A stretch of 64,000 nt of DNA from Ruminococcus sp. (GTDB taxonomy: Bacteria; Bacillota; Clostridia; Oscillospirales; Ruminococcaceae), in the NCBI GenBank assembly GCA_020861185.1, contig JAJBSV010000008.1, positions 186,001 through 250,000 of the forward strand, written 5' to 3'. Shown one piece after another: positions 1 to 64,000 of this stretch. A model generated the notes under the pieces. The model worked only from the letters and a program-made list of their open reading frames with translations. It had not been told where the DNA came from and did not search any database. The number at the start of each line of letters is the position of its first letter. The first letter of the stretch is position 1. The position numbers were made by a program, and so were the translations under genes.

Positions 1-255
1 CTGCGTGCATACGTTGGTTACATTATAGCCGCTGTATACGATTATCGAAATAGATATTTTTGCAACGCCGTCGAGCATGGTAACTCTTATTGCGGTGTTA
101 TCCATCTTGCTCGAAAACATCTTAAGTATATCAAACGGGCGAACCGAAATCTTTGAAACGCCGCTTACTTCCAAAGCCGCATTCTTGGCAATCTGGATGA
201 TGACATTTTCGGATACTCTGAGAGTTCCCTTTCTTTTCTTTTCTGTGACTTCCAT
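1..255 (-). CDS. Asp23/Gls24 family envelope protein, 5' part (runs off window)
   Basis: The first 85 codons of a minus-strand gene whose 3' end lies beyond base 1. It begins MEVTEKKRKGTLRVSENVI and continues with LEVSGVSKIS and a run of short beta-strand-like segments, the pattern of Asp23/Gls24 (alkaline shock protein) domains. AGGAGG lies a few bases before the ATG. In Clostridia a Gls24-family gene often follows spoIIIAH, and here it lies 94 bp downstream of that gene with its own promoter in the gap. Family members are small proteins linked to envelope stress; the precise role is not known. The family call is fairly safe although only the N-terminal part is visible. Confidence 0.8.
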   Translation of the reverse strand, partial: MEVTEKKRKGTLRVSENVIIQIAKNAALEVSGVSKISVRPFDILKMFSSKMDNTAIRVTMLDGVAKISISIIVYSGYNVTNVCTQ

Positions 256-320
256 TAATTTGTCCTCCTATATTCGTCCTGAGATACGGAAGCGTCTGCT
301 TCGCATAAATATACAAATAC

Positions 321-349
321 AGTATAGCACAAATCGGCCGCCGAAACAA
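321..349 (-). promoter_or_regulatory. Sigma-A-like promoter of the Asp23-family gene
   Basis: On the minus strand TTGTTT and TATACT are separated by exactly 17 bp and point at the Asp23/Gls24 gene 66 bp away. It would let this gene be expressed independently of the sporulation operon upstream. Confidence 0.5.
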
Positions 350-931
350 CTACTTTACCTCAAAAATTCTGATATTTTCATTCTGAACATCCACTTCCGA
401 TAGCAAAATGTCTTTGATTTGTGCCGCTTGTGCACTTGTCAAGCCCTCAGACTTTACAACTATATTTGCGTTTTCTCCGTCAAGATAGCATACACAATCT
501 TCAAAGCCTGCGGCGATAACCAGATTTTCGATTATTGTTTCGCTCTCAATAAGCGACGAAAGCGCTACGGCTTCCTCTGTGTAGGAGGAAAGCTCTTCAT
601 CGGAAATGTCTCCGCCGTCGAGCATCATCTTAAGAGTTTCTACCGCCTCATCCCTTGATGTGAGCTTTTCGAGTCTTGCCTGTGCGAAGTAGTCATCCGA
701 CGAATAGTCGACTACCTCGGTGCCGTTTACGTAAGTTATTTCACCGTAAACATCGCTCATATCAAGACTTGTAACGACATCGGTCGCTTTTAAGTCGGTG
801 TTCGTGAGCTCGTAATTCGCATAGACGGCTATTCCCAGAAGCAGAACAAGACATGTGATGATTATCTGTCTCTTGGATACTCTTAGGTTAAATCTGATTT
901 TTCTGTTTTTCTTTGCCATTGCAGTTGCCAT
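350..931 (-). CDS. spoIIIAH: Stage III sporulation protein AH
   Basis: 193 residues: a basic N-terminus, one membrane segment at about residues 22-40 (IIITCLVLLLGIAVYANY), then an extracytoplasmic part whose last 60 residues have the ring-building-motif character of SpoIIIAH/YscJ-like proteins. In the family this mother-cell protein assembles with SpoIIQ of the forespore to form the channel across the engulfing membranes. AAGGAG lies just upstream of the first ATG, supporting this start over the internal Met at residue 5. It is the last gene of the spoIIIA series, 12 bp after spoIIIAG. Confidence 0.92.
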   Translation of the reverse strand: MATAMAKKNRKIRFNLRVSKRQIIITCLVLLLGIAVYANYELTNTDLKATDVVTSLDMSDVYGEITYVNGTEVVDYSSDDYFAQARLEKLTSRDEAVETLKMMLDGGDISDEELSSYTEEAVALSSLIESETIIENLVIAAGFEDCVCYLDGENANIVVKSEGLTSAQAAQIKDILLSEVDVQNENIRIFEVK

Positions 932-943
932 TGAAATCTCTCC

Positions 944-1438
944 TTAGTTGCTTTTTGCTACATAAACCTTGTTTGACGGTATATCCAAAACGGTAGAAAC
1001 CGCTTTTATGACCTGTTCCTGAATTACTGCCCTATCGCCTCCTGTACAGACTACAAGTACTCCGCTCACCTGCGGATTATCTATTCTTTCAATCAACGCC
1101 TCCTTATTCCCTATAATTACTGTTTCGGTTTTCGTTTCGAGCTCATCTTTCTCGATATCTGTTGTGTAGACATAAGAAGCAGAGCTTTCTATCGTCAGCA
1201 TGACCGTAACGTCACCTACGCCGTCAATCTTTGAAATAATCTCTTCGAGCTGAAGCTTGAGCTCTTCGGCATACTCTGAGCTTACGTCGGGAATAGTTTC
1301 CGAGTCGGACGTATCTTCATCATCGCTTTCAAAGCTGTTCAGTGCCAGAATGAGAATAACAGACAACACAGCTACTGCAAGATATATGATTTGTTTGCCG
1401 GTAAGCCTGAACTTTTCTTTAAGTCTGTCAAGAATCAT
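944..1438 (-). CDS. spoIIIAG: Stage III sporulation protein AG
   Basis: 164 residues with a single N-terminal membrane helix (about residues 16-36), an acidic spacer, and a C-terminal ring-building domain containing IDGVGDVTVMLTIES and VSGVLVVCTGGD. SpoIIIAG forms a large oligomeric ring in the intermembrane space of the forespore channel. It is somewhat shorter than the roughly 200-residue B. subtilis protein. GGAGG precedes the ATG; the start overlaps the end of spoIIIAF by 11 bp, so translation is probably coupled. Confidence 0.93.
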   Translation of the reverse strand: MILDRLKEKFRLTGKQIIYLAVAVLSVILILALNSFESDDEDTSDSETIPDVSSEYAEELKLQLEEIISKIDGVGDVTVMLTIESSASYVYTTDIEKDELETKTETVIIGNKEALIERIDNPQVSGVLVVCTGGDRAVIQEQVIKAVSTVLDIPSNKVYVAKSN

Positions 1439-1904
1439 TTACGTCCTCCGAAAAGCTGATATCAAGGGTTACTTCCCCGATTTTGTCACCGGTTACCTTG
1501 AGGATTTTGCTTTCGTACGCTTCACTGCTTCCCGGGATTGTCAGGCTTATTTTACTAATAGATATGCCGTTATCCTCGTCAATATTAGTTTCAACTGAGA
1601 TTTTTTCTACCGGTATGCCGTTCTCCTTATATATCAGAAGAATGCTGTCGGCAAGACGTTCCTCAAGCTCGCTTATAACCAAGTCGTTATAGCTGTAATC
1701 TGATTCGTAAAGCAAATCTGCGTCTATAGCCCCATCGAAGGTGAAATCAAGATTTAAAACCGCTCCGGCTATTGTGAGAGCCGTCAGAATTGAGATGACC
1801 GTTTTCATTTTCTGTTTGTAACTATCCGGGGTAAGCATCATGACGAGCATGTACACAAGTGACAATATGCATACTGTTAAGGTGATATTCTTTACAGACG
1901 TCAT
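1428..1904 (-). CDS. spoIIIAF: Stage III sporulation protein AF
   Basis: 158 residues. Two membrane helices at the N-terminus (about residues 8-26 and 34-54) are followed by a soluble domain with a further ring-building-like fold (KISVETNIDEDNGISISKIS), as in SpoIIIAF. The ATG overlaps the TGA of spoIIIAE (ATGA), which indicates translational coupling, and GAGG is present upstream. Like its neighbours it belongs to the mother-cell half of the SpoIIIA-SpoIIQ channel. Confidence 0.9.
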   Translation of the reverse strand: MTSVKNITLTVCILSLVYMLVMMLTPDSYKQKMKTVISILTALTIAGAVLNLDFTFDGAIDADLLYESDYSYNDLVISELEERLADSILLIYKENGIPVEKISVETNIDEDNGISISKISLTIPGSSEAYESKILKVTGDKIGEVTLDISFSEDVNDS

Positions 1905-2989
1905 ACGTATGCCTCACTGCCTATAAGCATTATCATTCCGGTTGAAATCAGAAACATCAGGGCGTATATTATGAGTAGTGTTACGCCGAGAGAATATACA
2001 TCGCCTATTCCCCTCATAAGCGCGCTGAGTCTGTAGGAGCCGGTAATACTGCAAGTCCAGTCGAGGATTATAAACGTGATTCTGTAAACACACATAGTGA
2101 TAATCGGAACTGCGAGAATCAGGACTATTATTACGATTCCGAGTGCACCGACTGCCGAACGAAGCGTTCCAAGGCTCTGACTTACAGCCTGATATGATTC
2201 GGATAATGACATTCCAACGAGAGGCACAAAGCTCGATACCAAGTATCTGCCAGCTCGCAGGAGGATGCTGTTGCCTGCCCTTCCTACCGTAGTCTGAAGC
2301 CCGATAACTCCCACAAATACTGTCATGATAACGCCGACGATATAGGTCAAAGCTCTTTTGAGTGTGCCGGTGAGATTCGGTAAATCGGGATTTATCGCCT
2401 GAGTGCAGGACATCACGAGCATACATACCAGAATAGGTTTCAGAACCTGTCCGGCAATCAGGGAGACAGCTTCGGAAGCATAGAGTACAAGAGCGTTATA
2501 TGCGCCTGCTCCCGTTGTGTTCCCTGAAGCGGCGGTTATTGCGGCAAAAATCGGTATATATGACGACATAAATGTCTCCTGTGATTTCATGACGCTTAGC
2601 ATATCGGAAAAAGATGAGATTATCATCGGAGTGATACACAAAAAGCATATGAGAGTGAAAACTTCGCCATACATTCCCGAATGTTGAGAGATTGACATGA
2701 CCACTTCGCTTACGAGCGATATAACCAGCACGCAGATGAAGACACTTGCCGGCTTTTTCAGCGCAGATTTGAATGCCGAAGCGAAATAGTTGAGGATTGA
2801 ACCTGCCGAAATGTTTGAAATCGTTTCGGGATTTGAAACGTCAACAGAGTTATCTTCAAGAAAATCACCGGCGTTATCTGTTTCTATCTCACTGAAATCT
2901 ATCCCGAGCTCATTTTCATAATCGGTTGCGGTCACTTTGATTGTCAGCAATATTAACATCAGTATAAACAGAATGATTCTTCTTTTCAT
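1901..2989 (-). CDS. spoIIIAE: Stage III sporulation protein AE
   Basis: 362 residues, close to the usual length. The N-terminus resembles a cleavable signal (MKRRIILFILMLILLTIKVTA), followed by an acidic stretch and then about seven membrane helices from residue 80 onward, ending LMFLISTGMIMLIGSEAYV. SpoIIIAE is the main polytopic membrane component of the SpoIIIA complex. AGGA lies before the ATG and the gene starts 3 bp after the spoIIIAD stop. Confidence 0.94.
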   Translation of the reverse strand: MKRRIILFILMLILLTIKVTATDYENELGIDFSEIETDNAGDFLEDNSVDVSNPETISNISAGSILNYFASAFKSALKKPASVFICVLVISLVSEVVMSISQHSGMYGEVFTLICFLCITPMIISSFSDMLSVMKSQETFMSSYIPIFAAITAASGNTTGAGAYNALVLYASEAVSLIAGQVLKPILVCMLVMSCTQAINPDLPNLTGTLKRALTYIVGVIMTVFVGVIGLQTTVGRAGNSILLRAGRYLVSSFVPLVGMSLSESYQAVSQSLGTLRSAVGALGIVIIVLILAVPIITMCVYRITFIILDWTCSITGSYRLSALMRGIGDVYSLGVTLLIIYALMFLISTGMIMLIGSEAYV

Positions 2990-2992
2990 GCT

Positions 2993-3385
2993 TTATCCTA
3001 ACTCCAATATACTTTCAACAGCCTCTATGAAGCTTTTTATCAGTGGCAAACAGATAACCGAAACAGCAACCCTGCCGGCGATGTCTATGACACTTGCGAG
3101 AGCGCCTTCTCCGCAATCACGGCAACAGGAGGATGATATTTCGCAGACATAGCATATCCCTAGTACCCGAAAGACTATTGAGATATAGGAGCCACTGACT
3201 TCGGAAATGCCGGCTAAGTTCCGAACCTCGTAAAGCACGTCCGAAATTGTCCCGATAATCGAAAACGCCACTGCCGCAACTCCGGCAATCGTAATGACGA
3301 GCGCTATATCCTGATTTGTAGGCTGAATTGTCTTCGCAATTATGGCAGTAACTATACATAAAGCCGCTATAGCAAGAATGTCCAC
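2993..3385 (-). CDS. spoIIIAD: Stage III sporulation protein AD
   Basis: 130 residues with about four membrane helices, in the position and size expected for SpoIIIAD. The reading frame begins with GTG (MDILAIAALC); no good ATG is available. The Shine-Dalgarno signal is weak, so expression probably depends on ribosomes arriving from spoIIIAC, whose stop is 20 bp upstream. It acts with SpoIIIAC and SpoIIIAE in the mother-cell membrane. Confidence 0.9.
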   Translation of the reverse strand: MDILAIAALCIVTAIIAKTIQPTNQDIALVITIAGVAAVAFSIIGTISDVLYEVRNLAGISEVSGSYISIVFRVLGICYVCEISSSCCRDCGEGALASVIDIAGRVAVSVICLPLIKSFIEAVESILELG

Positions 3386-3405
3386 GTCCGTTGTCCGTTT
3401 CCAAG

Positions 3406-3600
3406 CTAAAATCCGAACGTGCTCTTGACCGTATCGAACAGCTCCGCAATTTCGCTTACGAGCATAAGCATCACAACGACCAATCCTGCTATTGTAATCA
3501 TCAGAGCCTGCTCATCGCGTTCGGAGCGCTTCATAAGCTGACTGAGCACCGCTACGATTATTCCCACTCCCGCAATCTTGAATATCAAATCAACATCCAT
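3406..3600 (-). CDS. spoIIIAC: Stage III sporulation protein AC
   Basis: 64 residues with two membrane helices and a short charged cytoplasmic loop (QLMKRSERDEQ) between them, the standard SpoIIIAC design and length. GAGGG precedes the ATG. It lies 9 bp after spoIIIAB in the same transcription unit. The charged loop followed by LMITIAGLVVVMLMLVSEI is typical of this small protein. Confidence 0.93.
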   Translation of the reverse strand: MDVDLIFKIAGVGIIVAVLSQLMKRSERDEQALMITIAGLVVVMLMLVSEIAELFDTVKSTFGF

Positions 3601-3609
3601 AAGCTACCC

Positions 3610-4098
3610 TCACATCAATACCAAACATATAACAATCCCAGAGAACGCTCCAAGGCAGAGATAAAGTTTTCTTTTGCCTGCAAGTTCATTTTCTATGGCG
3701 ATTCTGTCGCTTTTTATTTCGCCAAGTATGGTCTCAAGTCCTGAAATCTGCGTTTCCGATTCGTACATTCCGAGAAATTCGGAGATTTTCATGAATGCAG
3801 ATTCTGTGCTTTCGCTCGCATCGCCAAGCGATTTCTCGCAGGCTTTCAGGAAGCTTTCCGAAAAGCTGTCCGTAATCTTTGTAAAACCACTCACATCGAA
3901 TGCAGTGATATCCGAAAAGCATTTTTCGCAGAGCTGATAGACATCATAGGAACCGTATTTAAGAAGTGCTTCCATTTGAAAAATTACGCCTTCAAGCTCT
4001 TTTGCAATCCGGATTTTACGCTTCTCGCGATTGAGCTGTTCGTTGGAAATCAGAAAACATGAGATTACAACAGCTGAATATAACAGAAGCCTAATCAA
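3610..4098 (-). CDS. spoIIIAB: Stage III sporulation protein AB
   Basis: 162 residues: an N-terminal membrane helix (IRLLLYSAVVISCFLISNEQ), a long alpha-helical middle (EGVIFQMEALLKYGSYDVYQLC) and a C-terminal helix, a type II secretion GspF-like layout as in SpoIIIAB. The start is TTG, overlapping the spoIIIAA stop by 8 bp (TTGATTAG). There is no clear Shine-Dalgarno sequence, so translation is likely coupled to spoIIIAA. Confidence 0.9.
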   Translation of the reverse strand: MIRLLLYSAVVISCFLISNEQLNREKRKIRIAKELEGVIFQMEALLKYGSYDVYQLCEKCFSDITAFDVSGFTKITDSFSESFLKACEKSLGDASESTESAFMKISEFLGMYESETQISGLETILGEIKSDRIAIENELAGKRKLYLCLGAFSGIVICLVLM

Positions 4099-4999
4099 TC
4101 TTTATAATCTCGTATTCGTAATTTCTTCCGAGAACTGCCGCATACTGAAAAGCATTTTCCGAAATAAGAGCCTTGACTATCCGTTTCTTCTTTGCTTCTT
4201 CAAGGCTTTCCGAATGTACGGCGGTAATCAGAGTAACTCCTGAGTGTAAAGCGAATTCAAGAGCCTGTAGCTCTTCTTCTGAGCCTATCTCATCTACGAC
4301 TATCACATCAGGAGACATTACCCTCACCGCCGTCGAGATGCCGATATGTTTGGGATAGCCGACAAATACATCTGTCAGCTCACCTATATCATTTTGGGCA
4401 GTGTCTCTGTGTGTGGCGGAGATTTCATTTTGCTCGTCTATGAGCGAGATCTTGAACCTCGAGCCTAAGAGACGCGTTGTGTCTCTTAGAAGAGTTGTCT
4501 TGCCGGATGCAGGCGCACCTATAATCAGAACCCCTGACGGCTTGGAGTTCATGCACATGTTTATAAGCTTCTCAGCAAAGCCTCTTTTTTCTCTTGCTAT
4601 TCTTATATTGATCGAAGAGACATATTTGATTGTTTCGACGCTTCGTAAGTCGCTTGCGTTTGTTACTGCGGTTCCGCAGATTCCTACCCTGTTGCCGCTT
4701 CCGACGGTTATGTAGCCCATAGACAGCTCTTTTGAATAGCTATGCAAAGAATAAGAGAAAGCGTTTTTGAAGGTATATTCTATGTCCGACGGCTCCGTGA
4801 TGACAGCGAAAGCGGAATCTTCCGCTAGTTCACTGCTTTCTGTTATATAGAGATTGCCTTTGACTGTAGATACAGAAACATGCCTTCCCAAGCGAAGCCT
4901 TATTTCGTTGATTCTGTCAATATCGGTTGGTGATAGTCGCTCGAAGGTTTGACGAAGCTTTGGTTGCAAAAGTTCTATGGCACTTTTGAATCCGTTCAT
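4091..4999 (-). CDS. spoIIIAA: Stage III sporulation protein AA (ATPase)
   Basis: First gene of the cluster. It encodes a secretion-type ATPase of 302 residues: Walker A GAPASGKTT at about residues 161-169 and Walker B VIVVDEIG at about 232-239. It probably energises assembly or transport of the SpoIIIA-SpoIIQ channel at the mother-cell membrane. An upstream in-frame ATG at 5020 exists, but AAAGGAG lies inside that extension and sits 8 bp before the ATG at 4999, which fixes the start there. The sigma-E-like promoter begins about 30 bp upstream. Confidence 0.94.
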   Translation of the reverse strand: MNGFKSAIELLQPKLRQTFERLSPTDIDRINEIRLRLGRHVSVSTVKGNLYITESSELAEDSAFAVITEPSDIEYTFKNAFSYSLHSYSKELSMGYITVGSGNRVGICGTAVTNASDLRSVETIKYVSSINIRIAREKRGFAEKLINMCMNSKPSGVLIIGAPASGKTTLLRDTTRLLGSRFKISLIDEQNEISATHRDTAQNDIGELTDVFVGYPKHIGISTAVRVMSPDVIVVDEIGSEEELQALEFALHSGVTLITAVHSESLEEAKKKRIVKALISENAFQYAAVLGRNYEYEIIKID

Positions 5000-5030
5000 A
5001 TTCGCATCTCCTTTTTTCATTGCCTGTCCA

Positions 5031-5059
5031 ATTCTATGAGAAAAATACCCCCGATATGC
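5031..5059 (-). promoter_or_regulatory. Probable sigma-E promoter of the spoIIIA operon
   Basis: Minus strand: GCATATC, 14 bp, CATAGAAT. This matches the mother-cell sigma-E pattern (about GNATANN, 13-16 bp, CATACAAT), and sigma-E is known to transcribe spoIIIA in B. subtilis. Transcription would start near 5024, about 25 bp before spoIIIAA. Confidence 0.6.
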
Positions 5060-5062
5060 TTA

Positions 5063-5431
5063 TTACTTGCAATGCTTTGTGTTTATTCCCTTGATGCCGC
5101 CGATGACCGAGAACAGTGTACAGCAAATCATCTTTTCAAAGCATGCAACTGTAAGAGCTTTGTTTGCTATAAGGCAAAATATGAGAAGCACTGCAGACAC
5201 AATTCCTGCAATGATAAACCCCTGCATAAGCCCTTTGTTTCTTATAATCTGTGTTGAGACATAGCTTGCAAGAAGGCAACCGGTTGATAATATTAGAGTT
5301 CCCGCTATACCGACTATTTCATCCGGCACATCCATAAACGTCATAACCGTACCGAAAAGCACGGCAGTGGCTATTACAAACACCGCCAGAGACAGAAATC
5401 CTGCTACTATTCCCTTCTTGTAAAATTGCAT
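5063..5431 (-). CDS. TIGR04086 family membrane protein
   Basis: 122 residues with four predicted membrane helices (about 8-30, 40-62, 70-92 and 98-115), matching the TIGR04086 family of small polytopic proteins found near yajC in Clostridia. Function is unknown. The open frame extends far upstream through yajC, but the ATG at 5431 is preceded by GGAGGG and begins MQFYKKGIVAG as in relatives. That Shine-Dalgarno sequence lies in the 3' arm of the hairpin that follows yajC. Confidence 0.75.
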   Translation of the reverse strand: MQFYKKGIVAGFLSLAVFVIATAVLFGTVMTFMDVPDEIVGIAGTLILSTGCLLASYVSTQIIRNKGLMQGFIIAGIVSAVLLIFCLIANKALTVACFEKMICCTLFSVIGGIKGINTKHCK

Positions 5432-5433
5432 AA

Positions 5434-5476
5434 AGAAAACCCTCCGAATACTGCATAGTAAACAGTATTCGAAGGG
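5434..5476 (-). terminator. Hairpin terminator after yajC that also contains the next gene's SD
   Basis: A 14-bp stem (arms 5463-5476 and 5440-5453, 9-base loop) followed on the minus strand by TTTTCTTT. It would end yajC transcripts. The 3' arm contains GGAGGG, the ribosome binding site of the following membrane protein gene, so folding would also hide that start. Confidence 0.7.
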
Positions 5477-5498
5477 ATAATCGTTTAGAAGTCGAATT

Positions 5499-5948
5499 TT
5501 ACTTCTTTGTCTCCGACTCGGAAGCTGTGCTTTCAGACTTTGAATCTTCCTGCTTGTCGGATTTCTTGTCCTTCTTCTTGTCCTTTGCGGGAGAAGCTGA
5601 CTTTGAGTTCTTGGCAGCTGCCGCTTCCTTTTCAGCATCAAGATTCTGAGAGATAGCCCAGCGTCTGACTCTGAGTCTGCTTCTGTCTCCACCGGTTTCG
5701 ATAACAACGGTTTCTTCCTCAATCTTGCAGATGATACCGACAATTCCTCCTGCAGTGACAACCTCGTCACCGAGCTGAAGGTTCTTTCTCATCTCGGCAT
5801 CCTGCTTGTCCTTCTTGCGCTGAGGTCTGATAAGGATGAAGTAGAATGCAACCAAGATTACGACCATCCAGATGATGGATGACCAACCCATCGTTGCAGT
5901 TGTTGTCGATGTATCGGACGTAAGAAGTGTTATTAGTGCTGTTGACAT
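5499..5948 (-). CDS. yajC: Preprotein translocase accessory subunit YajC
   Basis: 149 residues: short N-terminus, one membrane helix (WSSIIWMVVILVAFYFILIR), the YajC signature RPQRKKDKQ, then LQLGDEVVTAGGIVGII. YajC works with SecDF at the Sec translocon. The C-terminus carries an unusual charged extension rich in Lys, Asp, Ser and Glu (KDKKKDKKSDKQEDSKSE) that is not part of the core family. GGAGGAGG lies 5 bp before the ATG at 5948, which makes the ATG 15 bp upstream a poor start. Confidence 0.9.
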   Translation of the reverse strand: MSTALITLLTSDTSTTTATMGWSSIIWMVVILVAFYFILIRPQRKKDKQDAEMRKNLQLGDEVVTAGGIVGIICKIEEETVVIETGGDRSRLRVRRWAISQNLDAEKEAAAAKNSKSASPAKDKKKDKKSDKQEDSKSESTASESETKK

Positions 5949-5991
5949 TGTATCCTCCTCCAAGGGTTAATTCGCGGTCTTTGAGTTAAAA

Positions 5992-7374
5992 TCAAAGAGA
6001 CTTGATGTATTCGTCCATTGCCTTAGCGGCAGTCTTACCTGCACCCATAGCGAGGATAACGGTAGCGGCACCTGTTACAGCATCGCCGCCGGCGTAAACG
6101 CCTTCCTTGGTGGTGAGCATGTCCTCATTGACAACGAGGCAGCCGTGCTTGTTGGCTTCGAGACCTGCGGTGGTCGAACGAATAAGCGGGTTGGGAGAAG
6201 TACCGATGGACATGATGCAAGCATCAACCGGGATGACATATTCTGAATCGGGAATAGCCTTTACGGAACGTCTTCCGCCAGCATCGGGCTCGCCGAGCTC
6301 CATCTTAACGCACTTGATGCCGTTTACAGCACCGTTCTCGTCGCCGAGAATTTCGATAGGATTGTTGAGGAACATGAACTCAATTCCCTCTTCCTTGGCG
6401 TGATGAACTTCTTCTTTTCTTGCGGGCATTTCAGCTTCTGAACGACGATAGATAACGTAAACATGCTCAGCACCGAGACGCATAGTGCAACGTGCGGCAT
6501 CCATTGCAACGTTACCGCCGCCAACTACAGCAACAGAGTTATACTTGCGGACAGGTGTATCGTATTCCTCGAGATAGCCCTTCATGAGGTTGATTCTTGT
6601 CAGGTATTCGTTAGCGGAGAATACACCAACAAGTGATTCGCCGGGGATGTTCATAAAGTTGGGAAGACCTGCACCGGTTCCAACGAATACAGCCTTGTAG
6701 CCCATTTCCATGATTTCGTCGATAGAGAGAATCTTACCGATAACCATGTCGGTCTTGATTTCAACGCCGAGAGCCTTCAGGTTGTCAACTTCGTGCTGAA
6801 CGGTAGCCTTGGGAAGTCTGAATTCGGGAATACCATACATCAGAACACCGCCGGCGGTGTGGAATGCTTCGAAAATGGTTACGCTGTAGCCGAGCTTAGC
6901 GAGGTCTGCGGCACATGTAAGACCGGAAGGACCGGAACCAACAACCGCAACCTTGATGCCGTTGGGTTCAGCCTTTTCCTGTTCGAGCTTCTTGTCTGCC
7001 ATATAGTCGGCGCAGAATCTCTCGAGCTTACCGATTGCAACGGGCTCGCCCTTGATTCCCCTTACGCACTTACCCTCGCACTGGCTCTCCTGCGGGCAAA
7101 CACGACCGCTGACTGCGGGAAGACCGTTGGTGGAGGTGATAATCTTGTAAGCTTCTTCAAAATTGCCTTCCTTGACCTGAGCCAGGAAGTCAGGAATCTT
7201 TACGCTGACAGGGCATCCGCTTACGCAAGGTCTGTTCTTGCAGTTAAGGCATCTTGCCGCCTCGTTCATAGCTTCTTCGGCTGTATAGCCCAAGCACACT
7301 TCTTTAAAGTTTCTTGCCCTTACCTTGGGATCCTGCTCGGTAATGGGTGTTTTCTGAGCTTGCATATTAGGCAT
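5992..7374 (-). CDS. nfnB: NADPH-binding large subunit of NfnAB transhydrogenase (GltD-like)
   Basis: 460 residues. An N-terminal iron-sulfur domain with CLNCKNRPCVSGCP near residues 41-54, followed by FAD-binding GSGPSGL and NAD(P)H-binding GGGNVAMDAAR, is the architecture of glutamate synthase small subunit relatives. The preceding gene encodes the NfnA partner, so the pair is most likely NADH-dependent ferredoxin:NADP+ oxidoreductase, a flavin-bifurcating enzyme balancing NADH, NADPH and reduced ferredoxin in anaerobes. AGGAGG precedes the ATG; the start overlaps the nfnA stop by 8 bp. Confidence 0.88.
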   Translation of the reverse strand: MPNMQAQKTPITEQDPKVRARNFKEVCLGYTAEEAMNEAARCLNCKNRPCVSGCPVSVKIPDFLAQVKEGNFEEAYKIITSTNGLPAVSGRVCPQESQCEGKCVRGIKGEPVAIGKLERFCADYMADKKLEQEKAEPNGIKVAVVGSGPSGLTCAADLAKLGYSVTIFEAFHTAGGVLMYGIPEFRLPKATVQHEVDNLKALGVEIKTDMVIGKILSIDEIMEMGYKAVFVGTGAGLPNFMNIPGESLVGVFSANEYLTRINLMKGYLEEYDTPVRKYNSVAVVGGGNVAMDAARCTMRLGAEHVYVIYRRSEAEMPARKEEVHHAKEEGIEFMFLNNPIEILGDENGAVNGIKCVKMELGEPDAGGRRSVKAIPDSEYVIPVDACIMSIGTSPNPLIRSTTAGLEANKHGCLVVNEDMLTTKEGVYAGGDAVTGAATVILAMGAGKTAAKAMDEYIKSL

Positions 7375-8215
7375 GTCTGACTCCTCCTGTTAATCTGCAA
7401 ATGTGTTCTTTATCGTGAGCTTCCTGCTCTCTGTAAGCGGAGTTTCTTCTCATAAGCTCGTTGAAGTCAACCTCGAAACCGTCGAAGTCGGGACCGTCAA
7501 CACAAGCATACTTGGTCTTGCCGCCAACGGTGACTCTGCATCCGCCGCACATTCCGGTACCGTCAATCATGATAGGATTGAGGGAAACCATAGTCTTGAT
7601 ATTGTAAGGACGAGTAACGCCGCAAACGAACTTCATCATCGGAACGGGACCGATAGCGATAACGAGGTCATACTGTTCGCCGCTGTCGATGAGCTCCTGA
7701 AGCTGATTGGTAACGAAGCCCTTCTTGCCGTAAGTACCATCATCGGTTGTAATGTAATAATTGTCGCATACAGCCCTCATTTCATCCTCAAGGATAACGA
7801 TATCCTTGCTTCTGAATCCGGCAATGATGTCGACCTTGACGCCCATGTTGTGAAGAGCCTTTGCCGAAGGATATGCAATAGCGCAACCAACGCCGCCGCC
7901 GATAACACAAGCATGCTTGACGTTCTCGCCAAACTCGGAAGCAACACCGAGCGGTCCTACTACGTCGAGGATGCTGTTGCCCTGCTCCATTGTGCCTAGC
8001 TGATAAGTGGATTTTCCGACCTTCTGGAAGATGATGGTGATTGTGCCCTTCTCACGGTCGTAGTCCGCAACGGTCAGCGGGATTCTTTCGCCCAACTCGT
8101 CAGTTCTGAAGATGATAAACTGTCCGGCTTTTACCTTCTTGGCAATAAGCGGAGCGTCAATCACCATTAGTGTAACTGAATCATTGAGCTCGCGTTTTTC
8201 TAAAATTTTATACAC
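7367..8215 (-). CDS. nfnA: FAD/NAD-binding small subunit of NfnAB transhydrogenase
   Basis: 282 residues of the dihydroorotate dehydrogenase electron-transfer (PyrK/FNR-like) family: N-terminal FAD-binding barrel (VKAGQFIIFRTDELGERIPL), a GGGVGCA nucleotide motif, and a C-terminal 2Fe-2S cluster region with GMCGGCRVTV and YACVDGP. Together with nfnB it forms the bifurcating transhydrogenase. The start is GTG: AAAGGAGG lies 7 bp upstream of it, while the open frame upstream has no such signal. A TTGAAA-N17-TATAAT promoter lies 35 bp upstream. Confidence 0.87.
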   Translation of the reverse strand: MYKILEKRELNDSVTLMVIDAPLIAKKVKAGQFIIFRTDELGERIPLTVADYDREKGTITIIFQKVGKSTYQLGTMEQGNSILDVVGPLGVASEFGENVKHACVIGGGVGCAIAYPSAKALHNMGVKVDIIAGFRSKDIVILEDEMRAVCDNYYITTDDGTYGKKGFVTNQLQELIDSGEQYDLVIAIGPVPMMKFVCGVTRPYNIKTMVSLNPIMIDGTGMCGGCRVTVGGKTKYACVDGPDFDGFEVDFNELMRRNSAYREQEAHDKEHICRLTGGVRHA

Positions 8216-8249
8216 GGTTAGTCCTCCTTTGGAAACCTTATTACTTGCT

Positions 8250-8278
8250 ATTATACAACATACATCGCATAATTTCAA
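8250..8278 (-). promoter_or_regulatory. Sigma-A promoter of nfnAB
   Basis: Minus strand TTGAAA, 17 bp, TATAAT, pointing at nfnA. It lies between nfnA and the 3' end of the amidase gene, so nfnAB is transcribed separately from the cell-wall genes upstream. Confidence 0.7.
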
Positions 8279-8285
8279 GTATTTT

Positions 8286-11231
8286 TCACTGATTTGCGGC
8301 AAAGTATTCTTCGATAGCTTCGACGATGGCGTCAGCAAGACCACTTTGCACCGTAGAATCGTTAAGTGCCATAGCTTCAGTGTAGTCTGTGACGAAGCCG
8401 CACTCAACCAATATCGACGGAAATTCCTGTTCAAGAGTTACAGCGAAGTAGTTATATTTTGCTCCCCTGTTGCGGTTCTTACCGTCCTTATAAACATAAT
8501 CCTCGTAGTATTCCGCCATCTTCTCTGCCACAAGCGTGGCAAAGGGTTCGGAGAATGGTGTGAAGTAGTAGGTTTCAACGCCTCGAACCCCTTCTCCGTT
8601 TGTTACACTGTTGCAGTGTATGGAGATATACAGGTCGGGGTCATATTTTCTTGCATATTCTGAGCGGTCGTAAACGCTGATATAAGTCGTGTCACTCGGA
8701 ATCATGTAAACTGTTGCACCTGCGGCTTGAAGCTTTGAAACGAGAACCTTTGCGATGGCGAGATTGATTACTCGTTCGACAACGTGACCGACGGCTCCGG
8801 GGTCCAAAGTGGTTGAACTGGTGTTATATCCGTGTCCCGGGTCGACCACTATAACCGCACCAGCAAGGCTCGAATTGTAGCCGTTGAATGTGAACGTCAG
8901 ATTTCCAGCATCGTCGTAATCCGCAGAGTATCCTGCGAATACGCCGCTCTTTCTGAGTTTGAGCTTAAGCTGAATCTTTGTCTCTCCGTCAACCGTCACG
9001 GTCTGCCACTCCGCACTGCTGAACAAAGAATCGGAGCTGAACGACGGGAGTCCCGAGTAACTCGTGACATAGTCGAACGTGATTATGACATAGTCCGGGT
9101 CGAAGCTACTGACGGAATATGTTCCGCTTACTCCCGTTCCGAATGTCAGAGGCGAATAGGAAATCGTAAACGGTGTCTGATAGTCGAGGTTGAATGTAAG
9201 AACCGTGTCGCCGTCGCTGTTGGTATACGAATTCGTCGTCTCTATAGAATTGTTCACTATCGTATAACCGTCGACAAGAGTGCAGTCGGACGCCTTGAGT
9301 CTTAAGCCTGATGCAGTCAGGTAGTACTTGACGGTCTGGCTTACGCCTTCGGATGTGACGCTGTAGGTGACTTCATTTACGAGTACGTCGATAGTTCCGG
9401 CAGGAAGTCTCGGTGAGGTCGGTATTGCAATAGCATCGGTCGAGTAGTAGTCATAAGCTAAGGTGTTGTCACTCTTTACAACGACAAGCTGAGTTGCTTC
9501 TGCTGTCGGCGAGATTGCATTGACGATTACTCTCGCTGCGGTTACATCTTCGTAGCTGAGATCCTTGTAGTTACCGCTGATGTAGATGTATCCCAAATCC
9601 TGCTCTTCGCCGACAATGCCCTCGGGAGCAGTGATTGTGCCGGTGAATATCGCATAGCTCGAGTTTTCGTCGAGGTCATCGGAGCCAGATGTCTGTTCTA
9701 CGAGTTTAATTGTTTCGCCGTCCAATGTTGCCGTGACTGTGGAGCCCGAGTATGCAACGACGCTGATTGAAATCTTTGTTGAGCCTTCGACATTCATGGT
9801 GGTTCCCTCTTCAGGCTCAACCGATTGGATAACGTCAACCTTCCTCATAATCTTATAGGTTACGACGTTGGCTTTATTTTGGAAGGTGAAGGTGTTCACA
9901 CCGACCTCAAGCTCTTCCTCAAAGTAGAAGTTTCCTGCCTCGTTGAGGGTTATGATATCGCCGTTGAAGTAAACGTCGAAGTTGGAGTCGTAAGTGCCCT
10001 GGAACTTTACGGTTGTCTCATAGGTTGTGTAATTCGTCTTGGTGGGAAGAACCATTTCAAGCTGAGTATAGAGCGAATCTGTGTCAATAAGACCGTCATA
10101 GTATTTTACAAGAGCATCGGTACTGCTTCCGACGTTCTTAACGAGAGATTCATATGAGCGGAAAATACTTCCCTGATATGCCGGGTAGTCTGCACACTCT
10201 TCGAGCTGTTTCAGAATTTGGTCAGATGCCCAAGAGGTATCGGACGTGCTTATTCTGTCGTTGGCATGGCTTATGAACATCGGAATGCCGCTTGCTTCGG
10301 CAAGCCCATTCCACCATGAAACAATACTTGTAAAGTTGAGTTCGGTTGATTGCAAGCCACCGTAGCAGGTGACTATCACGAAATCGGCATAACGGTTTTC
10401 GATATAAGCCTTGGTGTCTGAGTATCCGTCTGCAAGCGCTTCGAAATCATCCTTGGTGTCGGAACCGTCGGGGTCGTTCTCGTCGTTCATCCAAGCGTTT
10501 GTGGCGGCAAGACCCACGGCGACGGTATTGCTTGTCGAGTGAATTGCGTTGCTGACAAGGCTGAATATGTATTCGCTGTTGTCAAGAAGCCAATTCTCAT
10601 ATCCGATTCCTGAACCGTATTTAAGATAGTTTTCATAGCTGTTTTCATCGACATCGGCATAGTAGCCGTCGATTATGATTCCGTCTATCAGATACTTATT
10701 CGTGAGCTTATGAGCGCACTGTGAAAGATAGTCAATTCTGTCGCTGACGGTTTCAAGCTCGTTAGCTTCTATAGCGTCTTCCAAGTCAAATGTGATGTAG
10801 ACATAGTAGTTATGGTCTCTTGCGGCTTCGATAAGCATGTCGAGCGGCGAACCGTTGAGGTAGACCTTTGCGTCGATTTCATAATAGATAACGCCGTCAT
10901 AGCTTGTGTTGATGATAATCGTATTGAAGCCGTAGCTCTCGAGATTTGAGAATATATCGTTAATTTCTTCTGAAGTGATATCTGCCGATTGATCGATATC
11001 GGTGAAGAAATCGTAGCCGATGGTGATATAAGTGGCTCTCATGTCATCAGGGAAAGCGAATGCATCCTCTGCGGTTGCTGCTGTTACAATTTCAACGGTT
11101 TCTGCGCTTTCAACTGTTTCCTCATCGGAAACATCGTCGTCGGCGAACACAATCAAAGCCGTTCCGCTGTAGGGAAAGACCGTTGTAAAGAGAAGTACCA
11201 GAGATAATAGAACGGAAAGAGTTTTTTTCAT
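8286..11231 (-). CDS. Secreted N-acetylmuramoyl-L-alanine amidase with glycosidase-like N-terminal half
   Basis: 981 residues with a signal peptide (residues 1 to about 30, cut near VFA-DDD). Residues about 60-400 form a TIM-barrel-like region similar to the GHL/COG1649 glycosidase-like proteins (RATYITIGYDFF, YLIDGIIIDGYYAD). A long beta-rich Ig-like middle follows. From about 790 to the end is an Amidase_3 zinc domain with VVDPGHG, VVERVINL, ISIHCN and LVECGF, which hold the metal ligands His, Glu, His and the catalytic Glu. It should cleave stem peptides from peptidoglycan outside the cell. It lies 27 bp after the related lipoprotein gene and probably shares its transcript. Confidence 0.87.
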   Translation of the reverse strand: MKKTLSVLLSLVLLFTTVFPYSGTALIVFADDDVSDEETVESAETVEIVTAATAEDAFAFPDDMRATYITIGYDFFTDIDQSADITSEEINDIFSNLESYGFNTIIINTSYDGVIYYEIDAKVYLNGSPLDMLIEAARDHNYYVYITFDLEDAIEANELETVSDRIDYLSQCAHKLTNKYLIDGIIIDGYYADVDENSYENYLKYGSGIGYENWLLDNSEYIFSLVSNAIHSTSNTVAVGLAATNAWMNDENDPDGSDTKDDFEALADGYSDTKAYIENRYADFVIVTCYGGLQSTELNFTSIVSWWNGLAEASGIPMFISHANDRISTSDTSWASDQILKQLEECADYPAYQGSIFRSYESLVKNVGSSTDALVKYYDGLIDTDSLYTQLEMVLPTKTNYTTYETTVKFQGTYDSNFDVYFNGDIITLNEAGNFYFEEELEVGVNTFTFQNKANVVTYKIMRKVDVIQSVEPEEGTTMNVEGSTKISISVVAYSGSTVTATLDGETIKLVEQTSGSDDLDENSSYAIFTGTITAPEGIVGEEQDLGYIYISGNYKDLSYEDVTAARVIVNAISPTAEATQLVVVKSDNTLAYDYYSTDAIAIPTSPRLPAGTIDVLVNEVTYSVTSEGVSQTVKYYLTASGLRLKASDCTLVDGYTIVNNSIETTNSYTNSDGDTVLTFNLDYQTPFTISYSPLTFGTGVSGTYSVSSFDPDYVIITFDYVTSYSGLPSFSSDSLFSSAEWQTVTVDGETKIQLKLKLRKSGVFAGYSADYDDAGNLTFTFNGYNSSLAGAVIVVDPGHGYNTSSTTLDPGAVGHVVERVINLAIAKVLVSKLQAAGATVYMIPSDTTYISVYDRSEYARKYDPDLYISIHCNSVTNGEGVRGVETYYFTPFSEPFATLVAEKMAEYYEDYVYKDGKNRNRGAKYNYFAVTLEQEFPSILVECGFVTDYTEAMALNDSTVQSGLADAIVEAIEEYFAANQ

Positions 11232-11258
11232 GTGTTCACCTTTGCGGGTTGAGCCAAG

Positions 11259-13001
11259 TTAATAGTTGGCGAGGGACTTTATGAGGCTTGCGATTTCTCC
11301 TGAGAGAAGTGTGTCGGATGAACCGGCGACCAATGAGCTGTAGCGGTAATATGCACATCCCGAATAACCGGAAAGAGACGATATGTAATCGGTCTGCTTT
11401 GAAAGCACGCTTCCCGAACTCCACTCGGTTGTTGTTCCGACCTTGTATGCGGCGATTCCGCAGATTAGTTTTACCGATGAGCTTGTTACGATATCCTCCC
11501 ACTGAACAGCGGTTGTGTCAAACGGAAGGCTTCCCGAATAGCCATAATAAATCTGCGGGACGATGTAGTCAAGATATCCGGCTGTTGAGCACCAGAGCTC
11601 AACGTCGGCATAGAGCTTGTTTAAGTTGTTATCAAGATTTCCTTGTGGGGAAACTCCGAACAGAACGCTTGAATTGCAGGATTTGACGGTTGAATAGATT
11701 TCCTTGACAAGCTGGCTAACCGTATCCCTGCGCCATTGAGCGAGATTACTGCTTCCCGAAGCTGAAAATGCAAGCTTATCAAACGATTCATCGGTTGTGG
11801 GATAGAAATAATCGTCGATATGTATGCCGTCGACATCATAATTCAAGACGATTTCCGCAATGCCGGCACATATAAGTTGTCTGACCGCAGAATAAGCCGG
11901 ACTGAGCCAATAGTAGCCGGTGTCGCTGTCATAGACGAGATAGGTTCCGTTTGTGGAGCTTGAAGAATACCACTGCTTGAGAGTATATGATGAACTCATA
12001 GCCTCAAGATTCTTCTTGGTTGTTGTTCTCATGGGATTCACCCAAGCGTGGAACGAGAGTCCAAGCTTATGAGCCTCGGTAATCATAATTTCGAGCGGGT
12101 CATAAGAAGGCTTGTCCCCTATTGTTCCCGAATACGCGGATGTAAACGGATAGTAGCTTGAATAGTAGTAGGCATCGCCGAAGGCTCTGACGTGTACATA
12201 AACGGTATTACAGCCTAATGATGCTACATAGGCGAATGCTTCCGAAATGGATTCGGCAAATTCCGACTCGGTTGCTCCCGCAAGCATAGTGTCTATATCG
12301 AGGTACGCAAACCAGACAGCTTTTACGGTGGAATAATTGAGTGCGGTATAATTGCTTGTCCCGAGCTGTGAGACAATTTCATCTACGTCAACTTCGTCGT
12401 CAATGTCAACGTCTTCAGCGCTTGCGGTTGTAGTGGTAGCAGACGTGACAGCTGAAGCAGTCGTTGTTACGGTAGTGGCGGCTGTAGTTACTGTGGTTGT
12501 AGCAACCGTTGTGGTTTCTTCGTCTTCTTCATACACATCAGAAAGATATCTTCCGTTTACGAAATACTCGCTGTTCTTAAACTCGATTCGGTACCAACCG
12601 TTGGAGACAATCCCCGTAACATTGACGCTTTCACCCTTGTCAAGATGACCGATTCTGTCACTGTCGGCATCGGGAAACTGTCTTACGTTTACAGACGCCA
12701 CAGCATACATTACTGCTTCATAATCAGTTACTGTATAGTCTGCGGATATTTCCGTCTCGATAATCGCTGTCGTTTCGGAATTGCTTTCCGGCGCCGTGGT
12801 GACAGAAGAATCGGAGGTTTCTATTGTTGAGTAGACCGGAGCTGTCTCTGCTTCGGTAGAAGTTGCCTGAGTGGTAATCGAGGCATAGGTTTCAATCGTT
12901 ATGGAGCCGGTCGTATCGCCTGACGAAGCTCTTTGTGTGCATGACGTGAGAGTCAGGATAGTGAAAACAAGAGTAAAAAGCAATACTGATTTTTTCATCA
13001 T
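11259..13001 (-). CDS. SH3-domain lipoprotein with GHL-type glycosidase-like domain
   Basis: 580 residues. The signal ends in the lipobox LTSC at about residues 18-21, so the protein is lipid-anchored. A Ser/Thr-rich segment is followed by a bacterial SH3 domain (about 108-165; VNVRQFPDADSDRIGHL), a Thr/Ala/Val linker, and from about 225 a COG1649 (DUF187) barrel with FHAWVNPMR and VDGIHIDDYF, the conserved regions of glycoside-hydrolase-like 10 proteins. A role in binding and trimming the cell wall is likely; the substrate is unknown. The gene heads a two-gene operon with the amidase. Confidence 0.85.
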   Translation of the reverse strand: MMKKSVLLFTLVFTILTLTSCTQRASSGDTTGSITIETYASITTQATSTEAETAPVYSTIETSDSSVTTAPESNSETTAIIETEISADYTVTDYEAVMYAVASVNVRQFPDADSDRIGHLDKGESVNVTGIVSNGWYRIEFKNSEYFVNGRYLSDVYEEDEETTTVATTTVTTAATTVTTTASAVTSATTTTASAEDVDIDDEVDVDEIVSQLGTSNYTALNYSTVKAVWFAYLDIDTMLAGATESEFAESISEAFAYVASLGCNTVYVHVRAFGDAYYYSSYYPFTSAYSGTIGDKPSYDPLEIMITEAHKLGLSFHAWVNPMRTTTKKNLEAMSSSYTLKQWYSSSSTNGTYLVYDSDTGYYWLSPAYSAVRQLICAGIAEIVLNYDVDGIHIDDYFYPTTDESFDKLAFSASGSSNLAQWRRDTVSQLVKEIYSTVKSCNSSVLFGVSPQGNLDNNLNKLYADVELWCSTAGYLDYIVPQIYYGYSGSLPFDTTAVQWEDIVTSSSVKLICGIAAYKVGTTTEWSSGSVLSKQTDYISSLSGYSGCAYYRYSSLVAGSSDTLLSGEIASLIKSLANY

Positions 13002-13051
13002 GACCTCCGAGAAAACATGTACACACCGACGAACCTACGCTGACAGCTATG

Positions 13052-13080
13052 ATTATACCATTTTCCGAGCAATATTACAA
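13052..13080 (-). promoter_or_regulatory. Sigma-A promoter of the cell-wall hydrolase operon
   Basis: Minus strand TTGTAA, 17 bp, TATAAT, about 50 bp before the lipoprotein start and divergent from the perR promoter. Confidence 0.6.
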
Positions 13081-13146
13081 GAGCTTTATGTCGACAATAT
13101 CTGCTAATCTCAGAGAATATTTTCTGAAAAATATTCTGAAAAGCTC

Positions 13147-13175
13147 TTGACAAGACTGCTGTCATATGTTATCAT
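13147..13175 (+). promoter_or_regulatory. Sigma-A promoter of the PerR-like gene
   Basis: TTGACA at 13147-13152, 17 bp, TATCAT at 13170-13175. The expected start point is inside the adjacent PerR box. Confidence 0.7.
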
Positions 13176-13178
13176 AAA

Positions 13179-13195
13179 TCAAGAATCATTCTTAA
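13179..13195 (+). promoter_or_regulatory. PerR/Fur-type operator box
   Basis: A perfect 6-1-6 inverted repeat AAGAAT-C-ATTCTT (13181-13193) sits just after the -10 box. It matches the core of the PerR consensus TTATAATNATTATAA/TTAGAATNATTCTAA. It probably mediates autoregulation and co-control of the rubrerythrin gene downstream. Confidence 0.65.
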
Positions 13196-13209
13196 TTTTG
13201 GTGATGAGC

Positions 13210-13596
13210 ATGACAAAACAGCGACAACTGATAAAGGAGATTATATACAGCTCCGACCGCCACCTCACCGCCGAGGAAATTTTCACCGAGGCGAGAAAGA
13301 GTATGCCGAGCATTGCCCTCGGAACTGTTTATCGCAACCTGGGAAAGCTTTGTGAGGACAAGGAAATAAGGCTCATAAGTCTTCGTGGGTTTTCCGACTG
13401 CTATGATAAGTCATTCCTGCCGCATGGACACCTCATCTGCAATTCCTGCGGAAGGGTTGACGACTTCCCTATTGACGATATAGGAGAAGAGCTTTCCGAC
13501 AGGCTTGGGGTTAATTTCATCTATTACGATGTCAACGCTCACTACATATGTGAAGATTGCAAACAAAAAAATATGGTTACTGACGACAGTTTATAA
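13210..13596 (+). CDS. perR: Fur/PerR family peroxide-responsive repressor
   Basis: 128 residues. Winged-helix part with [12 protein letters not shown] and [10 protein letters not shown], then the regulatory part with [10 protein letters not shown] and HYICEDC, giving two CxxC zinc pairs and the His-x-His metal site of the Fur family. The PerR assignment over Fur rests on the adjacent rubrerythrin and the PerR-like box at its own promoter. The start is chosen at 13210: GGTGAT, complementary to the 16S rRNA tail, ends 4 bp before this ATG. An alternative ATG lies at 13204. Rubrerythrin follows 44 bp downstream. Confidence 0.85.
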
Positions 13597-13640
13597 AACT
13601 GTCGTGTAATATAAAAACTAAACACAAAGGAGAACTCGAA

Positions 13641-14174
13641 ATGGAACTTAAAGGAACAAAAACCGAACAGAATCTTATGACTGCATTTGCCGGTGAATCT
13701 CAGGCAAGAAATAAGTATACATACTTTGCTTCTGTTGCAAAGAAGGAAGGCTATGAGCAGATAGCTGAGATTTTCCTCAAGACCGCTGAGAACGAGAAGG
13801 AGCACGCAAAGCTCTGGTTCAAGGCTCTTGACGGAATCGGCTCTACTCCCGAGAACCTCAAGGCTGCCGCCGAGGGCGAAAACTATGAGTGGACGGATAT
13901 GTACGCTACCTTCGCCAAGGAAGCTGAGGAAGAGGGCTTCAAGGTTCTTGCCGCTCAGTTCAGAATGGTCGGTGATATTGAGAAGGCTCACGAAGAGAGA
14001 TATCTTAAGCTTCTTGACAACGTTGAGATGCAGAAGGTATTTGAAAAGAGCGAAGAGACTATGTGGGAGTGCCGCAACTGCGGACATCTTGTCATCGGCA
14101 AGAAGGCTCCGGCTGTCTGCCCTGTATGCGCTCACCCCAGAAGCTTCTTCGAAGTAAGAAAAGAAAATTACTAA
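13641..14174 (+). CDS. rbr: Rubrerythrin
   Basis: 177 residues. N-terminal ferritin-like four-helix bundle with di-iron ligands in [19 protein letters not shown] and [11 protein letters not shown], and a C-terminal rubredoxin-like domain with CRNCG and CPVCAHP holding a single iron. Rubrerythrin reduces hydrogen peroxide in the cytoplasm of anaerobes. AAAGGAG lies before the ATG. The gene follows perR closely and is probably derepressed by peroxide together with it. A hairpin terminator follows. Confidence 0.96.
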
Positions 14175-14187
14175 TCCTACTTCCATG

Positions 14188-14222
14188 GAGCCCTGAGATT
14201 TATTCTCGGGGCTCTTATTCCA
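14188..14222 (+). terminator. Terminator after rubrerythrin
   Basis: 10-bp stem GAGCCCTGAG / CTCGGGGCTC (one G-T pair) with a 7-base loop, followed by TTATTCC. Confidence 0.65.
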
Positions 14223-14261
14223 TTGTAATTTTTTCTGACAAGTTCTGACAAGGAGATAAAT

Positions 14262-14993
14262 ATGCGGCTTTTGATTGTAAGACATGCGGATCCCGACTAT
14301 TCCATAGATTCTCTCACCGAAAAGGGTTGGCGAGAGGCGGAGCTCTTGAGTGACAGGCTATCGAAGCTTGATGTAAAGGCTTTCTACTGTTCACCTCTCG
14401 GACGTGCTAAGGACACCGCTTCCCTGACACTTAAGAAGATGGGGAGAGAGGCTGAGACCCTCGAATGGCTCAAAGAATTTTACTATTGTCAGGTAACTCC
14501 GCCATATCTCGAAGAAGGTAAAACGGTTATAACATGGGACTTCATGCCTTCGTTCTTCACAAAGTGCGATGACCTCTATGATAAAGACAAGTTTATGCAC
14601 GTTGATTTTATGGAGAAGGGCGGCTACCCTGCTCTTTACAAAGCAGTTACGGATGGGCTTGATGAACTTTTAGAAAAGCATGGCTATCGTCGAAATGGCA
14701 GATACTATAATGCCGTAAATCCAAACAGAGATACCATCGTTCTTTTCTGTCACTTCGGAATCGAGTGCCAGCTTCTTGGGCATCTTCTGAGCGTATCCCC
14801 TGTTGTTCTCGGACAGAATTTCTGCGCGGCGCCGTCTTCTGTTACCACACTTTACACCGAAGAGCGCGAACAAGGCATAGCTTCATTCAGAATGGCGGCA
14901 TTCGGTGATACTTCGCATTTGTATGCCGCAGGAGAAGAGCCTGCAATTTCCGCAAGATTCTGTGAGACGTTCGATTCTGACGAACGGCACTGA
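14262..14993 (+). CDS. Histidine phosphatase superfamily protein
   Basis: 243 residues. The N-terminal LLIVRHADPDY contains the RH catalytic motif, followed by YCSPLGRAKDTA with the second arginine and, near residue 165, LFCHFGIECQ with the distal histidine. These are the features of the phosphoglycerate-mutase-like phosphatase branch. The substrate cannot be told from the sequence. It is longer than the usual roughly 200 residues owing to an insertion around residues 65-130. Start supported by AAGGAGA 6 bp before the ATG. Confidence 0.85.
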   Translation: MRLLIVRHADPDYSIDSLTEKGWREAELLSDRLSKLDVKAFYCSPLGRAKDTASLTLKKMGREAETLEWLKEFYYCQVTPPYLEEGKTVITWDFMPSFFTKCDDLYDKDKFMHVDFMEKGGYPALYKAVTDGLDELLEKHGYRRNGRYYNAVNPNRDTIVLFCHFGIECQLLGHLLSVSPVVLGQNFCAAPSSVTTLYTEEREQGIASFRMAAFGDTSHLYAAGEEPAISARFCETFDSDERH

Positions 14994-15008
14994 TAATTGA
15001 TAATACAG

Positions 15009-15040
15009 AAATCCGTCGGCGTGTAACCGACGGATTTTTT
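15009..15040. terminator. Bidirectional terminator between the phosphatase and uvrA
   Basis: 11-bp stem AAATCCGTCGG / CCGACGGATTT with a 7-base loop, followed by T7 on the plus strand. On the minus strand it lies directly after the uvrA stop codon. Confidence 0.8.
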
Positions 15041-17886
15041 TATCTCCATTCGAGAGCTTTTTTGAGGTATTGCCCGGTGTAAGAATTCGGATTTTCAGCG
15101 ACTTCCTCGGGAGTGCCGGTTGCAATTACCGTACCTCCGCCGGAACCTCCTTCGGGACCCAAGTCGATGATATAGTCTGCACACTTTATGACATCAAGAT
15201 TGTGCTCTATGACGACTACCGTGTTGCCGTTATCGCAGAGCTGTTCGAGCATGTCAATGAGTCTTGCAACGTCGTCGGTGTGAAGTCCAGTCGTGGGCTC
15301 GTCGAGGATGTATATCGTTCTGCCAGTAGCTTTTCTCGAAAGCTCGGTCGCAAGCTTGACGCGCTGGGCTTCACCGCCTGAAAGAGTGGTCGAGGGCTGT
15401 CCTAACTTCAGATACCCCAAGCCAACATCCTTGAGAGTTTTAATCTTCCGATAAATCTTCGGCATATTCTCAAAGAACGAGCAGGCTTCCTCGATGGTCA
15501 TGTCGAGTACGTCCGCAATGCTCTTGCCCTTATACTTGACCTCGAGTGTTTCCCTATTGTAGCGTGAGCCGTGGCAGACCTCGCAAGGAACGTAGACATC
15601 CGGCAGGAAGTGCATTTCTATCTTGATGATGCCGTCACCCTCACAGGCTTCGCATCTGCCGCCCCTGACGTTGAATGAGAAGCGCCCTTGGGTGTATCCT
15701 CTCATCTTGGCGTCGTTTGTCATAGCGAATAACTCACGGATGTCGTTAAATACCCCTGTATATGTTGCAGGGTTGGAGCGAGGGGTTCTTCCTATCGGAG
15801 ATTGGTCGATATTTATAACCTTATCGAGGTTTTCGAGACCTTCAATTTTCTTGAAGGTTCCGGGAACAATCTTTGCCCGGTTGAGCTTGACAGCAAGCTC
15901 CTTATATAGAATTTCGTTGACAAGCGAACTCTTGCCGCTACCCGATACACCGGTTACACAGGTGAACGTCCCAAGAGGAAAATCGACATTTATCTTCTGC
16001 AGATTGTTTTCTGCGGCGCCTATTACTCTGAGCTTAGCACCGCTTCCCTTTCTTCTTTCGCTTGGAATCGGAATTTTTCTCCTGCCGCTCAGATATGCGC
16101 CGGTTATCGAACGTTCGCAGTTCATGATGTCCTGCGGTGTTCCCGTACAGACAATTTCACCGCCGTGAACTCCGGCACCCGGTCCTACATCGACGATATA
16201 GTCAGCCGCAAGCATTGTCTCTTCATCATGTTCAACAACTATGAGTGTGTTGCCTAAGTCTCTGAGCCTCTTTAGTGAAGCTATCAGCTTGGCGTTGTCT
16301 CTTTGATGAAGACCGATACTCGGCTCGTCCAAAATATATAGAACACCGACGAGCGAGGAACCAATCTGTGTTGCAAGCCTTATTCGTTGGCTTTCGCCAC
16401 CGGAAAGTGTTGAGCTTGAACGGGACAACGATAAGTAATCAAGACCGACGTTCTTAAGAAATCCTAATCTTGATTTAATCTCTTTCAGAATCTGTGAAGC
16501 GATAAGTAGTTCACGCTCAGTAAGCTGAAGGTTATCGAAGAAGTCAATAGTGTCGCTTATTGAGAGCTTGCAGAGCTCGGCAATGTTTAATCCGCCCACG
16601 GTTACACCCAAAACTTCTTTTTTAAGTCTGTCGCCGTGGCATGTCTTGCACTTAACTTCGCTCATGTATTCTTCAATTTTGGCTTTAGTCGCATCGCTTT
16701 CCGATGAGCGATAACGCCTGTCAAGATTGTTTATAACACCCTCAAACGGCTGAATCCAGTATCCCCCGCCCCATTCTTCGGGACGCTTGAACGAAAGCTT
16801 TTGTCCTTGGGTCCCATACAGGAATATATCTATCGCATCCTTCGGCAAATCCTTGATTGGTGTGTCAAGAGAGATTCCATACTTCTCACTGATGGCGTTG
16901 TAGTAAATCATCGTAAATGAATCGTCGTTCAAAGTATTCCAACCGTCGGCTCTGATTCCGCCCTGTCTGATTGTCAGCTCGTCGTTCGGGATAACCTTCT
17001 TGGGGTCGACCTGTAAGAACATTCCGAGACCCGTGCAGTCTGGGCAAGCTCCGTATGGGTTATTAAACGAGAACATTCTTGGGGATAGCTCTTCGATTGA
17101 AACACCATGCTCCGGGCAGGCGTAGTTCTGCGAGAACATCATTTCTTTACCGTCAATTACGTCTACAACTGCGAGCCCGCCGGAAAGTGAAGTTACAATT
17201 TCAATGCTTCCGGAAAGCCTTGAGCGGATTTCCGGTTTTATTACAAGGCGGTCGACAACCACCTCGATTGTGTGCTTTTTGTTCTTTTCAAGCTTGATTT
17301 TTTCCGCAAGGTCGTAGATTATGCCGTCGATTCTTACTCTCACATATCCGGATTTCTTGAGCTGTTCGAGCTCTTTGACATATTCGCCCTTTCTGCCTCT
17401 GACTATTGGAGCAAGGAGCTGAATCTTGGTGCCCTCCGGAAGCTCCATTATCCTGTCGACAATCTGGTCAACAGACTGCCTTTTGATTTCCCTTCCGCAG
17501 ACAGGACAGTGAGGAACACCGATTCTGGCGTAGAGGAGTCTTAAGTAGTCGTAAATTTCGGTTACGGTTCCGACAGTCGAACGGGGATTGTTTGAAGTGG
17601 TTTTCTGGTCAATGGAAATTGCGGGAGAAAGCCCGTCAATGCTGTCGACATCCGGTTTGTCCATCTGCCCCAGGAACATTCTTGCATACGAGGAAAGGCT
17701 TTCAATATACCTTCTCTGTCCATCGGCAAATATTGTATCAAAAGCCAAAGAAGATTTTCCTGAGCCTGAAAGACCGGTGAACACCACAAATTTGTCCCTC
17801 GGAATGGTTACATCTATATTTTTGAGATTATGTTCTCTTGCACCTTTTATTACTATCTGATTGTTTCCGACAGTTTCGTTTTCCAT
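15040..17886 (-). CDS. uvrA: Excinuclease ABC subunit A
   Basis: 948 residues, full length. Two ABC ATPase modules: Walker [14 protein letters not shown] near residue 35 with signature [12 protein letters not shown], and a second Walker [14 protein letters not shown] with [12 protein letters not shown]. Zinc fingers appear as [14 protein letters not shown] and [18 protein letters not shown]. UvrA recognises bulky DNA lesions with UvrB in nucleotide excision repair. It starts 4 bp after uvrB, with GGAAGGAT overlapping the end of that gene, so the two form an operon. Confidence 0.98.
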
Positions 17887-17890
17887 ATAA

Positions 17891-19849
17891 TCATCCTTCC
17901 TTTCTCAGTTCCGCTATCTTATCTCTTAAGTAAGCCGCCTGCTCGAAGTTAAGCTGTCTTGCGGCTTCTCTCATCTGCTTTGAAAGCTTGTCTATGAGTT
18001 CCATGCGTTCCTTCTTGGTGTAGTGAACGGCTTTCTTGTTGACGTCTTTCTTCGAGGAAATTTCGATAACATCATGGACGTCTTTTACTATGGTTTTTGG
18101 AGTTATACCATGCTGAATGTTATATTCTTCCTGAATAGCTCGGCGTCTTTCGGTCTCGGTGATAGCTTTTTCCATAGAATCCGTAACGCTGTCGGCGTAC
18201 ATGATGACTTTGCCGCCAGAGTTTCTTGCGGCTCTTCCTATTGTCTGGATTAAAGAACGCTCGCTTCTTAAGAACCCTTCTTTATCTGCATCCAGGATTG
18301 CAACAAGAGAAACCTCCGGAAGGTCCAAGCCTTCTCTGAGAAGATTAATTCCTACCAGAACGTCAAATTCACCGAGTCTTAAGTCTCTTATAATTTCCAT
18401 TCGCTCGATAGTGTCGATTGAGTGGTGCATGTATCTTACTCTGATGCCGAGCTTTTGGAGATATCCCGTCAGGTCTTCCGCCATTTTTACGGTAAGAGTG
18501 GTGACCAGAACGCGCTCATTCTTCTCGGCACGCTCGTTGATTTCGAGAACCAGATCGTCAATCTGTCCGGCAGTCGGCTTGACTTCAATCAGTGGGTCAA
18601 GAAGCCCCGTCGGGCGGATAATCTGCTCGACAACCTGCTCCGATTCTGAAAGTTCAAAGTCTCCGGGAGTCGCAGACACAAAGACTGCTTGGTCGCATCT
18701 TGAATAAAACTCGTCAAACGTAAGCGGGCGGTTGTCAAGTGCCGATGGAAGACGGAAGCCGTAATCCACAAGAGTCTGCTTTCTTGCTCTGTCTCCTGCG
18801 AACATTCCCCTTACCTGCGGTAGTGCAACGTGTGATTCATCCACTATGAGAAGAAAATCATCTGGGAAGAAGTCAAGAAGTGTGAAAGGAACCGCACCCG
18901 GTTCGCGTCTTGCAAGGACTCTTGAATAGTTTTCGATTCCACTGCAAAAACCGACCTCCTGTAGCATTTCCATGTCGTAGTTGACACGCTGTTCGATTCT
19001 CTGAGCCTCGATGAGCTTGTCCTGAGACTTGAAGAACTCAACCCTTTCGTGCATCTCATCCTCGATATCGTGAATTGCGGCGTTGAGTCTTTCTTTGCCG
19101 GTGATATAGTGAGATGCAGGAAAAATCGCAATGTGAAGAAGAGTCCTGACAGCTTCGCCGGTGACGACGTTGACTTCAGTAATTCTGTCGACCTCGTCAC
19201 CGAAGAATTCGATTCTTATAGCTGTTTCGTTATAGCTTGTCGGAAAAACGTCGACGGTGTCCCCTCTTACCCTGAAACGGTTTCTTTGAAAATCTATATC
19301 GTTTCTTTCGTATTGGATTGAGACAAGCTCGTGGATAAGGTCATCGCGTGATTTGGTCATGCCTTTACGGACAGAGACAATCATACTCTTGTACTCCTCT
19401 GGGTCGCCGAGAGAGTAGATGCAGGAAACACTTGCGACGATTACAACGTCACGCCTTTCGGTCAGTGCGGCTGTTGCGGAATGTCTTAAACGGTCGATTT
19501 CGTCATTGACATCCGAGTCTTTTTCGATATATACATCAGTTGCCGGGATATAAGCCTCAGGCTGGTAGTAATCGTAGTACGAAACAAAGAACTCTACCGC
19601 ACTATCGGGGAAAAATTCGCGAAGCTCCGAGCAAATCTGTGCCGCAAGGGTTTTATTGGGCTCCAACACAAGAGTCGGACGGTTGACGCCTGCGATGACG
19701 TTAGCCATCGTGAAGGTTTTTCCCGAGCCGGTAACGCCGAGAAGCGTCTGTTTTTTCATTCCGCTGTTTATACCATCCGAAAGCTTTTCAATCGCCTGAG
19801 GCTGGTCGCCGGTGGGCTTGTATTTACTTTTAAGCACGAATTTGTCCAT
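17891..19849 (-). CDS. uvrB: Excinuclease ABC subunit B
   Basis: 652 residues. Walker [14 protein letters not shown] near residue 40, beta-hairpin region [12 protein letters not shown] used for damage checking, DEAD-like box [10 protein letters not shown], helicase motif [11 protein letters not shown], and a C-terminal UVR domain ([17 protein letters not shown]) that binds UvrC. UvrB verifies the lesion handed over by UvrA. GGAGG lies 5 bp before the ATG. It is the first gene of the uvrBA operon, which has a promoter in the 146-bp gap upstream. Confidence 0.98.
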
Positions 19850-19881
19850 AACAGCCTCCGAATATTGAAACGTTTGTTATT

Positions 19882-19910
19882 ATAGTATCACGTTACAGCT
19901 TAAATGTCAA
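19882..19910 (-). promoter_or_regulatory. Sigma-A promoter of uvrBA
   Basis: Minus strand TTGACA, 17 bp, TACTAT; a TATAAT three bases further on gives a 20-bp spacing instead. No clear LexA box was seen next to it. Confidence 0.5.
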
Positions 19911-19930
19911 TGGTGAAATTAAAGCACATG

Positions 19931-19969
19931 GAAAAATCAGGAGCCGCAATAAGCATTTCCTGATTTTTT
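19931..19969 (-). terminator. Terminator after the TSCPD gene
   Basis: 9-bp stem AAATCAGGA / TCCTGATTT with a 15-base loop and T5 on the minus strand. Confidence 0.55.
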
Positions 19970-19995
19970 CTTGAGTGAAGTTCCGAGTCTGAAAA

Positions 19996-20238
19996 TCAAA
20001 GCGCAGATTTAAGAGCCTGAGCGAACTGATCGGGGCAGGATGTGTTTTTTGCACCGCACTTGATTCCTTCGAGCTTTGCAATCGCATCCTCGACCTTCAT
20101 GCCCTTTACAAGGCTTGAAATGCCCTTAAGGTTGCCGTTGCAACCGCCGACGAAGGAAACGTCGCCGATAACGCCGTCTTCGACCTCGAAATTAATCTGT
20201 CTTGAGCAGGTTCCTTTTGTCTGATAGGTATAAGTCAT
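19996..20238 (-). CDS. TIGR03905 family TSCPD domain protein
   Basis: 80 residues. It has the conserved pattern CSRQINFEVEDGVI, FVGGCNGNLKGIS and TSCPDQ of the TSCPD family (TIGR03905). Members are stand-alone relatives of a domain found at the C-terminus of B12-dependent ribonucleotide reductases; their own function is not established. AAGGAG precedes the ATG. It lies 36 bp downstream of the pseudouridine synthase gene and may be on the same transcript. Confidence 0.85.
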   Translation of the reverse strand: MTYTYQTKGTCSRQINFEVEDGVIGDVSFVGGCNGNLKGISSLVKGMKVEDAIAKLEGIKCGAKNTSCPDQFAQALKSAL

Positions 20239-20274
20239 TTTTGTTACTCCTTACTTTTATACAAATTGTATTTT

Positions 20275-21234
20275 TTACTTGTAGTCGGGAAAGAATTTAT
20301 CCTGAAACCAAGCGGGTTTTGCGGTGAATTCCCTGCCTTCGAGATATGCAAGGCTTCCGCCTATGTCTCCGAGCTCGAATTTCAGGTTGTGTGCTTGAAG
20401 CGCCTGAGTTTTTACTGAGTATTTTCTGTTGATTTCGCCCAAGCCATACTTTCCGTCACCCAAAACAGGATGTCCGATATGAGCCATATGCGCTCTTATC
20501 TGATGAGTTCTGCCGGTGATGAGGTCAATCTCACATAGTGACAAATCGCCGTTTGTTGCGAGAACTCTGTAGCCGGTGATAATCTCTTTTGAGTGATATA
20601 CGGACTTATCGTAAACACTGACGGTATTCTCGGATTCGTTTTTGGTGAGGTAAGCTTTTACTACAGCTTCTTTCGGCTTTGGTTCACCTATTACAGCGCA
20701 GAGATACTTTTTCTTGATTCGCCTTTCTTTGACGGCTTGATTCAGGATTCGGAGGCTTTCTGCGTTCTTGGCACAGATTACAAGCCCTTCGGTGTTCCTG
20801 TCGAGACGATTGCAGAGAGACGGAGCGAAGCTCGCTTCCTCTTCGGGGTTATACTCCCCTTTTTCGTAGAGATATTTCTTGATGCGATTTATGAGTGTGT
20901 CGACGGTGTTCTCATCATCTTCATGAACGACAAGCCCACATGGTTTATCAACTATCAGTATATTTTCGTCTTCGTAGACGGGTTCTATCTTACTGCTGAC
21001 GAGGAGAAAATCACTTTCGGAAGGTGCCTCGAAGAACTCATCATTGATGTAAAGCTCTAAGATGTCGCCTTCTTTGAGTCTCGTTGATATTTCGCACCTT
21101 GAGTGATTCAGTTTTATCCTCTTGATGCGGATATATTTGTACATAAGCGACTGCGGGAGCTTCGGGACGGCTTTTGTGATAAATTTATCCACCCGCTGAC
21201 CGGCATCGTTGCGGTTAATCTTGTAGCTCTTCAT
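20275..21234 (-). CDS. RluA family RNA pseudouridine synthase
   Basis: 319 residues. An S4-like N-terminus (GQRVDKFITKAVPKLPQS) precedes the catalytic domain with NRLDRNTEGLVI, which contains the active-site Asp (the usual HRLD is NRLD here), and GRTHQIRAHMAHIGHPVLGD near the C-terminus. Such enzymes turn uridine into pseudouridine in 23S rRNA or tRNA; the exact target is not predictable. GAGGTATGAT precedes the ATG, and a TTGACA-N17-TAAAAT promoter lies upstream. Confidence 0.9.
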   Translation of the reverse strand: MKSYKINRNDAGQRVDKFITKAVPKLPQSLMYKYIRIKRIKLNHSRCEISTRLKEGDILELYINDEFFEAPSESDFLLVSSKIEPVYEDENILIVDKPCGLVVHEDDENTVDTLINRIKKYLYEKGEYNPEEEASFAPSLCNRLDRNTEGLVICAKNAESLRILNQAVKERRIKKKYLCAVIGEPKPKEAVVKAYLTKNESENTVSVYDKSVYHSKEIITGYRVLATNGDLSLCEIDLITGRTHQIRAHMAHIGHPVLGDGKYGLGEINRKYSVKTQALQAHNLKFELGDIGGSLAYLEGREFTAKPAWFQDKFFPDYK

Positions 21235-21264
21235 ATCATACCTCGAAATCTTCTCTACAAGAAT

Positions 21265-21293
21265 ATTTTACTCGATTCGACGGCTCTTGTCAA
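21265..21293 (-). promoter_or_regulatory. Sigma-A promoter of the RluA-type gene
   Basis: Minus strand TTGACA, 17 bp, TAAAAT, ending 30 bp before the gene. Confidence 0.65.
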
Positions 21294-21353
21294 CCGTTTT
21301 GTTAGAGTAATGATGCCCGACAAATCTTAATCTTTTTGTAACCGTTTTGTATC

Positions 21354-21382
21354 TTGAAAAGTGCCATGCCGTATGGTAAAAT
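21354..21382 (+). promoter_or_regulatory. Sigma-A promoter of the CotH-like lipoprotein gene
   Basis: TTGAAA, 17 bp, TAAAAT. An 11-bp direct repeat AACCGTTTTGT (21292-21302 and 21340-21350) lies upstream, and the 11-mer AAATCTTAATC (21322-21332) also found before the ABC operon at 63 kb lies between the two copies. Confidence 0.6.
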
Positions 21383-21445
21383 GTAGACTGATATCGAAAA
21401 GAAAGATAACTGGCTTGTCCGATTTATATTAAGGAAGTATTGAAA

Positions 21446-23077
21446 ATGAATGACAAAAGAAGGATTATGGCGGTAGTGTGTGCCGTGGTAGTTCTCACGA
21501 GCAGTATGACTGCTTGCACTCGAACCGAAATATCTGATATAAGTGAAAGTACGACCACAACAGCCTCATCATCTGAAGAAGTTACAACCGTATCCGAAAA
21601 CGTACCGTCCTATGTAGTCACACAATCCGATTCTACAACGGCGACCGAGGCTGTTACCGGTGATTCCGGTCTGATTGTGGATGACTACACCGAAGATTTC
21701 ACATATGACAGCCTGACTCCTGACGATTTATATGAGATGTATGGACTCTCAAGAAGTGAACGGAGCAGCTTCTACTCACAGATTTGCGAAGAATGCGAGC
21801 TTCCGATTATTTCCGTCTCAACGGAAAATGAGCAGGAGGTTCTATCGCTTGATGAGTATGTGAACTGCATTGTTGAGATTATGAACTGCGATTCCGAGTA
21901 TGTCATGGATGCGACGGAAGCTCAGATCAGGGTCAGAGGCAATGCCAGCGCATACTATGGTGACGTAGACCAGATAAGAGCCAACGGTGCACCCTACCGA
22001 ATCAAGTTTACGAAGAAGCAGTCTGTTCTTGGACTGAATGACGGGGCAAAATGCAAATCCTGGGTGCTTCTGAAGACCTATAATTACGGCGTAAGAGACC
22101 ATCTTGCATTTACTCTTGCGGCGGCAATTAACGCAGGGATGTATTACGTCTCCGATTCCACCTTCGTGCAGGTATATGTCAACGAAGAGTACATGGGTAT
22201 ATATCTTCTCTGTGAACAGACTCAGGAGAACGAGAACAGAGTTGCAATCACCGAAGCCGAGGAAGGCTATACCGGAACGGATATAGGCTACCTCGTAGAG
22301 CTCGACAACTACTCAAGCGACGAAACATGGAGATTTCTCCTGAATTACAATAATGAGTCGATAACAGATGTATACGGAACTACAAGGGTTCCTGTAAAGT
22401 ACTACTATACTGTAAGAAACGATCTGTATTCAGAAGAACAGCTCGACTTTATCGAAAGATATTTTGAGGTCTGCTACGAGGTTGCGATGCGTGCGATAAA
22501 ATATGGCGAATATTACCGTGTTGACAGAGTCGACGATGATTTTACACTGACTCTGGCGCAGGACGAGTTTGAGTCAGCGTATGATTGCATATCTCAGGTT
22601 ATGGATATTGAGTCGTTTGTGGATATGTACATCACCTACGAGATTGTGAACGACCAGGATGTTGGCGGAGGAAGCTTCTTCTTTGCGGTTGATTTCAGCG
22701 AAAATTCGATTTATCCCGTACTTACCTGTGTGGCACCTTGGGATTTCAGCTGGGCATACGGCGACTACAGCTCGGATGCAGACGGCGGACTTTATGCGGC
22801 GAAGTTCAAGGATGACTATTTCGTCGACAACTGGGGCGACCGTTCGAATCCGTGGCTTATACTCCTCTACTCTGCCGACTGGTTCCAGGAGCTTGTAAGC
22901 GAGAAATGGCAGGAAAGATATTCATATATCTTAGAAGCTCTGGACGAGGTAACGGAAACCGTTGAGACCTATTCGGATGATTTCGACAAGGACGGAAAGA
23001 GTCGTTCTTCAAGTGCACTCGCAACAATAAGATGGACAAGAAACAGAGTTGAGTATCTGAATACACTCTGGGGATGA
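21446..23077 (+). CDS. CotH-kinase family lipoprotein
   Basis: 543 residues. The signal ends in a lipobox-like MTAC near residue 25, followed by a Ser/Thr/Glu-rich linker of about 60 residues. The CotH kinase domain spans about 150-530, with IRVRGNASAYY, YRIKFTKKQSVLGL, WVLLKTYNYG, LCEQTQENENR and, later, CVAPWDFSWAYG, which carries the Asp motif of the atypical kinase fold. CotH phosphorylates spore coat proteins in Bacillus, and CotH modules are common in surface proteins of ruminococci; this lipid-anchored form is probably not a coat protein. AAGGAAG suits the ATG at 21446 better than the TTG at 21440. Confidence 0.85.
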   Translation: MNDKRRIMAVVCAVVVLTSSMTACTRTEISDISESTTTTASSSEEVTTVSENVPSYVVTQSDSTTATEAVTGDSGLIVDDYTEDFTYDSLTPDDLYEMYGLSRSERSSFYSQICEECELPIISVSTENEQEVLSLDEYVNCIVEIMNCDSEYVMDATEAQIRVRGNASAYYGDVDQIRANGAPYRIKFTKKQSVLGLNDGAKCKSWVLLKTYNYGVRDHLAFTLAAAINAGMYYVSDSTFVQVYVNEEYMGIYLLCEQTQENENRVAITEAEEGYTGTDIGYLVELDNYSSDETWRFLLNYNNESITDVYGTTRVPVKYYYTVRNDLYSEEQLDFIERYFEVCYEVAMRAIKYGEYYRVDRVDDDFTLTLAQDEFESAYDCISQVMDIESFVDMYITYEIVNDQDVGGGSFFFAVDFSENSIYPVLTCVAPWDFSWAYGDYSSDADGGLYAAKFKDDYFVDNWGDRSNPWLILLYSADWFQELVSEKWQERYSYILEALDEVTETVETYSDDFDKDGKSRSSSALATIRWTRNRVEYLNTLWG

Positions 23078-23112
23078 CTTCCCTATCCCAAATATAGCAT
23101 AAAATATGCCAT

Positions 23113-23146
23113 AAAAAGAATGCCCCCGAAAGGAGGCATTCTTTTC
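23113..23146. terminator. Bidirectional terminator, CotH gene and secreted protein gene
   Basis: Stem AAAGAATGCC / GGCATTCTTT plus two more G-C pairs, closed by a GAAA tetraloop, with T and A tracts on both sides. Confidence 0.8.
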
Positions 23147-23170
23147 AGTTGTCTTATCGGAGTTCCGAAA

Positions 23171-23836
23171 TTATCTTCTCTTGGAAGCTACAACAGCAGC
23201 AGCAGCTACAGCCATCGGGAGAACAGCCAGAACAACGCCGGTGTCAGCATTGGTAGTGGTAGCAGTGGTCTCTTCGGTAGCCTCAGCGGTTTCCTCAGAA
23301 GCCTCAGCGGTCTCTTCGGTAGCATCGTCAGAAGACTCAGCAACTACTTCTTCGCCATCGGTAACGAGAGTTACAGAAGTGATGGTGAAGTTGTCAAGGT
23401 TAGTACCATAAGCGATACCCTTGAACATAAGAGCGTTAGCAACAGTGTCGCCATGACCATCATTGTCGTTCATTTCGAGGCTGATGGTGAATTCAAAATC
23501 GCCACCGCTGAAACCTTCTGCGTCAACAGAATTCCAGATAGCAGAGTCAGTGTTTGCACCATTTAAGAGCCAAACTCTGAAAGCGCCGTCAGAAGAACCC
23601 TTGATGGTAACAGTGACTGTCTCGCCGTAAGCAACCTCTACAGGAAGCAAAACGCTGAGAGCTTCTTCGCTGGAGTTGAGCCCGCCGTCAACAGCAGTTA
23701 CGTTGGTGCTTTCAGTAGCTCCATAGTAGCCGAGGTTGTCAAGAGAAAGCTCAACATCGTAGGTAGCTGCGAAGCAGGTTACAGAAAGAGCCATAACCAT
23801 TGCGACTGCCATGACAATTGCCAAAATTTTCTTCAT
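23171..23836 (-). CDS. Small secreted surface protein with NADTG-type C-terminus
   Basis: 221 residues, family not recognised. A signal peptide (residues 1-22, cut near CFA-ATY) is followed by a single beta-rich domain of about 130 residues resembling a carbohydrate-binding jelly roll (ETVTVTIKGSSDGAFRVWLL), a Glu/Ala/Thr linker, then NADTGVVLAVLPMAVAAAAV and KRR. That ending looks like a sorting signal: a motif, a hydrophobic helix and a basic tail. No dockerin or catalytic residues were found. AGGAGG precedes the ATG. Carbohydrate binding is only an inference. Confidence 0.7.
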   Translation of the reverse strand: MKKILAIVMAVAMVMALSVTCFAATYDVELSLDNLGYYGATESTNVTAVDGGLNSSEEALSVLLPVEVAYGETVTVTIKGSSDGAFRVWLLNGANTDSAIWNSVDAEGFSGGDFEFTISLEMNDNDGHGDTVANALMFKGIAYGTNLDNFTITSVTLVTDGEEVVAESSDDATEETAEASEETAEATEETTATTTNADTGVVLAVLPMAVAAAAVVASKRR

Positions 23837-23877
23837 GTTATTTTCCTCCTAATATAATATGGTTTTTAACCGTATTC

Positions 23878-23906
23878 ATTATAGCATTTGCACAATCACA
23901 TGTCAA
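23878..23906 (-). promoter_or_regulatory. Sigma-A promoter of the small secreted protein gene
   Basis: Minus strand consensus-like TTGACA, 17 bp, TATAAT, followed by an AGGAGG ribosome binding site, suggesting strong expression. Confidence 0.75.
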
Positions 23907-23997
23907 CACTTTTTCGAAGAACAGCAAAAATCATCGCCTCTACTTATAAAAATGACTTATACCACGCCATTTATGTGAAAGTTCAGAAAAAAAGCTA

Positions 23998-24026
23998 TTG
24001 ACAGATTGCAAAAATACGGCTATAAT
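23998..24026 (+). promoter_or_regulatory. Consensus promoter of tRNA-Pro
   Basis: TTGACA, 17 bp, TATAAT: both boxes match the sigma-A consensus exactly. It lies 18 bp before the tRNA. Confidence 0.85.
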
Positions 24027-24044
24027 ACATGATGTCAATTCAAA

Positions 24045-24121
24045 CGGGATGTGGCTCAGTTTGGTAGAGCGCCTGCTTTGGGAGCAGGATGCCGCAGGTT
24101 CGAGTCCTGTCATCCCGACCA
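24045..24121 (+). tRNA. tRNA-Pro (anticodon TGG)
   Basis: Acceptor arms CGGGATG and CATCCCG, anticodon stem CCTGC/GCAGG around loop TTTGGGA (anticodon TGG), T-arm GGTTCGAGTCC and an encoded CCA end. It is followed by a bidirectional terminator. Confidence 0.97.
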
Positions 24122-24138
24122 TCGTCGTCGCGGACGAC

Positions 24139-24172
24139 AAAAAGCCGACAGTTTTTGCGCTGTCGGCTTTTA
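24139..24172. terminator. Bidirectional terminator between tRNA-Pro and fhs
   Basis: 11-bp stem AAAGCCGACAG / CTGTCGGCTTT with an 8-base loop and T/A tracts on both sides. Confidence 0.85.
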
Positions 24173-24180
24173 TTATTTGC

Positions 24181-25851
24181 TTAGAAGAGTCCTGTTATTA
24201 CTCCGTCTGAGGTTACGTCTATTCTTTCTGCCGCAGGAGATTTCGGAAGACCCGGCATGGTCATTATGTCCCCTGTCAGGACAACAACGAAGCCCGCACC
24301 GGCTGAAACCTTCACATTTTTGACCGTGACGGTGAAGTTTTCGGGTGCTCCAAGCTTTGTCGGGTCATCGGAGAATGAGTACTGGGTTTTCGCAATGCAA
24401 ACCGGAAGCTTTCCAAAACCAAGCTCAGTAAGTCTTGCGAGCTCTTTCTTCGCCGCAGGAAGATAAGTAACATCGTTTCCTCCATAGACCTTCGTTACAA
24501 CGGCGTTAATCTTCTCCTCAAGACTCATGTCATCAGAGTAGCTGAATGTGAAGTTCGGAGTCTCTTCCTCGCAAAGTCTGACAACTTCGTTGGCGAGTTC
24601 GATTCCACCTTCCCCGCCCTTTGCCCAGACATCGGAGAGAACGGTGTTGACGCCGAGCTTGCGGCATTCTTCAATAACGAGATTTACCTCGGCATCCGTA
24701 TCTGTCGGGAATCTGTTTACTGCGACTACGGAAGGCAAACCGTAGACATTCTTGATATTGGAGACATGTCTTAAGAGATTCGGAAGACCTTTCTTCAAAG
24801 CATCCAAATCTTCCTTGCCGAGCTCGGTCTTAGCAAGACCACCGTGCATCTTAAGCGCTCTCACGGTCGCGACTATTACAACCGCCGAAGGCGTAAGTCC
24901 TGCCATACGGCACTTGATGTCAAGGAACTTCTCAGCGCCCAAATCAGCGCCGAAGCCGGCTTCCGTTACGGCATAATCGCCAAGCTTCATTGCGAGCTTT
25001 GTTGCCAGAACTGAATTGCAACCATGCGCAATATTCGCAAAAGGTCCGCCGTGGACAAGTGCAGGAGTGTGCTCAAGAGTCTGAACGAGATTCGGCTTCA
25101 GGGCATCCTTGAGAAGAGCCGCCATTGCGCCTACTGCCTTGAGCTGAGAAGCGGTTACAGGTTCTCCGGAATAGGTATAGCCGACTATGATTTTGCCAAG
25201 CCTGTCTTTCAGGTCGTCGATGGAACTTGCAAGGCAGAATACTGCCATAATTTCGCTTGCAACGGTTATATCGAAGCCATCCTCGCGGGGCGTGCCGTTG
25301 GGTTTTCCGCCTAAGCCGTCAACAATGAACCTTAGCTGACGGTCGTTCATGTCGACGCATCTTTTCCATGTGATTCTTCTCGGGTCGATTTCGAGGGCGT
25401 TCCCCTGCTGAATGTGGTTGTCAATCATAGCCGCAAGAAGATTGTTTGCGGCACCTATTGCGTGAAAGTCGCCGGTGAAATGGAGATTTATGTCCTCCAT
25501 CGGAACAACCTGAGCATATCCTCCGCCTGCGGCTCCGCCCTTGATTCCAAAAACGGGACCCAATGAAGGCTCTCTGAGAGCTACAACCGAGTTCTTCCCT
25601 ATTTTTCTTAGCCCGTCAGCAAGACCTATCGTTGTGGTGGTTTTGCCTTCACCGGCAGGTGTAGGAGTGATTGCTGTTACGAGAATAAGCTTGCCATTTT
25701 GTCTTGAATCGTCATTGATGATTTTCGGGTCGACCTTAGCCTTGTACTTTCCGTATTGCTCAATCGAATCCTCATCAATTCCGGCAATCTCGGCAATCTT
25801 GGTTATAGGAAGCATCTGAGATTCCTGAGCTATTTCGATGTCTGTTTTCAT
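24181..25851 (-). CDS. fhs: Formate-tetrahydrofolate ligase
   Basis: 556 residues, the standard length. The P-loop [13 protein letters not shown] lies near residue 65, with [19 protein letters not shown] and [12 protein letters not shown] following, all hallmarks of the family. It forms 10-formyl-THF from formate, ATP and THF in the cytoplasm. AGAGGTGA lies 5 bp before the ATG at 25851; the GTG at 25860 is part of that signal and is rejected as start. glyA lies 20 bp upstream, so the two C1-metabolism genes are probably co-transcribed. Confidence 0.97.
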
Positions 25852-25871
25852 ATCGTTCACCTCTCAGGAAA

Positions 25872-27110
25872 TTACTTGTCGTAAATCGGGAATTTCTCAC
25901 AAAGCGAGACAACCTCGTTTGTGATTCTTTCTTTATTTGCATCAAAATCGGTGATGCAGTCGTAAATCCAGCCGGCTATGAGCTTCATTTCGTTCTCGCC
26001 GAAGCCTCTGGTGGTTACAGCGGGAGTGCCAACTCTCAAGCCGCTTGTGATGAACGGGCTTTCGGGGTCATTGGGGATGGCGTTTTTGTTTGCCGTGATA
26101 TGAACCTCATCAAGACGGTGCTCAAGCTCTTTGCCGGTTACGCCTGTTCCTCTCAAATCAAGGAGCATAAGGTGGTTGTCGGTGCCTCCGGAAACAAGCT
26201 TGATACCATGAGCAGTGAATTCGCTTGCAAGTGTCTGTGCGTTTGCAACAATCTGCTTCTGATATTCTTTGAATTCGTCGGTAAGAGCTTCACCGAATGC
26301 GACAGCCTTTGCGGCTATGATGTGCATAAGAGGTCCGCCCTGTGTTCCGGGGAAGATTGCCTTGTCTATTGCCTTTGCATACTGCTCTTTGCAGAGGATA
26401 AGTCCGCCTCTGGGTCCTCTCAAGGTCTTATGGGTTGTGGTTGTTACAACATCGGCATAAGGAATCGGGCTCGGATGAAGACCTGCGGCGACGAGACCGG
26501 CGATGTGAGCCATGTCTACCATCAGATAAGCTCCGACTTCGTCAGCAATTTCGCGGAAACGCTTGAAGTCGATGATTCTCGGGTATGCGGAGGCGCCTGC
26601 AAGAATAAGCTTGGGCTTACACTCAAGAGCCAGACGCTCAACTTTATCGTAATCTATGGTCTGGGTCTCATTGGAAACGCCGTAAGGAACGATGTGGAAG
26701 TACTTGCCGGAAATGTTGACAGGTGAACCGTGTGAAAGGTGTCCTCCGTGAGCAAGGCTCATGGAAAGAACGGTATCGCCCGGCTGTAAAAGTGCAAAGA
26801 AGGTGGCGAGGTTTGCGTTTGCACCGCTGTGGGGCTGGACGTTTGCATGCTCCGCTCCGAAGAGCTTTTTTGCACGTTCTCTTGCGATTTCCTCGACTTC
26901 GTCGACATACTGGCATCCGCCGTAGTATCTCTTTGCGGGATAACCCTCGGCGTACTTGTTTGTGAGCACGCTTCCTGCCGCCAAAAGCACTCCTTCGGAA
27001 ACGATATTTTCCGAGGCGATAAGCTCGATGCTGTGGCGCTGGCGGTTAAGCTCCCGCTCACATGATGCGGCTACCTCCGGATCAAAGTTTTTCAGCTCTT
27101 CAAAAAACAT
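25872..27110 (-). CDS. glyA: Serine hydroxymethyltransferase
   Basis: 412 residues. [26 protein letters not shown] and the pyridoxal-phosphate lysine motif [14 protein letters not shown] identify the enzyme, which converts serine and THF to glycine and methylene-THF. The long open frame continues upstream, but AAAGGAG sits 8 bp before the ATG at 27110 and the protein begins [13 protein letters not shown] as in relatives. It is 19 bp downstream of the Na/Pi transporter gene and 20 bp upstream of fhs. Confidence 0.97.
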
Positions 27111-27129
27111 GGTGATTGCTCCTTTGCAT

Positions 27130-28893
27130 TTATTTACTCTTTGCGACAGCAAAAAGATATTTCTTTCTGTAGTCGTCAAGATTTTGTTTGAATTCTGGCG
27201 AATCGGGAATCTGTGCGACGTATGTATGCCCTTCCGCGTTCAAGTCATAACTAAGGACGGAAAGCGCTATATTCGAGCAGTGGTCGGCGACTCTCTCAAA
27301 GTTTGTGAGAAGATCACTGTAGACGAATCCCGTAACTATCGTGCATGCACCCGACTGTACACGCTCGATATGATTGTTCTTGATAACTTTGGACATTTCG
27401 TCGATGGTTTCTTCGAGCGGTTCGACTTTAACTGCCAGATCGCGTCTTCTCTCGACGAATGCGGACGATGCAAGATTGATAATCTCACTGACGGCATCCG
27501 TGAGAGTTTGCAACTCCATTGCCGCCTCATCGGAGAATACAATCTTTTTATCGTGAATCTCTTCGGCATTCTCGGCAATATTTGCCGCATGATCGCTTAT
27601 TCTCTCGAAGTCACCTATAACGCTCAGAAGCTCACTTGAAATAGCCTGTTGCTTCTCGTCCATGACGTTCTTTCCTATCTTGACGAGATAGTTCCCGAGC
27701 TTGTCCTCATATTTGTCGCAGAGGGATTCTTTCTCGGCAACCTTCTGGTATTTTGACTTGTCATATTCGGTTATGAGCCTGATTGCACGGAATATGTTCT
27801 TTCTTGCAATATCGCACATTTTGAGGGCGGCTTTTCGGCTGACTTCGATTGCGGCGGGAACATAGTCAAGAAGGTTTTCATCGAGAGAGTCAATCTCGCT
27901 CGTATCTTCACTCTCTGAAGGGTCGGGCTTGATTACGATATAGCAAATCTTTTCGATAAGCTTGCTCATTGGGAGGAGGACAACCATGCCGACTATGCTT
28001 ATTACAGAGTTCATAAGTGCGATGCCGGTTGTAGTTGCACTCTCGTTCATAAATGAAAGCCCTCCGGCGATTGCGTTTATGGGAAGAATGACAATACAAG
28101 CGAGTATGGCTGTGAGTATATTCGCTATGAGATATACCAAAGCCGTTCTCTTTGAGTTTTTGTTCTTCCCTATCATTGCAATCAGAACGGGAGAGCTTGC
28201 GCCTATTTTTATACCTAAAATCAAAGGGAGGCAGACACTGTACGGAATTACAACCGATGTACAGAGTGCCTGCAAGATGCCGACGCCGGCGGAGCACGAC
28301 TGAATAACAGCCGCAACAAATATGCCTGCAAGAATGCCGAGAACCGGGTTCTTGAACAAAAGAAGTATATTCTGGAAGGCTTCACTTTCTTTTAACGGAT
28401 CGGCGGAATCGCTTATAAGAGACATTGACAAAAGAATGGTACCGAGCCCCAGAAGGACAAGACCGATACTTTTGGTCGAATTCTTACTTGTGAACGTATA
28501 AAGAACTGCGCCAATAGTCGCAAATATAGCTATGAGCACTTCGGTAGAAAGGAGCTGACTGGCAACACTTTCGGAACCGGAAATGGAAAGAATCCAGCCG
28601 GTCATTGTGGTACCGATATTAGTACCGAGAACAATCGGGATAGCCTGAGTGAGGGTCATCATTCCGGCGCTTACGAAGCTTATAACCATAACGGTCGTGG
28701 CACCGGAAGATTGAATTACGGCAGTTACCAAAATTCCAAGGAAGAAGCCTTTGATGGCAGGAGAAGAAAGCCTGAACAGGATTCCTTCCATCCTGTTTCC
28801 GGCAAGGCTTTTAAGCCCGTTTCCCATTGTTTCCATTCCAAAGAGGAAGAACGCCACTCCACCGATAAGAGAAATAATATGAGCTAAGTCCAT
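27130..28893 (-). CDS. Na/Pi cotransporter family protein with PhoU-like domain
   Basis: 587 residues. The N-terminal half is a polytopic membrane domain carrying the two inverted QSS motifs of the NptA/PiT-II family ([13 protein letters not shown] near residue 62 and [11 protein letters not shown] near 200). The C-terminal half from about 340 is helical and PhoU-like ([20 protein letters not shown]). It probably takes up or exports phosphate with sodium. AAAGGA precedes the ATG and a sigma-A promoter lies 75 bp upstream. It is the first gene of a probable unit with glyA and fhs. Confidence 0.92.
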
Positions 28894-28967
28894 AAGTGTC
28901 CTTTCAAGACGTCGTCTTTACTTTTCTTTAACATTCTCATTACATCAAATCACATTTTCACACTTCT

Positions 28968-28996
28968 ACTATATCAATTTGACGGGATTATTTCAA
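28968..28996 (-). promoter_or_regulatory. Sigma-A promoter of the Na/Pi-glyA-fhs unit
   Basis: Minus strand TTGAAA, 17 bp, TATAGT. Confidence 0.55.
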
Positions 28997-29079
28997 GAGC
29001 AAATATTAATTTCGGCGTTATGACAGAAAAAGTGCAACTTTCAAAGGCGGAAACAGGCGAATTTTGAGGTGATAAAATT

Positions 29080-29118
29080 TTAAAACCCGTCGTAACTTCA
29101 ACAAGTCACGACGGGTAT
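29080..29118 (-). terminator. Terminator after the metal P-type ATPase gene
   Basis: 9-bp stem ACCCGTCGT / ACGACGGGT with a 14-base loop, then TTTTAAAATTTT on the minus strand. Confidence 0.75.
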
Positions 29119-29131
29119 GAAAAATATTCAA

Positions 29132-31012
29132 TCAAAGCTTTCTGACAAACAATACTCTTATCGCATTGAGGACCGCCAGAATCATTACTCCGACATCGGC
29201 GAATATCGCAAGCCACATGCTTGCCATTCCGAGCGCGCCCAATACAAGGCAGATAAGCTTTACTCCTATTGCGAAGACGATGTTTTCCTTGACGATTCTG
29301 AGGCACTTTTTAGATATCCTGATAGCTTTTGCTATTTTCATCGGGTCGTCATCCATAAGGACCACGTCTGCCGCTTCTATTGCGGCGTCGGAGCCCATGG
29401 CGCCCATTGCGATGCCTATATCTGCCCTCGAAAGAACCGGTGCATCGTTGATGCCATCGCCGACGAAGGCAAGCTTGCCGCTTTGCTTGGATTTAAGAAG
29501 CTCTTCGACTTTTGTGACCTTATCATCCGGCATCAGTTCGCCATGGACTTCGTCGATACCCAGTTCATCAGCAACGCTTTCGGCGACTGCTTTTGAATCA
29601 CCGCTGAGCATTATTGTTCTTTCAATTCCGGATTGCTTGAGAGATCTGATAGCTTCTTTTGAATTCGACTTTATGACGTCGGAAATCACTATGTGTCCGC
29701 AGTAGCTTCCGTCAACTGCAACATGAATTATAGTACCGACCGAATGACAGGAGATGTACTCACTCCCCACTCGTTGCATCAGCTTCTTGTTGCCGACTGC
29801 CACGCTGTGACCGTCGACATTTGCAATTACTCCTTCCCCGCTGATTTCGGAGATATCGGAAACACGGCTTCGGTCAAGTTCTTTGCCATAGGCGTGTTGG
29901 AGGCTCTTACTTATGGGATGAGATGATGCGCTCTCGGCAAGCGCCGCAAGCTCGATGAGCTTTGAATTGTCGATAGTGCCGTGGTGAATGGCGTTTACTT
30001 CAAATGAGCCTTCAGTGAGGGTTCCAGTCTTGTCGAAGACTACATATTTCGTCTCCGAGAGTGTTTCAAGATAGTTTGAACCCTTTATAAGTATTCCCTC
30101 TTTGCTTGCTCCGCCGATTCCCGCAAAGAAGCTGAGTGGAATGCTGACAACCAATGCACATGGGCAACTGATTACGAGGAAAGTGAGCGCACGATAAATC
30201 CAATCGCCGAATTCTGCGGGAAGACCCATAACAAGTCTGACAATGGGCGGGATTATCGCCAACGCGAGTGCGGAACCGCATACGGCGGGAGTATAGATTC
30301 TTGCAAATTTTGAGATGAAGTCCTCCGATTTAGATTTGCGTGAGCTTGCATTTTCGACCAAATCGAGAATCTTTGAGACGGTTGATTCGCCGAATTCTTT
30401 TGTTGTTCTGATTTTCAACAAGCCCGTCATGCTGATACAGCCGCTGATTACTTCGTCGCCGGACTTTACATCTCTTGGGAGACTCTCTCCGGTCAGTGCG
30501 GAGGTATTGAGAGTGGATGTCCCCTCTTCGATAATGCCGTCAATCGGAATCTTTTCGCCCGGCTGGACGACGATTATGCTACCTATCCCGACTTCATCGG
30601 GCGAAACCTGAGTGAGCTTGCCATCAATCTCAATATTGGCATAATCGGGTCGGATGTCCATCAGGTCGCTGATACTGCGGCGGCTTTTCCCGACGGCATA
30701 GCTCTGGAACAGCTCCCCTATCTGATAGAATAGCATAACGGCAATCGCTTCGCTGTATTCACCGCTTTGCTCATAGATAGCAAGTGCAAACGCTCCGACG
30801 GTGGCTATCGCCATCAGGAAGTTTTCATCAAACACCCTTCCGTTCAGAATCCCCCTGAAAGCCTTGAGCAGAATGTCGTAGCCGATTATTATGTATGCAA
30901 CCAAATAGAGAATAAATTGCGGTATTCCCAGAATCGGCAATATTGCAAGCAGAATCATCATCACCGCCGTGACAAGAATCCTTGCAAGCATCTTCTTTTG
31001 CTTCTTTGTCAT
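29132..31012 (-). CDS. Heavy-metal-translocating P1B-type ATPase
   Basis: 626 residues. The membrane metal motif SCPCALV is at about 282-288, the phosphorylation motif DKTGT at about 327-331, TGES and the HP motif SSHPISKSL follow the P1B pattern, and GDGINDAP lies near the C-terminus. There is no N-terminal metal-binding domain; the 72-residue HMA protein encoded just upstream could supply it. Zn, Cd or Pb export is the likeliest role, suggested by CPC and the ArsR regulator; copper is not excluded. The start at 31012 follows GGGAGA; a GTG 15 bp upstream is rejected. Confidence 0.92.
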   Translation of the reverse strand: MTKKQKKMLARILVTAVMMILLAILPILGIPQFILYLVAYIIIGYDILLKAFRGILNGRVFDENFLMAIATVGAFALAIYEQSGEYSEAIAVMLFYQIGELFQSYAVGKSRRSISDLMDIRPDYANIEIDGKLTQVSPDEVGIGSIIVVQPGEKIPIDGIIEEGTSTLNTSALTGESLPRDVKSGDEVISGCISMTGLLKIRTTKEFGESTVSKILDLVENASSRKSKSEDFISKFARIYTPAVCGSALALAIIPPIVRLVMGLPAEFGDWIYRALTFLVISCPCALVVSIPLSFFAGIGGASKEGILIKGSNYLETLSETKYVVFDKTGTLTEGSFEVNAIHHGTIDNSKLIELAALAESASSHPISKSLQHAYGKELDRSRVSDISEISGEGVIANVDGHSVAVGNKKLMQRVGSEYISCHSVGTIIHVAVDGSYCGHIVISDVIKSNSKEAIRSLKQSGIERTIMLSGDSKAVAESVADELGIDEVHGELMPDDKVTKVEELLKSKQSGKLAFVGDGINDAPVLSRADIGIAMGAMGSDAAIEAADVVLMDDDPMKIAKAIRISKKCLRIVKENIVFAIGVKLICLVLGALGMASMWLAIFADVGVMILAVLNAIRVLFVRKL

Positions 31013-31039
31013 ATCAATCTCTCCCACTTGCCTGTGGAT

Positions 31040-31258
31040 TCAGATTTCGATTTCGCAATCGGGCTCGACTTTGCGGCAAGCCTTGAGCACACTTTTCATG
31101 ACCTTAGCCTCGTTTACGCCCTCTTCAAACTCGACAATCATCTTCTGAGTCATAAAATTCACAACAACGTTTATAACGCCTTCGGTCTTTTTAGCCGCAC
31201 CCTCCATGAGATTGGCACAGTTAGCGCAGTCAACTTCGATATTATAGGTCTTCTTCAT
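31040..31258 (-). CDS. Stand-alone HMA-domain metal chaperone
   Basis: 72 residues, a single heavy-metal-associated fold with the metal-binding pair in VDCANCANLMEGA (CxxC, but lacking the usual GMTC lead). It probably delivers metal ions to, or regulates, the P-type ATPase encoded 27 bp downstream. GGAAAGGTGAT precedes the ATG. The upstream gap contains a palindrome likely bound by the divergently encoded ArsR protein. Confidence 0.88.
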   Translation of the reverse strand: MKKTYNIEVDCANCANLMEGAAKKTEGVINVVVNFMTQKMIVEFEEGVNEAKVMKSVLKACRKVEPDCEIEI

Positions 31259-31298
31259 TTTGAATCACCTTTCCTGAGTAAGAATTAGATTAGCAATA

Positions 31299-31322
31299 TT
31301 AAACGATTAAGCAGTCGTTTAA
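31299..31322. promoter_or_regulatory. Palindromic operator candidate for the ArsR regulator
   Basis: Perfect inverted repeat TTAAACGA, 8 bp, TCGTTTAA, 40-64 bp before the HMA gene start. ArsR/SmtB regulators bind such AT-rich dyads at metal-export promoters. No clear -10/-35 pair could be fixed for the minus direction. Confidence 0.5.
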
Positions 31323-31425
31323 ATGTCCTATTACATTATATGCTGTCTCTACATGTTTGTCAATAGGAAAATCAAATTTTTCTGAGAAAATTGACATTTG
31401 CGCTGTGACTGCCTCACAATAAGCC

Positions 31426-31454
31426 TTGTCTAACCGATTTTTATGTGTTATAAT
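31426..31454 (+). promoter_or_regulatory. Sigma-A promoter of the arsR-like gene
   Basis: TTGTCT, 17 bp, TATAAT, 34 bp before the start codon. Confidence 0.65.
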
Positions 31455-31487
31455 ATACTCAGAATTACGGCGTAAGGAGATAAAATA

Positions 31488-31853
31488 ATGCCCGAAGAAC
31501 TGCTCCCCCATCATCACACAGATGAATATGATATAGAATCTTTGAAGGAAACCCTCGAGAAGACCGATTTTCAGGCGGTTGCCGACATGTTCAAACAGCT
31601 CGGCGATTGCAGTAGGGTTCAGATTTTCTGGCTTCTCTGCCATTGTGAGGAATGTGTAACTAACATCTCTGTCCTCATGGGCATGACCAGTCCTGCGGTT
31701 TCCCACCACCTTAAGCTCCTGAAAGCGAGCGGTCTTATCACCAGCCACCGTGAAGGCAAAGAAGTCTACTATAAAGCCGCCGACAATATCCAAAGCCAGT
31801 CATTGCATCTCATTATTGAGAAGATAATGGAGATTACTTGTCCGGAGGAATGA
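31488..31853 (+). CDS. ArsR/SmtB family metal-responsive repressor
   Basis: 121 residues. Winged helix with MFKQLGDCSRVQIFWLLCH and TSPAVSHHLKLLKASGLI, then the beta-wing HREGKEVYYKA. Possible metal ligands are an N-terminal HHHTDE, the cysteines of CHCEECVTNI at the usual alpha-3 position, and His/Cys near the end. It probably represses the HMA chaperone and P-type ATPase genes that run away from it, as with CadC/CzrA systems. AAGGAGA lies 6 bp before the ATG. A bidirectional terminator follows directly. Confidence 0.92.
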   Translation: MPEELLPHHHTDEYDIESLKETLEKTDFQAVADMFKQLGDCSRVQIFWLLCHCEECVTNISVLMGMTSPAVSHHLKLLKASGLITSHREGKEVYYKAADNIQSQSLHLIIEKIMEITCPEE

Positions 31854-31888
31854 AAAAAGCTCAGAAGTTTTCGCTTCTGAGCTTTTAA
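31853..31888. terminator. Bidirectional terminator after arsR
   Basis: 13-bp perfect stem AAAAGCTCAGAAG / CTTCTGAGCTTTT with a 6-base loop; it also ends the zinc-ribbon gene on the other strand. Confidence 0.85.
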
Positions 31889-31896
31889 TTTAAGTG

Positions 31897-33114
31897 TTAT
31901 AGTCCGCCAGTTGAACCATCACCATAAACTTTTGATTCCGCATCTTTTTCGTTCTGTATGATTGTATCACAAGCGGTTTGTAATAGCTCGTCACCTTTTA
32001 GCCATATGTAAGATATGTAGATTGTATCACAATCGTACGACCAAGTACTTTCAGATGAGTCTTGTATTTTTAGTACAACTTCTGTATCGTTAGCCCCTGT
32101 CCAGTAGATATACTTATATTTATTACCCCAAAAATCACTGTCCTTTTTTGTAGAATCTGGATTACCATACAAGGAAGTTAATTTTGCCTCCAAATCTTTA
32201 GATGCTTTATCAAGATCTAAAGGTTCAAATTCATATCTTGCTCCGTATAGTGCACTATCTTCTTCTGTTTTTGTCAATACGCCATTAACAGGCACGTATG
32301 CAAAGAACAATTTAACATCTTCAGTAGTGTATCCTGCCACTTCTATTTTGCCATTCGTTGTGCAACCAATTATGTTAATGTCATCTCTTTCAAAATTGAT
32401 TCCTTCACTGTCGCCGAGTACTATCTGATCTATCGAATATGTTTTGTAGCCATCACCTACTATTTTCCATAACCCTAATTCACTTACCATCTCTTTTGCG
32501 TCTGCGTAACTAGTCCCCCAAGGAATATCTCTAAAGGTAATTTCAACAGTTTTATCCTCTTTGGTCGTTGCGGTTGTCGTAGCTTTAGTTGTTGTAGTCG
32601 CCTTTGTTGTTGCTTCTGTGGTAGTAGTTGCTTTAGTTGTTGCTTCGGTAGTTGAAGCTTTTGTTGTTTCTTCAACAGTTGTAGTTGTTGCAGGTGTGGT
32701 TGTTACTTCTGTAGTTGTTGTAGTTGAAGCATTTTTTGTTGACCTTGTGATCGTTGTGAGTTCAGGTACGCTTGTCGTAACTTGAGCAGTGGTGTTTGTA
32801 CTCGAAGAGTTTGAATCATCAGTTGTTGAAACAGAGACAAGAGGAATAAGAAAAGAACAAATTGGAACAAACAACACAACTATTACTACAAGTGTTATTA
32901 ACCATGCAACAAATCCTGAACTATGTTTTTTGCTCTCTTTTATGGTTTTTATACCTGATTCATTGTCTTGGGCTAGTTTTGCACCACAGTGCATACAAAA
33001 CTTATCGTCATTAGAAACTTTTCCTCCACACGACGGACAAGTGACGTAATCGGTTGAACTTACATCCTCGGAATTGTTTTCTAATACCTCGTTTTCATTT
33101 TTGTTTTCGTCCAT
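31897..33114 (-). CDS. Zinc-ribbon membrane protein with Thr-rich linker and unknown C-terminal domain
   Basis: 405 residues, function unknown. An acidic N-terminus leads to a zinc ribbon (VTCPSCGGKVSNDDKFCMHC, about 25-44), a membrane helix at about 70-95, a Thr-rich linker of about 90 residues made of TTEATTKAT-like repeats, and a 185-residue extracytoplasmic domain starting ITFRDIPWGTSYADAKE. The layout suggests a cytoplasmic sensor joined to an outer-surface domain. GGAGGAAG precedes the ATG at 33114. The gene is preceded by a structured leader RNA with an intrinsic terminator, so its expression may depend on read-through. Confidence 0.75.
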   Translation of the reverse strand: MDENKNENEVLENNSEDVSSTDYVTCPSCGGKVSNDDKFCMHCGAKLAQDNESGIKTIKESKKHSSGFVAWLITLVVIVVLFVPICSFLIPLVSVSTTDDSNSSSTNTTAQVTTSVPELTTITRSTKNASTTTTTEVTTTPATTTTVEETTKASTTEATTKATTTTEATTKATTTTKATTTATTKEDKTVEITFRDIPWGTSYADAKEMVSELGLWKIVGDGYKTYSIDQIVLGDSEGINFERDDINIIGCTTNGKIEVAGYTTEDVKLFFAYVPVNGVLTKTEEDSALYGARYEFEPLDLDKASKDLEAKLTSLYGNPDSTKKDSDFWGNKYKYIYWTGANDTEVVLKIQDSSESTWSYDCDTIYISYIWLKGDELLQTACDTIIQNEKDAESKVYGDGSTGGL

Positions 33115-33149
33115 TGTACTTCCTCCACTATAATATTTTTTCGGCACAA

Positions 33150-33311
33150 ATAAAAAAGTGCGCCCACAAGGAACGCACCGAAAAAGTGAGTCCCTCATTG
33201 TCGCCAAACAATCTCAATGCACCACAAAGGAAATATGAGTAAGAGGAAAAACACCTTTTACCAAGGTATTCTTTCCTTTGTGGCGAAAAATATAAATTCA
33301 GATTGTTTGGC
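33150..33311 (-). ncRNA. Structured leader or small RNA with nested 12-bp helices
   Basis: On the minus strand, transcription from the promoter at 33318-33346 should begin at or near 33311, the first base of a perfect 12-bp helix (arms 33300-33311 and 33203-33214). Inside it lies a second perfect 12-bp helix (33272-33283 with 33222-33233) separated by an asymmetric bubble, and an apical hairpin ACCTT/AAGGT. A further hairpin with a T6 tract (33152-33178) follows. It matches no riboswitch, T-box or tmRNA pattern that I recognise. It could be an attenuator for the zinc-ribbon gene or an independent RNA of about 160 nt; its central bubble is loosely reminiscent of 6S RNA. Confidence 0.65.
33152..33178 (-). 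terminator. Intrinsic terminator at the end of the structured leader RNA
   Basis: 8-bp stem (arms GTGCGTTC and GGGCGCAC, with two G-T pairs) and 5-base loop, followed by T6 on the minus strand, 38 bp upstream of the zinc-ribbon gene start. Confidence 0.65.
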
Positions 33312-33317
33312 ACAATT

Positions 33318-33346
33318 ATTATAGCATATACGGTCGTTTTTGTAAA
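33318..33346 (-). promoter_or_regulatory. Sigma-A promoter of the structured leader RNA
   Basis: Minus strand TTTACA, 17 bp, TATAAT. The predicted +1 coincides with the first base of the long helix. Confidence 0.7.
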
Positions 33347-33365
33347 GAACTTTTTATCTGCATAA

Positions 33366-33403
33366 AGAAAACCCGAGTAAGGAGCACTTCCCTACTCGGA
33401 TTT
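33366..33403 (-). terminator. Terminator after the flavodoxin gene
   Basis: Stem CCGAGTA / TACTCGG extended by A-T pairs, 14-base loop, then TTTTCTTT on the minus strand. Confidence 0.65.
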
Positions 33404-33446
33404 CTTTTTGCTGTGTACTTATGTACACCGCATGTATCATGATTGC

Positions 33447-33869
33447 TTACACCAAAGCCGCACCGAGGGCTTGGCAAGAGGATATTGCTTCTTCATCGGG
33501 AGCGTCGTTGCAGATGACGCTTTCGGTGGCTAAGACTGCGCCGTCATTACGGCAGGTTTCTTCCCATGAGCGCATCCATTCGCCGTCTCCCCATCCGTAA
33601 GAGCCAAAGAGGGCTATTTTCTTTCCGTTTAAAGCCGGCTCGCAGGCTTGGAACATCGGCTCGAATTCACTTTCTTCAAGCTGTTCGTCACCCATGGCGG
33701 AGCAACCGAAGGCTATGGCGCCGTATGCGGATACTGTGGATGTATCGAATTCAGAGGCAGTGAAGAGCCCTCCCTCACCACCTGCTTTATTGATACCTTC
33801 CAGAACGGCGTTTGCCATCTGCTCGGTATTTCCCGTACCGCTCCAATAAACTACTGCTACTTTTGACAT
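33447..33869 (-). CDS. Flavodoxin
   Basis: 140 residues, short-chain flavodoxin. The phosphate-binding loop WSGTGNTEQMA is at the N-terminus, the second FMN loop FGCSAMGDEQLEE near residue 55 and SYGWGDGEWM near 90. Flavodoxin replaces ferredoxin as an electron carrier when iron is scarce. It is the second gene after DUF3793, 20 bp downstream, under a promoter with two DtxR/IdeR-like palindromes, which agrees with induction by iron limitation. AGGAAG precedes the ATG at 33869; the upstream in-frame ATG at 33893 lacks such a signal. Confidence 0.93.
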   Translation of the reverse strand: MSKVAVVYWSGTGNTEQMANAVLEGINKAGGEGGLFTASEFDTSTVSAYGAIAFGCSAMGDEQLEESEFEPMFQACEPALNGKKIALFGSYGWGDGEWMRSWEETCRNDGAVLATESVICNDAPDEEAISSCQALGAALV

Positions 33870-33889
33870 TCTTATCTTCCTTTCTGAAT

Positions 33890-34441
33890 TCATGTGGCTA
33901 CAAGAAGCCTGTCAAGTGAATGATATTTGTTGTAGTGCTTGCAGTAACTGCCGATGCACTGTTTGTATTGACGGAATTTCTCCTTGGCGGCTTTTTCGTC
34001 GCCGTATACCTTCCAGAAGCCGACGCACTTGGCACTTTCGGCTTTGTTATCTATGAAGCCTTTCACGTCCTCCGGCGGATAACCGAGGAACAGCCCGATT
34101 TCATGAGGAAATTCGGAAGACTCCGAGAGCCTGTCTCTCAACCTCCACAGGCATCTGTTGACGTTATCAGTAGGATACCCACGTTCGTCAAGAATACTCT
34201 TTCCGAGGCTATCGGAAAGGTCTGATTTCAGCATATCCGGACGATAGAGATAGATAAGCGCAGTGTTATTCTGACGCCGAAGAATTATCATGCACATCCC
34301 CTTCGGCGTGATGGTTCTGTTCAGGTTGCAGACACTTTCGTGGAGTGACTGCTCATCCTCATAATGATAGTTGAATATAGCGGCTGTCTTTATTCCCGCC
34401 ATAGTCGGCGCGCAATGACGAACCAAGAGCTCATCGGGCAT
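33890..34441 (-). CDS. DUF3793 family protein
   Basis: 183 residues matching DUF3793: LLVRHCAPTMAGIKTAAIF at the start, HEIGLFLGYPPEDVKGFI in the middle, CVGFWKVYGDE and a C-terminal CIGSYCKHY. Function is unknown. Proteins of this family commonly sit next to flavodoxins in Clostridia, as here, which suggests a link to iron or redox stress. GAGGTGAT lies 3 bp before the ATG. It is the promoter-proximal gene of the pair. Confidence 0.88.
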   Translation of the reverse strand: MPDELLVRHCAPTMAGIKTAAIFNYHYEDEQSLHESVCNLNRTITPKGMCMIILRRQNNTALIYLYRPDMLKSDLSDSLGKSILDERGYPTDNVNRCLWRLRDRLSESSEFPHEIGLFLGYPPEDVKGFIDNKAESAKCVGFWKVYGDEKAAKEKFRQYKQCIGSYCKHYNKYHSLDRLLVAT

Positions 34442-34462
34442 TATATCACCTCTGTGATTATA

Positions 34463-34480
34463 AGTTAGCTTTTGCTAACT
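34463..34480. promoter_or_regulatory. DtxR/IdeR-like box 1
   Basis: 18-bp palindrome AGTTAG-CTTTTG-CTAACT in the leader, close to the DUF3793 start. It resembles the DtxR/IdeR consensus TTAGGTTAGCCTAACCTAA. Confidence 0.6.
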
Positions 34481-34496
34481 GCAAGCTTTAAAATAT

Positions 34497-34514
34497 AGTT
34501 AGGCTTGGCTAACT
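34497..34514. promoter_or_regulatory. DtxR/IdeR-like box 2
   Basis: 18-bp palindrome AGTTAG-GCTTGG-CTAACT, centred 34 bp from box 1 and lying just after the -10 box, over the expected transcription start, where a bound repressor would block initiation. Confidence 0.65.
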
Positions 34515-34520
34515 GAATAT

Positions 34521-34549
34521 AGTATACACTATATCTGAGTGGTTGTCAA
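34521..34549 (-). promoter_or_regulatory. Sigma-A promoter of the DUF3793-flavodoxin operon
   Basis: Minus strand TTGACA, 17 bp, TATACT. Confidence 0.8.
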
Positions 34550-34611
34550 GGGGTATTTCAGATTTTTTTCATTTTGATAGTTTCTCACGACTGTATTCAA
34601 TTATACATAAC

Positions 34612-34645
34612 AAAAAAAAGCACTCAACCTGATGAGTGCTTTTAT
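34612..34645. terminator. Bidirectional terminator after the SPFH gene
   Basis: 11-bp perfect stem AAAAGCACTCA / TGAGTGCTTTT with a 6-base loop and A/T tracts on both sides. Confidence 0.85.
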
Positions 34646-34666
34646 TGTTGCTACTTAATATCTTGC

Positions 34667-35554
34667 TTACGTCTTTTTCTGCGCTTTTTCCCTCTGAATA
34701 CGCAATGTTTCTTCGTAATTTACTGCCTCAATACGCTGTTTATCGGAAATGTCCCTGATTTTCGCTTCTGTTTCGGCTTTTGCGGTTGCGCCGGCAAGTT
34801 CCTTCGTCACGCTCATTAACTGACGATAATCCTCACAAGACTTGTCAATTTCAATCGCACCGATATCAACGCTAGAAACAAGGACGCCAAAATTTTCTTT
34901 CAAGCGTTCGCTCACATCATACTCAACAGCATCATTAATCTGCGATATTTTGCTCTCAAGCTGTACAACCGGAATGTTGTGCGAAGCAGGAGCATTTGCA
35001 ACACAATCCTTGACGTAGCGGCAAACGGCATCACGGATTTGATTCTGAAAATCCTCAAGGCTGAAATTACTCAATCTATGTAGCTTGATAAATTCTCTGT
35101 AATCGGCAATCCTGAAGCTTATTGTACCTCTTACGGCGACAGGCACGCCGAAATCGGGGAATCGTGGGTCATACACATCAAAGAACGGAACGCCGAATTT
35201 TACCTGAACGATATTTGCAAGGTTGATAAAATACACTTCAGCTTGGAAAGGCGTCCCGCCTTTATATGCTAAACCTGCAAAGCTTGCAAGAACTGGAAGG
35301 TTATCGGTGCTCAATACCGTATCGCAAGGACCTTCGATATATTCCTGAGCCGTACCATCAGTTCTGGAATATACAAACACAGCCATTTCTCCGTCTTTCA
35401 CCCTCAAAGAAGAGCCCCATCTGATAGCGTTTTCCCTTTTATTGCTTCCCGCAACCGACCCCACCGGATGCCATTTCCATATCAAATAGGAAGCCTCATC
35501 ACACCGAATCACGTCCATAAGCCCTGCTTTTTTGTTTCTGTTGAATATTGACAT
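34667..35554 (-). CDS. SPFH-domain protein (YdjI/virion-core-like family)
   Basis: 295 residues. The start MSIFNRNKKAGLMDVI and WKWHPVGSVAGSNKRENAI, followed by an SPFH core and a helical tail, are typical of the YdjI-type SPFH branch. In B. subtilis the YdjGHI proteins help place the PspA envelope-stress protein at the membrane (family knowledge). Many relatives end in zinc ribbons; this one stops at REKAQKKT. GGAGG lies before the ATG at 35554. The zinc-ribbon/membrane gene and XRE regulator lie directly upstream, forming a YdjG/YdjI-like module. Confidence 0.8.
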   Translation of the reverse strand: MSIFNRNKKAGLMDVIRCDEASYLIWKWHPVGSVAGSNKRENAIRWGSSLRVKDGEMAVFVYSRTDGTAQEYIEGPCDTVLSTDNLPVLASFAGLAYKGGTPFQAEVYFINLANIVQVKFGVPFFDVYDPRFPDFGVPVAVRGTISFRIADYREFIKLHRLSNFSLEDFQNQIRDAVCRYVKDCVANAPASHNIPVVQLESKISQINDAVEYDVSERLKENFGVLVSSVDIGAIEIDKSCEDYRQLMSVTKELAGATAKAETEAKIRDISDKQRIEAVNYEETLRIQREKAQKKT

Positions 35555-35583
35555 ATTTAGACCTCCAATCTTAAGTGTGCAAA

Positions 35584-35993
35584 TTACTTCTTTTTGAACA
35601 TCCTGACAAGAATAACAATACTGCAAACACCGTCAAACAATAACATCATCTCATACGCTGTCGCCGCCATACTCCTAGAATTGCTACTGAGACAAATCAA
35701 AACAAGAATACTCAAAATCAGTCCTGCTACTACAATTACTTTGGGTAAAGACGACTTGCATTGTAGCGTAAACGGAATAAGAGCCGCACCAGCTATAAAG
35801 TCGAATATAAGAATTAACTGATAACCATTAGAACCGACATTATCAAGATTGATTGAGCATAGCGGTATCAGTACGAATATACTAATAATCCAAACTGATA
35901 CAATAATGATACTCGGAATACTAGGCATCAACTTAGAAATCGAAGCTCCGGCTTTCTTTACGTTCTTAATTGCTTGAGCCTTGGCAAACTTCG
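35584..35993 (-). pseudogene. Displaced 3' membrane part of the zinc-ribbon gene (frameshifted)
   Basis: An open frame with four membrane helices and no good start: a TTG at 35931 and an ATG at 35928 are the first candidates and neither has a Shine-Dalgarno sequence. The frame stays open upstream into the 3' end of the zinc-ribbon gene, encoding AKFAKAQAIKNVKKAGASIS, which reads like a normal protein linker. Joining the two frames around 35991-35996 gives a continuous zinc-ribbon plus membrane protein, so a one-base deletion (for example ATGGCG to ATGCG) is likely. An independent small membrane protein is the alternative. Confidence 0.6.
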
Positions 35994-36476
35994 CATCACT
36001 TGATTGTAAATGCTTTGTATGTATGCAAATTCGTCAGAGTTCTTAAAGACAAGTTGTGCCTTTTGATAGGCTTGCTCCACCTTTGATTGCCACGCTTTTG
36101 AAATTCCATTATCAAGATTATCAGAAATGTTAGACGATGCAAGAATCAAAAACTCGAAAATATCTTCTTTGGTATTCGGTATCGGGTAATTTCTGATGAT
36201 CGTAATTTTTTCCTGCTGAGAACCCGCTTTCTCCAATCTCATTGCAAATTCCCGTGCCGCAATCGAGTTCGTAGCACCTCTAATCTCATATCCACAAGTA
36301 GGACATACTGACGAGAACGAATCCAACACTTCTCCGCAGTTCGGGCACTTATGTAGTTCGCCATCGTAAACTGTTTTTCTTTGCGAAGCGGTAACACCCT
36401 GCACCGGTGTGCCGCACTCGGAACAGAACTTATCATTGGCAGAAAGTTCTTTTCCGCAATTACTACAAAATGCCAT
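35958..36476 (-). CDS. Zinc-ribbon protein, probably truncated by a frameshift
   Basis: 172 residues. Two zinc ribbons: CSNCGKELSANDKFCSECG at residues 4-22 and CPNCGEVLDSFSSVCPTCGY at about 44-63, then a helical region ending FAYIQSIYNQVM. After that Met the frame runs through an unlikely tail (RSLPRLKQLRT) to a stop, while the next frame continues with a plausible linker and four membrane helices. The intact protein would resemble the YdjG type that works with SPFH proteins. It starts with a good signal (GGGGGAGATATAA before ATG) and lies 20 bp after the XRE gene. Confidence 0.75.
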   Translation of the reverse strand: MAFCSNCGKELSANDKFCSECGTPVQGVTASQRKTVYDGELHKCPNCGEVLDSFSSVCPTCGYEIRGATNSIAAREFAMRLEKAGSQQEKITIIRNYPIPNTKEDIFEFLILASSNISDNLDNGISKAWQSKVEQAYQKAQLVFKNSDEFAYIQSIYNQVMRSLPRLKQLRT

Positions 36477-36496
36477 TTATATCTCCCCCACAAAGA

Positions 36497-36727
36497 TTAT
36501 TTTTCAAAATCTTCAACGCTTATTGCGTCACAGATGTCACCTATATTACAATCCAGATACTCACATATACGAAGCAATACGGACAGTGCAACTTCTTCGT
36601 TACGACGTAGCTTTGTCATCGTCCCAGTGGCAATATTCAGGTCCTTTCGAAGTTCCACAGGAGATATCTCTTTTTCAACAAGCATCAGCCATAGTTTTTT
36701 GTAGCTTATTTTCTTTCTGATTTTCAT
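36497..36727 (-). CDS. XRE-family (Cro/CI) small transcriptional regulator
   Basis: 76 residues: MKIRKKISYKKLWLMLVE, then the helix-turn-helix region with ATGTMTKLRRNEEVALSVLL and CEYLDCNIGDICD, the YozG/HipB-like pattern. GAGGT lies 8 bp before the ATG at 36727, favoured over in-frame ATGs at 36745 and 36757. It heads the zinc-ribbon/SPFH module and probably controls it. A TTGACT-N17-TAACAT promoter lies 44 bp upstream. Confidence 0.87.
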   Translation of the reverse strand: MKIRKKISYKKLWLMLVEKEISPVELRKDLNIATGTMTKLRRNEEVALSVLLRICEYLDCNIGDICDAISVEDFEK

Positions 36728-36770
36728 TTTGCGTACCTCTGTCATCAAATCGCCCATAAGCTTTTATTTT

Positions 36771-36799
36771 ATGTTATCACAACCAGTCGAAAAAGTCAA
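36771..36799 (-). promoter_or_regulatory. Sigma-A promoter of the XRE / zinc-ribbon / SPFH unit
   Basis: Minus strand TTGACT, 17 bp, TAACAT. A 16-bp perfect palindrome TCGCAAGTTCTTGCGA lies about 30 bp upstream. Confidence 0.6.
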
Positions 36800-36877
36800 C
36801 AGTTTTTGCTTTGTTATTAATGTTTTTTCGCAAGTTCTTGCGATTAGATATAAATAGAAGCAAAGTTATTATTGATA

Positions 36878-36916
36878 AAAAATAACGCCAAACAACGTAA
36901 ATACGTCGTTTGGCGA
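36878..36916 (-). terminator. Terminator after tRNA-Ser
   Basis: 13-bp stem CGCCAAACGACGT / ACGTTGTTTGGCG (one G-T pair) with a 4-base loop, then TTATTTTTTAT on the minus strand. Confidence 0.85.
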
Positions 36917-36917
36917 T

Positions 36918-37005
36918 TGGCGGAGAGGAAGGGATTCGAACCCTTGTGGCTTTTGACCAAACGGTTTTCAAGACCGCCTCGTTATGACCGCTTCGATACC
37001 TCTCC
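36918..37005 (-). tRNA. tRNA-Ser (anticodon TGA)
   Basis: 88 nt with the long variable arm of class II tRNAs. Acceptor GGAGAGG/CCTCTCC, anticodon loop CTTGAAA (TGA), T-arm GGTTCGAATCC and encoded CCA. Confidence 0.95.
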
Positions 37006-37038
37006 ATAGATGGGAGCCGTGAATTTCACAGCCCCAAT

Positions 37039-37067
37039 ATGATACCACATTGAAAACGTGTTGTCAA
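37039..37067 (-). promoter_or_regulatory. Promoter of tRNA-Ser
   Basis: Minus strand TTGACA, 17 bp, TATCAT, 33 bp before the tRNA. Confidence 0.75.
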
Positions 37068-37101
37068 TAGTTGATTTCGGATTTTTTTGATGTGCTTTGC
37101 G

Positions 37102-37836
37102 TCAGTCGCTGTATTCCCCACCGTCTTCGAACTCGCTTTCGTCGTGCCCAAGGTCAAACTCGGGAGCCGTGCCGAAATCTATGAATGTATATTCGGCGGT
37201 GACGTAGCCGGTAATGGTGTAACCAAGGACACCCATTGATGCACTGCAAGACAGAGTCATCATGTAGAGATCGTTACTGCTGTCGAAAATCATGGTGTAG
37301 ATGATATCGTCAAAAGTCAGGTCATCCAGATCAGCGACAAACGAGCCCAGTATGCTTTCGGCGTCTTCACTCTCCAGAACGATTGCAATCTGCTTCGTTC
37401 CGTCATCGTTTTTGACAACGCTTATGTTGTCGAAAATATCCTCTGTAAGCTTGGGCAGGTTGGCATCGCCGATTGATTCGGTCGAATCGCTGTCGGTTAC
37501 GGTGTAGAAAATCAGGGTGTCTCCGTACTCAACATAGACTTTATCGTCTGTATAGGTGCTTGTGATTGTTTCGCCATCCATTTCGGTCACAATCTGAGTT
37601 CCGGTTGAATTCTCTTTGATATTCATCACCGTCTCGGAAGTAAGCATTTCGCCCAATATGTCAAATGAGATGGACATAACGCAATCGGCATCATATCCTC
37701 CGGCTTTTTCGAGTTTGCTGACCGCTCTTGAATAGAGACCATATGCTGTCAGCGTGTCGAAAAATGAGCAACCGCCCAGACACAATGTCACAGTCGCAAT
37801 CAATACTATTGATATCAATTTTCTGAAAATTTTCAT
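37102..37836 (-). CDS. Lipoprotein of unknown function
   Basis: 244 residues. Signal with lipobox LGGC at about residues 20-23. The mature part is acidic and beta-rich, with NIKENSTGTQIVTEMDGETI and a segment SVVKNDDGTKQIAIVLESED resembling the outer-surface DUF6612-like lipoproteins, though I cannot place it with confidence. The tail is very acidic. The ATG lies 4 bp after the stop of the prohibitin-like gene, so it is probably translated by coupling. Possibly a partner of that membrane protein. Confidence 0.65.
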   Translation of the reverse strand: MKIFRKLISIVLIATVTLCLGGCSFFDTLTAYGLYSRAVSKLEKAGGYDADCVMSISFDILGEMLTSETVMNIKENSTGTQIVTEMDGETITSTYTDDKVYVEYGDTLIFYTVTDSDSTESIGDANLPKLTEDIFDNISVVKNDDGTKQIAIVLESEDAESILGSFVADLDDLTFDDIIYTMIFDSSNDLYMMTLSCSASMGVLGYTITGYVTAEYTFIDFGTAPEFDLGHDESEFEDGGEYSD

Positions 37837-37840
37837 GGTT

Positions 37841-38704
37841 TTATTCGCCCGTAGAGTCGGAAACGGTTGCGGAATCAGAGCTTGTGTCTGATGATTCAAG
37901 AATCGAGCTCACATCAAGCATCATGGAACTACCACCGGTTATTGTCGGGAGCTTGCCGTCCCACTTCTCAATCTTATAGTATTCAACAAGTTCATCGGAG
38001 ATGGACTCGGAAAGAATCCTGTTGGCTTCCGCCTCTGCCTCCGCCTGAATCTTCATTGCTTCCGCTTCTGCCTCAGCGTTGGTTATCGTGGTTTCCTTCT
38101 CGGTTTCAGCCTTGAGAAGCTGTTGCTGAGCTACCTGCTTTTCTTCAATAGCCGTGATGTATGCCTCGGAGAAGTCGAAGTCGATGATATTGACATCGGT
38201 AATGTAGAGACCGCTGTCGTTCAACTTTTCGTTGAGCCCCTCCAACAATCCGTCGGATATAAGAGTCCTGTTGGTTACACTCTCCTCTGCCGTATACTGC
38301 GAGACTGTAGCCTTAAGAACTTCGTTCACGGCGGGAGTTATGAGAACCATTTCATAGTCGCTTCCGACATTCTTATAAATGCTGTAGGACATGCCCGTGT
38401 CAACACGATAATTGATGGCGAGAGTAGTTGAAACGGTCTGAAGGTCCTTCGAAAACGCTTCGGTCGAAACCTCAAGCTTGGTTATACGGTTATCAATCTC
38501 TATGACTTCCTGAATGAACGGGGCTTTGAAATGAAGTCCTTCCTGAAAAACGTTATCTTCAACTTTTCCTAGAGTGACGAGTACTCCTGTATGTCCCGCC
38601 GAGACTACTGTAATGCAGTTAGCTAAAACGATTATCACGACTATAGCTATAAGAATCGGCAGAATGACCTTCTTATTGAATATTTTGGACAGTGTTTGCT
38701 GCAT
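37841..38704 (-). CDS. Prohibitin/HflC-like SPFH membrane protein
   Basis: 287 residues. One N-terminal membrane helix (about 13-32), then an SPFH domain beginning VVSAGHTGVLVTLGKV, NVFQEGLHFKAPFIQEV, and from about 200 a Glu/Ala-rich coiled coil (KAETEKETTITNAEAEAEAM) followed by WDGKLPTITGGSSMML and a Ser/Asp tail. Prohibitins form ring-like membrane scaffolds, often modulating FtsH-type proteases. AGGAGG precedes the ATG. It lies 18 bp after the cohesin-protein gene. Confidence 0.88.
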   Translation of the reverse strand: MQQTLSKIFNKKVILPILIAIVVIIVLANCITVVSAGHTGVLVTLGKVEDNVFQEGLHFKAPFIQEVIEIDNRITKLEVSTEAFSKDLQTVSTTLAINYRVDTGMSYSIYKNVGSDYEMVLITPAVNEVLKATVSQYTAEESVTNRTLISDGLLEGLNEKLNDSGLYITDVNIIDFDFSEAYITAIEEKQVAQQQLLKAETEKETTITNAEAEAEAMKIQAEAEAEANRILSESISDELVEYYKIEKWDGKLPTITGGSSMMLDVSSILESSDTSSDSATVSDSTGE

Positions 38705-38722
38705 TTAGTCCTCCTCAGGATT

Positions 38723-39676
38723 TTACCTTCTTCTGAATACCTCAAGAATAATAACGCCGATTACTGTCAACGCCAATACGACCAGAACGACCGCTATTGT
38801 CTGGGATGACGCTTTACTCTTGTCCTCTTCCGAATCATCAACAGTTGCGAATGCCGCCGTTTCGTCGGATGTGACGAGAGTAGCGGTTGAATCGGAGCTG
38901 ATGATTGTTTCGGATGTAGTTACTTCAGAGGTAGTTACTTCGATGGTAGTCGTGGCTTCCGTGGTGGTTTCCTCAGTTGTTGTGGTTGCTTCGGTTGTAG
39001 TGGTAGCGGCTGTTGTGGTAGTCGCCTTGGTCGTTGTCGTAGCTTGGGTGGTTGTTGCCTTTGTCGTGGTGGTCGTGGCTTCCGTTGTTGTTGCGGTTGT
39101 TGTGGTTGCTTCGGCTTCAGCGGTGGTGGTAACTGCTTCGCTGTTGTCATCGGAGTCACTGTCGTCACCGTCATCATTATTGGTGACAGCATTGGGATCA
39201 TAGGTATTTCCCTCGTCGTCTTCGATTACCAGGACGGTCGTGTTGCCATTTACCGTGACGGATTCGCCGGAAGCATCTACGGCGTCGCTGATTTCAACGC
39301 TGATGTAGCACTGCGTATATTCATCGGCAAGAGTCGTGAAAGTGATAGTTGCAAGTGTTCCGCTGAGCTTGTCTCCACTGCTGTTGTTAATGGAGAATGT
39401 TACGGTTTCGCCGCTGGAATGCGGAGTTGAAACCACACTGCTGTCATAACGTGACTTCACATATTTCAGTTCGCTCGTGTTGTATGATACCTTTACTGTT
39501 CCGGAGACAATTCCGGATAAATCGGTGATTGATACGGAAACCGCTACTTCATCGCCCTGCTTGGCACTTGCTGATGTCGATGCCGTAACAACGGCTATGG
39601 CAAAAGTGTTCACCGCCAGAACGGACATCATCACAGTTGCCAGTACGATACAGATTATTCTTTTTATTTTCATCAT
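38723..39676 (-). CDS. Cell-surface cohesin-domain protein with C-terminal membrane anchor
   Basis: 317 residues. Signal peptide (1 to about 27), then a cohesin-like domain of about 130 residues (KQGDEVAVSVSITDLSGIVS, VKVSYNTSELKYV, LATITFTTLADEY, VTVNGNTTVLVIEDD), the fold that binds dockerins. A Thr-rich linker of about 90 residues follows, then a membrane helix (TIAVVLVVLALTVIGVIILE) and a basic FRRR tail. It would display one cohesin outside the membrane, as cellulosome anchors do. No dockerin was seen in this window. The linker DNA is low-complexity. The prohibitin-like gene follows closely. Confidence 0.78.
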   Translation of the reverse strand: MMKIKRIICIVLATVMMSVLAVNTFAIAVVTASTSASAKQGDEVAVSVSITDLSGIVSGTVKVSYNTSELKYVKSRYDSSVVSTPHSSGETVTFSINNSSGDKLSGTLATITFTTLADEYTQCYISVEISDAVDASGESVTVNGNTTVLVIEDDEGNTYDPNAVTNNDDGDDSDSDDNSEAVTTTAEAEATTTTATTTEATTTTTKATTTQATTTTKATTTTAATTTTEATTTTEETTTEATTTIEVTTSEVTTSETIISSDSTATLVTSDETAAFATVDDSEEDKSKASSQTIAVVLVVLALTVIGVIILEVFRRR

Positions 39677-39723
39677 TATACATCCCCATCCACAGATTTA
39701 CTGCTGAGATTAGCTTTTCATAC

Positions 39724-39752
39724 ATTTTAGCACATCACGGACAATTTTGCAA
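39724..39752 (-). promoter_or_regulatory. Sigma-A promoter of the cohesin-protein operon
   Basis: Minus strand TTGCAA, 17 bp, TAAAAT. Confidence 0.6.
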
Positions 39753-39836
39753 TAGCAAACTCACAAATCATGTTTGACATCACGCACATTTTCACCTGAG
39801 ATTGATTGATTCTCACCCAAAATACCTGATATCCAC

Positions 39837-39865
39837 TTGACATTTTCAAAAAAATGTTTCATACT
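39837..39865 (+). promoter_or_regulatory. Sigma-A promoter of the AraC-type regulator
   Basis: TTGACA, 17 bp, CATACT, about 40 bp before the start codon. Confidence 0.55.
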
Positions 39866-39904
39866 GAGGTCAGGCGAAGTGTTCTTATCAACGGGAGGCT
39901 TATT

Positions 39905-40669
39905 ATGATTGATATATGCTTTATGCAACTTAATGCAGCCCATCCGGAGGATTTTGTATACGGAGTAAGGAATGACTTTTGGCTACTTCTGTACGTCAAA
40001 TCTCCGGCGCTGTTTCATCTGCCTTCGGGCGATGTTATCTGCCATCCCAACAGTGCAATCCTGTATCCCCCGAACGCCCTTGCTTACTATCAGGCGTATA
40101 ACTGCCCTTATGTAAACGATTATGTAAGATTCAAGACGGACGAAAGCTTCGTAACGGATGATAACGTCCCGACGGAAACTTTGGTTCAGCTAAATTCTCC
40201 CGAAAGCTTTCAGAAGCTCTTTGAACTCTTGTCTATGGAGAATTATTTCAGGTTTGACTATTCTTCAATGTCGATATCAATGCTCTTAAGGATGCTTCTC
40301 TGGAAAATAAAAGAGTCTGCACAGGAAGCCGAGATTACAGATCAGCAGAGAGCACTTATAGATTTGAGATATGAGATAAGGCTTAAGCCATATTTCCATT
40401 GGACAGTGGACATTATGGCGGACAAGCTTCATTTAAGCTCCGGCTACCTCCAGAATATCTATAAGAAGCAATTTGGTGTCTCATGTATGCAGGACGTTGT
40501 CAATATGCGAATCGATCTTGCAAAGAATTATCTTGTAACGACCGATTTCAACTCTCAGAAGATAGCGAGCCTTTGCGGTTATCAGAATGTTGAGCATTTC
40601 TGCCGGCAGTTCAAAGCCGTTACCGGTACTTCCCCACTGGCTTATCGAAAAAACGAACATCATGAGTAG
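39905..40669 (+). CDS. AraC family transcriptional regulator
   Basis: 254 residues. A cupin-like N-terminal sensor (LFHLPSGDVICHPNSAILYP) leads to the double helix-turn-helix with MADKLHLSSGYLQNIYKK and IASLCGYQNVEHFCRQFK, ending TGTSPLAYRK, the AraC signature. The effector is unknown; such proteins often control sugar use. GGGAGG lies 6 bp before the ATG at 39905, so the longer frame from 39854 is not used. It is divergent from the cohesin operon and might control it. Confidence 0.92.
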   Translation: MIDICFMQLNAAHPEDFVYGVRNDFWLLLYVKSPALFHLPSGDVICHPNSAILYPPNALAYYQAYNCPYVNDYVRFKTDESFVTDDNVPTETLVQLNSPESFQKLFELLSMENYFRFDYSSMSISMLLRMLLWKIKESAQEAEITDQQRALIDLRYEIRLKPYFHWTVDIMADKLHLSSGYLQNIYKKQFGVSCMQDVVNMRIDLAKNYLVTTDFNSQKIASLCGYQNVEHFCRQFKAVTGTSPLAYRKNEHHE

Positions 40670-40679
40670 TGTAAAACAA

Positions 40680-40711
40680 GAAAATCCCCGACCGAAGCAG
40701 TCGGGGATTTT
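40680..40711. terminator. Bidirectional terminator, araC-like gene and tRNA-Cys
   Basis: 11-bp stem AAATCCCCGAC / GTCGGGGATTT with a 7-base loop, T5 on the plus strand and T4 on the minus strand. Confidence 0.85.
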
Positions 40712-40785
40712 TGGAGGTGTCACCCGGATTTGAACCGGGGGTCAAGGAGTTGCAGTCCTACGCCTTACCACTTGGCTATGACACC
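40712..40785 (-). tRNA. tRNA-Cys (anticodon GCA)
   Basis: Acceptor GGTGTCA/TGACACC, anticodon loop CTGCAAC (GCA), T-arm GGTTCAAATCC, discriminator T and encoded CCA. Confidence 0.96.
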
Positions 40786-40821
40786 ATATTCCGTCGGTCA
40801 CTTTTCGCAACCGACTCCAGT

Positions 40822-40850
40822 ATTATACACGAGAATGCGCCATTTGTCAA
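40822..40850 (-). promoter_or_regulatory. Consensus promoter of tRNA-Cys
   Basis: Minus strand TTGACA, 17 bp, TATAAT, 36 bp before the tRNA. Confidence 0.85.
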
Positions 40851-40853
40851 GAC

Positions 40854-41723
40854 CTATTTTTCTATAAGAGAAAGAATTTCCGCAGAAGTGAATTTATATG
40901 CTTTGCCGCAGAAATGGCACTTGACTTCCGTTGTCTCATCCTGCGAGAGCTCCCTGAGCTCCTTTTCTCCGAGGCTCTTCAGAATCCTTTCTGTTCTTTC
41001 GCGTGAACAGTCGCAACGATAGCTCACTTCGAAGTCATCAAGCACGTTCGGCTCGAGACCATCAAGTGTCATAAGAGCGATATCCTCGGCACTCATCCCC
41101 TGCTCCATGAGACTCGTAACGCTCGAGATTTTCGAGATATTTCTTTCGATTATATCTATCGACTCATCGGGGGCAAAAGGAAGAAGCTGTAAAAGAAATC
41201 CTCCGGCACGCTTGACGGTCAGGTCGGGATTTACAAGAACGCCAAGAGCGCAGACTGTCGGAGTCTGTTCGCTTTCGGCAAAGTATTCGGTAATATCTTC
41301 AGCTATTTCTCCGCTCATGAGCTCGGTCTGTCCGATGTATGGCTCTTTCAATCCAAGGTCCTTAATAACCGAGAGCGTGCCGTCAGTGCCCACAGCCCCG
41401 CCGACATTGAGTTTACCGTCGGGTCTTAGTGGAATTTCGACGATATTGTTATCGCAGTAGCATTTTACATTTCCGAGGTAGTCGGATACGGCAGTGAGGC
41501 TTCCGATTGGTCCCCCACCGTTGATTCTGAGGGTTACGCTGTCGCCCTCATCTTTTAAGCCGAAGCCGATAAGCGAGGTTCCCATCGCAAGTCTGCCGAG
41601 AGCGGCGGTTACGACTGCGGAGGTCTTGTGAATTTTCTCTATTTCAGAGACGATGTCTGTTCCGTCAATAGCGGAGCAGACAACCGAGGCGTCCTTTGAT
41701 ATTGTTCTTACTATTCTTCCCAT
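40854..41723 (-). CDS. hslO: Hsp33 redox-regulated chaperone
   Basis: 289 residues. The N-terminal fold includes HKTSAVVTAALGRLAMG and INGGGPIGSL; the C-terminal redox switch has CDCSRERTERIL followed by VKCHFCGKAY, giving the CxC and CxxC zinc cysteines. Oxidation releases zinc and activates the chaperone. AAGGAAG precedes the ATG at 41723. It lies 16 bp after the methyltransferase gene. Confidence 0.96.
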   Translation of the reverse strand: MGRIVRTISKDASVVCSAIDGTDIVSEIEKIHKTSAVVTAALGRLAMGTSLIGFGLKDEGDSVTLRINGGGPIGSLTAVSDYLGNVKCYCDNNIVEIPLRPDGKLNVGGAVGTDGTLSVIKDLGLKEPYIGQTELMSGEIAEDITEYFAESEQTPTVCALGVLVNPDLTVKRAGGFLLQLLPFAPDESIDIIERNISKISSVTSLMEQGMSAEDIALMTLDGLEPNVLDDFEVSYRCDCSRERTERILKSLGEKELRELSQDETTEVKCHFCGKAYKFTSAEILSLIEK

Positions 41724-41739
41724 TTGTATCTTCCTTAGT

Positions 41740-42498
41740 TCAAAGCTTGCCCGCAACTATGAGCAGTCTGTCAGACGTTTTCTTCGGCGGCTTGTGACCG
41801 ATGCCGTCGTAGATTTCAAGCGGAATAAGCCCGGATTTGATGAGCATACCGAAAATCTTCATTACGGGATAGGCTTTTTCTCTGAATGATTCGGTATAAC
41901 GCCTGATTTTATCCTCTCTGACAAAGAAATCAAGAGTAATCAGCACACTCTCATCACATGCTCCGTAATCATTCTGCCAGCCCAAATAAACATCATCGGT
42001 GTCAAAGATAAAACAGTTGTTACCGAGAATACTTCTATGCTTGTATATTGTATTTATGTCAAAGACAAAAATGCCGCCGTGCCGGAGATTTTTCGATACC
42101 CGTGAAAACGTCGTTAATACATCATCTGCGGATCTCAGGTGGTTGATGCCGTCAAGAGTCGATACAATCACATCTGCCTTATACGGCAAAGTCAACCTTG
42201 TCATGTCCTGACGGACAAATGTGGCTTTCAATCCGGCATCCCGTAGCTTTTTATCGGCAACCGTAAGCATTTCATAGGAACGGTCGATTCCGGTAACCCG
42301 ATAGCCCATTTTGGTTAAAAGCAAATCAAGAGTCCCCGTCCCACAGCCTATATCAACAACAGAGCCACGTTTCCTGTGCCTCTGCATAACGATTTCGTCT
42401 ATCCTTCTGGCATAAGAAACATAGCTCACGTTTTTTGTGAACCGATCATAGTAGTCGGCAAAGATGCCGTAGCTATCAGTTTTCGCTGTCGGATTCAT
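41740..42498 (-). CDS. Class I SAM-dependent methyltransferase
   Basis: 252 residues. SYGIFADYYDRFTKNVSYV is followed by motif I VDIGCGTGTLDLLL, then VTGIDRSYEML and DVIVSTLDGINHL, the layout of YodJ/UbiE-like small-molecule methyltransferases. The substrate is unknown. AAGGAAA precedes the ATG at 42498, which overlaps the yerC end by 23 bp, so the two are translationally linked. The longer open frame from 42600 has no start signal. Confidence 0.85.
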   Translation of the reverse strand: MNPTAKTDSYGIFADYYDRFTKNVSYVSYARRIDEIVMQRHRKRGSVVDIGCGTGTLDLLLTKMGYRVTGIDRSYEMLTVADKKLRDAGLKATFVRQDMTRLTLPYKADVIVSTLDGINHLRSADDVLTTFSRVSKNLRHGGIFVFDINTIYKHRSILGNNCFIFDTDDVYLGWQNDYGACDESVLITLDFFVREDKIRRYTESFREKAYPVMKIFGMLIKSGLIPLEIYDGIGHKPPKKTSDRLLIVAGKL

Positions 42499-42784
42499 TT
42501 TCCTTGAGTCTGCCGAGGGCGATGTCATATCCGCCGACTCCGTAGTTGACAGAACGGTTGACACGGCTGATAGTAGCTGTCGAAGCACCTGTAGCGACAA
42601 CTATATCTGCATAGATGTGACCTTCTTTGAGCATCTTGGCAACTTCGAAACGCTGTGCAAGGGTGTCGACCTCGATAGCAGTGCACAAATCTGCGAAGAA
42701 TTGCTCGCATTCGTCACGGGTTTCGAGAGTAAGGATAGCCGCATAAAGGTCCTCGATATGCTTTTTGTTGGATTTTGGATTCAT
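42476..42784 (-). CDS. YerC/YecD family TrpR-related protein
   Basis: 102 residues. LYAAILTLETRDECEQFF, LAQRFEVAKMLKEG and the helix-turn-helix TGASTATISRVNRSVNYG match the YerC/TrpR-like family (TIGR02531). These small DNA-binding proteins are widespread in Firmicutes with little functional data. AAGGTGAT precedes the ATG and a TTTACT-N17-TAAAAT promoter lies upstream. Confidence 0.92.
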   Translation of the reverse strand: MNPKSNKKHIEDLYAAILTLETRDECEQFFADLCTAIEVDTLAQRFEVAKMLKEGHIYADIVVATGASTATISRVNRSVNYGVGGYDIALGRLKENESDSEN

Positions 42785-42841
42785 GTTATCACCTTTTCAA
42801 TGTCTTGTTCAAAATCTCGATTTTGTATTTCGTACAAACAC

Positions 42842-42870
42842 ATTTTAACATACTGAAAGTAAAAAGTAAA
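42842..42870 (-). promoter_or_regulatory. Sigma-A promoter of yerC
   Basis: Minus strand TTTACT, 17 bp, TAAAAT. Confidence 0.5.
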
Positions 42871-42908
42871 GACCTATATCAATATATTTGTGAAAGATTG
42901 ACGAAATT

Positions 42909-43517
42909 TTAGTCCTGATTTTCCGTAACTTCTTCGATAACTCCCCTGATTTCCTCTGTTCCCTCTCCGGACAATGCTGAAAATGGAATTACGGTTATCT
43001 GTGAAAAGCAAGGTATTTCATCCTTCAGAGCTTCAAGACGTGCCGCCCTCTCAGATTTGTTCAGCTTATCAGATTTAGTCAGTACAATGCAGAACGGAAG
43101 CTCGGTGTCGATAAGGAAGTTTATCATTGTGATGTCGTCCGCAGTCGGTGGATGCCGCATGTCTATAAGCGAAAATACTATTCCGATATCACGCTCGGGG
43201 TCGGAAAGGTATCCGGAAATAAGTTTATTCCATCTCGCCTTTTCGGACTTTGAGACTTTTGCATAACCGTACCCGGGAAGGTCCACGAAATAGATTTCCC
43301 CGAGGCGGTAAAAGTTGATTGTTCTTGTTTTTCCGGGCTCGGAGCTGACTCGGGCAAGGGATTTTCTTGCGAAAATCTTATTAATCAGCGAGGACTTACC
43401 GACATTTGAACGCCCGACGAAGACGATTTCTGTTTTTTCCGGCTTCGGAAGCTGTTCAAACGTACCATATGCCGCGTAGAATTCCGCATTATCGAAGCGA
43501 TGATTATTGTTTCCCAT
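42909..43517 (-). CDS. engB: Ribosome-biogenesis GTPase EngB/YsxC
   Basis: 202 residues. GTPase motifs GRSNVGKSSLIN (G1), DLPGYGYAK (G3) and TKSDKLNK (G4), with NAEFYAAYGTFEQLP at the start, typical of EngB (YsxC/YihA), which acts in large ribosomal subunit assembly. The start at 43517 overlaps the lon end by 14 bp; the signal is weak (GGTG), so coupling to lon is likely. lon-engB is a common gene order in Firmicutes. Confidence 0.95.
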   Translation of the reverse strand: MGNNNHRFDNAEFYAAYGTFEQLPKPEKTEIVFVGRSNVGKSSLINKIFARKSLARVSSEPGKTRTINFYRLGEIYFVDLPGYGYAKVSKSEKARWNKLISGYLSDPERDIGIVFSLIDMRHPPTADDITMINFLIDTELPFCIVLTKSDKLNKSERAARLEALKDEIPCFSQITVIPFSALSGEGTEEIRGVIEEVTENQD

Positions 43518-45924
43518 CGAGTCGCACCCCCACGGGAGTTTTCTCAATCTGCTTGAAAGCCGCAGGATTTATTGTCTTCCTTTGCTCAGTCTGTTCCCGA
43601 ATTAACGCAACATCGAGGACATCTTCGATAGTATCGGCAAAGACGAAGTCTAATCCCTGCTTGACCTTGTCGTCGACTTCTTCAAGATCTGGCTTGTTGG
43701 CGGCGGGAATGATGACTGTCTTGATTCCGGCTTTGTATGCCGCCATTGTTTTCTCTCTGAGTCCGCCTATTGCAAGGACTTTTCCGCGAAGCGTTATTTC
43801 TCCGGTCATAGCTACATCCGAGCGGACCTTCAGTCCGGAAAGCTCGGAGATTATTCCAGTTGCGAGTGTTACGCCCGCCGAAGGTCCATCCTTCGGAATC
43901 GCACCCTCCGGTGCATGGATATGGATATCGCGCTTCTGATAGAAGTCACTGTCTATATCGTACTTATCCGCAACGCTTCTTGCATATGTCACGGCAATCT
44001 TTGCGCTTTCCTTCATGACGTCGCCCAAAGAGCCTGTAAGCTCTATTGCTCCCTTGCCGGGAACCGAGAGAACTTCAAGAGGCATCAGAGTGCCGCCGAC
44101 AGATGTCCATGCAAGACCGTTGACTTCGCCGACCTGAGACTTATCCGATTTCAGGTCGCCCAAGAACTTTCTTGCGCCGAGGTACTTTTCTATAGTTTCG
44201 GGGGAGACCGTAACTCTGTGGGATTCGCCTGTTACGATTTCCTTTGCGGCTTTACGGCAGACTGTCGCTAAAAGCCTTTCGAGAGTTCTTACACCGGCTT
44301 CTCTTATGTAATAGTCGATAAGCTCATAGAGAGCCGTATCTGTGAAGCGGATTTTATTACCGTTCAAGCCATTAAGTTTAACCTGCTTCGGAACGAGATG
44401 GCGTTTTGCAATCTCGAACTTCTCTTCGCGAGTGTAGCTTGGAAGCTCGATAACGTCCATTCTGTCAAGAAGCGGAGGCGAAATGGTATCTATGTTATTT
44501 GCGGTAGTTACAAAGATAGCATGAGACAAATCGAACGGAAGCTCGATATAGTGGTCTCTGAATTCCTTGTTCTGCTCGCTGTCGAGAACCTCAAGCATTG
44601 CGCTTGCGGGATCTCCCCTGAAATCGTTAGCCATCTTGTCGATTTCGTCAAGAAGTATGAGAGGATTACTTGAACCTGCTTGCTTGATGGCTGTCATGAT
44701 TCTTCCGGGCATTGAGCCTATGTAGGTCTTTCTGTGACCTCTTATATCGGCTTCGTCTTTAACTCCGCCGAGTGAGACCCTGACGTGCTTTCTTCCGAGA
44801 GCGTCCGCAATGGACTTGCCGATTGAAGTCTTTCCGACGCCGGGAGGTCCGACAAGGCAGATAATCTGACCCTTTACGTCGCTGTTGAGCGCTCTGACAG
44901 ACAGGAGTTCAAGAATTCTTTCCTTGACCTTCTTCATGCCGTAGTGGTCTTTGTCGAGCTGAGCGGATACTTTCTCTATATCAAGATTATCTTCCGTTTC
45001 GATATTCCACGGAAGCTCCAGAACGGTATCGAGATAGCTTCTTATTACAGCCGCCTCCTGAGAGCCGTAGGGCATCTTCATCAGCCTTTCAGCCTCGGAT
45101 ATGAGCTTTTCGGTGCATTCTTCGTTGAGTTTGAGGCTGTATATCTTTTCGGCATACTCCTCCGCCTCTTCGTCGATATCGTCGGTTTCGCCGAGCTCAT
45201 CCTTGATGATGCGGAGTTCTTCGCGGAGATAATATTCCCGCTGACCCTTGTCTATAGCCTCACTGACCTTGGTATGTATATCGTTCTCGATTGACAATAC
45301 CTGAGTCTCTCTCGTGAGAAGAGCCAGGGTTATTGAAAGCTTTTCACTGAGTGTGTTAGCCTCAAGAAGCTGTTGACGGTCTTCGGTGAGCATCGGGATA
45401 TTGAAGACTATGCTCTCGAAAAGTGTTACTGGGTCTTCGGCGGTCATGACAGCATGCTTGAGTTCATCAGGCATCTTCGGAACGACCGAAGAGTAAGCCT
45501 CAAACGCCGCCTTTACGACACGGCAGAAGGCGTCAATCTCCTCATCGGGGATTTTATCCTTGCCGTAATTCTTCATTGGCTTGACAACCGCATGAAGGCT
45601 GATTCCGTCGTCGGAATATTCGAGAAGCTTGGCTCTGTACAGACCCTCTACCCTGACTCTCGAAGCTCCTTCGCTGAGATTTATAATCTGCTTTATTTCG
45701 CAGACTGTGCCTATTCTGTAGATATCATTTTCTGCGGGGTCTGAGATGTTAATGTCTTTCTGTGCGGTCATGAAAACGAGTCTGTCGCCGAGGAGTGCCT
45801 CCCGGAGAGCCGCTACGGACTTGGGACGCATAACGTCAAACTTCAAAGACATATGAGGCATGACGATAAAGTCTCTTGTTGCGACACACGGCAGACTCAG
45901 CTGAGTATTTTTTGTAGGTGCCAT
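43504..45924 (-). CDS. lon: ATP-dependent Lon protease
   Basis: 806 residues, full length. N-terminal substrate domain (LPCVATRDFIVMPHMS), AAA+ module with Walker A GPPGVGKTSIGKS and LLDEIDKM, and a C-terminal Ser-Lys protease with KDGPSAGVTLA and the catalytic Lys in LREKTMAAYKAGI. Lon degrades misfolded and regulatory proteins. AAGGAG lies 6 bp before the ATG at 45924; the longer frame from 45978 is not supported. No CIRCE or CtsR repeat was seen at its promoter. Confidence 0.98.
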   Translation of the reverse strand: MAPTKNTQLSLPCVATRDFIVMPHMSLKFDVMRPKSVAALREALLGDRLVFMTAQKDINISDPAENDIYRIGTVCEIKQIINLSEGASRVRVEGLYRAKLLEYSDDGISLHAVVKPMKNYGKDKIPDEEIDAFCRVVKAAFEAYSSVVPKMPDELKHAVMTAEDPVTLFESIVFNIPMLTEDRQQLLEANTLSEKLSITLALLTRETQVLSIENDIHTKVSEAIDKGQREYYLREELRIIKDELGETDDIDEEAEEYAEKIYSLKLNEECTEKLISEAERLMKMPYGSQEAAVIRSYLDTVLELPWNIETEDNLDIEKVSAQLDKDHYGMKKVKERILELLSVRALNSDVKGQIICLVGPPGVGKTSIGKSIADALGRKHVRVSLGGVKDEADIRGHRKTYIGSMPGRIMTAIKQAGSSNPLILLDEIDKMANDFRGDPASAMLEVLDSEQNKEFRDHYIELPFDLSHAIFVTTANNIDTISPPLLDRMDVIELPSYTREEKFEIAKRHLVPKQVKLNGLNGNKIRFTDTALYELIDYYIREAGVRTLERLLATVCRKAAKEIVTGESHRVTVSPETIEKYLGARKFLGDLKSDKSQVGEVNGLAWTSVGGTLMPLEVLSVPGKGAIELTGSLGDVMKESAKIAVTYARSVADKYDIDSDFYQKRDIHIHAPEGAIPKDGPSAGVTLATGIISELSGLKVRSDVAMTGEITLRGKVLAIGGLREKTMAAYKAGIKTVIIPAANKPDLEEVDDKVKQGLDFVFADTIEDVLDVALIREQTEQRKTINPAAFKQIEKTPVGVRLDGKQ

Positions 45925-46046
45925 TATCTTTCTCCTTATCAGTACAAATGCGATGCGCAAAATGTTGCGCAGGCACAAATAGTTATTTCATAATTATTCA
46001 GAAGCAATATGTCCCGTAGCTTATACGGAATAATACTACTTGTCCT

Positions 46047-46075
46047 ATTATATCAAAAAGCTTTCTTATTTGCAA
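46047..46075 (-). promoter_or_regulatory. Sigma-A promoter of lon-engB
   Basis: Minus strand TTGCAA, 17 bp, TATAAT, about 120 bp before lon. The 5' leader between holds no structure I recognise. Confidence 0.6.
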
Positions 46076-46147
46076 TAGCAAATAGAGGTACAAAATGTGA
46101 CAGTTGTGCGGTTATGTTTTTTGGTACAGAATTTGAAGAAAAAAGCC

Positions 46148-46176
46148 TTGACAAATTTAAGTCGGTGTGTTATTAT
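46148..46176 (+). promoter_or_regulatory. Promoter of tRNA-Arg
   Basis: TTGACA, 17 bp, TATTAT, 32 bp before the tRNA. Confidence 0.75.
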
Positions 46177-46208
46177 ATCTAACTGTGAGCGGAATACCGC
46201 TTGCAAAT

Positions 46209-46284
46209 GCGCCCGTAGCTCAGTGGATAGAGTGCCCGGCTACGAACCGGTAGGTCGTGGGTTCGAATCCCCCCGGGCGCGCCA
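46209..46284 (+). tRNA. tRNA-Arg (anticodon ACG)
   Basis: Acceptor GCGCCCG/CGGGCGC, anticodon loop CTACGAA (ACG; the A is normally read as inosine after editing), T-arm GGTTCGAATCC and encoded CCA. Confidence 0.96.
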
Positions 46285-46317
46285 ACCTCCGATTTTTCGG
46301 AGGTTATTTTTTTATCT
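46284..46317 (+). terminator. Terminator after tRNA-Arg
   Basis: 8-bp stem ACCTCCGA / TCGGAGGT, short T loop, then TATTTTTTT. Confidence 0.8.
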
Positions 46318-46353
46318 TTTCTCGAATCAGTTCATTTGTCCCTCGTTTCCCTA

Positions 46354-46382
46354 TTGACAAAACTTTGAGAATGTGATATATT
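46354..46382 (+). promoter_or_regulatory. Sigma-A promoter of the CNNM transporter leader
   Basis: TTGACA, 17 bp, TATATT. Transcription would start near 46389, leaving an unusually long leader of about 210 nt before the transporter start. Confidence 0.75.
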
Positions 46383-46432
46383 TATCGCAACCGGATATTT
46401 CCGGCGAGTATTTATTAGGAGTGTGAGACTTG

Positions 46433-46519
46433 ATGGATGACAGTTCCGATGGGGATTGTGACCACAATACTGAGTATATAGTAGCATCTTGCGTCGTTTT
46501 GAACAGAATGATTGAGTAG
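46433..46519 (+). CDS. Putative acidic leader peptide (28 residues)
   Basis: A short open frame within the leader of the CNNM transporter gene. It begins MDDSSDGDCD, with five Asp in the first ten residues, and ends VVLNRMIE before TAG. AGGAG lies 11 bp before the ATG. Acidic N-termini can destabilise the ribosome at low magnesium (as shown for E. coli MgtL); the downstream gene encodes a CorC/CNNM-type divalent-cation protein, so a magnesium-sensing role is conceivable. No homologue is known to me. It may also be chance. Confidence 0.35.
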   Translation: MDDSSDGDCDHNTEYIVASCVVLNRMIE

Positions 46520-46539
46520 GTATGGTCTTCACAACGTAG

Positions 46540-46562
46540 TGAAAGGCTGTGCCTTTTTGTGT
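46540..46562 (+). terminator. Weak hairpin (possible attenuator) between leader peptide and CNNM gene
   Basis: 6-bp stem AAAGGC / GCCTTT with a 3-base loop, continuing into TTTTTG. A second hairpin TTCAC/GTGAA (46527-46542) lies just before and overlaps the first base pairs, so the two may compete. Confidence 0.4.
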
Positions 46563-46598
46563 TTCATACTGTTTTTACGAAAGGATCTTATACTAATC

Positions 46599-47930
46599 AT
46601 GGTTCAGGCAATTATATTGCAAATATTACTTATAGCGTTTAATTCCGTCTTTTCCTGTGCCGAAATCGCCGTTATTTCCATGAACGACATCAAGCTTAAA
46701 CAGATGGCTCGGGATGGCGACAAAAGAGCAAAGAAGCTTCTTGCGCTTACAGAGGAGCCGTCCAAATTCCTGGCAACGATTCAGGTTGCAATAACCTTGG
46801 CAAGCTTGCTCGGCGGTGCTATCGCCGCCGACAACTTTGCGGACCCTCTTACAGAGGCGCTCATAAGCGTCGGGATTCCGGTTACAAGAGCTGTTCTCTA
46901 CCCTATTATCCTTGTTATCGTGACGCTTCTTGTGACCTATTTCAGCATAGTTTTCGGCGAGCTTGTCCCTAAAAGACTTGCGATGAAGAAAACCGAGCAT
47001 ATTGCTCTCGGTCTTTCCGGAGTGATGTATGTCATGTCGAAATTATGTGCTCCCCTTGTCTGGCTACTTACAAAGTCAACCAATGGGGTTCTCAGAATAT
47101 TGGGAATCGACCCCGACAGCGATGATGACGTTGTGACCGAAGAGGAAATCAAGCTTATGCTTGCCGAGGGCAACGAGCAAGGCACTATTATGGAGGAAGA
47201 AAGCGAGCTTATCAATAACGTTTTCGATTTCACAGACATGACCGCTGAGCAGGTCAGCACGCGGCGTAGAGATGTTATATTCCTCTATATCGAGGATGGC
47301 GAAGAAATCTGGGCAAAGACGATTATGGAGAGCCGACATTCATATTATCCTGTATGTCAGGACTCGCCCGATAATGTCGTCGGAATTCTTGACACCAAGG
47401 ACTATTTCCACTCCGAGGACAGAAGCATCGACTATATGATGGAGCATGCCGTCAACAAGCCGTTCTTTGTTCCCGAGGAAATGCGTGCAAATGCTCTGTT
47501 TGCCGAGATGAAGAAGTCGAGAAACTACTTTGCCGTAGTCCTGGATGAATACGGTGGGATGTCGGGTATTGTTACTCTTCACGACCTTATAGAGGAGCTC
47601 GTCGGCGAGCTTGAGGAGGAAGAAGCTCCCCCGAAGCCTGACGACATTGCAGAGCTTGATGAAGACACATGGTGCATCCAGGGCTGTGCCGAGCTCGACG
47701 AGGTTGAAGAAGCTCTCGGGGTATCGCTCCCGACCGACACGTTTGACACGTTCAGCGGATTTATCTGCGAGATTATAAGCAGAGTTCCCGAGGAGGGCGA
47801 AAGCTTCCAGTGCGAGTCCTGCGGGCTTGCGATTGACGTCAAGAATGTTAAGGATCACATGATTGACTACGCAATCGTCAAAAAGCTTCCTCCGGAGGTC
47901 AACGAAGACGAGGACGAAGACAAAGACTGA
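46599..47930 (+). CDS. CNNM/CorC (hemolysin C family) membrane transporter
   Basis: 443 residues. A CNNM (DUF21) membrane domain of about 190 residues (FNSVFSCAEIAVISMND, ITLASLLGGAIAADNF, VFGELVPKRLAMKK) is followed by a CBS pair (STRRRDVIFL, MRANALFAEMKKSRNYFAVV, DEYGGMSGIVTLHDLIEELVG) and a C-terminal CorC/HlyC domain with an acidic end. Relatives carry out magnesium or cobalt efflux or homeostasis. The ATG at 46599 is chosen because the protein then begins MVQAIILQILLIAFN; AAAGGA lies 13 bp upstream, a longer spacing than usual. The leader upstream looks regulatory. Confidence 0.9.
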   Translation: MVQAIILQILLIAFNSVFSCAEIAVISMNDIKLKQMARDGDKRAKKLLALTEEPSKFLATIQVAITLASLLGGAIAADNFADPLTEALISVGIPVTRAVLYPIILVIVTLLVTYFSIVFGELVPKRLAMKKTEHIALGLSGVMYVMSKLCAPLVWLLTKSTNGVLRILGIDPDSDDDVVTEEEIKLMLAEGNEQGTIMEEESELINNVFDFTDMTAEQVSTRRRDVIFLYIEDGEEIWAKTIMESRHSYYPVCQDSPDNVVGILDTKDYFHSEDRSIDYMMEHAVNKPFFVPEEMRANALFAEMKKSRNYFAVVLDEYGGMSGIVTLHDLIEELVGELEEEEAPPKPDDIAELDEDTWCIQGCAELDEVEEALGVSLPTDTFDTFSGFICEIISRVPEEGESFQCESCGLAIDVKNVKDHMIDYAIVKKLPPEVNEDEDEDKD

Positions 47931-47950
47931 TGCGTCCGGACGCATTTAAA
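47930..47950 (+). terminator. Palindrome after the CNNM gene
   Basis: Perfect 14-bp palindrome TGCGTCCGGACGCA directly after the stop, followed by TTTAAATT. It may act as a weak terminator, but its short or absent loop makes this uncertain. Confidence 0.35.
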
Positions 47951-47983
47951 TTCAAATTCAACGAGAAAAATCTCAAAAATGAC

Positions 47984-48012
47984 TTGACAAACGGCGCATT
48001 TAGAGATAAAAT
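47984..48012 (+). promoter_or_regulatory. Promoter of tRNA-Ala
   Basis: TTGACA, 17 bp, TAAAAT, 15 bp before the tRNA. Confidence 0.75.
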
Positions 48013-48027
48013 AATTCTCGTTGATAC

Positions 48028-48103
48028 GGGCTCGTGGCTTAGTTGGTAAAGCGCCGCGTTCGCAACGCGGAGAGCGTGGGTTCAAGTCCCATCGGGTCCA
48101 CCA
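48028..48103 (+). tRNA. tRNA-Ala (anticodon CGC)
   Basis: Acceptor GGGCTCG/CGGGTCC (two G-T pairs), anticodon stem CCGCG/CGCGG around loop TTCGCAA (anticodon CGC), T-arm GGTTCAAGTCC and encoded CCA. Confidence 0.93.
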
Positions 48104-48105
48104 AT

Positions 48106-48136
48106 AAAAAATCCTCGGAAGAGGATTTTTTATTTT
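48106..48136. terminator. Bidirectional terminator, tRNA-Ala and AI-2E transporter gene
   Basis: 10-bp stem AAAAATCCTC / GAGGATTTTT with a GGAA loop; T and A tracts on both sides. Confidence 0.85.
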
Positions 48137-48140
48137 ATAT

Positions 48141-49343
48141 TCACGTTTCCGCGTTTTCAATCGTCTCAATTTTGGGAACCTCGACTGCTTCCCCACTTTT
48201 GCCGTTTCTCTTATCAACATCTGTCTTTAAGAGCTTGTATATCGCTGAGAACAACGGCACGCAAATGAGCATTCCGGGAATTCCGAATATTCCTCCTCCC
48301 ACGCTTACGGCGGCGAGCACCCATACGGACGGAAGTCCGATTGACTTGCCTACTATCCTCGGGTAAATGAAGTAGTTGTCGACAAACTGCAGAACCAGAA
48401 TGAAAAGTATGAATATCAATGCCTGAATCGGGCTTACTGTCAGTATCATGAATGCGCCGATTATCGTTCCTATCCATGCTCCTGCTATAGGAATGAGTGC
48501 AGTTAATCCGATCAGCGCACCTATCATGGTGGGATACGGAAGCTGTAATATCAGCATTCCGATGGTGCAGAGCGTTCCCAAAAGAACCGCTTCCGTGCAC
48601 TGGACAACGATGTAGCCGTGATAGCTTTCGTTGAGAGTTCCCAAGACATAATAAATTCTGTCGTGCCGCCTGGGCTTGAGGTAGGTTTCGGAAAGCTTTC
48701 TGAACTGTCCGAGAAGTCTGCCTTTGGCGGAGAGGAAATACACTGAGAATACAACGCCGATTATAGCGGTGGACAAAACAGATACCACTGCGGGAGCAAC
48801 ACTTGTTACAGTGTCCACGGTGCCTTGGATGTCGCTTATTACGTCGGTTATGCTTGTTGAAAGCAACGATATTATACCGATAATACTGCTTACGTTGGAA
48901 GCTATTTCGTTCCAATTAATGCCTTCAAGCCATTCTATAATGCTGTCGGGAAGCAACCCGATAATTGTCTTGTTCTCAAGAATTGAAAGAACTAGCGACG
49001 GAAGTTGATCTATGAATGTCTTGATGCAGGAAACGAACTGCGGGATTACGAGCAGGAGCACTAAAACGATAACGAGAATTATAGTCAGGTAGCCTAAGAG
49101 CATGCAGACCGGTCTGCGACTTTTTACTACAGAGCTTTTCTCACTGTTCGGAAAATAGTGAAGCTCATAAAAGCTCATTGGGATATTTACTACATATGCG
49201 ATTACGAGCCCCGCGATAAGCGGATTGAGCGCATTCATAGCGATTCCCAATGCCGCGAATATGCTGTCGACGAAGTGGATTACAAGAAATGCTATAACTA
49301 CTGTGACTACAACCTTGAAGCAGGTTTTCCAATCGAGTTTCAT
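48141..49343 (-). CDS. AI-2E family transporter
   Basis: 400 residues with about eight membrane helices. NPLIAGLVIAYVVNIP at the start, a long helical loop (about 80-190), then YFLSAKGRLLGQFRKL and the conserved end PLTALIPIAGAWIG-like region, VLQFVDNYFIYPRIVGKSIG, typical of the AI-2E/PerM family. Members export peptides, ions or autoinducer-like molecules; the substrate here is unknown. AAAGGAG precedes the ATG at 49343. Its promoter overlaps the palindrome shared with the radical SAM locus, so it is probably controlled by the divergent TetR protein. Confidence 0.88.
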   Translation of the reverse strand: MKLDWKTCFKVVVTVVIAFLVIHFVDSIFAALGIAMNALNPLIAGLVIAYVVNIPMSFYELHYFPNSEKSSVVKSRRPVCMLLGYLTIILVIVLVLLLVIPQFVSCIKTFIDQLPSLVLSILENKTIIGLLPDSIIEWLEGINWNEIASNVSSIIGIISLLSTSITDVISDIQGTVDTVTSVAPAVVSVLSTAIIGVVFSVYFLSAKGRLLGQFRKLSETYLKPRRHDRIYYVLGTLNESYHGYIVVQCTEAVLLGTLCTIGMLILQLPYPTMIGALIGLTALIPIAGAWIGTIIGAFMILTVSPIQALIFILFILVLQFVDNYFIYPRIVGKSIGLPSVWVLAAVSVGGGIFGIPGMLICVPLFSAIYKLLKTDVDKRNGKSGEAVEVPKIETIENAET

Positions 49344-49364
49344 ACAATTTCTCCTTTGTTGTTT

Positions 49365-49386
49365 GGACAAACGCAATAGTTTGTCC
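49365..49386. promoter_or_regulatory. TetR operator copy 1 (GGACAAA-N8-TTTGTCC)
   Basis: 22-bp dyad GGACAAAC-GCAATA-GTTTGTCC lying just downstream of the minus-strand -10 region for the AI-2E gene. The same 22-bp pattern recurs at 51966-51987. Confidence 0.7.
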
Positions 49387-49395
49387 GTGATTCTT

Positions 49396-49424
49396 TATAC
49401 GTCCAACGCTTGAAATTTTGTCAA
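49396..49424 (-). promoter_or_regulatory. Promoter of the AI-2E transporter gene
   Basis: Minus strand TTGACA, 17 bp, CGTATA (GTATAA at 18 bp is the alternative -10). It overlaps the divergent TetR promoter. Confidence 0.55.
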
Positions 49425-49438
49425 TTTTTTTGTACAAT
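49410..49438 (+). promoter_or_regulatory. Promoter of the tetR-like gene
   Basis: TTGAAA, 17 bp, TACAAT, 31 bp before the start codon. Confidence 0.6.
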
Positions 49439-49468
49439 AATGATATTGCGACGAAGGGAGGAATGGAA

Positions 49469-50014
49469 GTGGCAGACTCAAATATCACAAAGCGTGCTCT
49501 TGCATCTGCGCTGAAAGAATTGATGACCGAAGAGCCTTTTTCAAAAATCAGCGTAACCGATATATGCGAGCGATGCGGGATGAACAGAAAGAGTTTCTAC
49601 TATCATTTCAAGGACAAGTATGACCTCATAAACTGGATTTTCGATTCTGAGTTTTTGCTTCTCGTCAGAGATAACTCAGCAAAGACGAGCTGGGAGCTTT
49701 TTGGCGTTCTCTGCTACTACCTCTATGATAATCGTAAATTCTATAAACCTGCGCTTCAGATTGAGGGTCAGAACTCGTTTTCAGACCATTTCAGAGAGAT
49801 GTTCAGAGTGACACTCCGTTCAAGCTTCAGCAGGCTTTTGGATGAATATGAGGACTTCCAGCTTAACTTCTATGCTGATGCTCTCGTTTGTACCATCGAA
49901 AGGTGGCTCATATCCAAGAAATGTGATACTCCGGACGAGTTCACGAAAAAGCTTTCGTCCTGCGCCCACTCGTTTTCAAAGATTTCGGACGAGGTTTTTC
50001 CTCCGGAGAACTGA
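49469..50014 (+). CDS. TetR/AcrR family regulator (DhaS-like)
   Basis: 181 residues. The helix-turn-helix has SKISVTDICERCGMNRKSF and YYHFKDKYDLINWIF, as in DhaS-like TetR proteins with a C-terminal TetR_C_7-like domain. GTG at 49469 is taken as start: AAGGGAGGA is well spaced from it and the product begins MADSNITKRALASAL as relatives do. The ATG at 49463 is almost inside the ribosome binding site. Palindromes nearby and at 51966 are its likely operators, linking it to the AI-2E transporter and the radical SAM-like genes. Confidence 0.88.
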   Translation: MADSNITKRALASALKELMTEEPFSKISVTDICERCGMNRKSFYYHFKDKYDLINWIFDSEFLLLVRDNSAKTSWELFGVLCYYLYDNRKFYKPALQIEGQNSFSDHFREMFRVTLRSSFSRLLDEYEDFQLNFYADALVCTIERWLISKKCDTPDEFTKKLSSCAHSFSKISDEVFPPEN

Positions 50015-50021
50015 ATATTTA

Positions 50022-50060
50022 CCCGTCGCTCCGGCTAAGACAGGAACGACGGGATTTTTT
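50022..50060 (+). terminator. Terminator after the tetR-like gene
   Basis: 7-bp stem CCCGTCG / CGACGGG with an 18-base loop, then ATTTTTT; it overlaps the 3' end of the patatin gene on the other strand. Confidence 0.6.
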
Positions 50061-50874
50061 CTGCATCTTTGATTCCCTTCTGATAAAGCTTATCGAGGGG
50101 TTCTTTTTCTTTTGTGAGGGTGTCAACACCGCATGTATCATCGGGAGTAAGAATGAGAACCTTGCCCTCTGCCTCTAATTTCTTTGCCGTTTCAAGCTGA
50201 GAATTGTAGTGGTCTGCCCTGCCGCTAATTCTTTCGGCAGAGACGGGATATTCTTTTCTGATTCTTTTTGCTATTGCAATGTCGCGCTTCGGAAGTCTTA
50301 AGACATCACGGGGTTTACTGAGAATCAGAACCACTTTATCGCATCCCATAGAGATTGCTTTCTCAACCGGAACAGGATCTCTGAGAGCTCCGTCAAAGTA
50401 CGGCTCGCCATCAACATAGTACGGTTTGTTGACATATGGAATTGAGCAGGAGGCTTTCACAATGTCGAGATTGTCCTGGGAGACGTAATCCTTCGTAAAA
50501 TATTTCGTTTCGCCGGTTATTGCATTCTCGGCTACAACCAATAGCTCTGTGGGGTTAGTCAATAAGGCATCAAAGTCAAACGGATATTCCCCGTCCGCAT
50601 TACTGAGCTTTCCGTAAATATAGTCCATATCTATGTATGAGCCTTTCCTGACGAGATTAGAAAGGCTCATGGCTTCTTTTCTGCAATTATATTCAGTGTA
50701 GAACATGTAATTTCTGCATTTCTGTCCTGCAAGAAACGTGCAGATGTTTGCGGCACCGGCGGAAACACCGATTCCGAGATTGAAATTTATCTTATGCTCT
50801 ATGCAGTAATCCATAACGCCGCAGGCATAAATTCCCCTCATTCCGCCACCGACATCGACAATACCTGTTTTCAT
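50035..50874 (-). CDS. Patatin-like phospholipase family protein
   Basis: 279 residues. Oxyanion loop GGGMRGIYACG, the nucleophile elbow GVSAG near residue 38 and the second catalytic residue in FDGALRDPVP near 160 form the Ser-Asp dyad of patatin-like lipases. The branch is that of the small cytoplasmic YjjU-type proteins. The lipid substrate is unknown. GAGGGAA precedes the ATG. It lies 20 bp after the cysteine-less radical SAM-like gene, and both probably come under the TetR palindrome upstream. Confidence 0.93.
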   Translation of the reverse strand: MKTGIVDVGGGMRGIYACGVMDYCIEHKINFNLGIGVSAGAANICTFLAGQKCRNYMFYTEYNCRKEAMSLSNLVRKGSYIDMDYIYGKLSNADGEYPFDFDALLTNPTELLVVAENAITGETKYFTKDYVSQDNLDIVKASCSIPYVNKPYYVDGEPYFDGALRDPVPVEKAISMGCDKVVLILSKPRDVLRLPKRDIAIAKRIRKEYPVSAERISGRADHYNSQLETAKKLEAEGKVLILTPDDTCGVDTLTKEKEPLDKLYQKGIKDAEKIPSFLS

Positions 50875-50894
50875 GATATTCCCTCTTTCAGTTT

Positions 50895-51899
50895 TTACTT
50901 GACCGCTTTAGGATAGCACGTTTCAAAAATCTCAGAAAGAGGCTGATTCTTGAAATTCTGCTCCTCTGCCGAGCTGTCAACTGAAATCAGCTTTCCAGAC
51001 TCGTTGAAAACAGCAATGCAAGCGTCATCAGAGATTATCTCATCAATCATTCTTGCTGTTCCTGAAAACTCTAACGGTACACTTGCTACAGTCCTTGTGT
51101 CTCTTAAAGTATATGCCTCTCTGTATACTTCACTATAGCCGGCATAGTCATCTTCTGTATTAACAAAGAACGTAAGAATAGGATGAAGCTCATCCGCAGT
51201 ATTGAGAAGCTCCTCACACATTGGATTCTTATCATACTCATACCACAACGAGTAGAGAGCTTTTTTGCTTCTTAAGTCCTCACATACTTCAGCCGCTGAA
51301 TCGGAGTATTTGACGCATAGCATAAGATTTTTGATTTCGCTTGCCTGTGACAATATCTCTTTTTCGATACTTTCGGCATCCGAAAACAGCATAAAAGCAC
51401 ATTCCGTCTCACCGTCGAATATCTCCGTGAGCTTTCCGGGAATGCCTTTGCAGAAGAAGACGTAGGTATATATTCCCATCTTCTTTCCTTGTCTGATTGC
51501 TTCGGTGTATGCTTCCTGCGAGAATGATTTGTCATCAACATAGAATGTTATGACCCATGGGATATTATAACCGCATTCTTTTTCAAGATTTCTTATTGTT
51601 TTTGCACCGGCAGTAAAGCTGTTGTAGCCGATGTTCATTCCGAATTTAAGGATATTTGCCGTTCCCACATTTTTGATTGCATCATGAATAAGTGCGTAAT
51701 AGGGGCTGTTCTCGTCCTCAAGCATGGAATGAGCTATGCTCAGGAAATGCTTCTGAAATCTCCCTGCGGAAAGACCGAGTGCCAGATCGACGAGATTTCT
51801 TGATTCCCGGTCGGGATTGTTGCGCATAGCTTCAAGCTTTTTGCCGACATACGCTTCGATAATAGATTTTGCGTTGCTTTGAGTTGTTTTCTGTTCCAT
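50895..51899 (-). CDS. Cysteine-less radical SAM-like protein (probable pseudoenzyme)
   Basis: 334 residues, no clear family. It resembles the radical SAM protein encoded divergently: both have a helical N-terminal domain with FQK near residue 54, then CGYNIPWVITF here against CNIPWAIL there, and QGKKMGIYTYVFFCKGIP against QGKELGCYMYIYTGGEP. But the cluster motif CNLHCTGC is replaced by VDDKSFSQEAY, so no 4Fe-4S cluster could bind in the usual way. It is probably a degenerate partner or a protein of new function. GAGGG precedes the ATG at 51899. Homology was judged by eye only. Confidence 0.6.
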   Translation of the reverse strand: MEQKTTQSNAKSIIEAYVGKKLEAMRNNPDRESRNLVDLALGLSAGRFQKHFLSIAHSMLEDENSPYYALIHDAIKNVGTANILKFGMNIGYNSFTAGAKTIRNLEKECGYNIPWVITFYVDDKSFSQEAYTEAIRQGKKMGIYTYVFFCKGIPGKLTEIFDGETECAFMLFSDAESIEKEILSQASEIKNLMLCVKYSDSAAEVCEDLRSKKALYSLWYEYDKNPMCEELLNTADELHPILTFFVNTEDDYAGYSEVYREAYTLRDTRTVASVPLEFSGTARMIDEIISDDACIAVFNESGKLISVDSSAEEQNFKNQPLSEIFETCYPKAVK

Positions 51900-51965
51900 A
51901 AGAAACCCTCTTTCAAACAAAATTCAGACGTATTAATTATAAACTGCTGTCCTTTTTTTAAACAC

Positions 51966-51987
51966 GGACAAATAAACTGTTTTGTCC
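51966..51987. promoter_or_regulatory. TetR operator copy 2 (GGACAAA-N8-TTTGTCC)
   Basis: 22-bp dyad GGACAAA-TAAACTGT-TTTGTCC, the same length and arms as the copy at 49365. It lies about 65 bp before the cysteine-less radical SAM-like gene; a TATAAT for that direction is at about 51935. Confidence 0.7.
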
Positions 51988-52127
51988 CGAAAAGTAACAC
52001 TTTTTTGTGAGGTCCGATTTTACCACACTTTGTGCTTTCGTGTCCAATGACTTTTTTCTTTGCTTGAATTAAAATAATGTAAAAGAAAGCGGAGAAATAC
52101 TCTGCACACAAGAAAGGACAGATATAA

Positions 52128-53472
52128 ATGAAGAAAAATCTTCTTAAGAATTTCGGAATCAGACAGGCATTCAACTACCTCGAGAAAAATCCCGAAGAGA
52201 ATATTCCAAAGCTCGTTAATATGCTCGAAAAGAGCTACAGTGGAGAGACCTTCCAGAAACAGATTGCAATTATCAAGAAAGCAGTCGAAGAAAAAAATAA
52301 CTGGTATCAGCTCATGATGAAAATGTATGAGCTTGACCCGGGCGTTCGTAAAGCTGTTTTCGAAAATTTACTTCTTAATGGCAGTATAGACGGCTATGCC
52401 TATCAGCAGGAGATGTCCAAGAAGTATAACTGCAATATTCCATGGGCGATTCTCGGCATGCAATCTTCATTGCACCGGTTGTTGGGCGGCTGAGTACGGA
52501 AACAAGCTCAATCTGAGCCTCGAAACGATAGATTCTATCGTAAAGCAAGGCAAGGAGCTTGGCTGTTACATGTATATCTACACAGGCGGCGAGCCTATGG
52601 TCAGAAAGAACGATTTAATCAAAATTTGTGAGATGAATCCCGATTGCGAGTTCATTGCATTCACAAACGGTACGCTCATTGACGAGGATTTCTGTAAAGA
52701 GCTGCTCAGAGTCAAGAACTTTGTTCCCGCCATCAGCCTTGAGGGCTTTGAGGACGCCAACGACTCGAGACGCGGCGAAGGCGTTTACGACAAGGTTCAT
52801 AACGCTATGAAGCTTTTGAAGGACAATAAGCTTCCGTTCGGAATTTCCGCCTGCTACACATCGCACAACTGCGATGACATCACAAGCGAAGAGTTCTTTG
52901 ATATGATTATAGATGCGGGAGCTCTCTTTATCTGGTTCTTCCACTATATGCCTGTCGGAAACGGCGCAGTAACGGAGCTTCTCCCCTCACCCAAACAACG
53001 TGAGAAGGTTTGCAGAAGAATAAGGGAGTATCGCGGTTCAAAGGCTATCTTCAGCATTGACTTCCAGAACGATGCGCAGTACATAGGCGGCTGTATTGCC
53101 GGCGGCAGAAAATATCTCCACATCAATGCAAAGGGCGATGTTGAGCCTTGCGTATTCATCCACTATTCAAATGTCAATATCCACGACTGCACGCTTCTGG
53201 ATGCACTGAGGAGTCCCCTCTTCAAGGCATACCATGACAATCAGCCGTTTAATGATAACATGTTCAGACCTTGCCCGATGCTCGAAAATCCCGAAAAGCT
53301 AAGAGCCATGGTCAAGGAAACAAAAGCAAAGAGCACCGACTATGAAAGCTACGAGAGTGCGGACCATCTTTGCGACAAGTGTGAAAGCTACGCCGAGAAC
53401 TGGACACCTACAGCGGATAAGCTGCGGGACGAAGTTCAGAAGAAAAAAGCGGAGGCTAATGCCAAGGGCTGA
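52128..53472 (+). pseudogene. Radical SAM protein gene broken by a frameshift at the cluster motif
   Basis: The first frame (52128-52493) gives a helical N-terminal domain ending CNIPWAIL and then stops. The next frame, from about 52450, encodes SACNLHCTGCWAAEYGN with the radical SAM CxxxCxxC motif, YIYTGGEPMVRK, ISLEGFEDANDSRRGEG and a C-terminal Cys-rich part (CIAGGRKYLHINAKGDVEPC, CDKCESY). The overlap implies loss of 3n+2 bases, most simply 14, between IPWAI and ACNLHC, where relatives have about five more residues. The rest is well preserved, so the lesion is recent or a sequence error. AAAGGACAG precedes the ATG. Confidence 0.75.
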
Positions 53473-53540
53473 CACACTCCATAATTTTTGCAAGCACCAC
53501 TTTCAATCATATTCTTTCCTTTGGCGGCATCCCGAGCCGC

Positions 53541-53581
53541 AAAAACATCGGAGTCGTCTTCTACGGCTCCGATGTTTTTTA
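53541..53581. terminator. Bidirectional terminator between the radical SAM gene and the permease
   Basis: 9-bp stem ACATCGGAG / CTCCGATGT extended by inner pairs, T6 on the plus strand and T5 on the minus strand. Confidence 0.8.
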
Positions 53582-53589
53582 TGTAATCT

Positions 53590-56283
53590 TTATTCGACCG
53601 ATTTTAGGGATTCCGCCATATCAATGGCTGATATCTTCTTTCGCAATATCAGATCGGTTATAATTGCAAACAGTACTACAAGTATAACCGTAAGTACAAA
53701 GCTCCTTGGGCTTATAATTATTTTGAACGAGACCATGTCGACTTTTATCTGAGACATTACAAAGGCGTGCAGAAGAACTCCAAGTGGCAATCCTATGACT
53801 ATTCCCATCAGCGTCAGAACGATGTTCTCTCTGAAAACGTAATCATTAGTCTCACTCTTTCGGAAACCGATAACTTTGATAGTGGCGATTTCTCTTGCAC
53901 GTTCGGAAATATTGATATTTCCTAAGTTGAACATGACTATCAAAGCAAGTGCGGCGGCACAGAAGAGAATCAGCAGTACAACATAGTTGAGGCTCTGCAT
54001 CATGTTGTCGATCATCTGCCTTGTGTCGTTTACAACGGTAACAGACGAAATCCCATCCATGTTCAGAAGGGCTGCGGAAACGCTATAATCGTTGGCGTCA
54101 TCATTGAGACTGAGCATAAGTGTTGAAGGCTCATATTCTTCTCCAAAAATCTCTTCATAGGCTTCGCCGGTCATGTAGATATAGTGCTGTACATAATTTT
54201 CTACGAGTCCTGAAACAGTGGCTTCAGCTGTTTCACCTTCGGTGGTGTAGACGGTAATGCTGTCCCCTACATCAACACCGAGCATTGAAGCAAGTTTTTC
54301 CGAAACCAGAACCCCGCCATCGGTCAGCAGTGAAATCTCCTCATCATCTAAGTGGAGACTTATCACATCGCTGAAATGCTCATCATCCGAAATGATATAG
54401 TAAGCTGTCTTGTAGACATCGTTTGCGCTGACGTCTGTCGAATAGGACATTGAAGTTGCCTGAGAAGAAATTGTGTCTGAAAGCTCATCGGAAATGTTTG
54501 CAAGATCCTCTTCTGTAATCTCGTCAGAGAAATTAACTGAGATATCATAGGTCAGAATGTCGTCAAACTGGAAGTTACCTAAATTGGCGATTGAGTCATT
54601 GATTCCGAAGGCAGTGAGGACAAGCGCCGTACATCCGGCAATTCCCATCAGCATCATTACCATTCTTTTTTTGAATCGGAAAATGTTGCGGACGGTTACC
54701 TTATGCATGAACTTGAGATGTGACCAGACCGGTGTTATCCTCTCAAGCCAGATTCTCTTTCCTGCAGGTGGTGATTTCGGTCTTATAAGGTCTGCCGGTG
54801 GGCACTTGAGAGCGCTTCGACAGGCTATAACAGTTGGACCCACAGAGCACAAAAGCGACAGTACAAGCGATACTGCGAAATATCCCGCATTGAATATGTA
54901 GACAAAGCCTTCAAGGTTATAGAGCATCGTGTATGCCTTGATTATGACAAATGGGAACAGGAAGGTTCCGACAAAATATCCGACTACACTCCCTATCACG
55001 GCAGCTGTTCCGGAATAGGTGATATACTTTGAAAGTGTTGCACCCTTGCCGTAGCCTAAAGCGCTCAGTATTCCTATCTGGGTTCTTTCATCGTCTACCA
55101 TTCTGGTCATTGTTGTTGAGCATACGAGCGCCGCAATCAGGAAGAAGAATATCGGGAGAAGTCTTGCGACATTGCTGACGATCAGCGAGTCGCTCTCGAA
55201 TGTCACATAGCCCGTATTGATACTTCTTGTGAAGGTATAGAGCTCGGGCTCTTCAAGATCGTCAAGCTCGGCTCTTGCGTCAGCGATTTCAGCCTCAGCA
55301 TCGGCTACTTCAGATTCAAGCTCTGCAACACCATCTTCATATTCTGCAAGACCGTCGTAATACTCAGTCCAAGAATCCTCAAGGTGGATTCCAAGGCTTT
55401 CATACTCTTCAAGGATTGTAAGCGCGCCCTGTAGCTCCGCCCAAGCGTCGTCAAGCTCCTTCTGGGCTTCTGCTCTGCTTTCTTCAAGCTCGCTTTCAGC
55501 GTCTGTGATTTCAGCTTCGGCATCTGAAACGATTCCGTCAAAGCGGGAATTTATTATTGCTTCGGTCTCATCCCCTACGAGTTCAGAAAACGAGTCTATC
55601 ATATCGTTATACTCGTCGGTATAAGGGTCGTATTTCTCTGTGCTCGTGACATACACTTCAGTGTAGTATTCGCTGTTGAAGCCTTCCTCGGGGATGATTA
55701 TGAAGCCTGTGACACTTCCGCTTCCCAAGGACGTTGTGCCTCTCGAGATATCCAGATACAACGGTGAGCGGCAGATACCAACTATTGTATACTCGGCGTA
55801 TGCAAACGTATCAAGAGTGTCTTCGTCGTTGCTGTCAGAGATGACTATGGTTGTGCCGATGTCATCTTCCGAGAATTCCTGTGAGTCAGCAAGGCATTCG
55901 TTCGCTGATTCCGGCATACGACCAGAGACAAGCTGAGGCTCGTTTACCCCAACAGTCAGCATCATTGCGTGATAAACGTATTCATCACTGCCTATTTGGG
56001 TGATGAAATCAGCGTTTATTGAGCCGACTGCGGTTTCTACTCCGTCTATTTCCGAAATCTTTTCGATATCTTCGTCTTCGAAGCCTATGGTTGAAATAAG
56101 TCTCAGATCGTAAAGCTTGGTCTCTTCGAGATACTCAAATTCGACGGCGAGCATTGAGGAATGGGTCTGCCGGAGCCCTGCGAAGAAAGCGACTCCGAGC
56201 ATGATAATGAGCATTATGGCTATGTATCTGCCCATACTCCCGGTTATGCTTCTTCTGATGTTTTTACTGTATGCGTTCTTCAT
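53590..56283 (-). CDS. FtsX-like ABC transporter permease
   Basis: 897 residues. N-terminal membrane helix (MGRYIAIMLIIMLGVAFFAG), a large outer domain with a long acidic coiled coil at about 255-345 (DAESELEESRAEAQKELDDA), a three-helix FtsX domain (about 365-480), a second outer domain and a final FtsX domain. This doubled design is that of the large YtrF/MacB-type permeases. It would work with the ATPase gene just upstream, probably in lipoprotein, peptide or envelope-stress export. GGTGA precedes the ATG at 56283, 7 bp after the ATPase stop. Confidence 0.9.
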   Translation of the reverse strand: MKNAYSKNIRRSITGSMGRYIAIMLIIMLGVAFFAGLRQTHSSMLAVEFEYLEETKLYDLRLISTIGFEDEDIEKISEIDGVETAVGSINADFITQIGSDEYVYHAMMLTVGVNEPQLVSGRMPESANECLADSQEFSEDDIGTTIVISDSNDEDTLDTFAYAEYTIVGICRSPLYLDISRGTTSLGSGSVTGFIIIPEEGFNSEYYTEVYVTSTEKYDPYTDEYNDMIDSFSELVGDETEAIINSRFDGIVSDAEAEITDAESELEESRAEAQKELDDAWAELQGALTILEEYESLGIHLEDSWTEYYDGLAEYEDGVAELESEVADAEAEIADARAELDDLEEPELYTFTRSINTGYVTFESDSLIVSNVARLLPIFFFLIAALVCSTTMTRMVDDERTQIGILSALGYGKGATLSKYITYSGTAAVIGSVVGYFVGTFLFPFVIIKAYTMLYNLEGFVYIFNAGYFAVSLVLSLLCSVGPTVIACRSALKCPPADLIRPKSPPAGKRIWLERITPVWSHLKFMHKVTVRNIFRFKKRMVMMLMGIAGCTALVLTAFGINDSIANLGNFQFDDILTYDISVNFSDEITEEDLANISDELSDTISSQATSMSYSTDVSANDVYKTAYYIISDDEHFSDVISLHLDDEEISLLTDGGVLVSEKLASMLGVDVGDSITVYTTEGETAEATVSGLVENYVQHYIYMTGEAYEEIFGEEYEPSTLMLSLNDDANDYSVSAALLNMDGISSVTVVNDTRQMIDNMMQSLNYVVLLILFCAAALALIVMFNLGNINISERAREIATIKVIGFRKSETNDYVFRENIVLTLMGIVIGLPLGVLLHAFVMSQIKVDMVSFKIIISPRSFVLTVILVVLFAIITDLILRKKISAIDMAESLKSVE

Positions 56284-56290
56284 AGTTCGG

Positions 56291-56995
56291 TCACCACTCA
56301 ATATTCTCGATGGGAACGATATGGTCGTTCAACTTGACCGAATGAATGGTTCCGCTCTTGACACGGATGATTCTGTTCGCCATTGCTGAAAGAGCAGAGT
56401 TATGCGTTATGATGACAACTGTCATGCCGTCATTACGACAGCAGTCCTGCAAGAGTTTTAGGATGGATTTACCTGTCTCATAATCAAGGGCACCGGTAGG
56501 CTCATCGCATAGCAGTAGCTTCGGCTTTTTGGCAAGTGCTCGGGCTATAGAAACTCTCTGTTGTTCTCCGCCGGAAAGCTGTGCCGGGAAGTTATCGAGT
56601 CTGTGAGAAAGCCCGACAGCCGTCAAGGCTTCCTTTGCAGGAATCGGGTCTTTGCAGAGCTGAGACGCAATTTCGACATTCTCAAGTGCTGTAAGATTCG
56701 GTATCAGGTTGTAGAATTGAAATACGAAGCCGATATCATGGCGGCGATAGTTGACGAGGTCGTCTTTTTTGAGACTGCCGACGTCGTTACCGTCCATAAT
56801 TACTTTTCCGCTCGTAAGAGTGTCCATTCCGCCGAGGATGTTAAGAAGTGTTGTCTTCCCCGCTCCCGACTCTCCGACTATTACGCAGACCTCACCCTTC
56901 TCAATAGTGAAGCTTGCTTCCGACAAGGCTTTTACTTCAACGTCGCCGGTTTTATATATCTTTGTTACTTTATCAAATTCAATAAACGAGTTCAT
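56291..56995 (-). CDS. ABC transporter ATP-binding protein (MacB/LolD type)
   Basis: 234 residues. Walker [14 protein letters not shown]-loop [10 protein letters not shown], signature [15 protein letters not shown], Walker [13 protein letters not shown] and the His switch VIITHN, with the LolD/MacB-like length. It pairs with the FtsX-type permease downstream. GGAG precedes the ATG. Confidence 0.95.
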
Positions 56996-57152
56996 TATAT
57001 CACTCCTATAATTCTGTCAACATGATTTTATCGCAAATCGATTTATCTTTCATGAATATATTGTGTGAAGGTGATGAAATGGAAAAAAGAAAGCGGCACA
57101 CTTTCCGATTTTTTTGTTGTAAAAAAATTTTTCAGATTCTCTGAAAAACATG

Positions 57153-57181
57153 TTGACAGCAAAAGCTGTATATGATATAAT
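57153..57181 (+). promoter_or_regulatory. Consensus promoter of cysK
   Basis: TTGACA, 17 bp, TATAAT, both boxes at consensus, 55 bp before the start codon. Confidence 0.85.
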
Positions 57182-57182
57182 T

Positions 57183-57201
57183 ACCTACAATACTGGTAGG
57201 T
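57183..57201. promoter_or_regulatory. Probable Rrf2 operator at cysK
   Basis: Inverted repeat ACCTAC-N7-GTAGGT immediately after the -10 box, over the expected start point. A related ACCTACT half-site lies in the promoter of the Rrf2 gene about 1.4 kb away. Confidence 0.6.
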
Positions 57202-57236
57202 TTTAATCCAGCAAAAACTCTAAGGAGGATAATACA

Positions 57237-58166
57237 ATGACTGTATACAACAAAATAACCGACCTGGTAGGTGGAACTCCCCTTCTCAGGCTCAACAATT
57301 ACCTGAAGGCGGATAAGTATTACGCTGATATTCTTGCAAAGCTCGAATATCTGAACCCCGCAGGAAGCGTCAAGGACAGAATTGCAAAAGCAATGATTGA
57401 TAACGCAGAAGCCACTGGCGATTTGAAAGAAGGTTCAGTCATCATAGAGCCAACCAGCGGCAACACCGGAATCGGTCTGGCGGCGATTGCTGCATCCAAA
57501 GGCTACAGAATCATTCTTACCATGCCCGAGACTATGAGTGTTGAGAGAAGAAATCTCTTGAAAGCTTACGGTGCAGAGCTCGTGTTGACAGAAGGCTCCA
57601 AGGGCATGAAAGGTGCTATTGCGAAGGCGAATGAGCTTGCTGAAACTATTCCAGACAGCTTTATTCCCGGTCAGTTTGTGAATCCCGCCAACCCGAAGGC
57701 TCACTTTGAGACCACAGGTCCGGAAATCTGGAACGATACTGACGGCAAGGTTGATATTTTCGTTGCCGGTGTCGGTACAGGTGGAACGATAAGCGGTGTA
57801 GGAAAGTATCTTAAGAGCAGGAATCCGGACGTTAAAATAGTCGCAGTTGAACCGGCAGGCTCTCCTGTTTTGTCAACAGGTGTTGCCGGCTCACACAAGC
57901 TTCAGGGAATCGGTGCAGGATTCGTTCCCGATACTCTTGACACAAGCATATACGACGAGATTATCACCATCAAGGATGAAGAAGCATTCGACACAGGCAG
58001 GAAGCTTGCAAAAGTAGAAGGACTTTTGGTAGGAATCACATCTGGAGCCGCAGTTTATGCCGCTTCAATTCTTGCAAAGCGTCCCGAAAACGAAGGCAAG
58101 ACAATAGTTGCACTTCTCCCTGACACAGGTGACAGGTATTTGTCAACACCGATGTTCGCGGAATAA
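57237..58166 (+). CDS. cysK: Cysteine synthase A (O-acetylserine sulfhydrylase)
   Basis: 309 residues. PLP-lysine motif [14 protein letters not shown] near residue 40, substrate loop [10 protein letters not shown] near 72, phosphate loop [14 protein letters not shown] near 180 and VGITSGAA near the end are CysK hallmarks. It makes cysteine from O-acetylserine and sulfide. AAGGAGG precedes the ATG. The operator overlapping its start and the neighbouring Rrf2 regulator suggest control by cysteine or iron-sulfur status. Confidence 0.97.
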
Positions 58167-58169
58167 ATC

Positions 58170-58203
58170 AAAACCGTCTGCTGGATTACGGCAGGCGGTT
58201 TTC
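58170..58203. terminator. Bidirectional terminator between cysK and the Rrf2 gene
   Basis: 12-bp stem AAAACCGTCTGC / GCAGGCGGTTTT (one G-T pair) with a 9-base loop. Confidence 0.75.
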
Positions 58204-58605
58204 GTTATTCATGATGTCCTGTAGCGTTATACTGTCAAGATAGTCGGTGATTGCTTTGTATAATCCTTGCCAGACAGGGAGAGTCGGGCAGATATCTTTG
58301 CGTTTGCACTCAATCGGGTCGCATTCGAGACAGGAAACAGGAGCGAGACTGCCCTCGGTTAGCCTTAAAATCTCCCCTACCGTATATTTGTCAGGAGTCT
58401 GGGAAAGTCTGTAGCCACCCTGATATCCTCTGTTTGTTCTGAGTACGTCTGCGCCGTTAAATGCGGGGACTATCTGCTCGAGATATTTTTTCGAGATATT
58501 CTGCCTTTCGGCAATGTCTTTGAGGGAAACATAGCCGTCGCCCTGATTCTCGGCGAGGTCAACGAGCATCCGAAGAGCGTATCTGCCTTTTGTCGATATT
58601 TTCAT
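58186..58605 (-). CDS. Rrf2 family regulator with IscR-like cysteines
   Basis: 139 residues. MKISTKGRYALRMLVDLA and the wing RTNRGYQGGYRLS mark the Rrf2 family. The segment SCLECDPIECKRKDIC (about 92-108) has four cysteines, near the position of the three 2Fe-2S ligands of IscR, so it may sense iron-sulfur status; CymR, the cysteine regulator of bacilli, lacks such cysteines. AGGTGG precedes the ATG at 58605. Likely targets are cysK and its own gene. Confidence 0.9.
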   Translation of the reverse strand: MKISTKGRYALRMLVDLAENQGDGYVSLKDIAERQNISKKYLEQIVPAFNGADVLRTNRGYQGGYRLSQTPDKYTVGEILRLTEGSLAPVSCLECDPIECKRKDICPTLPVWQGLYKAITDYLDSITLQDIMNNENRLP

Positions 58606-58636
58606 AGTCGATACCACCTGTATTTTCGATACTCTA

Positions 58637-58665
58637 ATAATAACATATATTCAGTAGGTTTTCAA
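58637..58665 (-). promoter_or_regulatory. Promoter of the Rrf2 gene with embedded ACCTACT half-site
   Basis: Minus strand TTGAAA, 17 bp, TATTAT. ACCTACT directly follows the -35 box, suggesting autoregulation. Confidence 0.6.
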
Positions 58666-58696
58666 TCTCTTTTTTATAAAAAACACTGGAAATAGA

Positions 58697-58729
58697 TTGC
58701 CGCACGGAGTGGATAGCCCCGTGCGGCAA
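58697..58729. terminator. Strong hairpin after the MacB-type permease gene
   Basis: 11-bp perfect stem TTGCCGCACGG / CCGTGCGGCAA. It has no T tract on either side, so it may be an mRNA-stabilising 3' end or a weak terminator. Confidence 0.45.
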
Positions 58730-58768
58730 ACATATATGGATAGAGGTACTGACTCTGACTGTCAATTA

Positions 58769-60181
58769 TTATTCGTTCTTGATGGCTTCGAGCGCTGAAA
58801 GTCTTGTCGCTCTGATTGCGGGATAAAGTCCTGAGACTATACCTACTGCAATAGCCAGGAGCACTGCGACACCGTCAAGCCACGGCGGGATAACAGAGAG
58901 CGCCGAAGTGGAAGCGTCAATTCCGAGCATCGACATTCCGCCTGCGCTCGCCAAGTAGTTTACAGCCGCTGAGGCTCCATAGCTGAATATTACGCCTAAA
59001 ACTCCTCCGACAGCGCCGATTATGCCGGCTTCAATCAGGAACATGCTTCTTATATCCGAAAGCTTACACCCGAGAACCTTCATAATGCCTATCTCTCTGG
59101 TTCTTTCGTAGATGGACATTACCATCGTGTTGGCGATACTGATAGCCGCTACGATGAATGCTACGACGCCGATAGCACCTAAAATAGCTCTTAAGAACTT
59201 GGTCTGATCCTGAAGCTGGGTCAGGTATTCCATCGAAGAATAGGTCTCATAGCCCATCTCGTTGAGCTTGGCTTCTACACCCTGAACATACTTTGAATCT
59301 TCGACAAGAACTATTGCCTGATCGTAGATATTCTGACGGTTATCCTCGGTGCTTTCTATGTCCGTTGGTGTGTATTCATAGCCATAATACTTTGCTTGGT
59401 TTTCTTCAAACTCAAGGGCGAGACTGAAAACACCGTTTACATCCATGTAAGCATAGGTCTCGTAGTTACCGCTTTCGTTATATGCAAGTATACCCACGCA
59501 GTTGCCGTCGACAAGATCAATCTTTGGTCTTGAAGTATCAACAGCACTTTCGCCATAGGACCAATACCATGTAAACTGGTATGTGTGATTACTGCCTACA
59601 GGGTTAAATGGCAATTCATCGTCTTCTGTTATCGTCTTCCACCATATCTCGTCTTCCTCTCGCATTGTGTAGAAGTAGAAAGGCATGGCATAGGTCATCA
59701 CGAAGTTGGTTGTCCCAACATCATTCTCGTCAAGTAGTCGACCATAAAGAATTTCATAGCCCATATCCGCCATTGAAGCGGCGTCTATGCCGATAATCGA
59801 CATTGAAGAGCACTTTTCAGTGTTGTCCATTATCAGGTATCCCCAGTAGTAGTAATACGGGGAAACCACCTGAACATGGTCTATTTCGCTTATTTCCTCA
59901 ATGGCAATGTTATCAAGAACTACGTTCGATTCCGTATAAACGTATTCGCCCGTATCCTCGTCATACTGGTACGAGCCGCCATAGGAATAGATGGTTATCT
60001 GTTTAAGGTTTGAATAGGAGCTTATCTGGTCTTCGAAGCCCTTATTCATACCGATGCCTATCGAAAGCATTATAACGACTGCCGCCGTGCCGATTACAAC
60101 GCCCAAGACGGTTAGCATACTTCTGGCTTTACGTCTTAAGAAGTTGGAAAAGGCAAATCTTACGATATCCGTTTTTCTCAT
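58769..60181 (-). CDS. MacB-like ABC transporter permease
   Basis: 470 residues. N-terminal helix (ARSMLTVLGVVIGTAAVVIM) preceded by FSNFLRRKARS, a 280-residue outer domain rich in Tyr and acidic residues, and a C-terminal three-helix FtsX domain with NTMVMSIYERTREIGIMKVLG and LYPAIRATRLSALEAI, the MacB/SalY signature. It forms an exporter with the ATPase encoded first in the operon. AAGGAGGGAT lies before the ATG. The CARDB-like gene separates it from the ATPase gene. Confidence 0.92.
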   Translation of the reverse strand: MRKTDIVRFAFSNFLRRKARSMLTVLGVVIGTAAVVIMLSIGIGMNKGFEDQISSYSNLKQITIYSYGGSYQYDEDTGEYVYTESNVVLDNIAIEEISEIDHVQVVSPYYYYWGYLIMDNTEKCSSMSIIGIDAASMADMGYEILYGRLLDENDVGTTNFVMTYAMPFYFYTMREEDEIWWKTITEDDELPFNPVGSNHTYQFTWYWSYGESAVDTSRPKIDLVDGNCVGILAYNESGNYETYAYMDVNGVFSLALEFEENQAKYYGYEYTPTDIESTEDNRQNIYDQAIVLVEDSKYVQGVEAKLNEMGYETYSSMEYLTQLQDQTKFLRAILGAIGVVAFIVAAISIANTMVMSIYERTREIGIMKVLGCKLSDIRSMFLIEAGIIGAVGGVLGVIFSYGASAAVNYLASAGGMSMLGIDASTSALSVIPPWLDGVAVLLAIAVGIVSGLYPAIRATRLSALEAIKNE

Positions 60182-60216
60182 AATCAGTCATCCCTCCTTA
60201 TAGGGAAAAGCGGAAT

Positions 60217-62073
60217 TTATTCGTCATCATCGTCATCATCAAGACCGTCAAGAAGTGCCTTCTTTTTCTTGTTCTTGATGACTATAACTACTACAACTAT
60301 AATTGCGATTACTACTACACCTGCTCCGACGCCGATTGCAATCTTAGCGACGGTGCTGAGACTGGATTCTGAAACGTTGCTTGAATCTACATCTACAGTG
60401 AAATCATCATCGAAGTAGTAGTTATCACCCATAAAGCTTGAATCATCGAAATAGGTTGTCTCCTGCTCTTCGCAAACGAGGACATCGAATTCGTATTCAA
60501 GGGTGTGCTCTGCACCTGACTCATCCTCAAACGAGAACGTGAGGATTGCTGTCTTGGTCTCCCCTACTGCGTCCGGGTCATTCGGGTAAATCATGCCGCT
60601 GAAATAGTCATAGCTTGATGCGCTGAGGGTCCCGTAGTATTCGGTTGCCATGTAGAAGTCTCCGCCGACACCGATTGTGAGGCTAGACATTGCAGTCTTC
60701 GACTTGTTGAAGAACTGGAAGTAGATACTGCAGCCCTGAGAGCCATAGCATTCCGTTGGCGGATCCCACTCCATAAGCTCAAATTTGATAGCCTGTGAAA
60801 CCTGCAGGTTGATTGTAATCGAGTTACTGCTTGCGGAGTAGCTTGTGCCGTTGTCATACTCGAAATCATATTGAATGGTTATAGGATATGTACCAGCACC
60901 GGCTGTGGCACTGGTTTTAAGCTTGATGGAATACTCCATCTCGCCGTCGGTCGGGATTTCCTCTGTGTAGAAGGAAGTTGTTCCGTCGATAGCTGAGAAG
61001 ATATTGGTGCTTGTGGTCGAATTACTGCTGCTTGCGGTCTCGACGTCGACGGTCATATTCTTGATAGCTTTGTCGTGACTGGTATTTCTGAGAGTGAATG
61101 TGAGGGTGAACTCTTCGCCGGATTCGACCGTGTCGACATCAATGGTATAACCGGAAACGATAACCTTCGGTTCGAGAGATTTTTCGCCGGATGTTTCGGT
61201 GGCTTCTGACTTTTCGGTAGCTCTCAAGTAGATATTGAAGTTCTCGGTGTGCTCATTTCCGCTCGTATCGGTATAGGTTACCGTTGCCTGTAGTGTGTGC
61301 TGAGCGGACGGATATTCCGGGAAGACGACCGGGAATGTTGCAGTGATTGTGTCCCCGCCGACAACGGTTCCGCAATCGACGGTGTCAGTATAGGTATTGA
61401 GAACAAGACCACCGAGGCTTGAAAGAACGACTTTGACGTTATTTGCGGTGTAGCCGGTGTTGTTCTCGAAGCTTAATGTAAGCTTGGTTGACAGATTCGA
61501 CTTGCCTTTGCCCTCGGGAATGGAAGCACCGGCCAGGGTGAAGCTCGGTGTGTCGTTATCTTCGTTGAGGGTTACCTCGGAAGCTTCAACGTCGATATTG
61601 AAGGTTCTTGTGTCTGAAACGACCGAGCCGGACTGTGAAGTGCAGGTTACGGTGAGGGTAACCTGATATCTGCCAGATTCAAGGGAGCTGTCGGAAAGAA
61701 CTGTTACGGAGTTATAGCCGCTGTGAAGCTCCTGCTCGGCAAGGTATCCTTCGAAGCTGAAACCGGTTCCCGATACGGAAGCTGTTACCTGAGCGGCTGA
61801 ATCCCAAGTGGCGTAGCTATATGTACCGTAAGTGTATTCATAATTGAGAGTGGCGTTACTTGAAAGAGTAAACCCTATTGTGAATGTGTCACCGGCATTT
61901 ATTGACTGACTGCTGACTGTAGGATTCTGGATGGTTACGCCGTATGTAGTGGTGATTGCGGGAGTGTTATTGACAGTGGTGTTGTCTTCACCGTCTTCAT
62001 CCGCAAAAACTCCCAACGGAAGAACGCTCATAACGAGCAAAAGGCTTAGCATAATGCTTACAATATTTTTCAT
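60217..62073 (-). CDS. Secreted CARDB/COG1361-like protein with C-terminal membrane anchor
   Basis: 618 residues. Signal peptide (1 to about 24, cut at VFA-DED), then three or four Ig-like beta domains resembling CARDB/NPCBM-associated or COG1361 repeats (TVSSQSINAGDTFTIGFTLS, VSGYTIDVDTVESGEEFTLT). At the C-terminus a membrane helix (IAIGVGAGVVVIAIIVVVVI) is followed by KNKKKK and an acidic cytoplasmic end with six Asp in a row. It sits between the ATPase and permease genes of one ABC system, so it is probably the outer accessory part of that exporter. AAAGGA precedes the ATG. Confidence 0.78.
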   Translation of the reverse strand: MKNIVSIMLSLLLVMSVLPLGVFADEDGEDNTTVNNTPAITTTYGVTIQNPTVSSQSINAGDTFTIGFTLSSNATLNYEYTYGTYSYATWDSAAQVTASVSGTGFSFEGYLAEQELHSGYNSVTVLSDSSLESGRYQVTLTVTCTSQSGSVVSDTRTFNIDVEASEVTLNEDNDTPSFTLAGASIPEGKGKSNLSTKLTLSFENNTGYTANNVKVVLSSLGGLVLNTYTDTVDCGTVVGGDTITATFPVVFPEYPSAQHTLQATVTYTDTSGNEHTENFNIYLRATEKSEATETSGEKSLEPKVIVSGYTIDVDTVESGEEFTLTFTLRNTSHDKAIKNMTVDVETASSSNSTTSTNIFSAIDGTTSFYTEEIPTDGEMEYSIKLKTSATAGAGTYPITIQYDFEYDNGTSYSASSNSITINLQVSQAIKFELMEWDPPTECYGSQGCSIYFQFFNKSKTAMSSLTIGVGGDFYMATEYYGTLSASSYDYFSGMIYPNDPDAVGETKTAILTFSFEDESGAEHTLEYEFDVLVCEEQETTYFDDSSFMGDNYYFDDDFTVDVDSSNVSESSLSTVAKIAIGVGAGVVVIAIIVVVVIVIKNKKKKALLDGLDDDDDDE

Positions 62074-62098
62074 GATTCAGTGTCCTTTCTTTGCTTAC

Positions 62099-62977
62099 TT
62101 ATACAGACTCGGCGGCCTTGATTATTTCGGAGGCTTCCGTGGAACCGACCGCTATTTGCTTTGAACGGTTATCTTCTACGGCGGAGATTACTCCGTCGGT
62201 GATGTGATAAATTTTATCGGCATACGCCGCAATCTCGACGTCGTGGGTTACTATGACCAAAGTCTGGTGGTTCTCTCTTGACATCGAGACCATCATTTCC
62301 ATTACTTCGATTGTGGTTCTTGTGTCAAGGTTTCCCGTGGGTTCGTCGGCAAAGACTATCTTTGGCTTCGCTACAAACGCTCTCGCTATGCCCACTCTCT
62401 GTTGCTGACCGCCGGACATCTGCGTCGGTTTGTGCTTCATTCTCTTTCCCAGTCCGACGAGCCGAAGCATTTCCTTGGCACGCTTGGTCCTGTCTTTACG
62501 TTTGACTCCCGCAAATGCCAGAGGCATACTGACATTGTCTATGGCGTTCTGAGTCGGTAGAAGATTGTACGACTGAAAGACAAAGCCCATGTTCTTTTGT
62601 CGGAACACTGCAAGCTTTCGCTCACTCATCTTGTCCACTCGTTCGCCGAAGATGGTGACCGAACCCTTTGTAGGCTTCTCGAGTCCTGCCATCAGGTTCA
62701 GAAGCGTCGATTTTCCGGAGCCGGACGTTCCCAGAAGGCAGACAATTTCGTCTTCATAGATTGTCAGATTTACGTTATATAAAGCTCTCACTTTTTCTTT
62801 TCCGATTACGAAAACCTTCGATAAATCCTGAATTATTATTGTCGGCTTTTTGGATTCGTTTTCCGCGGGAATTTCGGCTGTATCTTTTGCTTGCGTCTGT
62901 CTGAGTGCCAACTCGGCAATCTTGTCGGGAGTGTTTGTTGATACTTCACGCAGGTTGAAGTTTAATCCGTCGTCCAT
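62099..62977 (-). CDS. ABC transporter ATP-binding protein with N-terminal extension
   Basis: 292 residues. After an extra 47-residue acidic segment comes a LolD/MacB-type ATPase: Walker A GTSGSGKSTLLN near residue 84, FVFQSYNLLPTQ, signature MSGGQQQRVGIARAF, Walker B IVFADEPTGNLD and IVTHD. The extension and a 30-residue tail are unusual for the family. GGAAGGAA lies before the ATG. First gene of the ATPase / CARDB / permease operon. Confidence 0.93.
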   Translation of the reverse strand: MDDGLNFNLREVSTNTPDKIAELALRQTQAKDTAEIPAENESKKPTIIIQDLSKVFVIGKEKVRALYNVNLTIYEDEIVCLLGTSGSGKSTLLNLMAGLEKPTKGSVTIFGERVDKMSERKLAVFRQKNMGFVFQSYNLLPTQNAIDNVSMPLAFAGVKRKDRTKRAKEMLRLVGLGKRMKHKPTQMSGGQQQRVGIARAFVAKPKIVFADEPTGNLDTRTTIEVMEMMVSMSRENHQTLVIVTHDVEIAAYADKIYHITDGVISAVEDNRSKQIAVGSTEASEIIKAAESV

Positions 62978-63013
62978 CCATTATTCCTTCCTTTCTTCCT
63001 CAAGCTGTCTAAC

Positions 63014-63042
63014 ATTATAGGCTATTTTCCAATCTATTTCAA
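63014..63042 (-). promoter_or_regulatory. Sigma-A promoter of the ABC-CARDB-MacB operon
   Basis: Minus strand TTGAAA, 17 bp, TATAAT. Confidence 0.7.
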
Positions 63043-63053
63043 GATTTACGGAG

Positions 63054-63075
63054 AAATCTTAATCAAATCTTAATA
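63054..63075 (-). promoter_or_regulatory. Tandem 11-bp repeats, likely OmpR-family response-regulator site
   Basis: AAATCTTAATC (63054-63064) and AAATCTTAATA (63065-63075) repeat with an exact 11-bp period, one helical turn, ending 11 bp upstream of the -35 box. Winged-helix response regulators bind such direct repeats to activate transcription. Confidence 0.55.
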
Positions 63076-63163
63076 ATTGAGTTGCACTGTCAAGGACTTT
63101 TTCACATTCTCAATACTAATACACATCAGCATCCCTAATTATTGCATCCAAATAAAAAATTTT

Positions 63164-63194
63164 TCAAAAAAACCAGCCGCTTTCTAGGCGACTG
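63164..63194 (-). terminator. Terminator after the GH30-like gene
   Basis: 7-bp stem CAGTCGC / GCGGCTG (one G-T pair) with a 7-base loop, followed by T7 on the minus strand. Confidence 0.7.
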
Positions 63195-63205
63195 ATTTTG
63201 TGGGG

Positions 63206-64000
63206 TTATTCCTGAGTGTTGGTGTCTTCAGTAGAAGACTTCTTTTTCTTTGTCGGAACAATAAGGACTATAGCTATCACAATAACCGCAACTATTCCAC
63301 ACGCAATTACTACTATCGACCAGACATCAATATCATTGCTTGATGGCGTTTTAACAAACGGATTTGCTCCTTTTTCAACGGTCACTTCAACATAGTCGGG
63401 ATTTGCGGGCATGTCGATAACGAATGTTGTCACGCTTTGTGACGGAATGTAGTTTCGTACTTCTGAATAGGAAACCTCGTTCCAGTAGGAATACTTGAAT
63501 CTGTTTTCGTTGCCTATCGTCTGGTAACCAAACGAATCGGTCACTGTGGCATCGCCTAAATCAAAAGTAATTTCATCATCGTCGTCGGTGTTGTTTACGA
63601 CTATAATTACAAGCCTTGAGTCGTCAGGTGCCTTGAATGCAACTATTGTTGAGCCCGAGTCGTTCCCTACGTCAACACGCTTATAGCCGTTTTTGACGTA
63701 CTTTGAAAAGTGCATCATTATGTAATGATTGCCGTTTCTCGATATAGAAGCATTCTCACTTGAGCTGTCTATTTCAATAAGACAGTTACCTGTGTCTGCA
63801 ATCCAGACGCCGTTCCAGTAGAGATAAGCACTGATTCCTTCGTAGATAAACTCGTTAGCCATCTTTTCTGCATGGTTTATGTATTCGTTGTAGTACCATT
63901 CAGTCTGCCAGAGAGTATAGTCGCCATAGTAGAGATCTGCAACTGCGGAATATGAAGATTTGGTATTGTCACTTCCGTAGAGATGGTGCGCTATGACTTC
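63206..64000 (-). CDS. GH30-like glycoside hydrolase, C-terminal part, membrane-anchored (runs off window)
   Basis: The last 264 codons of a gene that begins beyond base 64000. The visible part starts EVIAHHLYGSDNTKSSYSAV, then LWQTEWYYNEY, where the Glu corresponds to the GH30 catalytic nucleophile, then AYLYWNGVW and the beta-sandwich attached to GH30 barrels (IVAFKAPDDSRLVIIVVNNT). The C-terminus has a membrane helix (VWSIVVIACGIVAVIVIAIV) and KKKK tail. It is probably a surface glucuronoxylanase or related xylan-acting enzyme; the subfamily cannot be set from this part. A Met at 63862 is internal, since the frame continues to the window edge. Confidence 0.8.
   Translation of the reverse strand, partial: EVIAHHLYGSDNTKSSYSAVADLYYGDYTLWQTEWYYNEYINHAEKMANEFIYEGISAYLYWNGVWIADTGNCLIEIDSSSENASISRNGNHYIMMHFSKYVKNGYKRVDVGNDSGSTIVAFKAPDDSRLVIIVVNNTDDDDEITFDLGDATVTDSFGYQTIGNENRFKYSYWNEVSYSEVRNYIPSQSVTTFVIDMPANPDYVEVTVEKGANPFVKTPSSNDIDVWSIVVIACGIVAVIVIAIVLIVPTKKKKSSTEDTNTQE

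Follow-up and report, generated by a model that had tools for sequence, protein, structure and literature searches.

An apparently undescribed RNA family of gut Clostridia that probably works as a transcription attenuator

Introduction

The c-di-GMP riboswitches stand in many copies per genome before surface genes, and the RNA reported here does likewise. In type III toxin-antitoxin systems, ToxI follows an order of parts that this RNA also has, namely a promoter, a pseudoknotted RNA, a terminator and a gene. The copy examined here lies on the minus strand of the window, the whole 64,000-nucleotide stretch of Ruminococcus sp. DNA under study, and represents one member of an apparently undescribed RNA family of gut Clostridia. 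In agreement with the first-pass annotation, which had recognised no common riboswitch, T-box or tmRNA motif, Rfam 15 at the gathering score matched the element neither in the window nor in 32 homologous loci, T-box, tmRNA and the other curated families included. At E values up to 10, the window element yielded only incoherent weak hits, for instance to microRNA and ctRNA models, and the strongest of these fell on the flanking terminator. We found no description of this RNA in the literature searched, passages of PMC8040213 among it. That paper (Fremin and Bhatt 2021) catalogues 3161 intergenic candidates for structured RNAs in human microbiomes; those passages name no such family, and the catalogue may hold this RNA unnamed.

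Results

Anatomy of the Window RNA

The promoter proposed in the first-pass annotation, TTTACA-N17-TATAAT, is present with 11 of 12 consensus matches and a TG before the -10 (table 1). A gap of 6 nt separates the -10 from the first base of P1, and from this geometry we infer the start of the RNA to be 33311. Both of the nested perfect 12-bp helices that had been described are likewise found: P1 pairs GCCAAACAATCT with AGATTGTTTGGC and encloses P2, which pairs CCACAAAGGAAA with TTTCCTTTGTGG, at 12/12 positions each. As had been noted, the intrinsic terminator follows the helices and precedes the next gene, which encodes 405 aa. The stretch 33311-33150 folds at -61.9 kcal/mol (z -7.2; 0/200 shuffles as good), and the antiterminator, not the terminator, appears in the minimum-energy fold. 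The earlier reading overlooked the pairing of segment A with segment B and the antiterminator, and did not foresee how large the family is.

Table 1. Features of the RNA locus in the window (positions are those of the whole stretch).
Feature	Position	Strand	Remark or basis
Sigma-A-type promoter TTTACA-17-TATAAT, TG before -10	33318..33346	-	Family-conserved geometry
RNA element, about 160 nt	33152..33311	-	cmsearch: R1 145.3 bits, R2 96 bits
P1 5' strand GCCAAACAATCT	33300..33311	-	P1 co-varies in family
P2 5' strand CCACAAAGGAAA	33272..33283	-	Family: hypervariable sequence, pairing retained
P3 5' arm (ACCTT), apical hairpin	33263..33267	-	Minimum-energy fold
Segment A GGTAAAAGGTGTTTTTCCTC: P3 3' arm and bulge (putative toehold)	33243..33262	-	A:B pairing tests
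P2 3' strand TTTCCTTTGTGG	33222..33233	-	Partner of CCACAAAGGAAA
P1 3' strand AGATTGTTTGGC	33203..33214	-	Partner of GCCAAACAATCT
Segment B GAGGGACTCACTTTTT: partner of A (pseudoknot) or C (antiterminator)	33181..33196	-	A:B, B:C pairing tests
Segment C: antiterminator partner of B, overlaps terminator 5' arm	33168..33179	-	Minimum-energy fold, 11 B:C pairs
Intrinsic terminator stem-loop (C:D)	33158..33178	-	Co-variation
Terminator T-run, T6	33152..33157	-	Sequence
Gene for 405-aa protein behind the RNA	31897..33114	-	Start codon 33114, 36 nt after RNA; Pfam PF13248

Distribution of the Family

Of 60 related genomes searched by BLASTN, 15 gave matches; this and all genome counts below include the window's own genome. 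Two covariance models were built from homologous loci, as the first-pass annotation had advised. R1 derives from 17 copies and its structure included B:C, while in R2 (41 copies) only P1 and the terminator are paired; as A:B and B:C are absent from the R2 structure, these pairings are not directly selected by it. The RNA occurs in 20 of the 31 genomes sampled for the genus (R1 and R2 alike), in 15/148 of the taxonomic family (R1, with stricter filters), in 143 of 394 genomes and 73 of 168 genera of the order, and in 100 of 391 genomes and 57 of 223 genera of the class (both R2). In the phylum draw, which doubles as a false-positive control, none of the 298 other genomes matched R2, the single match among 299 being the window's own. 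Among 20 listed negatives of these 298, 11 belong to other classes, and since a quarter of the class sample had matches, the 298 must come mostly from beyond the class.

The large searches scored 7-20 candidates per genome, so that the copy numbers they give are lower bounds. Six genomes for which 150 candidates each were scored hold 7, 8, 12, 12, 12 and 28 matches (E up to 0.001), and the window genome has two copies according to both models. An exact pattern retrieved 25 stretches from named records. Going by their titles, most of these records are of uncultured Clostridia and Oscillospiraceae, and many cite animal rectum, caecum or colon; the label of gut Clostridia rests on these titles. 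The analyses below rest on 163 distinct copies, from which L042 and L065 (weak or partial R1 hits), antisense hits and duplicates were excluded. These are mostly the best-scoring copies and no random draw, so the sample favours high scorers. Segmentation was obtained for 160, that is, for all but L034, L060 and one copy of L177.

Some loci depart from the common form. Four (L062, L063, L064 and L187) hold a longer subtype of 197-212 nt with an extra GGGG..CCC hairpin inside the rod. At L125, four copies lie within about 1.8 kb, partly separated by a duplicated stretch of several hundred bases, an arrangement which suggests tandem duplication. A copy with a lipoprotein gene is found on a 74-kb contig of a viral collection (L197:1384-1552); phage-like elements may carry the RNA-gene unit, though this locus may be host flank. 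Gut-1 RNA (RF01706) shares loci with two copies, at L013:852-926 (0.6 kb away) and L182:6892-6967 (5.2 kb).

Two other identities were considered for the unit. A recently amplified mobile element is disfavoured, the intragenomic copies that we compared having diverged; counting toward it, three species of the genus (L027, L028, L029) carry near-identical RNAs (152 nt, at most one difference) with different genes behind. An integron attC site was set aside because the units have a promoter and a terminator.

Conservation of the Promoter and Helices

A promoter matching at least 9/12 consensus positions lies within 60 bases upstream of 144 of the 163 copies, versus 5.7% of shuffled upstream sequences. 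The spacer is 17 in 147/163, a TG precedes the -10 in 147/163, and in 145/163 P1 begins after a 6-nt gap behind the -10, as in the window. The geometry being kept at a fixed distance, the promoter belongs to the unit.

Conservation of the helices in related genomes, on which the first-pass annotation had made its structured RNA depend, is present, with strong co-variation among homologues. For P1 and the terminator, 98.0% of cells are paired in the alignment of 41 copies versus 24-59% when slid, with two-sided changes at 14 of 20 pairs. MAFFT misplaces P2 and aligns segment A one column apart in different subgroups. For P2, A:B and B:C we therefore compared duplexes formed with the own and with foreign partners, and used an anchored table in place of the alignment. 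The own partner gives the more stable duplex in P1 (-16.4 vs -8.9 kcal/mol), in P2, whose sequence is hypervariable (-21.6 vs -8.1), and in P3 (-8.3 vs -5.6), with 0/1000 permutations as strong in each case; the permutation tests ignore the relatedness of copies.

An A:B Pseudoknot and a Competing Antiterminator

Segment A, made of the P3 3' arm and the adjoining bulge, reads GGTAAAA..GCTC in many copies, the GGTAAAA opening it in 126 of 160. Just past P1, where the next six bases are AGCAAT in 63, AACAAT in 43 and GACAAT in 10 of the 160 copies, lies segment B, often GGAGC..GCATTTTTC and complementary to A. Across the 160 copies, A:B has a mean of -16.8 kcal/mol with the own partner versus -11.5 with foreign ones, a gain equalled in 0/2000 permutations (kinship ignored), and only one copy is weaker than -10 kcal/mol. 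In the gapless register, 90.4% of cells are paired, a share that drops to 44-68% in slid registers. The pairs at positions 5-7 alternate among UA, GC, CG and UG, with 58-70 two-sided changes each in the 160 copies, and over ten positions the two-sided cells number 260 in register versus 26-198 slid, the separation being poorer at slide +2. Some copies illustrate the pairing clearly: L051 has GGCTC/GAGCC swapped for GACTT/AAGTC, and in L182 the A:B run extends to about 18 pairs. The window's own A:B is weaker (-14.6 kcal/mol) and interrupted by an internal loop.

Seven control segment pairs showed own-foreign gains of 0.0-1.0 kcal/mol versus 5.3 for A:B. Three of them passed 5% in 500 permutations (P2a:A with 0, A:C with 2 and P2a:C with 19), P2a:A being a pair whose slices can overlap P3. 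Relatedness therefore has some effect on the own-foreign gain, which amounts to at most a fifth of the gain of A:B.

Segment B also pairs with C in the terminator 5' arm (B:C, own -13.4 vs foreign -9.7 kcal/mol; 0/1000 permutations), and so A:B and B:C co-evolve, as do P1, P2, P3 and C:D. Through shared strands, P3 with B:C and A:B with the terminator are mutually exclusive states. The antiterminator excludes the terminator, whose arm it overlaps, and the two are balanced in energy: with the pseudoknot left out, the median difference between antiterminator and terminator is -1.1 kcal/mol over the 160 copies, and minimum-energy folds hold at least five B:C pairs in 78 copies and at least five C:D pairs in 82. 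Opening P3 costs a median of 6.5 kcal/mol and A:B yields 16.7 (9.25 and 14.6 in the window copy), before the loop cost of the pseudoknot, for which ViennaRNA gives no score.

Genes behind the RNA

In 124 of the 163 copies the terminator is followed, at a median of 23 nt, by an ORF with a ribosome-binding-like site, and 107 of these 124 begin within 60 nt; by this heuristic ORF rule, the terminator stands shortly before a start codon. Of the remainder, 13 precede another copy, 24 are gene-less by the rule and 2 lie at a contig edge. The rule misses some genes, given that at least 7 of the 24 gene-less copies (L033, L079, L095, L170, L175, L191, L194) have an ORF that is short, frame-broken or slightly farther away.

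The 405-aa protein of the window has a zinc ribbon, a transmembrane segment and a Thr-rich linker, its C-terminal part being without a Pfam match. Downstream proteins in general comprise diverse lipoproteins, membrane proteins, ABC ATPases and others. A lipobox or transmembrane segment is predicted in 65 of the 76 with at least 150 aa, versus 107 of 250 background ORFs (P 1.5e-11), the background consisting of the other ORFs of at least 150 aa in the loci retrieved, spurious ones possibly included; for all sizes, it is 76 of 119 distinct proteins (P 0.0002). Ten downstream proteins were scanned in Pfam (E up to 0.01), of which six matched (zinc ribbon, DUF6591, PASTA, YpsA below its cut-off, LiaF and GDSL lipase) and four did not. 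Envelope genes are thus the best reading of the target for the most part. The genes have a common cell location and no evident common pathway, so that no ligand suggests itself.

The gene at the window locus has been swapped: in G013 and G030, identity is 91-95% over the flanks and 87-89% over the RNA stretch, yet the predicted membrane protein behind the RNA differs from the window's. At this locus with the different gene (L004:1439-2341, L005:1441-2348), a 43-45-base terminator-hairpin repeat is found in direct orientation on both sides of the promoter-RNA-gene unit. At eight loci (L013, L147, L152, L176, L181, L188, L192, L193), the RNA is followed by members of a small Cys-rich protein family (67-123 aa, CCCDEC motif), of which a single one was scanned, with no match in Pfam. 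Furthermore, seven copies, of which six count as gene-less under the rule, are followed by an inverted half element (L142:1458, L149:1380 and 1689, L157:1778, L159:1374, L163:1781, L182:1705). It consists of the P1 end and a B-like segment and adjoins another hairpin that resembles an opposite-strand terminator.

Discussion

Proposed Switch

We consider it likely, from comparative sequence data, that the family is a self-contained transcription-attenuation switch, in which A:B would lead to termination and B:C to read-through. Transcription would begin at the first base of P1, and P1, P2 and the apical hairpin P3 would fold into a rod with an asymmetric bubble, A being held half within P3 and half in the adjoining single-stranded bulge. 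B would leave the polymerase just after the rod and meet one of two fates. Its 5' half may catch the bulge of A and its 3' half displace the P3 arm, in a toehold strand exchange; once A:B has formed, C would be free for the C:D terminator and the gene would be off. If P3 instead retains A, B would pair with C, and the polymerase would run through the antiterminator into the gene. A co-transcriptional toehold exchange would be the natural route because the 3' half of A lies in the bulge and the 5' half of B is made first. In this scheme the rod would bend at the bubble and so bring A to B, A:B would correspond to the off state, and folding would proceed in the order given. An effector (metabolite, protein, ion or other RNA) would bias the choice, perhaps by way of the conserved loop GGTAAAA, the joint ARCAAT that follows P1, and the 5' bubble.

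As a more tentative extension, the family might constitute a new riboswitch class of gut Clostridia; this we regard as possible, if somewhat doubtful. The rod would be the aptamer for a cellular signal, with a toehold read-out. Promoter and switch together would form a portable module, present 28 times in one genome, and surface genes would be exchanged behind it; terminated copies may cross-talk in trans via A and B.

Alternative Explanations

The first-pass annotation had proposed either a new cis-regulatory RNA or a free small RNA. The downstream ORF and the co-evolving antiterminator favour the cis option, and we judge the free RNA unlikely. It would be a terminated transcript acting in trans, its 5' end locked in P1, with A and B perhaps pairing between copies and gene adjacency reflecting promoter sharing. 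Such an RNA would account for the 30 to 37 of 163 copies that have no gene directly behind and keep the architecture, and for the arrays at L122 and L188, where 3-4 units stand in tandem and each has a promoter of its own. Gene-less and tandem copies match the others in the median strength of P1, P2, A:B and the terminator, the antiterminator medians being -13.7 in gene-less versus -15.1 in gene-bearing copies; that the former keep their A:B strength is more than a purely cis role demands. In 17 genomes or arrays with at least two copies, A and B pair across copies at -14.5 versus -16.4 within them, and cross pairing is the stronger in three; on average, however, own A:B prevails. Moreover, a plain terminated small RNA needs no antiterminator, and it also counts against a free RNA that in three quarters of the copies the start codon follows closely, within a narrow range of distances.

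The remaining alternatives are much less probable. A plain leader, i.e., a stable 5' stem-loop and an ordinary terminator with no regulated switching, would fit with there being no known effector, and a 5'-terminal helix stabilises transcripts; given that three mutually exclusive helices all co-vary and that the two tail states are energetically balanced, we find this reading very improbable. We give still less credence to a ToxI-like antitoxin RNA, in which promoter, pseudoknotted RNA and terminator would precede a toxin gene. The order of parts agrees and arrays occur, but the downstream proteins are diverse, none of the sample of ten scanned in Pfam belongs to a toxin family, and the array units each carry their own promoter and terminator. 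A 6S-like RNA mimicking an open promoter, a shape that the first-pass annotation had contemplated, is the faintest prospect. A rod of about 160 nt with an asymmetric internal loop recalls it, yet RF00013, included in the Infernal search as had been recommended, has no match at the element, and a separate 6S candidate lies elsewhere in the genome (G000:C12:96604-96829, i.e., L001:1501-1726), scoring 38.2 bits and thus short of the cut-off of 46.4. Further points against it are the copy number, which reaches 28 in one genome, the leader position before genes, and helices that are the alternatives of a switch.

Significance and Comparison with Known Systems

If the attenuation switch operates as proposed, gut bacteria would possess an extensive level of gene control that has yet to be mapped, since the family occurs in roughly one in four of the genomes sampled from the class, reaches 28 copies in a genome and has no entry in Rfam 15. 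Its apparent targets are for the most part genes for the envelope and for lipoproteins, where the cell meets its host and neighbours, and the signal of the switch would point to physiology not yet known.

With 6S RNA the family shares a rod with an asymmetric bubble, but it differs in being a multi-copy leader with switching helices and in lacking a match to that model at the element. From ToxI it is set apart by downstream proteins that include no toxin family in the sample and by units that each have a promoter and terminator of their own. Its likeness is to terminator/antiterminator riboswitches and protein-sensing leaders, with which it has in common a 5' leader, exclusive helices and a gene just downstream. 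Unlike the known attenuation leaders, it has no Rfam 15 match at the element and no known ligand, comes in arrays of complete units with a near-invariant built-in promoter, and would switch by a toehold-type exchange in which a tail segment competes for a strand of an apical hairpin. On these grounds, the window RNA probably works like a transcription attenuator.
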